From positions 1 to 35,180 of the forward strand of contig CAISCV010000163.1 in the NCBI GenBank assembly GCA_903883945.1: a stretch of DNA of 35,180 nucleotides, read 5' to 3'. The notes below the pieces were generated by a model. That model was given only the letters and a program-made list of their open reading frames with translations. It searched no databases and had not been told where the DNA came from. The position numbers and the translations under genes were made by a program. The first letter of the stretch is position 1. Every line of letters begins with the position of its first letter. The stretch is from an uncultured Chitinophagaceae bacterium. GTDB taxonomy: Bacteria > Bacteroidota > Bacteroidia > Chitinophagales > Chitinophagaceae. Shown one piece after another: positions 1-35,180 of this stretch.

Positions 1-210
1 GGAAAACACAAAAATTATCATAAAACATGGTTGATAATTGCTGCTATTGTCAATCTAAAAGAAACCACCTACAACTTGAGATATGCAACACCCTAATTTA
101 TTTTGGAAAGAGGTCTATTGATGAACGAAACAAAATCCCTTGTTTCATTTAGCAAAGCTGAGGGCTAATACGGGCCCTGTAATCAAGGCACTTCCGTTAT
201 CAACTCTAAT

Positions 211-224
211 TGCCGTATACGGCA
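211..224. promoter_or_regulatory. 14-bp perfect palindrome, candidate operator
   Basis: TGCCGTATACGGCA is a perfect inverted repeat without spacer. It ends 33 nt before the TACATTTG promoter element of the small ORF, where a dimeric regulator could sit over or just upstream of the -33 region. The palindrome is seen directly; the operator role is inference. Confidence 0.4.
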
Positions 225-257
225 TATTCGGCGCAAATAGCCCGCTAAAAATTGCAG

Positions 258-265
258 TACATTTG
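258..265 (+). promoter_or_regulatory. Bacteroidota-type -7 promoter element for the small ORF
   Basis: TACATTTG matches the TAnnTTTG -7 consensus known for the Bacteroidota primary sigma factor. It would give a leader of about 65 nt before the ATG at 338. I see no clear -33 TTTG at the usual spacing, so other contacts, perhaps at the palindrome 211-224, may matter. Confidence 0.45.
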
Positions 266-337
266 TATTATAAAGGAATGGAGAAAGACTAGGAAAGGCA
301 TAGTAAAGGCATCAGATGCATAAAATCATTAGAGAAC

Positions 338-529
338 ATGGAAAGATTATGTATTTACCCAAAAGATATACAAATCGTCACAGGTAAAAGTGAGCGCTAT
401 GGGCGTTATCTTATTTGTTTAATTAGAAAGAAGTTTGCTAAAGAGCCGCATGAATTGGTTTCTGTAGAGGAATTCTGTTTGTATACAGGTCTAAATGAAG
501 CAAAAGTCATGAAGTCTATCAGGGCATAA
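338..529 (+). CDS. Small conserved-type hypothetical protein, HTH-like
   Basis: A 63-residue basic protein with no signal peptide or membrane segment. It contains YPKDIQIVTGKSERYGRYL followed by a Lys/Arg-rich helix, then a second helical stretch ending in a YTGLNEAKV motif. This resembles small Bacteroidota proteins with a helix-turn-helix-like fold, in which the T-G-K-S segment precedes a recognition-like helix; that family memory is unchecked. It stands alone, behind a palindrome and a TAnnTTTG promoter and before a strong hairpin terminator, so it looks like a complete monocistronic unit. A DNA-binding role, possibly autoregulatory, is inference. The ATG at 338 is the first usable start. 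Confidence 0.55.
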   Translation: MERLCIYPKDIQIVTGKSERYGRYLICLIRKKFAKEPHELVSVEEFCLYTGLNEAKVMKSIRA

Positions 530-574
530 TGAGGCATTTCGCAAATGTTTACCCTATGTTTACCCCGAAAAAGA

Positions 575-609
575 AAAAGCGTTGTAATCTATTGATTATC
601 AACGCTTTT
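575..609. terminator. Bidirectional hairpin terminator
   Basis: AAAAGCGTTG (575-584) pairs with CAACGCTTTT (600-609) around a 15-nt A/T-rich loop. A T-rich tail follows on both strands. It can end the small ORF on the plus strand and the tRNA-Lys transcript on the minus strand. Confidence 0.75.
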
Positions 610-622
610 ATTTTGTATTAAG

Positions 623-695
623 TGATCCCGTTGGGACTCGAACCCAAGACCCCATCATTAAAAGTGATGTGCTCTACCAACTGAGCTACGAGATC
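623..695 (-). tRNA. tRNA-Lys (anticodon TTT)
   Basis: On the minus strand a full 73-nt cloverleaf can be drawn. The acceptor arm GATCTCG/CGGGATC carries one G-T pair and is followed by discriminator A. The D arm includes GCTC...GAGC. The anticodon stem CATCA/TGATG carries the loop CTTTTAA, so the anticodon is TTT (lysine). The T arm contains TTCGAGT. CCA is not encoded. It is a single isolated tRNA gene followed by the terminator at 575-609. No integrase or duplicated tRNA end is visible nearby. Confidence 0.93.
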
Positions 696-835
696 TTCAC
701 CCTTTATTAACTTCAAAAGTGACCCTTTCTCGTTTTGGGAGTGCAAAAATAGGGGAATGAACATTACTGACAAATTTTTATTTTCACAAGTGCCTACTTT
801 TTATTTTCAAGGCTTATTTTCTTACGTTGTACACC

Positions 836-843
836 TACATTTG
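836..843 (+). promoter_or_regulatory. -7 promoter element of the SDR gene
   Basis: TACATTTG fits TAnnTTTG exactly and lies 21 nt before the ATG at 865. It lies inside the longer open frame that begins at 757, which argues that the true start is 865. Confidence 0.55.
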
Positions 844-864
844 CAGCATCATTATACATTATAT

Positions 865-1671
865 ATGTCCTTCTTCAAGAATAAAGTCGTAGTAATAACA
901 GGTGGCAGCGATGGGATTGGCAAAGCCTTGGTAGATGCTTTTTTAATGCAAGGCGCCAGAGTAGCCACCTGCGGTAGAAGTTACGACAAACTCTACCAGA
1001 TTCAATCTACTTATGCGGGCAAGCCTTTGCTGATACATACAGCCGATGTGAGTAAACAACAGGACTGCGAAAGCTTTATTAATGTGGTACTCAAAAGTTT
1101 TGGGCAGATAGATATCCTTATTAACAATGCCGGCATCTCTATGCGTGCTTTATTTCAGGATGTGGAACTAGATGCTTTACGTAAAGTAATGGATGTAAAC
1201 TTCTGGGGAGGTGTATACTGTACCAAATTTGCACTGCCGAGCATCATGGCTAATAAGGGATCTATTGTTGGCATCTCTTCGGTCGCCGGATTCAGGGGAT
1301 TGCCTGGTCGTAGCGGCTATTCTGCCAGCAAATTTGCCTTGAATGGCTGGATGGAGTCTTTAAGAACCGAGCTTCTGGACAGTGGCGTCAACGTTCTGTG
1401 GGTTAGCCCCGGTTTTACAGAGTCCAACATACGAAATGCAGCTTTAGACAGCAAAGGGAAAGCTTTGGGTGAAACAACCATGGACGAGAAGTCTATGATG
1501 TCTAGCACCGAATGTGCGCAACACATTATGAATGCTATTGAAAAAAGAAAACGTAACATCGTATTGACCTTTACAGGAAAAGAAACGGTGTTTATGAATA
1601 AATTTTTCCCTTCCCTAGCAGACAAACTTGTTAGAAACTTCTTTTACAAGAAAGGAGAATTAGTAAAGTAA
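865..1671 (+). CDS. SDR family oxidoreductase
   Basis: A 268-residue short-chain dehydrogenase/reductase, predicted to be cytosolic and to use NAD(P)(H). Near the N-terminus is the Rossmann glycine motif TGGSDGIG. The NNAG motif follows near residue 90, and the catalytic YSASK (YxxxK) with an upstream SSVAG serine lies near residues 140-155. A C-terminal basic stretch (KKRKRN-like) is present. The frame is open from 757, but the upstream 36 residues are hydrophobic/aromatic, not typical, and overlap a promoter element; the start MSFFKNKVVVITGG at 865 places the Rossmann motif at the usual distance. The substrate cannot be read from sequence. It is followed after 22 bp by the SAM hydrolase gene, so the two may be co-transcribed. 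Confidence 0.88.
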   Translation: MSFFKNKVVVITGGSDGIGKALVDAFLMQGARVATCGRSYDKLYQIQSTYAGKPLLIHTADVSKQQDCESFINVVLKSFGQIDILINNAGISMRALFQDVELDALRKVMDVNFWGGVYCTKFALPSIMANKGSIVGISSVAGFRGLPGRSGYSASKFALNGWMESLRTELLDSGVNVLWVSPGFTESNIRNAALDSKGKALGETTMDEKSMMSSTECAQHIMNAIEKRKRNIVLTFTGKETVFMNKFFPSLADKLVRNFFYKKGELVK

Positions 1672-1693
1672 TTAATAGGCTTCAACCCTTTAC

Positions 1694-2518
1694 ATGGCAA
1701 TCATAACGCTTTCAACAGATGTAGGGCAGCAAGACTTTCTTGTTGGTGCTATCAAGGGGCAACTATTATCGCAGGATGAAAAGCATACCATTGCCGACAT
1801 CACGCATTACCTCTCCAACACCAACTATCCACAAGCAGCTTATATCTGTTCAAACGCCTTTAAGTATTATCCTGCGGGCAGTTTTCATGTAGTAATCCTC
1901 AATTTCTTCGATACATCCATCAATCATATATTGGTAGCAAAACACAACAACCAGTATATTATTTGTCCGGATAATGGTATTCTTACCCTCATTGTGGGCG
2001 AAATTCCCAAAGAAGTTATCAAGCTAGGCTTGCAAGATCAGCAAAACTTGTTGGGCAGAACAGGCATCATTGCTAAGGCTATTTCTTATATATCCAAAAA
2101 TGCGGGCTTCTTTAAACCATCGGACACTGCTACGGTATCTATTGTAGAAAAATACCCGTTAAAACCTTCTATCGGTTTAGATTGGATGGAGGGACAGGTA
2201 TTATTTATAGACAACTTCGAGAATGTAGTGATTAATATTACCAAAGAGGAGTTTGATGAACAGCGAAAAGAACGATCTTTTATTATACTGGTATCCCGCA
2301 ATGAGGAAATTACGACCATCAGCAACAACTACGCAAGTATTTCTGAAGGAGATAAACTAGCGTGGTTTAATTCGGCAGGGTATCTAGAAATTGCTATGAA
2401 CAAGGGCAGAGTTGCAAGCCTTTTTGGGTTGCAGGGCTACAACCAGAATCTGGTAAAAACCGGCACTGTTACCCAGAATAAATGGTTTTACGACACCGTT
2501 AAGATATTCTTTCTCTAG
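1694..2518 (+). CDS. SAM hydrolase (adenosine-forming), DUF62/SAM hydroxide adenosyltransferase family
   Basis: A 274-residue member of the DUF62 family, whose bacterial and archaeal members hydrolyse S-adenosylmethionine to adenosine and methionine and which is related to fluorinase and chlorinase. The start ITLSTDVGQQDFLVGAIKG is the family's Asp-containing N-terminal signature. CPDNGIL near residue 94 and FIDNFENVVINI near residue 175 are the other conserved blocks, marking the junction to the C-terminal beta-barrel domain. Full length with no frameshift. Hydrolase rather than halogenase activity is the default inference. It lies 22 bp behind the SDR gene, and an identical 12-nt sequence (TAGGCTTCAACC) occurs just before and just after it. 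Confidence 0.85.
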   Translation: MAIITLSTDVGQQDFLVGAIKGQLLSQDEKHTIADITHYLSNTNYPQAAYICSNAFKYYPAGSFHVVILNFFDTSINHILVAKHNNQYIICPDNGILTLIVGEIPKEVIKLGLQDQQNLLGRTGIIAKAISYISKNAGFFKPSDTATVSIVEKYPLKPSIGLDWMEGQVLFIDNFENVVINITKEEFDEQRKERSFIILVSRNEEITTISNNYASISEGDKLAWFNSAGYLEIAMNKGRVASLFGLQGYNQNLVKTGTVTQNKWFYDTVKIFFL

Positions 2519-2537
2519 GCTTCAACCATCTATTGCC

Positions 2538-3191
2538 CTACTGGCTATTACTCTTAAAGTCCCCTCGTTTCCATGATTTTATAAAGTCTGCCCAAGCTAA
2601 TGGATTAAAGATATTCATAGGAGGCAACTGACCCGAATAATAATACTTCGCAGCCCTTTGTTTTAACTGATAATTTACGGCTTCCCTTCCATCCATTGGC
2701 AGGGAAGCCAACATCAATCTGCGAGAGGCTTCATCGGTATTTTTACGTGCCACTTCATAGTTATCATCAGGCACCACATCATTCACAAAATCCCTGTCAA
2801 ATTGCTCCCTGGTGGGTCTTGGCTTGAGAATAGTAGCTGGAAGAAAGGCGGTGTCGCTCACCAATAATTGAATCACACTATATTGATTATCAGTAAGATT
2901 CTTAGGTATATCTATCGTTTTATTTTTAAATCCTATCGACGAGAAAGTTATTTTATCGCCCTTCAAAACTGCAATAGAAAACACCCCATCGCTGTTGGTA
3001 ATCGTCCCCCTTCCTTTTCCAATAACCACCACACTAGCGGCGGGAATGCCTCGCAGACTATCTGCCGTCATCACGATACCAAACAATTGAATCACTGAAT
3101 CTTTCAGCATTGCAACCGGTGTCTGCGCCTTTACTTGTACTGAAAAAGCCAGCAGCAACAAAGGAAAAAGTAAGAATACGCCTTTTTTCAT
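2538..3191 (-). CDS. Secreted carboxypeptidase-regulatory-like domain protein
   Basis: A 217-residue protein with a clear signal peptide (KK, then FLLFPLLLLAFSV, then VKAQ with cleavage after Ala). Residues about 35-110 form a carboxypeptidase D regulatory-like beta-sandwich: an initial FGIVMTADSLRGIPAASV, then GRGTITNSDGVFSI and FSSIGFKNKTI, the pattern also seen at the N-termini of TonB-dependent transporters. The C-terminal hundred residues are charged and carry no known domain that I recognise; the ending resembles a family of periplasmic or surface Bacteroidota proteins of unknown function. It is convergent to the SAM hydrolase gene with a 19-bp gap and divergent from mrp. Likely monocistronic. 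Confidence 0.8.
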   Translation of the reverse strand: MKKGVFLLFPLLLLAFSVQVKAQTPVAMLKDSVIQLFGIVMTADSLRGIPAASVVVIGKGRGTITNSDGVFSIAVLKGDKITFSSIGFKNKTIDIPKNLTDNQYSVIQLLVSDTAFLPATILKPRPTREQFDRDFVNDVVPDDNYEVARKNTDEASRRLMLASLPMDGREAVNYQLKQRAAKYYYSGQLPPMNIFNPLAWADFIKSWKRGDFKSNSQ

Positions 3192-3327
3192 TCAAAAATT
3201 ATTAAAACTGATGGTTAAAGTTAGCGAAATAGAATAATAAAATCGACTTCTGTTATAATTATCAACAAAGTAAAGAGGTGACGGGTTATTTTTACGGCCA
3301 AACTATTTTTTTAACAAAAACTTCGTG

Positions 3328-4422
3328 ATGACAGAGGCAGACATTTTAAAGGCGTTAAGTAATGTGCAGGAGCCAGATTTGGGCAAAGACCTCGTTACTT
3401 TAAACATGGTTAAAGACATTGTGATTGATGGTAAGCAGGTATCTTTTACGATTATTCTTACCACTCCAGCTTGTCCGATGAAAGATATGATGAGTAGGGC
3501 GAGTGAGAATGCCATAAAAATTTTGGTGGATAAGGAAGCCATCGTAACCGTAAACTTTACGTCCAACACAACGAGTACCCGTAAAGATGCGAAACTAATT
3601 TTGGGCGGTGTAAAGAATATTATAGCAGTAGTAAGTGGAAAGGGGGGCGTTGGCAAAAGCACTATTGCCGCCAATTTTGCCCTTAGCCTCGCTGAAGGTG
3701 GTGCTAGCGTTGGATTGATGGACGCAGATATTTATGGGCCTAGTGTGCCGATTATGTTTGGGGTACGTGGCGAAAGACCGATGATGAAGGATGTAGATGG
3801 CAAAGGTGTGATTGTGCCACTGAACAAATACGGCATTAAGCTAATGAGTATTGGGTTGCTGGTAGATGAAAAGAACGCCGTTGTTTGGCGTGGACCAATG
3901 GCTAGCAGTGCCATCAAACAATTTGTGACCGATGTAGATTGGGGCGAACTAGACTACTTAGTCATTGATATGCCTCCTGGCACCGGCGACATTCACCTTA
4001 CCCTGATGCAAACCGTTCCTGTAACGGGCGTTCTGATTGTAACTACCCCTCAAAATGTAGCATTGGCAGACGCTAAAAAGGGTATTGCTATGTTTGGTCA
4101 GGCACAGATAAACGTTCCTATCATTGGGTTGGTAGAAAATATGGCATACTTCACCCCTGCTGAATTACCCGAAAACAAGTACTTCTTATTTGGTAAAGAA
4201 GGGGGAAAAAGGCTGGCAGACGAATATGATTTACCGTTTTTAGGGCAGGTTCCGTTGGTGCAATCTATTCGTGAAGGTGGTGATGAAGGCGTTCCTGCTA
4301 TGGTGGGTACAGATGCTATTTCGCAACAGGCTTTCCGGGATGTAACGGCTGAAGCAGTACGTAATATAGCCAAACGCAATGCGAGTATGCCCCAGACAAA
4401 ACCTGTAGAAGTAGTAGTTTAA
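3328..4422 (+). CDS. mrp: Mrp/NBP35-ApbC family Fe-S cluster carrier ATPase
   Basis: A 364-residue protein. Residues 1-85 form a MIP18/DUF59-like domain with PACPMKD; the rest is a deviant P-loop (SIMIBI) ATPase with SGKGGVGKST at about 103-112, MDADIYGPS, a switch DMPPGTGD and a C-terminal NVP-type block. The family binds and delivers iron-sulfur clusters in the cytosol. The usual C-terminal CxxC, found after VENMS in E. coli Mrp, is absent: the segment here reads VENMAYFTPAELPENKY. From memory this appears in other Bacteroidota homologues. ATG at 3328 is chosen over the GTG immediately before it. Divergent from the secreted protein gene. Confidence 0.92.
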   Translation: MTEADILKALSNVQEPDLGKDLVTLNMVKDIVIDGKQVSFTIILTTPACPMKDMMSRASENAIKILVDKEAIVTVNFTSNTTSTRKDAKLILGGVKNIIAVVSGKGGVGKSTIAANFALSLAEGGASVGLMDADIYGPSVPIMFGVRGERPMMKDVDGKGVIVPLNKYGIKLMSIGLLVDEKNAVVWRGPMASSAIKQFVTDVDWGELDYLVIDMPPGTGDIHLTLMQTVPVTGVLIVTTPQNVALADAKKGIAMFGQAQINVPIIGLVENMAYFTPAELPENKYFLFGKEGGKRLADEYDLPFLGQVPLVQSIREGGDEGVPAMVGTDAISQQAFRDVTAEAVRNIAKRNASMPQTKPVEVVV

Positions 4423-4620
4423 GGAAAATTTTTCTGTTTTGAGTTTTGAATGCTTAATTTAATACTTAGAGTAGTAAGAGGTATTGGGAGAATAAATAAT
4501 GGATAAGGGACAATGGATTGTGAAATGTTGGAAGTTTATCGGTATTTATAGCACAAATTGGTTAAGGTTTCATCAGTCTTTAAGTATATAAAACAGGTTG
4601 ATAGTTATCGGATACAAGTG

Positions 4621-4767
4621 TCAGGAGATTTAAGTTAAATCTCCTGATTTCTTTTCCATGTTTCCAGAGATTCAACTCAAATCTCCAGAGATTCAAACCA
4701 AAACTCCAACGTTTTATACCATATTCCCAGAGTTTCAACTCAAATCTCCAGAGATTTAAAAAGGATG
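4621..4767. repeat. 21-nt-period tandem array 1, seven units
   Basis: Units begin at 4621, 4642, 4663, 4684, 4705, 4726 and 4747, always 21 nt apart. Units 1, 3, 4, 6 and 7 resemble TCCAGAGATTCAACTCAAAT(C); units 2 and 5 have diverged but keep the spacing and a TCC start. The first unit also forms a perfect 12-bp hairpin with the start of the second (TCAGGAGATTTA, loop AGT, TAAATCTCCTGA, 4621-4647) followed by a T-rich tail, so it could also terminate transcription from mrp. There are no unique spacers, so it is not CRISPR. Confidence 0.75.
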
Positions 4768-4991
4768 TATGAACAGGCAGTCAATCTGACTATGGACGTT
4801 TAGCGTTGTTAAAGAGACTACACAGTATGTAATCAATTCCGGACACCCATTTATGAAGACTCGGCGTGTTACCCTGTTTATTTACAATGACATGGATTAT
4901 TTTTAGTGAGATTACTTATAATTTTGAAAAGGCTGCTTCGTGCCTTACAATTACGTGGACTTGTACCAGGGAGATGTCTCCTATCGTCGAC

Positions 4992-5038
4992 ATGACGTTC
5001 ACAAGTTTCGAGAAAGCTCGAATTAAAAACACGTCATT
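4992..5038. repeat. Nested inverted repeats
   Basis: TTCGAG (5007-5012) pairs with CTCGAA (5017-5022) around AAAG. Around it, ATGACGT pairs with ACGTCAT at the edges of the segment. The two-tier arrangement suggests a structured RNA or a protein-binding site, but no gene association is evident. Confidence 0.3.
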
Positions 5039-5319
5039 CCCATTTTTTTCTGGTGAGCCTGATGAACCATTCGCTGATAACTAAGAAAATCCAGCATCCA
5101 TTCACCGGAGCCAGTATCCATAAAACCAGTTTCCCAGTTAATCAATCGAATTACCTTACTGTAATGAATAGTCAGAAAGCTCTAAATACAAAAGCTACCA
5201 CCTGTTACAATAGCAAGTACTACGATAAAAGCACCAATATTTGAAATGGAACAACCGATTAGGGCTAAAGATTTATATTGCATCGTTTTAAAACCAACTG
5301 AAATTAATAATTCAACAAG

Positions 5320-6393
5320 ATGGCAATAAAAAACTCGAAGAAAAATATATTGATATACAGATTGGGTAGCCTCGGAGACACCATTATGGTACTCCCCTGC
5401 TTTCACCAGGTATTGAAGGCATTCCCTGGTGCCAACATTGTATTACTAACCAATAAACCGGTTGCTTCAAAAGCAGCACCCCTTGAAGCCGTATTGGGGA
5501 AGGATTTGTTTTTTAATGAAATTATAGACTATCCCATTGGTAGCCGTAACCCTTTATTATTAATCCGACTACTTTTAAAACTTCGTACCTACCACTTCGA
5601 TTGTATGGTAAACCTAACTGCTGCCCGAAGTGAAGGCGCCGCAAAAAGAGACAAAACCTTCTTTGGCTTGGCAGGTATCAAAAGACTCGTAGGGTTTCCT
5701 AGTGAATATGGCGATTTCAATTTACTCACAGATACCGAAACGGGAGAAAAAGAATGGGAAGCAAAACGCATAGCACGAAGAATTGAACCGATTGGGATAC
5801 CCGATTTATTGCAAGCCTCTAATTGGGACTTAAAGCTGACAAACGCTGAAATATCGGAAGCCAACAACCAGCTAAGCAAGATTCCTACAGAAATGAAAAT
5901 CATTAGTTTATCTCCCGGAACTAAAATGCAATCTAAAGATTGGACTGTTGCCAATTGGGTAGCACTTATCAAATTACTAGCTGCCGCTTTGCCCGATTGG
6001 GGATTGGTACTTATTGGTGCTCCCGATGAGCTTGACGCCGCTAACCAATGCGAAGCAGCATGGCACAAAGGGCAGGTATTGAATATATGTGGTAAAGTAT
6101 CGCTGCGGGAATGTGCAGCAGTACTAGGGAAAACAAATTTGTTTATCGGACACGACAGTGGCCCGATGCACCTAGCAGGTGCCATGGGGATTCCTATTGT
6201 AGCCGTTTTTGCAGCCATCAATATTCCCAGAAAATGGTTTCCAAGAGGAGACAGAAACCATATCATTTACCACAAAACTGATTGTGCTGGCTGTGGATTG
6301 ACTGTTTGTATCGACCAACAAAAGAAATGTATCCTGTCCATCTCCCCTACCGAAGTTTTGGAGGCAGCTTTGACAGTAATAAAAAGCCTTTAA
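5320..6393 (+). CDS. Glycosyltransferase family 9 (heptosyltransferase-like)
   Basis: A 357-residue GT-B glycosyltransferase of family 9, which includes the ADP-heptose:LPS heptosyltransferases acting on the cytosolic face of the inner membrane. The N-terminus ILIYRLGSLGDTIMVLPC is the family's acceptor-domain start, with the G-D-T. The donor-binding half carries ISLSPGTKMQSKDW and the GHDSGPMHLAGAMGIP block near residue 275. A late C-x-x-C cluster (CAGCGLTVC) is present and is common in GT9 proteins. No other LPS genes are in the window, so the exact sugar and acceptor are unknown. Start ATG at 5320; it is convergent to the PspC gene with a 9-bp gap. Confidence 0.85.
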   Translation: MAIKNSKKNILIYRLGSLGDTIMVLPCFHQVLKAFPGANIVLLTNKPVASKAAPLEAVLGKDLFFNEIIDYPIGSRNPLLLIRLLLKLRTYHFDCMVNLTAARSEGAAKRDKTFFGLAGIKRLVGFPSEYGDFNLLTDTETGEKEWEAKRIARRIEPIGIPDLLQASNWDLKLTNAEISEANNQLSKIPTEMKIISLSPGTKMQSKDWTVANWVALIKLLAAALPDWGLVLIGAPDELDAANQCEAAWHKGQVLNICGKVSLRECAAVLGKTNLFIGHDSGPMHLAGAMGIPIVAVFAAINIPRKWFPRGDRNHIIYHKTDCAGCGLTVCIDQQKKCILSISPTEVLEAALTVIKSL

Positions 6394-6402
6394 CAGAAAC
6401 AG

Positions 6403-6624
6403 TTAGTACCTTAATGGATTGCGCTTTGCGTTGAGTATGTAGTTTTTCATGTTCATCCAGAACGCTAAGACCATGTATACGATTACAGGTGAACCTAAAG
6501 TAAGAAAAGAGATGTAGATAAACCACATTCTTATCCTGGAAGAAGCGATGCCAAGCTTATCGCCTATCGCACTACAAACACCAAAAGCGTGTAGTTCTAA
6601 AAATTCGCGGATTTTGTTAATCAT
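6403..6624 (-). CDS. PspC domain protein
   Basis: A 73-residue protein matching the PspC domain: an N-terminal helical segment with FGVCSAIGDKLGI, then a hydrophobic membrane helix (about residues 36-57, YISFLTLGSPVIVYMVLAFW) and a basic tail. In enterobacteria PspC senses envelope stress with PspB; in Bacteroidota these stand-alone short PspC proteins are of uncertain function. No pspA or pspB is nearby. It lies divergently from aconitase with about 150 bp between them. Confidence 0.75.
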   Translation of the reverse strand: MINKIREFLELHAFGVCSAIGDKLGIASSRIRMWFIYISFLTLGSPVIVYMVLAFWMNMKNYILNAKRNPLRY

Positions 6625-6713
6625 TTTTATTTATTTCTTTTTACTTGGGGTGCAAATTATGGAATAAATTACAATAATTACAAAAACATATGTAACCCGT
6701 GTTTTGTTTTCAT

Positions 6714-6721
6714 TAAATTCG
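6714..6721 (+). promoter_or_regulatory. Possible -7 promoter element of aconitase
   Basis: TAAATTCG is a one-base variant of TAnnTTTG and lies 50 nt before the ATG of aconitase. The similar TATCTTCG occurs just upstream of prmC and of the J-domain gene in this window, which supports TTCG as a tolerated variant here. Leader of about 45 nt. Confidence 0.35.
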
Positions 6722-6771
6722 CAGCTTTCTAAATAAAGTTTAATTTTTAACACACAAATCAAACACGCGTT

Positions 6772-9039
6772 ATGGCATTTGACATCGAAATGATTAAGAA
6801 GGTTTATGCAGAGATGCCTGCTAAAGTAGAAGCTGCACGTAAGGCTCTTGGCAGACCGCTTACCTTGTCTGAGAAGATTTTATTTTCTCACTTGCACCCC
6901 GATCAGCAATTAGAAAATTTTGGAAGAGGAAAGTCTTATGTAGACTTTGCGCCAGACCGTGTAGCTATGCAAGATGCTACTGCTCAGATGGCATTGTTAC
7001 AGTTTATGCAAGCGGGTCGTCCTAAAGTGGCTGTACCTTCTACCGTGCATTGCGATCACTTAATTACCGCTAAGGTTGGTGCTAAAACGGATTTGGCTGT
7101 TGCAAATACAGAAAGTAAAGAAGTATATGATTTCTTGGCGTCTGTTTCTGATAAATATGGTATTGGTTTCTGGAAACCAGGTGCAGGTATTATTCACCAG
7201 GTTGTTTTAGAAAACTATGCATTCCCAGGTGGAATGATGATTGGAACAGACAGCCATACCGTTAATGCGGGTGGTTTGGGCATGGTTGCCATTGGCGTTG
7301 GTGGTGCTGATGCTTGTGATGTAATGGCAGGTTTGGCTTGGGAACTAAAATGGCCTAAGCTGATTGGTGTTAAACTAACTGGGAAATTGAACGGTTGGGC
7401 TGCCCCTAAAGATGTAATCCTAAAGGTGGCTGGTATCCTTACTGTAAAAGGTGGTACGGGTGCTATTGTTGAATATTTTGGAGAAGGTGCTGCTGCTATG
7501 AGCTGTACTGGTAAGGGTACTATCTGTAACATGGGTGCAGAAATAGGTGCAACTACTTCTACTTTCGGATATGATGAAAGCATGAGCCGCTATCTGGCTT
7601 CAACAGGTCGTGCTGATGTAGCTGCTGCAGCAGATGCCATCAAAGCGGACTTGAATGCGGATCCAGAAGTATATGCTGATCCAGCTAAGTACTTTGATGA
7701 AATAATAGAATTAGATTTAAATACACTAGAACCACATTTGAATGGTCCTTTCACGCCAGATTTAGCGACACCTATTTCTAAAATGAAAGAAGTAGCTGCT
7801 GCCAACGGATGGCCTAATAAAGTAGAATGGGGATTGATAGGTTCTTGTACCAACTCTTCTTACGAAGATTTGTCAAGAGCGGCTTCTATTGCCAAACAAG
7901 CTATTGCGAAAGGATTGGTTACTAAGGCAGAATTTGGTATCAACCCAGGTTCAGAACAAGTACGTTATACGGCTGACAGAGATGGTTTGTTGGGAACTTT
8001 CACTGATTTGAATGCAACTATCTTCACCAATGCTTGTGGACCTTGTATTGGTATGTGGGACAGAATGGGTGCTGAGAAGAAAGAAAAGAACACGATTGTT
8101 CATAGTTTCAACAGAAACTTTGCTAAGCGTGCAGATGGCAATCCTAATACCTATGCCTTCGTAGCTTCTCCAGAAATTGTAGCCGCTATTGCTATTGCAG
8201 GTGATCTATCTTTCAATCCAATTACTGACACCTTGACCAATAATAAAGGCGAACAAGTGAAATTGGATGCTCCTACAGGTGATGAGTTACCAGTGAAAGG
8301 TTTTGCAGTAGAAGATGCTGGTTACCAAGCACCTGCTGCTGATGGTAGTGGTGTTCAGGTTGCAGTAGATCCTGCTTCTAAGAGATTACAATTATTAGCG
8401 CCTTTTGCCGAATGGGAAGGAACTGACTTAAAAGGTTTGAAGTTGTTAATTAAGGCGAAAGGCAAGTGTACCACAGATCATATCTCTATGGCGGGTCCTT
8501 GGTTAAAGTTCCGTGGTCATTTAGATAATATCAGTAACAATATGTTGATTGGTGCAGTTAACTATTACAACGAAAAGACTGACAGCGTTAAAAACCAGTT
8601 AACGGGAGAATATGGACCCGTTCCTGCTACCCAACGTGCTTACAAAGCTGCAGGCATTGGTTCTATTGTTGTAGGTGACGAAAACTACGGTGAAGGTTCT
8701 TCTCGCGAACACGCTGCTATGGAACCTCGCTTCTTGGGTGTACGTGTGGTTTTGACAAAGTCTTTTGCCCGTATTCACGAAACAAACTTGAAGAAGCAAG
8801 GGATGTTGGCATTGACTTTTGCTGACAAAGCTGACTATGATAAGATTCAAGAAGATGATACCATTGATGTAGTTGGGCTAACCACCTTTGCACCGGGTAC
8901 ACCATTGACTTTGGTATTTACCCACGCTGATGGCACTAGTGATACCATCATTGCTAACCATACTTACAACCAACAACAAATTGAGTGGTTTAAGGAAGGT
9001 GCTGCATTGAATATCATCAAGAAGCAAATTGGTAAATAA
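6772..9039 (+). CDS. acn: Aconitate hydratase
   Basis: A 755-residue aconitase of the mitochondrial type, interconverting citrate and isocitrate in the TCA cycle. The three [4Fe-4S] cysteine ligands are visible: Cys359 in [10 protein letters not shown], and Cys422 and Cys425 in ACGPCIG. The substrate-binding blocks [11 protein letters not shown] and, in the C-terminal swivel domain, [15 protein letters not shown] with the catalytic serine region are intact. Length matches the family. It faces the NADP-isocitrate dehydrogenase gene, the next enzyme of the pathway, across a shared terminator. Its stop is immediately followed by a short TAATAAGTAATAAGTAG-type repeat. Confidence 0.96.
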
Positions 9040-9084
9040 TTACGTAATAAGTAATAAGTAGTACGTTATAGGTTTAAAATATAA

Positions 9085-9116
9085 GAAGCCGTTAAGTTTA
9101 AATACTTAACGGCTTC
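9085..9116. terminator. Bidirectional terminator between aconitase and isocitrate dehydrogenase
   Basis: GAAGCCGTTAAG (9085-9096) pairs perfectly with CTTAACGGCTTC (9105-9116) around an 8-nt A/T loop. T-rich sequence follows on the plus strand and the complement of an A-rich stretch on the other, so it can end both convergent transcripts. Confidence 0.85.
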
Positions 9117-9140
9117 TTTGTTTTATTACTAATCAAAATT

Positions 9141-10595
9141 CTATTGTCCTTGTGCCAGACTGTATGCTTTTTTATCTCCAAACATATTCAGCATTTCATA
9201 GGAACATACTTTAAAATCTTTCATCATTCCTTTAGCAAGTTCTAGTATTTGCTCTTGAGTTAAAGGCTTATCGTCAATGCTTTCAAAACGACAACGGTAT
9301 TGATCTACCAGGTTTGTAAACACACTTCCTTTAGGCCACACCTGTGTACCACGATTACTGATGGTTACCAGCTTAACAATGTCCATGGTGTGTGCTTGGC
9401 TTTTATTTGCAACTTCATTTGGTTGCTCATTACTTTCTATAAAGAAATCTACCCCAACAATCACCTCCTTATTGATACTAATACTTTCCAGCATGGGGTT
9501 CTTTTCCAGCTTATAGATGGTCGGCGTATACGTTGTATTTTCTAATACTGGTTTCGGATTATGGGCAGGCGTTTTACCAAAGTTGCTAATGATCGCTTCT
9601 GCAAACGTAGTGGTATTAACAGAAGGGGTAGTTTTATCACCAAAGTCACCTGTATGTACTCCGCTTTCTAAGGTATATAGCAATGCATTCTCAATCATAG
9701 CCCCTGTTTCCATCAATCCCAAGTGGTTAAGCATTCCTATTCCACTCAACAACAAAGCAGTTGGGTTTGCAATATTTTTACCCATTATGTCGGGCGCTGT
9801 ACCATGCACTGCCTCAAATATCGAAATATGATCGCCAATGTTTGCGCTAGGTGCAAACCCTAAACCTCCTACTAAACCTGCACATAAATCGCTCACAATA
9901 TCCCCTTGAAGGTTGGTAAGTACCACCACATCAAACAAATCTGGTTTAGTAACCAGTTTCATACATAAGTCGTCCACAATAACATCATCCGCATTTAATT
10001 CGGGATAGTCTTTGGCCAATTCATAAAATACTTCCAGAAACAAACCATCTGTAATCTTCATGATGTTGCTTTTGTGACCACAAGTAATGCGTCTGGCTCC
10101 CTTTTTCTTTGCCATTTCAAAAGCATACTTTATCACCTGGTAACTACCTGGTCTTGTAATAAACCTACGGCACAGCGCCACATCGTGTGTAAGCATGTGT
10201 TCTATACCGCCATAAGTATCTTCTATATTTTCTCGTACAATTGTTATATCAATAGGTATTCCTGCTTTACTAAAAACAGTGTCTACGCCATGCAGTGTTT
10301 GAAAAGTACGTTTGTTGGCATAGGTATTCCATGTTTTACGAGCAGTTACATTTACACTCTTTACCCCTTTCCCTTTTGGGGTTTCCATCGGACCTTTAAA
10401 CAAAATACCCAACGACTCAATAATTTCTTGCGCCTCGGGGGTCATGCCATTACTAAACCCTTTATCGAACACCCACTTTCCCATATCTACCACTTCATAT
10501 TGAAGAGGCACTTTGGCGGCATTAAAAATACTTAATACGGCATCCATTATTTCTGGACCAATACCATCCCCTTTTGCTACTGCGATTTTGAGCAT
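9141..10595 (-). CDS. icd: NADP-dependent isocitrate dehydrogenase
   Basis: A 484-residue enzyme converting isocitrate to 2-oxoglutarate and CO2. The N-terminal AVAKGDGIGPEIM, the substrate-binding IVRENIEDTYGG, the metal-binding aspartates in the DDLCMKLV and LQGDIVSDLC blocks, and the cofactor region EAVHGTAPDIMGK are visible. The GTAPD rather than a strongly NAD-type loop, together with the extra C-terminal domain of about 140 residues after residue 340, resembles the longer Thermus-type isocitrate dehydrogenases, which are NADP-dependent; cofactor choice is inferred. The tail beyond residue 360 is a small alpha/beta domain. Convergent with aconitase. Confidence 0.92.
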   Translation of the reverse strand: MLKIAVAKGDGIGPEIMDAVLSIFNAAKVPLQYEVVDMGKWVFDKGFSNGMTPEAQEIIESLGILFKGPMETPKGKGVKSVNVTARKTWNTYANKRTFQTLHGVDTVFSKAGIPIDITIVRENIEDTYGGIEHMLTHDVALCRRFITRPGSYQVIKYAFEMAKKKGARRITCGHKSNIMKITDGLFLEVFYELAKDYPELNADDVIVDDLCMKLVTKPDLFDVVVLTNLQGDIVSDLCAGLVGGLGFAPSANIGDHISIFEAVHGTAPDIMGKNIANPTALLLSGIGMLNHLGLMETGAMIENALLYTLESGVHTGDFGDKTTPSVNTTTFAEAIISNFGKTPAHNPKPVLENTTYTPTIYKLEKNPMLESISINKEVIVGVDFFIESNEQPNEVANKSQAHTMDIVKLVTISNRGTQVWPKGSVFTNLVDQYRCRFESIDDKPLTQEQILELAKGMMKDFKVCSYEMLNMFGDKKAYSLAQGQ

Positions 10596-10962
10596 AAATA
10601 AATTTTTTAATAATTTGCTTGTTAGTAAAGTGGAGCCAAAAATAGGGTTCTATCTATTATTTTAATGCTTCCAATGAACTAAAAATAGATAAAACAGCCA
10701 TAAAATCATAAAAAAGTGGATATTCTAAATAGATTTCTCTAAATTAAGGGATAACGTTTTCGTTAAATGGTGAAATATCTCCTTTTTTGTAGTTCTAATC
10801 CCAACTAAATAACCCCTTATTTTACTCCTAAACGCAAGGAATAATAAAAGAAACCGTTGAGTAGTAAAATACCTTAACTCAAACAGCTTCTAAATCTGTT
10901 CTACTGATTTACGTCAGCTTTAAATAAAATAGTTTCCTTCTACTTTGTGGCGAAACGTTTTT
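10596..10962. promoter_or_regulatory. Divergent promoter region between icd and the U32 gene
   Basis: 367 bp, A/T-rich, without an ORF. TACTTTG at 10941-10947, 15 nt before the ATG of the U32 gene, resembles the Bacteroidota -7 element with one base less. The remaining sequence shows no clear repeats or riboswitch-like structure. Confidence 0.45.
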
Positions 10963-12219
10963 ATGCAACAAAAAGTAGAATTATTAGCTCCGGCAGGAAG
11001 TTTTGAGTGTATGGTTGCCGCTATACAGGGTGGTGCCGATGCGGTGTACTTTGGTGTAGAGCAGTTGAATATGCGCGCCCGTGCCACCATGAACTTTGTT
11101 ATAGAAGACCTGCCCGCAATTGCCCATCTGTGTAAACTACATAACGTACGCGCTTATCTTACCCTTAATACCATCATTTACGATCACGACATCACTATAA
11201 TGAAACATATTATAAATGAGGTAAAGCGAACAGGTATTGATGCCATCATTGCTGCCGACCAGGCTGTAATCAGTTACGCTTTCAAACAAGGGGTGGAAGT
11301 GCATATTTCTACACAGGCAAACATCACCAATGTAGAGACTATTGAATTCTACTCGCATTTTGCCGATGTGATGGTACTGTCTCGTGAATTGAGCCTCAAT
11401 CAAATCAAACAAATTTGTAAGACTATCGAAAAACAACAGATTACAGGTCCTTCCGGGAAACTTGTAGAAGTAGAAGTATTTGCGCATGGTGCCTTGTGCA
11501 TGGCAGTTTCTGGCAAATGTCATTTGAGCCTGCACACACAGAATGCATCTGCAAACAGAGGCGTATGTGTACAGAACTGTCGACGTAAATACAAAGTAAT
11601 TGATCTGGAAGATGGGCATGAATTGGAGGTTGACAATGAATATATCATGAGTGCAAAGGACTTATGCACCATCAACTTCATCGATCAACTACTGAATACC
11701 GGCATCAAAGTATTGAAGATTGAAGGACGTGGAAAGGCTGCTGACTATGTAAAAACGGTCACCCGATGCTATCGCGAAGCCGTGGAATGTTACCTATCGT
11801 ACACCTACACCCCCGAGAAAATATCGGATTGGATGGAGCGATTGCATCAGGTGTATAACAGGGGCTTCTGGAGCGGTTATTATCTGGGGAGAGAGATAGG
11901 CGAATGGGCAGATGCTCCCGGCTCACAGGCATTAACGCGCAAGATTTATATAGGTAAAGCAACCAATTACTACGCCCGTTCGGGCATTGGAGAGTTCTTG
12001 ATAGAAGCCTATTCGGTAAAGGTTGGTCAACAAGTGATGATTGTAGGTCCTACTACAGGCGTCATTGAAACAACCATAAATAGTTTGCACGTAAATGAGG
12101 ATGGCGCCAGAGAAAGTGCCGAAAAGGGAGATTATTGTTCTTTTGTAACCGGTACCCAAGTTCGCAATTCCGACAAGCTCTATAAAATAGTCCCCGCCAA
12201 AGAAGAACAACCCGCATGA
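10963..12219 (+). CDS. trhP: Peptidase U32 family protein, TrhP-like tRNA hydroxylation protein
   Basis: A 418-residue member of the U32 family. The N-terminus VELLAPAGSFECMVAAIQGG and ADAVYFGV are typical. The U32 signature is complete: EVFAHGALCMAVSGKCHLS near residues 168-186, followed by NRGVCVQNCRRKY, giving a set of conserved cysteines that can hold a metal or cluster. E. coli TrhP (YegQ) carries out prephenate- and iron-sulfur-dependent hydroxylation of uridine 34 in tRNA; the assignment to TrhP rather than another U32 paralogue is inference. The start is ATG at 10963; the frame is open from a TTG at 10945 that overlaps the promoter element. It overlaps the ferredoxin gene by 4 bp. Confidence 0.8.
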   Translation: MQQKVELLAPAGSFECMVAAIQGGADAVYFGVEQLNMRARATMNFVIEDLPAIAHLCKLHNVRAYLTLNTIIYDHDITIMKHIINEVKRTGIDAIIAADQAVISYAFKQGVEVHISTQANITNVETIEFYSHFADVMVLSRELSLNQIKQICKTIEKQQITGPSGKLVEVEVFAHGALCMAVSGKCHLSLHTQNASANRGVCVQNCRRKYKVIDLEDGHELEVDNEYIMSAKDLCTINFIDQLLNTGIKVLKIEGRGKAADYVKTVTRCYREAVECYLSYTYTPEKISDWMERLHQVYNRGFWSGYYLGREIGEWADAPGSQALTRKIYIGKATNYYARSGIGEFLIEAYSVKVGQQVMIVGPTTGVIETTINSLHVNEDGARESAEKGDYCSFVTGTQVRNSDKLYKIVPAKEEQPA

Positions 12220-12437
12220 TGACCATTACCTTTAAAAGACAAAAGTGCATAGGCTGCAATTATTGCATGGAAATTGCCCCGAGACGGTGGCAGATGAGCA
12301 AGAAAGATGGCAGGAGCAACCTGATAGGCGCCACAGACAAAAAGGGCTTCTGGACGATTAAACTAGGAGAAGAAGAGCGGGAAGAAAATGAGCGTGCAGC
12401 GAGTGCTTGCCCTGTGAAGATTATAGAGATTAGGTGA
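12216..12437 (+). CDS. Small 4Fe-4S ferredoxin
   Basis: A 73-residue single-cluster ferredoxin. CIGCNYC near the N-terminus (C-x-x-C-x-x-C) and the C-terminal ACPVKII (Cys-Pro) provide four ligands for one [4Fe-4S] cluster; the middle, with KKDGRSNLIGATDKKGFW, is a loop region where a second cluster would lie in two-cluster ferredoxins. It begins inside the end of the U32 gene (ATGATGA), so the two are translationally coupled. The obvious inference is that it supplies electrons or a cluster to the U32 protein; this is not shown by sequence alone. ATG 12219 is an equally possible start. Confidence 0.85.
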   Translation: MMTITFKRQKCIGCNYCMEIAPRRWQMSKKDGRSNLIGATDKKGFWTIKLGEEEREENERAASACPVKIIEIR

Positions 12438-12485
12438 AGCACGCCTGTAAACGTGTTTTAGAACGAGACAAGGTCTAATAATTGC

Positions 12486-13358
12486 TTACCGCAACACCTC
12501 AATCAGCAACCAAACAAAGGGCGTTGCGAGTAACAAAGAATCGAACCGATCCAGGAAGCCGCCATGCCCCGGCATAATCTGACCGCTATCTTTGATGCCC
12601 GCTAAACGTTTTAGTTTGCTTTCTAGCAAGTCGCCCATCGTACCAACAATGGCAGCAGTGGAAGAAATAATCAGTAACAGCTTTGTATCATCAATATGAA
12701 ATAAGTATTTACAGCCCAATGTAACCGCAGCTACTGCCAACACGGCACCACCCACCGTACCTTCTATTGTTTTCTTGGGGGAAATAGCCGAAAAAGGAGT
12801 CTTACCTATCAGAGAACCTACGATATAAGCCATGGTATCATTAATCCAGATAGACGCAATCAAAATAATGGGCAACAGGTAACCCGGCGTAGTAGCAGTG
12901 TCGGAAAGATTGATGGATAGTTCCCAAAGGCGCATCATCAACCCCCAACTAAGGGATATATATACGAGCCCCACCAACGAATAGCCCACCACTTTCAGGT
13001 TTAATTGTTTCTTTAGGACCACTTCATTTAAACAAAACAAAATAGTACAGAGTTGTAAGCCATACCAGCCAATCCCTTTTACAGCAATATGTCCGAAGTG
13101 ATAGGTATTACTGGTATTCAGCAACACAAAACACCACCCCAACAGCATGATTACGTTGCGGTGAAATGGAGTTGTTTTTTTATAGTCGGGATCTATCAAA
13201 GCAATAATGCGTTGGTATTCGATCCAGCAACCAAAATGTATCACCGAAAACAATACCAGAAAACTCCACTGGTCGTAGAAAAGCCCTGCTAACATTACCG
13301 CCACAAATACCACCGCAGTGAGGGCGCGCGTCTTAAAAACCTGAAGATTGAAAGCCAT
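12486..13358 (-). CDS. cdsA: Phosphatidate cytidylyltransferase
   Basis: A 290-residue integral membrane enzyme making CDP-diacylglycerol from CTP and phosphatidate, the branch point of phospholipid synthesis. It has around seven to eight hydrophobic helices and the CdsA signature near the C-terminus: KLKRLAGIKDSGQIMPGHGG followed by FLDRFDS, with the K-D and H-G-G and D-R-x-D residues. The IWINDTMAYIVGSLIGKTPF segment is also conserved. It is third in a minus-strand operon after the CPBP protease and DUF2007 protein; the 89-bp spacer before it contains an imperfect 27-nt inverted repeat. Confidence 0.93.
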   Translation of the reverse strand: MAFNLQVFKTRALTAVVFVAVMLAGLFYDQWSFLVLFSVIHFGCWIEYQRIIALIDPDYKKTTPFHRNVIMLLGWCFVLLNTSNTYHFGHIAVKGIGWYGLQLCTILFCLNEVVLKKQLNLKVVGYSLVGLVYISLSWGLMMRLWELSINLSDTATTPGYLLPIILIASIWINDTMAYIVGSLIGKTPFSAISPKKTIEGTVGGAVLAVAAVTLGCKYLFHIDDTKLLLIISSTAAIVGTMGDLLESKLKRLAGIKDSGQIMPGHGGFLDRFDSLLLATPFVWLLIEVLR

Positions 13359-13361
13359 TTT

Positions 13362-13451
13362 TTAGTTATAAGTTATAAGTTGTTAGTGACCCCTGTTATA
13401 CCTTTGTTGATTATTAATGCTTAACACTAACAACTAACCATTAATAACTAA
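13362..13451. repeat. TTAGT-type imperfect inverted repeat between the DUF2007 gene and cdsA
   Basis: The left arm 13362-13388 and right arm 13425-13451 are both 27 nt and pair at 22 of 27 positions, separated by 36 nt. The arms consist of TTAGTTATAAGTT- and GTTGTTAGTG-like words. The right arm overlaps the TAG stop codon of the DUF2007 gene (13448-13450). Confidence 0.7.
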
Positions 13452-13654
13452 TTTAAGAGTCCTTTATCCAGTAGCCCACTCGCTACGTCTTTTAGTGTTA
13501 TGGGTACATAAACCTCGATATCTCCAAAGTTTAGATAGCTACTATCCCGTTTGTTTAGAATCTGTACAGGTATATTGTTTTCTTCCAACAACCCCTGAAT
13601 GATGCTAGCTTCCGCCATGCTACGGGTTTTGAGTAACAGATGCCATTCTTTCAT
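13448..13654 (-). CDS. DUF2007 putative signal-transducing protein
   Basis: A 68-residue cytosolic protein matching the DUF2007 family: LLLKTRSMAEASIIQGLLE, then NIPVQILNKRDSS and a terminal D-I-E-V-Y-V-P segment. The fold is a small PII-like alpha/beta; function is unknown. Its ATG shares one base with the TAA stop of the CPBP gene (TAATG), which indicates translational coupling, and cdsA follows after 89 bp. The TAG stop lies inside a TTAGT-type inverted repeat. Confidence 0.8.
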   Translation of the reverse strand: MKEWHLLLKTRSMAEASIIQGLLEENNIPVQILNKRDSSYLNFGDIEVYVPITLKDVASGLLDKGLLN

Positions 13655-14670
13655 TATAAGGTATTATCGGATGTGAATAAAGTTTCGTTTTTCGCCAGAA
13701 AGGCTTCACTTATCTTTTTATAATTAATTAACAGATAAACCAAAAAGGCAGTTCCTGCCAGACTCAACCAAATTGGAAAATGATCTTCGAGTGCATCCTT
13801 TGGTTGCTTTCCATTTAATGCACCCATATACAATGCCGTTACGGCAACAGCATTGTTCAGAAAATGAGCCAGAATATTTAGCCATATACTTTTCCCATAA
13901 TAAAATAATAACCCCAAAACTACTCCCAACATAGCCCGTGTAAGGAATCCGAAATAGCTAAAATGAATCGCACTAAACAAGATACTCGTAACAATAATGC
14001 CCACCCAAGGATTGCGGAACCAACGGATGAACAGTTGTTGAAGCGTACCTCTAAAAAAGGTTTCCTCTACAAAAGCGGGCATCAAGGCTATTACAAACAA
14101 ACCAACCAGATACTCTTTTATATTATGCATTGTAGCAATGGCAACTACTTGTTGCTGGTATTCGTCTTCTGCTTTTTGAAATTTTGCTCGCCAATGGGCA
14201 GGAATGGGAATCTTTTCATTTAAATCGCCCAACGCAGCGCCGACAAGCAGAGCTGCCCAAGCAATTAAAATGACCAAACCTAATTGTTGCCAGGTAATTT
14301 TTAGATTAAATCCCAAGTGTTCGAATGGCTTTTTGTATACTATTGAAGAAAAAATATAGGCAGGAACAAAAAACATTACGAAGGTAGAAACCAATTGTAC
14401 AACCTTCATGGCAGTAGTATTCTCAGGTAGCATAATTGCCTTCTCCAAATCGAAAAGGTGAGCATGTGGTATCATTAATTTGATGATAACGATAGAAATA
14501 ATACTACCAACGATTAGCCCCCCTCCTATCAATCCAAATAATAATCCAAACTGAGACCAATAATTGCGGCTAAGTGGAAAACTGGCGTATTCCTGATTAG
14601 GCATAATAAGCTTTGGTGCATCCTCGGTTAAAGGTGCCGATTCAGGTATAAAATTTTCGTTTTCTTCCAT
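13654..14670 (-). CDS. CPBP family intramembrane glutamic endopeptidase
   Basis: A 338-residue membrane protein with about eight hydrophobic helices. The CPBP/Abi motifs are present: EETFFRGTLQQ (E-E-x-x-x-R) near residue 210, FSAIHFSYFG (F-x-x-x-H) near 245, and a later H-x-x-x-N type block, ILAHFLNNAV, near 285. This family includes Rce1-like CaaX proteases and bacterial proteases of mostly unknown substrate. The N-terminal about 40 residues are acidic and cytosolic (NENFIPESAPLTEDAP). It begins an operon with the DUF2007 gene and cdsA and is divergent from dusB. Confidence 0.87.
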   Translation of the reverse strand: MEENENFIPESAPLTEDAPKLIMPNQEYASFPLSRNYWSQFGLLFGLIGGGLIVGSIISIVIIKLMIPHAHLFDLEKAIMLPENTTAMKVVQLVSTFVMFFVPAYIFSSIVYKKPFEHLGFNLKITWQQLGLVILIAWAALLVGAALGDLNEKIPIPAHWRAKFQKAEDEYQQQVVAIATMHNIKEYLVGLFVIALMPAFVEETFFRGTLQQLFIRWFRNPWVGIIVTSILFSAIHFSYFGFLTRAMLGVVLGLLFYYGKSIWLNILAHFLNNAVAVTALYMGALNGKQPKDALEDHFPIWLSLAGTAFLVYLLINYKKISEAFLAKNETLFTSDNTL

Positions 14671-14689
14671 AATCTATTTTGTTGTCCGC

Positions 14690-14841
14690 GATTAGTTATC
14701 AGTGTTATCAATTAGTTTTTTTCATCAACCATTAATAACTAACCATTAATCACTAAAGCAGTTCTATATATTTGCTTAAAGTGGCGAATTTACATGCAAA
14801 TAAACTAATAACTAACCACTAACAACTTATAACTTAATTAC
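14690..14841. repeat. TTAGT-type repeat region between the CPBP gene and dusB
   Basis: Two TTAGTTATCAGTG-like words at 14691-14720 are mirrored by reverse-complement words (ATTAATAACTAACCATTAAT) at 14731-14755. More copies (CTAATAACTAACCACTAACA) follow directly before the ATG of dusB. The arms match for about 11 of the first 13 bases and then decay. Confidence 0.55.
14767..14774 (+). promoter_or_regulatory. -7 promoter element of dusB
   Basis: TATATTTG fits TAnnTTTG exactly, 67 nt before the ATG. The transcribed leader would contain the TTAGT-type repeat words. Confidence 0.5.
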
Positions 14842-15879
14842 ATGGTTTTAATAGATAAAATAGAATTACCAGACTTTCCCTTGTTGTTGGCACCTATGGA
14901 AGATGTGAGCGACCCACCTTTCAGAGCCGTTTGCAAAGACAATGGGGCAGATTTGATGTATACCGAGTTTATTAGCAGCGAGGGTTTGATAAGAGACGCC
15001 ATCAAGAGCAGACAAAAGCTAGACATCTTTGATTATGAACGCCCTATAGGCATACAAATATTTGGTGGGGACGAAGAAAGCCTTTCGCTTGCAGCTAAAA
15101 TTGTGGACGTTACGAACCCCGACTTATTAGATATCAACTATGGATGCCCGGTTAAGAAAGTTGCCTGCAAAGGTGCGGGGGCAGGGGTATTGAAAGACAT
15201 AGATTTGATGGTAAGATTAACTACAGCGGTTGTAAAATCTACTAGCTTACCCGTTACGGTAAAAACCCGTTTAGGTTGGGATGACGATACCAAGAATATA
15301 GAGGAAGTAGCAGAAAGATTACAGGATTGCGGCATAAAAGCCCTTGCTATTCATGGGCGTACTCGCAGCCAGATGTATAAAGGCGAAGCAGATTGGACAC
15401 TGATTGCTAAAGTAAAGAACAACCCCCGCATCCATATCCCCATATTTGGCAATGGAGATATAGATAGTCCGCAAAAAGCATTGGAGTATAAGTACAGATA
15501 TGGCGTGGATGGCATCATGATTGGGCGCGCTGCCATTGGTTATCCCTGGATTTTTAGAGAAATTAAACATTACGTACAAACGGGCGAACTTTTGCCCTTT
15601 CCTAGCTTAGAAGAACGGGTAGAGGTATGCAAAACCCACTTACGCAGGTCTCTTGAATGGAAAGGTAAAATAGTAGGTATCAATGAAATGAGAAGACATT
15701 ACGCCAATTACCTGAAGGGATTACCTAATATAAAAGAATTCAGAAACAGATTAGTTACCTTAAAAGAAATGGAAGAGGTAGAGGAAGTATTAGATGAAAT
15801 AAAGGCTTACTATGAAGGGTATGTAATTGCAAGAAGCCCGATAGAACTGATAAATTACCACGAGAAGTGCCCCGTGTAA
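14842..15879 (+). CDS. dusB: tRNA-dihydrouridine synthase
   Basis: A 345-residue FMN-dependent TIM-barrel enzyme that reduces uridine in the D-loop of tRNA. LLLAPMEDVSDPPFRAVC is the N-terminal Dus signature; the catalytic-cysteine block is NYGCPVKKVACKGAGAG near residues 100-115. IHGRTRSQMYKGEADW and the FMN phosphate-binding GNGDIDSP and GVDGIMIGRAAIGYPW follow. Length and the C-terminal helical domain (from about 245) fit DusB; assignment among DusA, B and C is by overall resemblance. Divergent from the CPBP gene. Confidence 0.9.
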   Translation: MVLIDKIELPDFPLLLAPMEDVSDPPFRAVCKDNGADLMYTEFISSEGLIRDAIKSRQKLDIFDYERPIGIQIFGGDEESLSLAAKIVDVTNPDLLDINYGCPVKKVACKGAGAGVLKDIDLMVRLTTAVVKSTSLPVTVKTRLGWDDDTKNIEEVAERLQDCGIKALAIHGRTRSQMYKGEADWTLIAKVKNNPRIHIPIFGNGDIDSPQKALEYKYRYGVDGIMIGRAAIGYPWIFREIKHYVQTGELLPFPSLEERVEVCKTHLRRSLEWKGKIVGINEMRRHYANYLKGLPNIKEFRNRLVTLKEMEEVEEVLDEIKAYYEGYVIARSPIELINYHEKCPV

Positions 15880-16032
15880 GAAATAAAATATTTATATGTT
15901 ATTCTTTTACAACAACATCGCACAATACATCAATATTATTATTGGTAAGATGCATGGCTTCCTATTAATATTCAACATTTTTGAGTAATAATATGAATGC
16001 AGTAGACTGTATTATAGAAAAACAGTTTGTTA

Positions 16033-16734
16033 TTATCCTAGTACATTGCTTCTTTCTAATAATTTATCAAAAATGTCGCTATAGCTAGAACCAATAGGAA
16101 TTTCCTTACCGGCGACGAATATTCTGTTTTTGTTAAACTTATCTATTTTAGAAACAGGGATAATATAAGACCGATGTACACGTACAAACTCTTGCTGTGG
16201 TAGTTTTTCTAATACACTTTTTAAGGTCATCAAGGTTAATACAGGCATTGGTTTAATATAAATTTTTATATAATCATCTAATGCTTCAATCAACTCTATA
16301 TCCTTCAGATTTATTTTCTTCATTTCATAGTTCACCTTCACGAATAGTGAATTAGAATTTACCTCCTGCATAGCCAGAAACTCCAGCTGCTCTTTTGCCC
16401 TATTGATTGCCTTCAGAAAACGATCAAACTCAAAAGGCTTCAACAGGTAATCAATAGCATCAACATCAAATCCTTCTACTGCATAATCTCTAAAGGCGGT
16501 AGTAAAAATAACTTGTGGTGGATTGGTTAGGTTTTTATAAAACTGCATCCCATTAATGTCGGGCATTTGTATATCCAGAAAAATAAGATCAATCTTATTC
16601 AGCTTAAGATAAGCATCCGCTTCATCGGGATTGGTAAACACCTTTTTTAAGTTTAAGAAACCAACTTTCTCACTATGTTGGCTAATTAGTTTAAGTGCCA
16701 ACGGTTCATCATCTATTGCAATTGCTGTTATCAT
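16033..16734 (-). CDS. LytR/AlgR-type (LytTR) response regulator
   Basis: A 233-residue response regulator. Residues 1-115 form a receiver domain with the acidic pair DDE near residue 8, the phosphoacceptor Asp54 in FLDIQMPDINGMQF, the Thr of TTAFRDYAV and Lys of LLKPFEFDRF. Residues about 140-233 are a LytTR DNA-binding domain, beginning FVKVNYEMKKI and containing FVRVHRSYIIP and IPIGSSYSDIF. Its start overlaps the stop of the kinase gene by 4 bp (ATGA), so the two are one operon and a cognate pair. Target promoters cannot be identified here. Confidence 0.92.
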   Translation of the reverse strand: MITAIAIDDEPLALKLISQHSEKVGFLNLKKVFTNPDEADAYLKLNKIDLIFLDIQMPDINGMQFYKNLTNPPQVIFTTAFRDYAVEGFDVDAIDYLLKPFEFDRFLKAINRAKEQLEFLAMQEVNSNSLFVKVNYEMKKINLKDIELIEALDDYIKIYIKPMPVLTLMTLKSVLEKLPQQEFVRVHRSYIIPVSKIDKFNKNRIFVAGKEIPIGSSYSDIFDKLLERSNVLG

Positions 16735-17864
16735 TTGATAGTTATTTCTAATTTTACTGAAAAATTTTCTCCTGTATTAAATATCTGCAATTCGTGCTTG
16801 TCGGGATATAATAATTCCAATCGTCTTTTTACATTATTAATTCCAATTCCCGTTGTATCTCTTAAAACATTTTCATTATGGATAATCTTATTTGACGAGG
16901 AGAATATTATTTTCTTGTCCCCGATATTCAAGTGAAAAACAATACTTGTATTTTCTTTTGTACTTACCCCATACTTAAAAGCATTTTCTACAAAAGGAAT
17001 AAACAATAAAGGCTCAATCATTTTATTTTCAACTATTCCATCAACCGTAAAATCAACCGCAACTTTATCTGTAAGTCGCACCAATTGTAAGTCTATAAAA
17101 TGTTGGACAAAAGTCACTTCGTTATCTAAAGGCACTGCGTTCTTTTGTGCATCAGATATAATGTACCTCATAATAGAGGATAATTTCAGGATAGCAGGGG
17201 CTGTCATTTCGCTGCCTGTAACTGCCAAAGAATAAATGTTGTTTAATGTATTGAAAAAAAAGTGAGGGTTCACTTGAGACTTTAGGAACTGTAATTCTGT
17301 GTTAAGTTTCTCACGCTCAATTTCTTTTTTGTAGGTATCTGTTTTCAGCCATTCTTGGATTACACTCACACAAGTACCGATGGTAAAGACTAAAATAAAT
17401 ATTAGGTAAGACCCGGGGAAGAAATGAAAGTGATGTCTGCCCGTACCATGTGGAGGAGGAGGTGGTGGTGGTGTTATATGTAATGAATCTTGCGGAACTC
17501 CGTGAAAGTATTGCATTCCTCCTGTCTTATTAGCAATTTCGTTGGATGAGTCGGTAACCAATGAAGATATCCACTCGGGAAAGTATAAAAAAAGAACAAA
17601 GAAGGCCACAATATATAATCCATAAACACCCCATTTACGGGTAAGCAACATTTTGGGAATAAGTATTTGGGTATTGATATAATAAAATGCTATCAGATAC
17701 AGGCTACTACTTATGAGTACCGCTCTAAAGTGATTACTGATAGCCGAGGGAGAGGGAGAATCTCTGGAGTGCTGCTGAAAGATGAACGGAATCAAAAGAA
17801 AACAAGTCCATACAGCTAGATGTATGACAATCGTAAGTACCTTCTTATTTGCAACGACTGTCAT
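16731..17864 (-). CDS. LytS-type sensor histidine kinase with poly-Pro/His loop
   Basis: A 377-residue kinase. Three N-terminal membrane helices (about 10-30, 48-66, 78-98) are followed by a loop of about 50 residues holding eight consecutive prolines and a His-rich stretch (HGTGRHHFHFFPG), then a fourth helix (about 152-172). A coiled segment leads to the His_kinase domain with QVNPHFFFNTLNNIYSL, phosphoacceptor His201, followed by an ATP-binding domain (PFVENAFKYG, GIGINNVKRRLELLY). The four-helix number is my estimate. The histidine-rich loop between helices 3 and 4 may sit outside the membrane and could sense metal; that is inference. Kinase first, regulator second. Confidence 0.92.
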   Translation of the reverse strand: MTVVANKKVLTIVIHLAVWTCFLLIPFIFQQHSRDSPSPSAISNHFRAVLISSSLYLIAFYYINTQILIPKMLLTRKWGVYGLYIVAFFVLFLYFPEWISSLVTDSSNEIANKTGGMQYFHGVPQDSLHITPPPPPPPHGTGRHHFHFFPGSYLIFILVFTIGTCVSVIQEWLKTDTYKKEIEREKLNTELQFLKSQVNPHFFFNTLNNIYSLAVTGSEMTAPAILKLSSIMRYIISDAQKNAVPLDNEVTFVQHFIDLQLVRLTDKVAVDFTVDGIVENKMIEPLLFIPFVENAFKYGVSTKENTSIVFHLNIGDKKIIFSSSNKIIHNENVLRDTTGIGINNVKRRLELLYPDKHELQIFNTGENFSVKLEITIK

Positions 17865-17946
17865 ATTTCATTTTTTTTCAAATGTATAGACAGCCAAAAC
17901 AAGGCTCTGTTAATTTTGGTAAAAAAGACCTTTAATCGGTGAAAAG

Positions 17947-18750
17947 TCAATAGGATTCCAGTTCATTTGGAAAATCATTGGCCTTAACATCTGAAATATA
18001 TTGCGTTATTGCTTCTTTTATTAGTTTTTCCAAATTGAGGTATTGTCGAATAAAACGCGGCTTGAATTCAGAGTTTATTCCCAACATATCGTGCATCACC
18101 AGAACTTGCCCATCACAATATTTGCCAGCACCAATACCAATAGTGGGTATGTTGATACTTTCTGTAACTTCTTTTGCCAGTAATGCCGGAATCTTTTCTA
18201 GCACAATTCCAAAGCAACCCGCCTCTTCTAGTAAGAGGCTATCTCTTTTAAGCTTTTCAGCTTCTGCATTTTCTTTGGCACGAACCACATAAGAGCCAAA
18301 TTTATTAATACTTTGTGGGGTCAAACCAAGATGTCCCATTACCGGAATACCCGCATTTACAATACGTTTAATGCCATCTGCTACTTCTTCGCCCCCTTCT
18401 AGTTTAATAGCATGTGCGCCGGTTTCTTTCATTATTTTTATGGCAGAAGCTAAAGCAATTTCGGAGTTGGACTGGTAACTACCAAAAGGTAGGTCGACTA
18501 TTACAAAACCCCTATCTACCCCTTTCATTACACATTGAGCATGGTATATCATTTGATCTAATGTAATAGGCAAGGTAGTTTCGTTACCTGCCATTACATT
18601 ACTAGCACTATCCCCAACTAATATAATATCTATACCTGCGGCATCAAACAAACGGGCAAAAGAAAAATCATAAGCGGTGAGCATAGAAATTTTTTCTCCA
18701 TTCATTTTCATCTTAAGCAAGGTACTAGTAGTTATTTTCTTTACCGACAT
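17947..18750 (-). CDS. panB: 3-methyl-2-oxobutanoate hydroxymethyltransferase
   Basis: A 267-residue enzyme that makes ketopantoate, the first committed step of pantothenate (coenzyme A) synthesis. [19 protein letters not shown], the metal-binding Asp of [29 protein letters not shown], the [10 protein letters not shown] block, [12 protein letters not shown] and [17 protein letters not shown] are all family blocks. The frame extends 26 codons upstream to 18828, but those residues are not family-like; the start at 18750 ([15 protein letters not shown]) is chosen. A TTTTCTTTG sequence just upstream fits a -7-like element. No panC or panD is adjacent. Confidence 0.94.
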
Positions 18751-19127
18751 GTGATATTTTGATGCAAAGAAAAGGCTTTTACTTTTTTTTACCCCATTAC
18801 TTATCAGAGCGAAAAACTGTTCATTCAATCATGAATGTAAAATAGCAACCATATTCTACTGATGATATAGATAATAATCATCATTTGAGATTGTGCAAAA
18901 AAGTTTGATAAAACGTCTATTACAAAACTTAAACTACGTACACAATAACTAGGATAAATAGTTTTTTTATTGAAACTAGAACGATTTCGGATAAATTTTC
19001 GTAATTAATAGATTGCAGTAAAAAAAAGAATAACAAAAACTATATATCTTGCACGCTAGAAAGTTATTACTTGCCATAAAAAGCAACGGCTTTGGGTAAC
19101 TATTATTTAATAAAACAAAAAAGAATT
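18751..19127. promoter_or_regulatory. Divergent promoter region of panB and the T9SS protein gene
   Basis: 377 bp of A/T-rich sequence with no gene. It holds a -7-like TATATCTTG near 19043-19051, upstream of the T9SS gene, which would give a leader of about 70 nt. I see no repeats or strong hairpins. Confidence 0.4.
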
Positions 19128-20831
19128 ATGAAAAAAACGCTTACTCTTCTTGTTGCCATTGGCAGCATTGCATGTGCAAATGCACAAAAGTCCTTAACAC
19201 CGGGCAACCTAGTTATTTACAGGGTTGGTGATGGTTCAGCACCATTAACCGGGAAAGCAACAGCAGTATTTTTAGATGAACATACCACGGATAGTGTTGT
19301 TCATTACAAAACTGTTGCCCCACTTATTAACACAATTGCTTTACCAAGTACAGTTGGATCTGCTGCTGCTGGCAATTACATTTTATCTGCTAACGGTACA
19401 GGAACTACTGAAGGACAAATCACCCTTTCAAAAGATAATCGTTATTTAGTTTTTGCTGGGTATAACTCAGGTGCTGATACAGCTACGCTTGGTGTTGCTA
19501 CTAGTGCTACTTCAACTGTATTACGTGTAGTTGGAACAGTTGACCAAAGTGGGAAAGTTAATACTACAACTGCGTTAAACTGGGCTACCAAGCTTGCGCC
19601 TCGTGCCGTTGCGTCAATGGATGGTAAAAAATTCTTTTTATCTCAAAGTGGTGCAGGTATTTTTACTGCTAACTTAGGAGATACTGGTAAACCAACTCAG
19701 ATTTCTGCTTACAACAAAACTAGTCGTCCAACACAAAGTCCAACACCTCGTTCTTTGGCTATCTATGATGACAGCATCTATGTTGCTTATCAATCTACTT
19801 TTTTACCGGGTGGTGCAGGAACTTCAACACAATCAATTTCTTTTGGAACGTTAGGTTCAGTTTCAAATCCTGATACTACTACTCATCCTTTAGCTGGTAT
19901 TGATACTGTTTATAAGAGTGCATTACCAACTGTAACAAAAGCTTCTCCTTACCAGTTTGCCATTATACATGTACGCAAAGGGACAGTTATGTATATAGCT
20001 GACGATGGTACAAATGGTGCACTTACAGAAAGAGGTATTCAAAAATATTCATTAGTTGGTGGTACATGGACTTACAATGGGTCTATTTATGCAAAAGGCG
20101 TAAGGGGATTAGCTGTTTATAATTCAGGAGATACTGTTATAGTATATGGTACTGCACCTACAAAACTTTATGGTGCTTTCGACTTGACAGGTTTTAACAA
20201 TCCTCCATTTGGTCCTATGCCGGGTGATTCTGCTATTGTTTTGGATACTGCAATTGCAAACACTGCTTTCAGAGGTATTGCATTTGTACCAGGAACACCT
20301 GTATTACCTGTTGCTTTAAAGAATGGTTTAAATGGTTCATTGGTGAATGGTAGCGCTAAACTTACATGGGCAACTGCTACTGAAGTAAGTACAAAATCTT
20401 TTGTTATTGAAAAAAGCATTGATGGCAAAACTTTCTCAACACTAGCTACTATTTCTGCTAAAAATAAGCCTTCTGCTTATGAATTTACAGAAGCGTCTAA
20501 ATTGACAGGTTCTGCGTATTACCGTTTGAAAATAACCAACAATGATGGTAGTTTTTCTTACAGTGAAAGCGTTCAGTTGAACAATAAAGTGTCTGCTAAA
20601 TTGAGCATTTATCCAAATCCAGTGGTGAACAATGCTACTGTATCACACACACAAGCTGCTGCAGGTGCAATATTGAAAGTTTCTACTATTGGTGGTAAAA
20701 CAATCTCTACTTACCAAGTTTCTACAGGTGCAACTCAAACTAGCATTAATGTTAGCAACTTAACTAAGGGTAGCTATGTTATCTCTTATGAGAATAATGG
20801 TTCAGTTTCTACTACTAAGTTTGTAAAATAA
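19128..20831 (+). CDS. Secreted protein with T9SS type A C-terminal sorting domain
   Basis: A 567-residue secreted protein. The signal peptide is MKKTLTLLVAIGSIACANAQ, cleaved after Ala. Residues about 25-390 are Ser/Thr/Gly/Ala-rich beta-strand sequence with Trp and DG/NG turns (for example DGKKFFLSQSGAG), plausibly propeller-like, but I do not recognise a catalytic family. Residues about 410-470 resemble an Fn3-like sandwich common just before sorting domains. The final 75 residues (KLSIYPNPVVNNATV... ending SVSTTKFVK) form a type IX secretion C-terminal domain, so it should cross the outer membrane and be surface-anchored or released. ATG 19128 fits the signal peptide; the upstream 12 codons are ignored. 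Confidence 0.88.
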   Translation: MKKTLTLLVAIGSIACANAQKSLTPGNLVIYRVGDGSAPLTGKATAVFLDEHTTDSVVHYKTVAPLINTIALPSTVGSAAAGNYILSANGTGTTEGQITLSKDNRYLVFAGYNSGADTATLGVATSATSTVLRVVGTVDQSGKVNTTTALNWATKLAPRAVASMDGKKFFLSQSGAGIFTANLGDTGKPTQISAYNKTSRPTQSPTPRSLAIYDDSIYVAYQSTFLPGGAGTSTQSISFGTLGSVSNPDTTTHPLAGIDTVYKSALPTVTKASPYQFAIIHVRKGTVMYIADDGTNGALTERGIQKYSLVGGTWTYNGSIYAKGVRGLAVYNSGDTVIVYGTAPTKLYGAFDLTGFNNPPFGPMPGDSAIVLDTAIANTAFRGIAFVPGTPVLPVALKNGLNGSLVNGSAKLTWATATEVSTKSFVIEKSIDGKTFSTLATISAKNKPSAYEFTEASKLTGSAYYRLKITNNDGSFSYSESVQLNNKVSAKLSIYPNPVVNNATVSHTQAAAGAILKVSTIGGKTISTYQVSTGATQTSINVSNLTKGSYVISYENNGSVSTTKFVK

Positions 20832-20860
20832 TCTCTTATAATTTTATTAGAAGATGAGAG

Positions 20861-20879
20861 GGGGCTGCTTTGCAGCCCC
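20861..20879 (+). terminator. Rho-independent terminator of the T9SS gene
   Basis: GGGGCTGC (20861-20868) pairs with GCAGCCCC (20872-20879) around TTT, followed by a run of T. It lies 30 bp after the stop codon. Confidence 0.92.
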
Positions 20880-20966
20880 TTTTTTATTTCAACTATCTGA
20901 AAGATATTTATACAGTAATTATAATCTTAGCGACCGTCAAAAGAAATTTCAACACATCTCAACAAC

Positions 20967-21131
20967 CATTTACACGGTCGCGAAGACCATTTACACTGCC
21001 GAAATCTTTTTTAGACATCCGCAAAGGTCGTTTACACGGGCTCAAAGGTCATTTACACGGTCGCGAAGGTCATTTACACCGTCGCAAAGTGCATTTACAC
21101 GGTTGGGAAGTATAATTCGACCGTGTAAATG
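20967..21131. repeat. 21-nt-period tandem array 2, seven units plus an inverted end copy
   Basis: Seven direct units with ATTTACAC-like cores follow each other at 21, 20, 21, 21, 21 and 21 nt (core A at 20972, 20993, 21013, 21034, 21055, 21076 and 21097). Consensus is about CATTTACACGGTCGCGAAGG. The first 14 nt (20967-20980) recur exactly as reverse complement at 21118-21131, so the array is bounded by an inverted repeat. It is not CRISPR because there are no spacers. Confidence 0.85.
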
Positions 21132-21187
21132 AATATTTTTCAGTGCCTACAAAGTATTAAGTAGAGAATATTGAAACTTCCTCTTTT

Positions 21188-21213
21188 AATTTGAACAAAT
21201 TGATGTTATTTTG
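21188..21213 (+). promoter_or_regulatory. lutA promoter region with inverted repeat
   Basis: AATTTG (21188-21193) and CAAATT (21196-21201) form a 6-2-6 inverted repeat immediately upstream of TATTTTG (21207-21213), a near match to the -7 element. A repressor bound at the repeat would cover the -33 region. The ATG of lutA lies 40 nt downstream. The repeat is seen; regulation by lactate is inference. Confidence 0.4.
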
Positions 21214-21252
21214 CCCTTCGAAATCGATTTAGACTATTATTTAAGATAAGAT

Positions 21253-21987
21253 ATGAGAGTTGCTTTGTTCGTTCCCTGTTATGTTGATCAATTCTATCCA
21301 AACGTAGCCATTGCAACCCTAGAACTACTTGAGAAGCATGGTTGTATTGTTTTTTATCCCTCCAAACAAACCTGTTGTGGTCAGCCGATGGCAAATAGTG
21401 GCTATGAACATGAGGCTGAGGGTTGTAGTCAATTGTTTGCGGAGAACTTTGCAGGATACGATTATATCGTTTGCCCCTCTGGTAGTTGTACGCTACACAT
21501 AAAACACCACCTGCACACCGAAAAGAATGCACTGGAGGAAGCACTTATCCGTAAAACGGTCTATGAACTTTGCGAGTTTATGGTAGATGTTTTGAAAGTA
21601 ACAAGTATTAAAGCAAGCTTCCCACACAAGGTTGGTATGCACCAAAGTTGTCATGGTCAAAGAGGTTTACATTTAAGCCATATGTCGGAACTGAATGCGG
21701 AACCTTTTTCTAAGCCCGGAAGTTTATTGGAAATGGTGAAAGATGTAGAACTGATTAAGTTAGACAGGATTGATGAATGTTGTGGTTTTGGTGGTACCTT
21801 CTGTGTAGCAGAAGAAGCCGTGAGTGCGAAGATGGGCAAAGACAGGGTAGCAGACCATGTGCGCCATGACGCAGAATACATTACAGGTGCCGACATGAGT
21901 TGCCTGATGCACATGGAAGGCATATTGAAAAGACAAAATAGTAAGACGAAGATTATTCATATAGCTGAAATACTAAATAGTGATTAG
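21253..21987 (+). CDS. lutA: LutA/YkgE-type (Fe-S)-binding protein of lactate utilisation
   Basis: A 244-residue cysteine-rich protein of the heterodisulfide-reductase CCG family, subunit of the LutABC iron-sulfur L-lactate oxidising complex in the cytosol. Cysteine blocks in order: PCYVDQFYP, TCCGQPMANSGY (about residue 40), CPSGSCTLHIK (about 76), HQSCHGQRG (about 133) and the second CCG motif ECCGFGGTFCV (about 176). Full length. First gene of lutABC. Its TAG stop lies inside a TTAGT-type repeat that separates it from lutB. Confidence 0.92.
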   Translation: MRVALFVPCYVDQFYPNVAIATLELLEKHGCIVFYPSKQTCCGQPMANSGYEHEAEGCSQLFAENFAGYDYIVCPSGSCTLHIKHHLHTEKNALEEALIRKTVYELCEFMVDVLKVTSIKASFPHKVGMHQSCHGQRGLHLSHMSELNAEPFSKPGSLLEMVKDVELIKLDRIDECCGFGGTFCVAEEAVSAKMGKDRVADHVRHDAEYITGADMSCLMHMEGILKRQNSKTKIIHIAEILNSD

Positions 21988-22060
21988 TTATTGGTAGTTA
22001 GTGCTTAGTTATAAAGAAGAACTGATCACTAATTATTAATAACTAACCACTAATAACTAA
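21984..22060. repeat. TTAGT-type inverted repeat between lutA and lutB
   Basis: TTAGTTATTGGTAGTTAGT (21984-22002) pairs with ACTAACCACTAATAACTAA (22042-22060) at 17 of 19 positions, and further direct copies (CCACTAATAAC) follow up to 22071. The left arm begins at the stop codon of lutA (TAG, 21985-21987). The hairpin could modulate lutB expression within the operon. Confidence 0.7.
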
Positions 22061-22078
22061 CCACTAATAACAAGAAAA

Positions 22079-23452
22079 GTGCATAGTACAATTACCAATC
22101 ATGCGGATGCGGCGATAAACTTTAACCTTGACGAACCGAGGGTAGACTGGCATGATAAGACGCTTTGGTTTATAAGAGAGAAAAGAGATTTAGCTAGCCA
22201 TGCCATACCCGAATGGGAACAACTACGAGAATATGCTTCGCAGATTAAGAATAATGTATTGAGCAACCTTAGCCAATACTTACAAGATTTTGAAGAAAAA
22301 GCAAAAGCGAATGGCGTAATTGTGCATTGGGCGGCAGATGCAGCAGAACACAACCAGATAGTACATAGCATACTGAAGAAGCACCAGATAGACCGTATGG
22401 TGAAAAGCAAAAGTATGCTTACAGAAGAATGTGGACTGAATGAATATCTTGAACACAATGGCGTTGAAGTAATAGACACCGACCTTGGCGAACGCATTGT
22501 ACAATTGGCGCAAGAACCACCAAGCCATATTGTGTTACCTTGTATTCATTGGAAGAAAGAAGAGATTGGAGAATTGTTTCACAAACACTTAGGAACAAAG
22601 AAAGGAGCATCGGACCCAAAATACCTTACAGCGGCAGCAAGAGAACACTTAAGGGAAACTTTCCTTACAAGACGAGCAGCATTGACAGGCGTAAACTTTG
22701 CCATTGCCGAAACAGGGGAGTTTGTAGTGAGTACCAATGAAGGCAATGCAGATATGGGCGCACACCTGGCAGATGTTCATATTGCGTGTATGGGTATCGA
22801 AAAGATTATTCCTAAGCAAGCGCACCTTGGTGTATTTCTTCGTTTGTTGGCAAGGAGTGCGACAGGGCAACCCATTACTACTTACTCCAGTCATTTCAAG
22901 AAGCCGCAACCACACCAGGAAGTGCATATTGTTTTGGTTGATAATGGCAGAAGCGTACATCTAGGAAAGGAAGATTTCAGGAACTCTTTGAAATGTATTC
23001 GTTGTGCAGCTTGTATGAACACTTGCCCTGTTTACAGAAGAAGTGGCGGACATAGTTACCACAATGCAGTGGCAGGCCCTATTGGAAGTATCCTTACGCC
23101 CAACTTTGATATGCGTGCCAACAAGGATTTACCATTTGCGTCTACCCTTTGTGGCAGTTGCAGCAACGTATGTCCCGTGAAGATTGATATACACGATCAG
23201 TTGTACAAATGGCGTCAGGTATTGATGAAGGAAGGACTAGGCCCTACAACAAAGAATGCAAGTATGAAGATGATGGGATGGGTATTATCAAAACCTGCCC
23301 TTTATGATATTTCCGGAAAGGCTGCACGTATGGTTTTAAAATATACGCCGTTTGTAGTGAGCAACAAATTGAATCCTTGGTACAAACAACGGGAAATGCC
23401 TGCACCACCAAAAGAATCATTTAAAGAATGGTATAAGAAGAACAGAGGATAG
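22079..23452 (+). CDS. lutB: LutB/YkgF-type iron-sulfur lactate utilisation protein
   Basis: A 457-residue LutB homologue. Residues up to about 290 form a LUD domain (MVKSKSMLTEECGLNEYLE, VNFAIAETGEFVVSTNEGN). Two ferredoxin-type motifs follow: CIRCAACMNTCPVYRRSGG from Cys306 and CGSCSNVCPVKIDIHDQLY from Cys358, each giving four cysteines, and a helical C-terminal domain. The start is GTG at 22079, chosen because the residues after it, with NHADAAINFN, match the usual N-terminus; no nearby in-frame ATG replaces it. The GTG lies 8 bp past the TTAGT-type repeat. The TAG stop begins another short repeat (TAGTTTTTAGTGGTAAG). Confidence 0.92.
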   Translation: MHSTITNHADAAINFNLDEPRVDWHDKTLWFIREKRDLASHAIPEWEQLREYASQIKNNVLSNLSQYLQDFEEKAKANGVIVHWAADAAEHNQIVHSILKKHQIDRMVKSKSMLTEECGLNEYLEHNGVEVIDTDLGERIVQLAQEPPSHIVLPCIHWKKEEIGELFHKHLGTKKGASDPKYLTAAAREHLRETFLTRRAALTGVNFAIAETGEFVVSTNEGNADMGAHLADVHIACMGIEKIIPKQAHLGVFLRLLARSATGQPITTYSSHFKKPQPHQEVHIVLVDNGRSVHLGKEDFRNSLKCIRCAACMNTCPVYRRSGGHSYHNAVAGPIGSILTPNFDMRANKDLPFASTLCGSCSNVCPVKIDIHDQLYKWRQVLMKEGLGPTTKNASMKMMGWVLSKPALYDISGKAARMVLKYTPFVVSNKLNPWYKQREMPAPPKESFKEWYKKNRG

Positions 23453-23523
23453 TTTTTAGTGGTAAGTTTTTAGTGGTAAGTGGTGATTTAAAATTAAGAA
23501 TAAAGAATTTAAAACGATACGAA

Positions 23524-24114
23524 GTGAGCAGCAGAGATAATATATTGAAGGAAGTATTAAAGAACCAGCCGGTGGATAGGGCTTTGCCAGTTATAGACAT
23601 ACCCGTTACCACCACTCCCCTAGAATGGATAGAGGCATTGAAGGTTCGCTTGGATTTATTACATGTTACCGTGCATGAAGTAACCGACTATGCTGCCATA
23701 AAAACAATATTACAACAAGAAGCCATCCCACAGGAAAGAACGGTAACCACAATAGCAGAACTAGGGGATGTATCTGTTTATATTGAAAATGTAAAAGAAG
23801 ATGCACATAGCTTAGAGGATGTAGATCTAGCTATTATCCCTGCTCACTTTGGGGTGGCGGAGAATGGTGCAATGTGGGTAACTGAAAGCTTGATACAATA
23901 TAGGGTACTACCCTTTATTACCCAACAACTAGCCATTGTTGTAAACAAAAAAGACATTGTTTACAACATGCACCAAGCCTATGAAAGAATAGCTGGAACC
24001 CAGTATGACTTCGGGGTATTTATTGCGGGTCCCTCCAAGACTGCCGATATAGAACAGTCGTTGGTATTGGGAGCACACGGACCCAAAGGGTTAACCATAT
24101 TTTTGTTAGATTAG
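23524..24114 (+). CDS. lutC: LutC/YkgG-type LUD domain protein
   Basis: A 196-residue LUD-domain protein, third component of the LutABC lactate oxidation system. Start GTG at 23524 gives VSSRDNILKEVLKNQP (initiator Met in the protein), the typical LutC N-terminus; an earlier GTG at 23473 reads through a TTTTTAGTGGTAAG repeat and is unlikely. Conserved blocks include VAENGAMWVTESL, AIVVNKKDIVYNMHQAYERI, FGVFIAGPSKTADIEQSLVLG and HGPKGLTIFLLD at the very C-terminus. Its last four bases overlap the convergent J-domain gene, so stops lie on both strands in TTAG (24111-24114). Confidence 0.87.
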   Translation: MSSRDNILKEVLKNQPVDRALPVIDIPVTTTPLEWIEALKVRLDLLHVTVHEVTDYAAIKTILQQEAIPQERTVTTIAELGDVSVYIENVKEDAHSLEDVDLAIIPAHFGVAENGAMWVTESLIQYRVLPFITQQLAIVVNKKDIVYNMHQAYERIAGTQYDFGVFIAGPSKTADIEQSLVLGAHGPKGLTIFLLD

Positions 24115-24563
24115 TCCGCAACAAGTTTACTTGTACTTCTGTAAACATAGGTCTTACAAATATGTCTACGTGCAAAGCGTGTTACTGAAGGGGCATTACA
24201 AAGATTTTTATATGCCGACTTAGGAACACCATGATATTCATACGTAGTTCCATCAGAAAATTCTATTGTCAGGACTTCTATTTTGTCTTTGTATTGAAAG
24301 TCTAATATGCCTGCTTCATTTATGGTTGTTTCGTATTGTGCTAGATTAGCTTCTGTAGTTTCGGGGGCAATACTTACTAGAAAGTGGTATGCATCAATGA
24401 TTTTCTTACTCTTTTCTTCAGCAGCCTTTTTCTCTTCTTCATTATCCTGGAACTTATCAGGATGAAAATCTTTCATCAGGTTTCTATATCCAGTCTTCAA
24501 CTCTTTTAAATCAGCACTTGCTGTTACACCTAATAATTTTCTGCTTCTTTCTATTTTGCTCAT
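24111..24563 (-). CDS. J-domain protein with C-terminal KTSC domain
   Basis: A 150-residue protein. Residues about 8-65 form a J-domain with the HPDKF tripeptide region (KDFHPDKFQ), which stimulates Hsp70 (DnaK) ATPase. From about residue 95 the sequence FSDGTTYEYHGVPKSAYKNL and RRHICKTYVYRS matches the KTSC domain, a small beta-rich domain of unknown function. There is no G/F or zinc region, so it is not DnaJ itself. The upstream TATCTTCGCCGCCATATG suggests a nearly leaderless transcript. It is convergent with lutC and overlaps it by 4 bp. Confidence 0.85.
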   Translation of the reverse strand: MSKIERSRKLLGVTASADLKELKTGYRNLMKDFHPDKFQDNEEEKKAAEEKSKKIIDAYHFLVSIAPETTEANLAQYETTINEAGILDFQYKDKIEVLTIEFSDGTTYEYHGVPKSAYKNLCNAPSVTRFARRHICKTYVYRSTSKLVAD

Positions 24564-24686
24564 ATGGCGGCGAAGATAGGGGTATAGGTTGTAATCTAAT
24601 TTATGAAAAGCATAAATGCTGGATAAGAGATTGCATTTTGAGCATATTTTGATTTAACTTCCCAATTGCTGGAAGGAAAACATAAG

Positions 24687-24709
24687 AGGGTAACCAAACT
24701 GATTACCCT
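24687..24709. terminator. Hairpin terminator after the S41 peptidase gene
   Basis: AGGGTAA (24687-24693) pairs with TTACCCT (24703-24709). The minus-strand S41 gene ends at 24724, just upstream. The plus-strand T-run after the stem is longer than the minus one, so strength in the useful direction is uncertain. Confidence 0.5.
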
Positions 24710-24723
24710 TTTATATGAATCTT

Positions 24724-26007
24724 CTATTTTGGAAGCAAACTGATTGCTTTATCTAATTGTGGATCGTCTACAGTATTATTTGAAAGGAATACCTGGTTGA
24801 GTGATACTTTCACATCGAAGTTTGGCGGAAAGCCTTTGCCTTCATAAACAGTTCCATCTATGTATTTAAACTCACAAGAAGAAGTGTAGGCATTACCAAA
24901 ATAATAAGTAGTACCTGTAGAAATAGCAGTACCTATATTACCAAAATTAAAGGTACCTGCATTATAATCTACATTCTGAGTAAGTGGGCCATTAGCACCC
25001 CAAGTAGTATCTCCTACAAAAGTAGTTTTTGGCATTGCCCGCAACGACATTGCAGTTAGTTCGGCCATACTAGCCGATTCGCCATCGGCCATGGCTACAA
25101 TTGGTCTGGTAAAAGCACTAAAGCCTGGTCGGGGTGTTACAATTGCATCTGCCCAAGGGGTGTAATCCAATCGGCCACTCCCGCTTTTTGATCTTGTATA
25201 TCCGATATGTAATGGGGATGAAATTAAGCTTCCAATTAAAAAATTAAGGTCTTGGGTGGATCCGCCTCCATTACCCCGAACATCGATAATAAGACCTGTA
25301 AGTGCAGGATTACTTAATTGTTTAAAAAAGTAATCTAAGGTAGCACGAACGGAAGAATCTCCATATTGATATTGCGTAACCAATTGAAATTCATTAAAGG
25401 AAAGGTAAAGGATACGTGTATTTCGTACATACCCTGCTACTGCATAGAAGTTACCAGTAACGGTAAGGCTTGTATCTATTCCTACCATTTTATTATCATC
25501 AAGGTAAAGAGAATCTATGTAGGCGGTATAGTAAAACTTCCCATCGACACTTGGAGTGTAAGGCGCCGTCTGCATTAAATTTTCTACAAAGGCCGGATTC
25601 TTGAGTTTCCTATCCTGTGAAGGAGAAACGCCATACAGCGTATAATAAAGTGAGAGAAAATAGTGAGAATCTATTAATCCATCAACCATTCCTTTAAAAT
25701 AACTATTAGAAAGGGAGTTGATAGAATCGCTTGTAAGTGTAGAATCTTTATCTAAGGCAGCAAATTTGGGTGCATATATGTTATGCATTTCATCCCAATT
25801 CGTAGGATCGTCTCCCCAAAATACATAGGTTTTGTTCATACTGTTCCAAAAGTCTTCGAATATTTGTGTATATGAAATGGTATAAGCTGTCCCTAGCTGA
25901 TTGGTAGTAGTGATGTCTTTGTGACATGAGGTTAAAACTATCCCAATTGAAAGGGTAATGATTGTGCTATAAAGTTTAATCGACCTTTTATTTATTATTG
26001 GTAGCAT
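24724..26007 (-). CDS. S41 family peptidase, lipoprotein
   Basis: A 427-residue serine protease of the C-terminal-processing/IRBP-like S41 family. The N-terminus has a hydrophobic stretch ending in a lipobox-like VLTSCHKD, so the mature protein should be lipid-anchored at a cysteine in the periplasm or outer membrane. Substrate-core blocks RNTRILYLSFNEF and LIIDVRGNGGGSTQDLN are followed by MADGESASMAELTAMSLR, whose serines at 311 and 313 contain the nucleophile. Without a visible PDZ insert it resembles the IRBP-type S41 proteases of Bacteroidota rather than Prc. It follows the barrel gene by 11 bp, so probably co-transcribed. Confidence 0.88.
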   Translation of the reverse strand: MLPIINKRSIKLYSTIITLSIGIVLTSCHKDITTTNQLGTAYTISYTQIFEDFWNSMNKTYVFWGDDPTNWDEMHNIYAPKFAALDKDSTLTSDSINSLSNSYFKGMVDGLIDSHYFLSLYYTLYGVSPSQDRKLKNPAFVENLMQTAPYTPSVDGKFYYTAYIDSLYLDDNKMVGIDTSLTVTGNFYAVAGYVRNTRILYLSFNEFQLVTQYQYGDSSVRATLDYFFKQLSNPALTGLIIDVRGNGGGSTQDLNFLIGSLISSPLHIGYTRSKSGSGRLDYTPWADAIVTPRPGFSAFTRPIVAMADGESASMAELTAMSLRAMPKTTFVGDTTWGANGPLTQNVDYNAGTFNFGNIGTAISTGTTYYFGNAYTSSCEFKYIDGTVYEGKGFPPNFDVKVSLNQVFLSNNTVDDPQLDKAISLLPK

Positions 26008-26018
26008 ACAAAATTGTT

Positions 26019-26804
26019 TTAATTGATTGTTTGAGAAGAGTGATTCTTTGATTTGTGCAACTTTTTCTTTAGCTCATATAAAAAACCTACAGATACACTC
26101 CCTGTCTCATTATACCGGGATACTTGTTCTAGTTCGTATTTCTTTTGTTGGTCTGTAAGTGCATCGTAATACTTAAATTCGGTAAACACTTTATAATCGG
26201 GTGCTATCTGTAAACTGATACCGAGCCCGGTGTAAACACCAAATTCAAATCGGTTGTCTTTGGTACTATTTATTTGGTATTTTTCATCATAATAATAAGG
26301 AGTTTGATAATCGAACACTGTTACAGAATAGTAAGCTGTATTTGATGTGCCATAAGCAGGATAATTGAGTGGATTTGCAAATGCTCCTTTTATGTGACTA
26401 GAGGCCCAATAGGCTCCATAACCACCGAGGTTGAAATAGCCTTTTAATAATTTGCTGCCAAAAGAAAATTGTACAGAAAGAGGTATTTGCAAATAGCCAT
26501 TTTTAGACAACTGGTATACCCCTTGATAGAATCCTGTACGTTGCAATTGATAATTCTTTTGAATAAACTCGGGAGTAGATTTTAAAGAGAACCAATCATT
26601 TACTTTGTATTCGATAGGAATTCCAATATTAAATCCATTGATTGGGATATATTCAGAGGAAACTAAATTTGACACATTGGTTATCAGGTAATTCTGGTTC
26701 CCACCTGCTTCTGCTCCTACATAAAACTGCGCCTTGGCTTGATAGGCTAACGACGTGAGGCTAAGGATTCCTGCAAAGAGCAGTAACTTACTTTTAATAA
26801 TCAT
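26019..26804 (-). CDS. Outer membrane beta-barrel protein
   Basis: A 261-residue protein with signal peptide (SKLLLFAGILSLTSLAYQAKA, 21 residues) followed by alternating beta-strands rich in aromatic residues (for example FYVGAEAGGNQNYL, GYLQIPLSVQFSFG and SVSVGFLYEL), ending in a short basic tail. This fits the PorT/OMP_b-brl family of small porin-like barrels of Bacteroidota; function is unknown. The final KKKLHKSKNH tail after the last strand is unusual for a barrel that normally ends in an aromatic residue. First gene of a two-gene unit with the S41 lipoprotein. Confidence 0.77.
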   Translation of the reverse strand: MIIKSKLLLFAGILSLTSLAYQAKAQFYVGAEAGGNQNYLITNVSNLVSSEYIPINGFNIGIPIEYKVNDWFSLKSTPEFIQKNYQLQRTGFYQGVYQLSKNGYLQIPLSVQFSFGSKLLKGYFNLGGYGAYWASSHIKGAFANPLNYPAYGTSNTAYYSVTVFDYQTPYYYDEKYQINSTKDNRFEFGVYTGLGISLQIAPDYKVFTEFKYYDALTDQQKKYELEQVSRYNETGSVSVGFLYELKKKLHKSKNHSSQTIN

Positions 26805-27057
26805 TATTTCTTTTATTTATTCTTAGTAAAGTACAATTATACAACAATATGTTTCACGAAATAGAAATACATTAATAAATTGTTACTTTTTATACTATTA
26901 GGCATCAACACCTGTTCCGCAGTGATTACAAAATAGCTGACAGATGATAGATATTAAAAAGTAGTAAGAATTAAAATTCCAATTCTCTGTATAGGAAAAA
27001 CATTTATATATTTCTTGACAAACGTCACCTTAAACACTTGATGAGTAAAATTTATAT

Positions 27058-27924
27058 TCACAATCGTTTCCAGGCTTTTATCATTCGATCTTTTCCTTGC
27101 AAATCTCTCTTTAGTTGAGTGGCAAAGCCATAGTTATTAAATGCCTCTAGGGTTTCTTTACCAAGTGCTTCATTTATCTCTACATATACCGTTCCATTAT
27201 CGGCAAGGTGTGTTTGTGCAAAAAAGGCTATTTTATGATAGAATAGCAATGGGGTATTGTCGGGCACAAAAAGAGCCGTTGCAGGCTCGAAGTCTAGAAC
27301 ATTTTTGTGCATCATGTTTTTTTCTGCATCCTTAATATAGGGTGGGTTGCTAACAATCACTTGATACGAATCCAATTCCTTCCATTTAGTTTCATCAAGA
27401 ATATCTATCTGTTTCAATGCTACATTTGCCCGGTAGTTATCAGAATTTATTTTGGCTACTTCCAAGGCTTTAGGGCTAATATCTATGGCAGTTAGACTTA
27501 TGTTGAACAACTTTTTCTTCAATGTCAAAGGGATACAACCACTTCCGGTACCGATATCTAAAATTTTAAACGGAGAGAATGAATCTATTAAATTTATCGT
27601 ATCTCTTACAATCCAGTCTACTAGCTCATCGGTTTCAGGACGCGGAATTAATACACTTTCATTTACTAGTAACTTGATGCCACCAAACCAAGCTTCCTTT
27701 AAAACATACTGCACAGGCTTACCAAGCATTAATTGCGCAAATATTTCCTCTAATCTTGTTTTCTGTTCGATTGTCAAAGGGCTAAACTGGTTTACTATTC
27801 GATCTGTTCGTACCATATTGGTAACATGTTCGAACGCCATGTCTAGAATTTTAGTTACTTCACTTTGATCATAAACAGTTAGCAATTCTTTTGTATACTG
27901 TTGATTGTATGTATAGATAGACAT
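27058..27924 (-). CDS. prmC: Peptide chain release factor N5-glutamine methyltransferase
   Basis: A 288-residue class I methyltransferase that methylates the GGQ glutamine of RF1 and RF2 using SAM. An N-terminal helical domain (to about 85) precedes SVLIPRPETDELVDWI, the SAM-binding ILDIGTGSGCIPLTLKK near residue 120 and the substrate motif VSNPPYIKDAE near 195, then the CTD block ending in VYVEINEALGKETL. Full length. TATCTTCG lies 18 bp upstream of the ATG at 27924. The RF2 gene, one of its substrates, lies 3.1 kb away beyond lepA, on the same strand but not in the same transcript. Confidence 0.93.
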   Translation of the reverse strand: MSIYTYNQQYTKELLTVYDQSEVTKILDMAFEHVTNMVRTDRIVNQFSPLTIEQKTRLEEIFAQLMLGKPVQYVLKEAWFGGIKLLVNESVLIPRPETDELVDWIVRDTINLIDSFSPFKILDIGTGSGCIPLTLKKKLFNISLTAIDISPKALEVAKINSDNYRANVALKQIDILDETKWKELDSYQVIVSNPPYIKDAEKNMMHKNVLDFEPATALFVPDNTPLLFYHKIAFFAQTHLADNGTVYVEINEALGKETLEAFNNYGFATQLKRDLQGKDRMIKAWKRL

Positions 27925-28158
27925 TCTGCAATGTTAGCGAAGATATTGCGGTGTAAGCGTTTTATTTAAAATGACTTATAAGCTTACATGAATCTAAGAT
28001 TACGCTAATCCTTAGTTCCGTTCTTTATTTTAGTTGAGGAAGATAATGTGCGCTAACTTGTGTTTCTCAATTTCATTTTTAAGCCTTATACGTTTACTTA
28101 TTACCCCTTCTTACTTCTTAATTCTTAATTCCTGATTCCTAATTCCTGCTCCAACCGC

Positions 28159-28166
28159 TATATTTG
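28159..28166 (+). promoter_or_regulatory. -7 promoter element of lepA
   Basis: TATATTTG fits TAnnTTTG exactly and ends only 8 nt before the ATG at 28175. With a transcription start about 6-7 nt past the element, the leader would be almost zero. I see no clear -33 element among the TTAATTCCTGATTCC-type repeats just upstream. Confidence 0.55.
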
Positions 28167-28174
28167 CCACAGTT

Positions 28175-29959
28175 ATGAAGAATATCAGGAATTTTTGCAT
28201 CATTGCACACATCGATCACGGTAAAAGTACATTGGCCGACCGTTTATTGGAACACACCAAAACAATTGGTGAACGAGATATGATGAACCAAGTGTTGGAT
28301 GATATGGACTTGGAGCGCGAAAAAGGAATTACCATTAAAAGCCACGCCATACAGATAAATTACCCTTCCAAGGGAATTAACTATGTATTGAACCTAATAG
28401 ACACGCCTGGCCACGTTGACTTTAGCTATGAAGTAAGCCGCGCATTGGCAGCTTGTGAGGGTGCATTGTTATTGGTGGACGCAAGCCAAGGTATTCAAGC
28501 ACAAACTATCAGCAATTTGTATCTAGCCATTGAGAATGATTTAGAAATTATTCCCGTTATCAATAAAATTGATATGGACGGCGCCATGATTCCAGAGGTT
28601 CAAGACCAAATCATTGACTTAATTGGTTGTAAAGTAGACGATATATTGCTGGCTAGTGGTAAAAGTGGCATTGGTATCGAAGAAATACTAGAAGCTATCA
28701 TTGCACGTATTCCTGCCCCAAAAGGAGATTATGATGCCCCATTGCAAGCTTTAATATTTGACAGTGTTTATAATAGTTTCAGGGGTATTATTATCTACTA
28801 CCGTATTTTGAATGGGGTGCTAAAAAAGAATGACAAGATACGTTTCATTGCTTCGGGTTCTGATTACAATGCAGATGAAGTAGGTGTATTAAAATTGACC
28901 ATGACTCCGAAAGAAGAAGTAAAAGCGGGTGATGTTGGCTATATTATAACCGGTATTAAAAATGCCAAAGAGGTGAAAGTGGGTGATACTATCACCCTTG
29001 CCAATAACCCTGGTGAATTGATAAATGGTTTTAAGGAGGTGAAGCCAATGGTATTTGCAGGTATATTTCCCGTGGAGACAGATGCCTTCGAGGAGTTGAG
29101 GGAATGTATGGATAAGTTGCAGTTGAATGATGCCTCTCTCACCTTCGAATTGGAAACGTCACAGGCATTGGGCTTTGGGTTCCGTTGCGGATTCTTAGGC
29201 TTGTTGCACATGGAGATTATTCAGGAGCGATTGGAACGTGAATTTAACCAAACTGTAATAACAACAGTTCCCAATGTGGGCTTTATTGCCTACACTTCTA
29301 AAGGTGACAAAGTAATTGTAAACAATCCCTCTGAAATGCCCGAACCAACTCGGATTGACCGGATAGAAGAGCCCTACATAAGGGCTCAGATTATTACTTC
29401 CCCAGATTATATTGGCAATATTATGACCCTTTGCTTGGGCAAAAGAGGCATATTGCTCAATCAATCCTACCTTACGCCTACTCGTGTAGAGCTAACTTTC
29501 GAATTACCTCTTACCGAGATAGTTTTCGATTTCTACGACAAACTTAAAAGCCAAACAAGGGGATATGCTTCCTTCGATTATACCCCAATTGGCATGAGAG
29601 ATGCAGATATTGTAAAGATGGACATTTTACTGAATGGAGAGAAAGTGGATGCATTGAGTGCTTTGATACATAGAAGCAGGGCAGCGGACTTTGGTCGTAA
29701 ACTTTGTGAGAAGTTAAAAGAGTTATTGACTAAACAACAGTTTCAGATTGCCATTCAAGCAGCTATTGGTGCTAAAGTTATAGCCCGTGAAAATATCAGC
29801 GCCATGAGAAAAGATGTTACCGCTAAATGCTATGGAGGTGACATCAGCCGTAAGCGCAAACTATTGGAAAAACAAAAAGAAGGAAAGAAACGTATGCGCC
29901 AGATTGGCAATGTGGAAGTTCCACAGGAGGCATTTTTGGCGGTACTTAAATTGGATTAG
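28175..29959 (+). CDS. lepA: Elongation factor 4 (LepA) GTPase
   Basis: A 594-residue translational GTPase with the normal LepA length. G motifs: AHIDHGKST (residues 9-17), [27 protein letters not shown] and a later ASGKSGIG. The domain II-III region follows, then the LepA-specific C-terminal domain ([35 protein letters not shown]). It back-translocates or remodels stalled ribosomes. The start is fixed by the TATATTTG promoter 8 bp upstream. Its TAG stop begins a TTAGT-type repeat shared with the convergent prfB gene. Confidence 0.97.
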
Positions 29960-30034
29960 TTGTTAGTGGTTAGTTATTAGTTGTTAGACTAAGCGAAATT
30001 ATTTACTACCCTAACATCTAATAACTAACAACTA
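29956..30034. repeat. TTAGT-type inverted repeat between lepA and prfB
   Basis: TTAGTTGTTAGTGGTTAGTT continues to 29987, and the reverse-complement words lie at 30011-30034. TAGTTATTAGTTGTTAG (29971-29987) pairs with 30011-30027 at 16 of 17 positions. The lepA TAG (29957-29959) is in the left arm and the prfB TAG (read on the minus strand, 30034-30032) is in the right arm, so the hairpin sits exactly between two convergent stops and may act as a terminator. Confidence 0.75.
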
Positions 30035-31121
30035 TGCTTCCTCTTTCTCCATCATTAAATATGCTTTCACAAATCCATCTAATTCGCCATCCATTACAGG
30101 TTGAATGTTGCCCACTTCAAAGTCTGTTCTGTGGTCTTTTATCATTTTATAGGGATGAAACACGTAGCTTCTTATCTGGCTACCCCATTCTATCTTTTTC
30201 TTCTTGGCATTATTGGCATCCAATGCTTCTTGTCTTTTTCTCAATTCCTCTTCATAAAGTCTGCTTTTCAGCATTTTGAGTGCCGTTTCTTTATTCTCAC
30301 CTTGTGTCCGATGAATCTGGCATTCTACTACGTATCCACTTGGTTTATGCGTCAATCGTACAGAGGTTTCCACTTTATTTACGTTCTGTCCACCAGCACC
30401 CCCACTACGAGAGAATGCCCACTCTAAATCGTATTGATGAATCGTAATCTCAATACTATCATCTATAAGAGGATATACATAAACGCTGGCAAAGGAAGTG
30501 TGCCTACGGGCATTACTATCAAATGGGGAAATGCGAACTAGCCTGTGTACGCCACTCTCTGCCTTGGTAAACCCATAAGCAAAAGGACCATCAAATTGAA
30601 TGGTAGCAGTTTTTATTCCTGCACCGTCTCCTGCCTGGTAATCTAATTCAGTTACTTTCCATCCTTGCTTTTGCCCATACATAATATACATACGCAAAAG
30701 CATATCAGCCCAATCCTGGCTTTCGGTACCTCCTGCGCCCGAATTAATCTGCACGATGGCAGGCATTTCGTCTTCGGGTTTGTTGAGCGTACTTTTAAAT
30801 TCAGCATCTTCTACGGCATTTTGAGCCTTCTTATATGCTTCTTTTGTTTCTTCTTCGGTAGCATCTCCCTCTTTCCAAAACTCGAATAGCACAACAAAGT
30901 CCTCCACGGCAGTTTTCACTTGCTCGTAAAGCTTTATCCAGTATTCATTTACCTTTATTTCCTTCATGGTTTCTGTGGCACGGGTATTATCGTCCCAGAA
31001 TCCAGCGGAAAGAGAAAGTTGGCGATCTTGTTCTACTTTGTTTTTGCGGTTAGCGTAGTCAAAGAAACCTCCCCAAGACAACTAAACGGTCTTTTATATC
31101 TTTAATTTGTTCTATCGTCAT
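30032..31121 (-). CDS. prfB: Peptide chain release factor 2 with +1 programmed frameshift
   Basis: RF2, about 362 residues, which recognises UGA and UAA stops. The ATG at 31121 opens a 20-codon frame ([20 protein letters not shown]) ending at an in-frame TGA (31061-31059). Skipping one T after CTT (31064-31062) reads GAC TAC and joins the main frame. The site CTT TGA C is preceded by GGGGAGG with a 3-nt spacer, the classical RF2 frameshift cassette. Motifs: [10 protein letters not shown] (SPF, stop recognition) and [13 protein letters not shown] (GGQ). TTACTTTG lies 9 bp upstream of the ATG. The protein is autoregulated in known cases: low RF2 favours frameshifting. Confidence 0.95.
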
Positions 31122-31200
31122 AGCGTGCAAAGTAATGGGTTATTTAAGGAAATATGAATTATGAAATATGAATTATAAAATCACCCCTATTTATACATAT

Positions 31201-31608
31201 CTAACAGACAATTGGCGTCATATTCTCGTAGCCGCTTTTAATGACGGTAGAAATCATTTTAAACCTTTCAGTTGCATTAAACCAATGTATACGATGTGCG
31301 GGAATTACAATGCCACTGCCATCTGAAATACGATGTTTTATATCATCGATAATTACCTGCGCCGCTCCGTGTATGATTTGTATATAGGTGTCAAATGGAA
31401 TTGATTTCTCCCCAATTTCTTCGCCTGCATCAAAAGACATCGCCGTAACGTTTCCGGTTGTTTTTCTTAATATCGTTCTACTCAATACAGCATTGGGAAT
31501 ATATTCTATTAATTGCGCTGTAATATGTGTAATCCCTTTTTCGAGTTCTCCATTTTTGTCTTGTCCAATTCTACCAATTTCTAACTTTTCTCCACTTTTC
31601 ATATTCAA
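31201..31608 (-). CDS. Cupin domain protein
   Basis: A 135-residue cytosolic protein; single cupin beta-barrel. The first half of the motif (GEEIGEKSIPFDTYIQIIHG, with GAAQVII) and the second (GSGIVIPAHRIHWFNA) are visible; the usual metal-binding HxH of motif 1 is not clear (ser/phe/asp there), and His117-119-like residues in PAHRIHWF supply the second half. Metal dependence is therefore uncertain. No substrate can be assigned. ATG 31608 or the Met three codons in are possible starts. Divergent from the acyltransferase-like gene. Confidence 0.75.
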   Translation of the reverse strand: MNMKSGEKLEIGRIGQDKNGELEKGITHITAQLIEYIPNAVLSRTILRKTTGNVTAMSFDAGEEIGEKSIPFDTYIQIIHGAAQVIIDDIKHRISDGSGIVIPAHRIHWFNATERFKMISTVIKSGYENMTPIVC

Positions 31609-31970
31609 ACTCTTTTTATTAATCGGTCAAAATTGACAACCACTCTATTACGGTGCAATACTACGAATATTATAGCTTAACTTATTTTTAAATTGATGGA
31701 TACTTTTTTTTCCAATAAGTGAATTTTAAACCTCATATCTATTCTAATTTCTTTCTAGAAAATTCACTTTCAACATCTAAATCATTATTTAGGAATTTAT
31801 ATGTTGTTGCAGAACGTAGAAAATTTAAAAAGGATACGTAATATTCATCATATTTATTATAAGTATTGACAGCCTACCCAAAAAAAGAAACTTGTAACAG
31901 CCATTTTTTTATGAAATAGCATGTGAATAGTGCCTATAATTGCACGCAGCAGAAATTTATTATTAATAAA
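31609..31970. promoter_or_regulatory. Divergent region between the cupin and acyltransferase-like genes
   Basis: About 360 bp, A/T-rich and gene-free. It contains GTCAA-AA-TTGAC (6-bp scale inverted repeat near 31624-31640) upstream of the cupin gene, an 11-bp perfect inverted repeat (31717-31727 with 31759-31769) and TATAATTG at 31935-31942, 29 nt before the acyltransferase-like ATG. Confidence 0.4.
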
Positions 31971-32762
31971 ATGGATACCAGAGAGAAAGGATTGTTTAAG
32001 AAAATAATGCGCCAAACTGATGACGATAAATTGAGTACCTATCTCGCAAAGTTTATTGTTTGGATAGCAGTTTTCGTTACCCCCACTAAGTATTGGTATA
32101 GTATAGCTTATAATATCGCAAATATTTTTAGTACAATATCTAGAAAAGCATTGTGGAGCAATTGGTCTATCAAATTTCAGCGAGCACAAAGGCTAAACAG
32201 GCTACTTTCTTTTTTTACAAGAAGTGGAAGACCTTTTGATATCCCCTTAAAGATTACTGGTTTGGAGTTATTAGACAATACGACAAACGGGGTGGCAATA
32301 TGCTCGGTACATTTACCTTTGATAAAAGTGGGCATCAGGGCGATATTAGATAGCGGTTTCCAGATTGATGCAATGATTGCTGCAAAATCGAGTCCGGATG
32401 GGAAAATGGCTTTTTGGGGTACAAATAAACGAGTGCCTATCATTCCAACTATTAATGCGTCTGTGTTAATTAAAACAAGAAGTATTCTAAAAAATAACGG
32501 ATGTACTACTTTAATGATTGATACACATTTTGGAAGACCTTTGTCGCCTAATATGCTCCGTTTCTGTGGAAAGACAGGCACTAAAGTAGTTTTTTTATTA
32601 GCCGAATTATTAGATGACCATTCTGTTGCAATACAGCTTATTGCTCCACCTTTCCCATATTGCGAAGATGAAGATAAAGTGTTTAAGAATTTAACGGAAC
32701 TTGACCGTCTGAGGAGTGAAATTCTAACTCGATACAAACAAAAAGACATTAGATTTAGCTGA
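31971..32762 (+). CDS. Lipid A/LpxL-like acyltransferase-fold protein, unverified
   Basis: A 263-residue protein. After an N-terminal hydrophobic segment (IVWIAVFVTPTKYWYSIAY), the rest resembles the LpxL/HtrB lysophospholipid acyltransferase layout: ICSVHLPLIKVGIRA (a histidine where the HX4D/E motif lies), then RVPIIPTINASVLIKTRSIL, LMIDTHFGRPLSP and FCGKTGTKVVFLL. The usual acidic residue four after the histidine is lacking (His-Leu-Pro-Leu-Ile-Lys), so catalysis is doubtful. Assignment is by overall pattern only. ATG 31971 is chosen over the GTG at 31923. Isolated, divergent from the cupin gene and convergent with the PAS kinase. Confidence 0.5.
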   Translation: MDTREKGLFKKIMRQTDDDKLSTYLAKFIVWIAVFVTPTKYWYSIAYNIANIFSTISRKALWSNWSIKFQRAQRLNRLLSFFTRSGRPFDIPLKITGLELLDNTTNGVAICSVHLPLIKVGIRAILDSGFQIDAMIAAKSSPDGKMAFWGTNKRVPIIPTINASVLIKTRSILKNNGCTTLMIDTHFGRPLSPNMLRFCGKTGTKVVFLLAELLDDHSVAIQLIAPPFPYCEDEDKVFKNLTELDRLRSEILTRYKQKDIRFS

Positions 32763-32882
32763 TAGCAACCATCTTAAAATATCATTTAACACAATAGACA
32801 ACTACCTTCTTTCGGTAGGCTCACTTAATGTATAGAATGGTAAAAAAATAGGAATAAAACACGCGGAAGCAGTTTGAATTAA

Positions 32883-34739
32883 TTATTTTTTGGGTAGGGT
32901 AAAATAAAAGCAGCTACCTACTCCTACTTCAGAGGTAACGCCAATACTTCCCCCATGGGTTTCAATAATCTTTTTGCAGATAGCCAACCCGATTCCCGTT
33001 CCATTATATTCAGTTTTTTTGTGTAGTCTCTGAAATATAACAAATATCTTATCGTAATATCTGGCATCTATCCCCAAACCATTGTCCCTTACCGTAATCT
33101 TCCACTCTGTTTCCTGTTCTGTTACCGCTATCTTAACGAGCGGTTCTCTTTTATTACTTTTGTATTTTAGGGCATTCCCAATCAAATTTTGAAACAATTG
33201 TACAATCTGGGTTCTTATTCCATATACTACAGGAAGTTGGCCTACCTCAATTGTTGCCTGTTCTTGTTTTATTATGGGCGACAAGGTTGTTAATACTTCA
33301 TTTATTACATCAGACAACTGCACCTTCTTAATCTCTAGATGGGCACTGTCTACTCTAGAAAATTCGAGCAGATCAATAATCAATTGTTTCATTCTTTTAG
33401 ATGAATCTATAGAATTATTTATAAACTCAATAGCCCGTTCATCTAACTGTTCTTGGTATTTTATTTTTAGAAGTTGTAGAGAGCCACTTATGTTTCGTAA
33501 AGGCTCTTGCAAATCGTGTGATGCTACATAAGCAAACCGTTCAAGTTCATTGTTATAAGATATAAGTTTCTGTGCTTTTAACACCAATTCATGATTTAAT
33601 AGTTTCAATTCCTTTTCCTGTTCTTTTTTTTCAGTAATATCCTGAACTACCCCATACATTTTTAGCGGATTGCCTTCTTTGTCATAGGTAAACTTCCAAT
33701 AGGAGCTGATATCCCTTATTTTGCCATCAGTTCTTATTATTTTAGAATCAAACTCCAGGTGATCCTTCTTTTCAATAAATGCCTCCTCCATCAGCTTTAT
33801 CTTATGTCTATCATCTGGATGCAAAAACTGCTCACTTATTTCGTTTGTAATTTCTTGCCCATTCGGTTGAAGCCCATGTATTTTATAAAACCCATCAGAC
33901 CATAAAAATTTGCCTGTTTTGTAATCGAGTTCCGAGCTCCCTATTTCAGCTAATAGTTCTGCTTGTGTAAGTAATTGTTGAATTTTTATAAGTTTTTCAT
34001 TGGCTTCTATCTCTTCGGAAATATCAATGAACGAGTTGATGGTATTTGATGAACCGTTAGCATCAATAAAAAAATTTGAGAACATAATACATGGAAAGTA
34101 ATCCCCGTTTTTTTTAATTCCGTGTACTTCCCCCCTAGCCTTTCCATTTATCGTTCTCTCGCGCTTTATTTTCAGGTATTCTTCACTTTTATCATCAAAA
34201 AAATCAGCCCTTTGTTTTTGTTTCATATCATCCAGGCTGTCATATCCAAACATTTTTATGGCCGCTTCATTCGCATCTATTACAGCACCATCTTTTCCTA
34301 TTATAAATCCGTTAAGTGAGTTTTCTATGGTAGCCCTGTATTTCTTTTCGTTTTCAACTACAGTAGACTTCATTTCCTTTTCTTTGGTAACATTCTTCAA
34401 GCTTCCATACCATATAGTTCCTGACTCATCCCTTTCGGGCTTTGCCGTTATGTTTATCCAAATAATTCCTTTTTCTGTATGATTATACCTTAGGTCGAAG
34501 TCTACGATGCTTAAGGTTTGTGCTGATGATACGAAAATCCTTTTCAACCCAAAAGCATCTTGTTTGTGTATCTTGGAAATGATTAGGGAAGAATTTGAAA
34601 CTATCTCAGGGGCATTATATCCCAAAAGTGCAAACGCAGATTCTGTTATATATGGAAATGCTAGTTGCCCGTTATCAAAGATTTGTAGCTGAAATAAAAC
34701 TACTGGCAAGCGCTGAAGCATTTTTTCGATGGGCTGCAT
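32883..34739 (-). CDS. Multi-PAS sensor histidine kinase
   Basis: A 618-residue soluble-looking kinase without a membrane helix. Three PAS-type domains can be traced, at about 10-120, 130-250 and 255-380; the PAC-like ends are visible as GTIWYGSLKNVTKEKEM and MYGVVQDITEKKEQEKE. The HisKA phosphoacceptor is His408 in YVASHDLQEPLRNISG. The HATPase region begins near residue 500 and has LIGNALKYK, VRDNGLGID, FVIFQRLHK, GTGIGLAICKKII and ends in SCFYFTLPKK. No response regulator is adjacent in the window, so its partner is unknown. It could sense light, redox or a ligand; PAS identity does not tell. Confidence 0.88.
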   Translation of the reverse strand: MQPIEKMLQRLPVVLFQLQIFDNGQLAFPYITESAFALLGYNAPEIVSNSSLIISKIHKQDAFGLKRIFVSSAQTLSIVDFDLRYNHTEKGIIWINITAKPERDESGTIWYGSLKNVTKEKEMKSTVVENEKKYRATIENSLNGFIIGKDGAVIDANEAAIKMFGYDSLDDMKQKQRADFFDDKSEEYLKIKRERTINGKARGEVHGIKKNGDYFPCIMFSNFFIDANGSSNTINSFIDISEEIEANEKLIKIQQLLTQAELLAEIGSSELDYKTGKFLWSDGFYKIHGLQPNGQEITNEISEQFLHPDDRHKIKLMEEAFIEKKDHLEFDSKIIRTDGKIRDISSYWKFTYDKEGNPLKMYGVVQDITEKKEQEKELKLLNHELVLKAQKLISYNNELERFAYVASHDLQEPLRNISGSLQLLKIKYQEQLDERAIEFINNSIDSSKRMKQLIIDLLEFSRVDSAHLEIKKVQLSDVINEVLTTLSPIIKQEQATIEVGQLPVVYGIRTQIVQLFQNLIGNALKYKSNKREPLVKIAVTEQETEWKITVRDNGLGIDARYYDKIFVIFQRLHKKTEYNGTGIGLAICKKIIETHGGSIGVTSEVGVGSCFYFTLPKK

Positions 34740-34901
34740 TAAAAATATTTAAAGCGTAAATTTTAATGAAAAGCAGTTGCATACATCCATTAATAATAAA
34801 GAAGTACCCTAGTAATAAAAGTGTATATATTATTAACTGTTATGTTGTTGAGTGCAATGTAGGAAAAATATTTTGGTTTAATATTAAGGCAAAAAAATTT
34901 G

Positions 34902-34923
34902 CTCTTTTACTAACATAAAAGAG
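34902..34923 (-). terminator. Possible minus-strand terminator
   Basis: CTCTTTTA (34902-34909) pairs with TAAAAGAG (34916-34923), loop CTAACA. On the minus strand the stem is followed by AAATTTTTTTG. It could end a minus-strand transcript entering from beyond the window, upstream of the PAS kinase. Confidence 0.45.
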
Positions 34924-34989
34924 TTGCTCAGGTTGCTGATTACAGTAAGTATAGTATCAATCGGCAAGGACGACTAATGCTGAGGCACT

Positions 34990-35180
34990 GTTAACGTAAA
35001 AAGGTATCATTTAAAGCTAATAAAAGGCTCTTCTAGTAATAAAAGGTATCTTTCTTCGCGACAAATGGCACCTTCTAGCAATAAAAGGTCATTTTAAAAT
35101 GAAATAAATGACCTTCTAGTAATAAAAGGTATCTTTCTTCGCGACAAATGGTACCTTCTAGCAATAAAAGGTCATTTTAA
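34990..35180. repeat. 21-nt-period array 3 with 83-bp higher-order repeat
   Basis: Units start at 34990, 35011, 35032, 35053, 35074, 35095 (20 nt), 35115, 35136 and 35157. The TCTAGTAATAAAAGGTATCT unit alternates with a TCTTCGCGACAAATGG unit. The block 35032-35114 recurs from 35115 with one difference visible (GGCACC against GGTACC), giving an 83-bp repeat. The window ends inside it, so its length is unknown. GGTCATTT and AAATGACC words occur in both orientations. Confidence 0.8.

Follow-up and report, generated by a model that had tools for sequence, protein, structure and literature searches.

Intergenic minisatellites with a pitch of two helical turns and free unit sequence in a genus of Chitinophagaceae

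Tandem arrays scattered through the genomes of a Chitinophagaceae genus are best read as intergenic minisatellites of a pitch-locked class: their unit sequence is free, and their pitch corresponds to two B-DNA turns (20.5-21 bp). What stays constant among them is their spacing rather than their letters, most arrays having a repeat sequence of their own, and the class was found in the genus sampled and was absent from the other genera sampled. The analysis started from a window of 35,180 nt, which spans the full length of contig C163 in a draft genome of 4.09 Mb and 314 contigs (G000, referred to as the own genome). An earlier note had described in this window three gene-free arrays with a fixed 21-nt period and different unit sequences. 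This observation was partly confirmed: its main part holds and extends far past the window.

The arrays of the window and their period across the genus

The three stretches are present in the window, and none of them overlaps a gene predicted by our hexamer script (Table 1). The period of ~21 bp attributed to all three held for arrays 1 and 2 and had to be given up for array 3. Anchor steps were 21, 21, 20 and 22 in the regular part of array 1 and 21, 41, 21, 21 and 21 in array 2, and these two arrays had lag scores of 43 and 49, respectively, whereas the highest scores in six Markov-shuffled versions of the window were 12-18. Array 3, with anchor steps of 42, 41 and 42, showed no repetition at 21 itself, the match fraction being 0.39 at lag 21, 0.56 at lag 42 and 0.84 at lag 83. 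Its lag scan gave two pieces (21 and 18), marginal against the shuffles, although its Tandem Repeats Finder rows scored 136-282.

Two short words are shared by arrays 2 and 3, at the places previously reported. The 11-mer AAGGTCATTTA occurs exactly at 21045-21055 and 21066-21076 and inverted at 35105-35115, and the 9-mer GTCGCGAAG occurs exactly at 20977-20985 and 21060-21068 and inverted at 35054-35062 and 35137-35145. These words turned out to belong to a local family around arrays 2 and 3 and not to be a signature of the whole class. The inverted repeat at the start of array 1 matches its own inverse at 96%, and a related array with 73% identity lies at G000:C209:27726-27824. A 73% copy of array 2 was found at G000:C8:6462-6640, and the gene adjoining array 2 has a shorter version of the array upstream in G001 too (L038). 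Kin of array 3 lie on contigs C311, C172, C115, C158 and C237, and a variant of the motif CCTAATATTGGCAATAAGTACGTTTTGA adjoins all five (5/5). Downstream of array 1, window positions 4945-5073 hold a dispersed repeat whose core (5031-5073) is found again in numerous contigs belonging to several genus genomes.

Table 1. Tandem arrays and short-period repeats located in the window
Feature	Position in the window	Strand	Description
Array 1	4621..4767	.	~21-bp units around dyad AATCTCCAGAGATT; 27-bp near-perfect inverted repeat (4621-4647) at start
Array 2	20967..21131	.	21-bp units around CATTTACACGGTCGCGAAGGT with a single 41-bp step; closes with an inverted unit copy, CGACCGTGTAAATG
Array 3	34990..35180	.	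41-42-bp modules with AAGGT..ACCTT dyads and CTAGYAATAA linker; 83-bp double unit; cut by contig end
7-/14-bp repeats	13364-13451, 14727-14827, 21985-22071, 23451-23484, 28108-28148, 29956-30034		

Periods were compared by lag autocorrelation between a genus sample of 1.15 Mb, drawn from the own genome and six further species without the directed stretches, and three sets from other genera that served as controls (1.67 Mb); 72 LutB loci were classed as other genera because their protein identity was at most 78%. Periods of 20-22, 40-44 or 62-63 bp were counted as 21n. Results showed 117 hits in the genus (85 at 21n, 23 at 14 bp and 9 other) and 32 in other genera (6 at 21n, 7 at 14 bp and 19 other), and shuffles of six sets gave none. 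With heptamers set aside, the 21n share was 85/94 in the genus, over seven species, versus 6/25 in other genera. The 7-/14-bp repeats (e.g. TAATAACTAACCAC and AACCATTAATAACT), represented by the 23/117 hits at lag 14, are a repeat class of the genus distinct from the 21n arrays.

Tandem Repeats Finder, an indel-tolerant method, was applied to arrays of at least 90 bp with a period of 15-70. It placed 54 of the 58 genus arrays at 21n, and 44 of 48 when we left out the directed stretches of the own genome, which had been chosen for matching the window arrays and account for 10/58. The same cut-offs gave 1/8 at 21n in other genera, and a further 351-kb control contained one array, of period 24. 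Two-copy repeats of 20-22 bp in other genera were set aside as a probable pile-up at the threshold. In own contigs picked blind (33 stretches, contigs chosen by number), 7 of 8 arrays of at least 90 bp were at 21n; for G004, G006, G008, G012 and part of G007 and G011, the contig numbers had previously been seen in hit lists. From the 11 arrays of at least 90 bp and the 20 of all sizes counted over 327 kb, with multiples accepted up to 105 bp, ~140 and ~250 arrays, respectively, were extrapolated for the own genome. The earlier note would have taken the lack of a genome-wide excess at 21 nt as refuting its proposal; the samples of the genus gave a very pronounced excess at multiples of 21, so the proposal stands on this point.

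Unit sequences and the fate of arrays at orthologous sites

All-against-all comparison (blastn, 1e-4) distributed the 58 arrays among 47 families without mutual similarity, the largest of which had four members, and when each family was given one vote, 43/47 were at 21n. No motif common to the printed units was seen by eye, and neither family clustering nor flank words revealed a palindromic sequence shared across the genome, the only flank words common to at least four own arrays being those of the array-3 family. As judged by eye, units run head-to-tail with no spacers. Copies of the two families that were viewed lie at other sites, where the flanks, also judged by eye, are unrelated save for one orthologous pair (own C69 and G004 C3).

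Unit length was kept through substitutions. In a 41-bp family of 11 loci, 37 of the 44 anchor intervals were exactly 41 and two were 82, with ~117 substitutions counted by parsimony over 37 distinct units. The five other intervals (26, 26, 26, 49 and 110) are not near 41 and were left unassigned to units. No interval between 36 and 46 other than 41 was found, a count in which compensating indels would stay hidden. Similarly, all intervals of a 21-bp family (35/35) were multiples of 21, with 32 substitutions. Gap openings per substitution amounted to 0.076 in 54 arrays versus 0.180 in intergenic alignments (p 1e-9), a ratio that is only suggestive because the two sets of intergenic controls gave conflicting values (0.218 and 0.060), the gap costs differ from those used on the arrays, and minisatellites of other genera gave 0.041 with a minimum length of 90 bp (8 arrays; p 0.22 versus the genus) and 0.141 with a minimum of 60 bp (23 arrays).

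We then compared orthologous sites. At L020:2144-2387, an array was present in all six species in which both flanks could be mapped (the own genome and five others), with a best lag of 21 in five species, G001, G004, G006 and G008 among them, and of 42 in G007. The own unit at this site, AAATCCAACATCGGGAGTGAT, differs in every other species, and G001 carries ~4 units. G004, G006 and G007 have the array tail in common and differ in the inner units, which suggests local re-homogenisation. At L020:9390-9601, arrays were found in 5/6 species (none in G007), the 41-bp family occupying the site in the own genome, G001 and G003, and an unrelated 21-bp unit occupying it in G004 and G006. The site of array 1 carries an array only in the own genome and in G002 (21-bp, other sequence) of eight species; in the other six, no array lies within 900 nt. 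The L027 site holds weak arrays of other sequence in G002 (lag 63), G003 (lag 22, contig end) and G004 (lag 42), and no 21n array was found in G001, G007 or G008, a comparison that depends partly on weak hits (scores 19-32). Arrays thus come and go between species. The 43/47 families, the orthologous sites and the 41-bp family together show that the note was right about a conserved period with drifting sequence, and that this pattern is much stronger genus-wide than in the window.

Repeats of other kinds were observed in the same loci. L020:146-240 (G000:C158) is a ~95-bp sequence with copies 96-100% identical in eight other own contigs listed, recently dispersed and of another kind. Two MITE-like families were seen in L018: a ~165-bp dispersed family at 7107-7271 with fixed inverted ends and 20 listed copies in G001, and a ~172-bp dispersed family at 8892-9063 with fixed ends and copies in several species. 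The sequence TGTCATCTCCTGAAATAGCTTGTC at L027:12315-12338 abuts a 21-bp array; exact copies, several of them near a contig end, occur in numerous G003 contigs and in some contigs from G001, G002, G004 and G008. At L046:1043-1472 (G012), polypyrimidine arrays of 23 and 47 bp with an N run inside lie upstream of a LutA-like gene and represent a different repeat type.

Symmetry, genomic context and known repeat systems

Tests of context, dyad symmetry and folding were restricted to arrays of the own genome, G007 and G011 (55 arrays). Against a null in which columns were permuted and the direct repeat was kept, dyad symmetry was significant at p<0.05 in 27 of 54 arrays, 17 of which reached p<0.01, so that about half of the arrays, array 2 included, have no significant dyad; the test excluded one array that has a 14-bp part, together with lag classes 10, 12, 14, 15, 48 and 55, and retained four probably coding arrays. 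For the arrays of the window, p was 0.007 (array 1), 0.58 (array 2, not significant) and 0.003 (array 3). Folding energy ranked at or below 0.05 of the column-permuted null in 28/51 arrays, with a mean z of -2.5, after removal of three gene-overlapping arrays and one too short and trimming of the arrays to 260 bp and whole units. Folding showed no strand preference: out of 19 co-directional contexts, the sense strand had the more stable fold in 9. Dyads and folding without a preference for the sense strand point to a symmetry of the DNA rather than of an RNA. In 50 arrays, the four probably coding ones having been dropped, the 10.5-bp AA/TT harmonic was above the column-permuted null (z 3.6). 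Against dinucleotide-preserving unit shuffles, however, AA/TT was not above (z 1.2), and WW gave z 2.5 yet 3.1 at 7 bp. Because the two nulls disagree, curvature is not claimed.

With genes predicted by the home-made hexamer script, which calls about three quarters of the DNA coding, 48/55 arrays were intergenic (at most 20 bp of overlap with a predicted gene). The neighbours of the 34 arrays for which both were known were oriented ++ in 11 cases, -+ in 10, -- in 7 and +- in 6, similar to the background of gaps of at least 150 bp (75, 71, 71 and 33, respectively). These counts track the background, and a common role as gene-end or promoter elements (terminators, promoters) was rejected. Terminal inverted repeats were not found in the outer 60-nt flanks, where 4/61 arrays were above the 95th percentile of swapped pairs, and direct flank similarity of the kind left by target-site duplication exceeded the 95th percentile in 5/61, the edges of the arrays being fuzzy. 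SbcD was above the cut-off in 4/13 genus genomes versus 1/11 of other genera of the family, and loss of the hairpin nuclease SbcCD was rejected because array-bearing genomes are not separated by it (G008 and G011 have both). Mobilisation by RAYT gained no clear support: the surroundings of RAYT-like genes (85.7 kb in 20 regions selected from listed places) contained 11 hits at lags 21, 42 or 43 in 8/20 regions, four of them in one cluster, which is not clearly above the 85 hits in 1.15 Mb of the genus at a slightly stricter threshold. One RAYT-like ORF (L220:2177-2761, G000:C154; 194 aa, Y1_Tnp match) lies ~0.33 kb from a 21-bp array. None of ten scanned window proteins reached the cut-off of a replication-initiator model, and Rfam covariance models at gathering score, run on the window, L018 and L020, gave no match at the arrays, the only match being a tRNA at window 623-695.

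Bacterial minisatellites are usually viewed as slippage products whose unit length is not fixed. In plasmid iterons, direct repeats follow one another at intervals of roughly two helical turns, so that a protein loads on one face, and each origin has one iteron sequence, beside the rep gene. Our arrays resemble iterons as two-turn direct repeats (54/58 at 20-22 bp or at two- or threefold this length), but they number an extrapolated 140-250 per genome, belong to many families and are dispersed in stretches of seven species. REP/BIME elements, which go with RAYT transposases, are dispersed intergenic palindromes with a common sequence. The arrays share with them the character of dispersed palindromic intergenic DNA, one of them near a RAYT-like gene of the own genome (G000:C154), but have no common sequence, and the 8/20 RAYT-like neighbourhoods with a 21n array are not clearly above background. 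Head-to-tail units with no unique spacers, as judged by eye, distinguish them from a CRISPR array. STRR elements are heptamer direct repeats. TAACTGA heptamer direct repeats have been reported as intergenic in five Bacteroidetes (PMC4679880); such heptamers, as described there, are likewise intergenic short tandem repeats, but with a shorter unit and another period, and they are a separate class in this genome.

The nearest described case found is BrickBuilt of Porphyromonas gingivalis, an intergenic minisatellite of narrow host range with 23-nt units and predicted stem-loops, which forms one sequence family of 19 copies in ATCC 33277 with a leader, a tail and IS5-like terminal inverted repeats; 41-nt repeats are described for MITEPgRS of the same species, and the source makes mention of 22-nt repeats too (PMC4596501). 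Like BrickBuilt and MITEPgRS, the arrays studied here are minisatellites of Bacteroidota with an intergenic location (48/55), predicted stem-loops and a narrow host range. Unlike BrickBuilt, they comprise 47 unit families, have no terminal inverted repeats detected and keep a locked two-turn pitch. A search of titles and abstract openings, with subscription papers mostly uncovered, found no published account of such an array class.

Candidate explanations for the common pitch

A pitch of two B-DNA turns suggests two readings: consecutive units are bound by a factor on a single helix face, or two turns are the length measured out when the arrays are made. Both a spacing that is selected and a spacing that is set by array formation are candidates, and we slightly favour the first reading. 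Same-face binding by a hypothetical factor that reads shape is a credible explanation of how the pitch is held, although we rate it somewhat below an even chance. Such a DNA-binding factor would read shape, dyad or hairpin and not a fixed sequence, and would, by analogy with Rep proteins on iterons, occupy successive units on one helix face. Mis-phased arrays would be lost, whereas the letters would drift and be re-homogenised by unequal exchange or slippage. Because the arrays have no preference for gene orientation, their role may be in the local architecture or insulation of intergenic DNA. What weakens same-face binding is that half of the arrays have no significant dyad, that arrays come and go, that the curvature nulls disagree, and that the indel test is weak. 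The earlier note had suggested selection on spacing, for example through a same-face protein or a structured RNA, and its interpretation is partly supported; the protein, hypothetical as it is, gives the best fit, and the RNA found no support in the 9/19 contexts with a more stable sense strand.

Alternatively, the pitch could be set at birth by a genus-specific process that makes tandem copies of any sequence in 21-bp steps, in which case the arrays would need no function; we regard this as possible but rather unlikely. Such a process might, for example, make nicks in pairs at a dyad, one per strand and ~21 nt from each other, and then fill them in, or it might involve an enzyme of repair or replication that skips over two turns. 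The free unit sequence and the appearance and disappearance of arrays agree with it, and symmetric nicking would account at once for the two-turn pitch and for dyad-centred units. Moreover, arrays at periods other than 21n are no denser in the genus (4 in 1.29 Mb) than in other genera (7 in 1.32 Mb). Among low-copy repeats (fewer than 3 copies, at least 85% match), 21 is the commonest period in the genus (10/36), but these cases could be eroded arrays, and 21 is the commonest also in other genera (4/17), perhaps as a threshold effect. The ruler enzyme is itself hypothetical, and such a process does not by itself predict that so few arrays lie within genes, although selection against coding insertions could account for this.

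A little less probable again is that the period is inherited by descent from a single ancient self-spreading minisatellite or a handful of them, whole-unit copying having kept the period as the letters drifted. This would fit the recurrence of families at other sites with unrelated flanks, the one orthologous pair excepted, the end motif common to one family, and the tail shared by G004, G006 and G007 over differing inner units. Descent explains the families, but it does not explain well the common pitch of 43/47 dissimilar ones, since indels would be expected to have scattered the period among families so divergent; neither terminal inverted repeats (4/61) nor a clear enrichment near RAYT-like genes speaks for self-spreading elements.

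Chains of RNA hairpins acting at 3′ ends, in mRNA stability or as small RNAs would agree with the folding that beats column-permuted controls. They are nevertheless very unlikely, given the absence of a strand preference, of a clear orientation bias and of an Rfam match in the window, L018 and L020, and an exact two-turn pitch would not be needed by RNA. An artefact of assembly or metagenome binning is the least credible of all: the genus genomes are drafts of 130-710 contigs, MAGs among them, and several arrays lie at contig ends, but the pattern recurs in 7/7 species sampled, arrays lie inside contigs and their flanks map to other species.

Tens of dissimilar arrays with one two-turn pitch, kept at some orthologous sites, mean that spacing is separable from sequence, and they raise a clear question, namely whether selection acts on the pitch through a protein or the repeat-making machinery dictates it. 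To our knowledge, either would be new for bacteria. The class can easily be sought in any genome by autocorrelation. More tentatively, and still on the doubtful side, this lineage may use geometry-coded intergenic DNA that would be recognised by its two-turn pitch and dyads, through either a shape-reading factor or a ruler enzyme, in a manner that might be likened to the satellite repeats serving eukaryotic chromatin.
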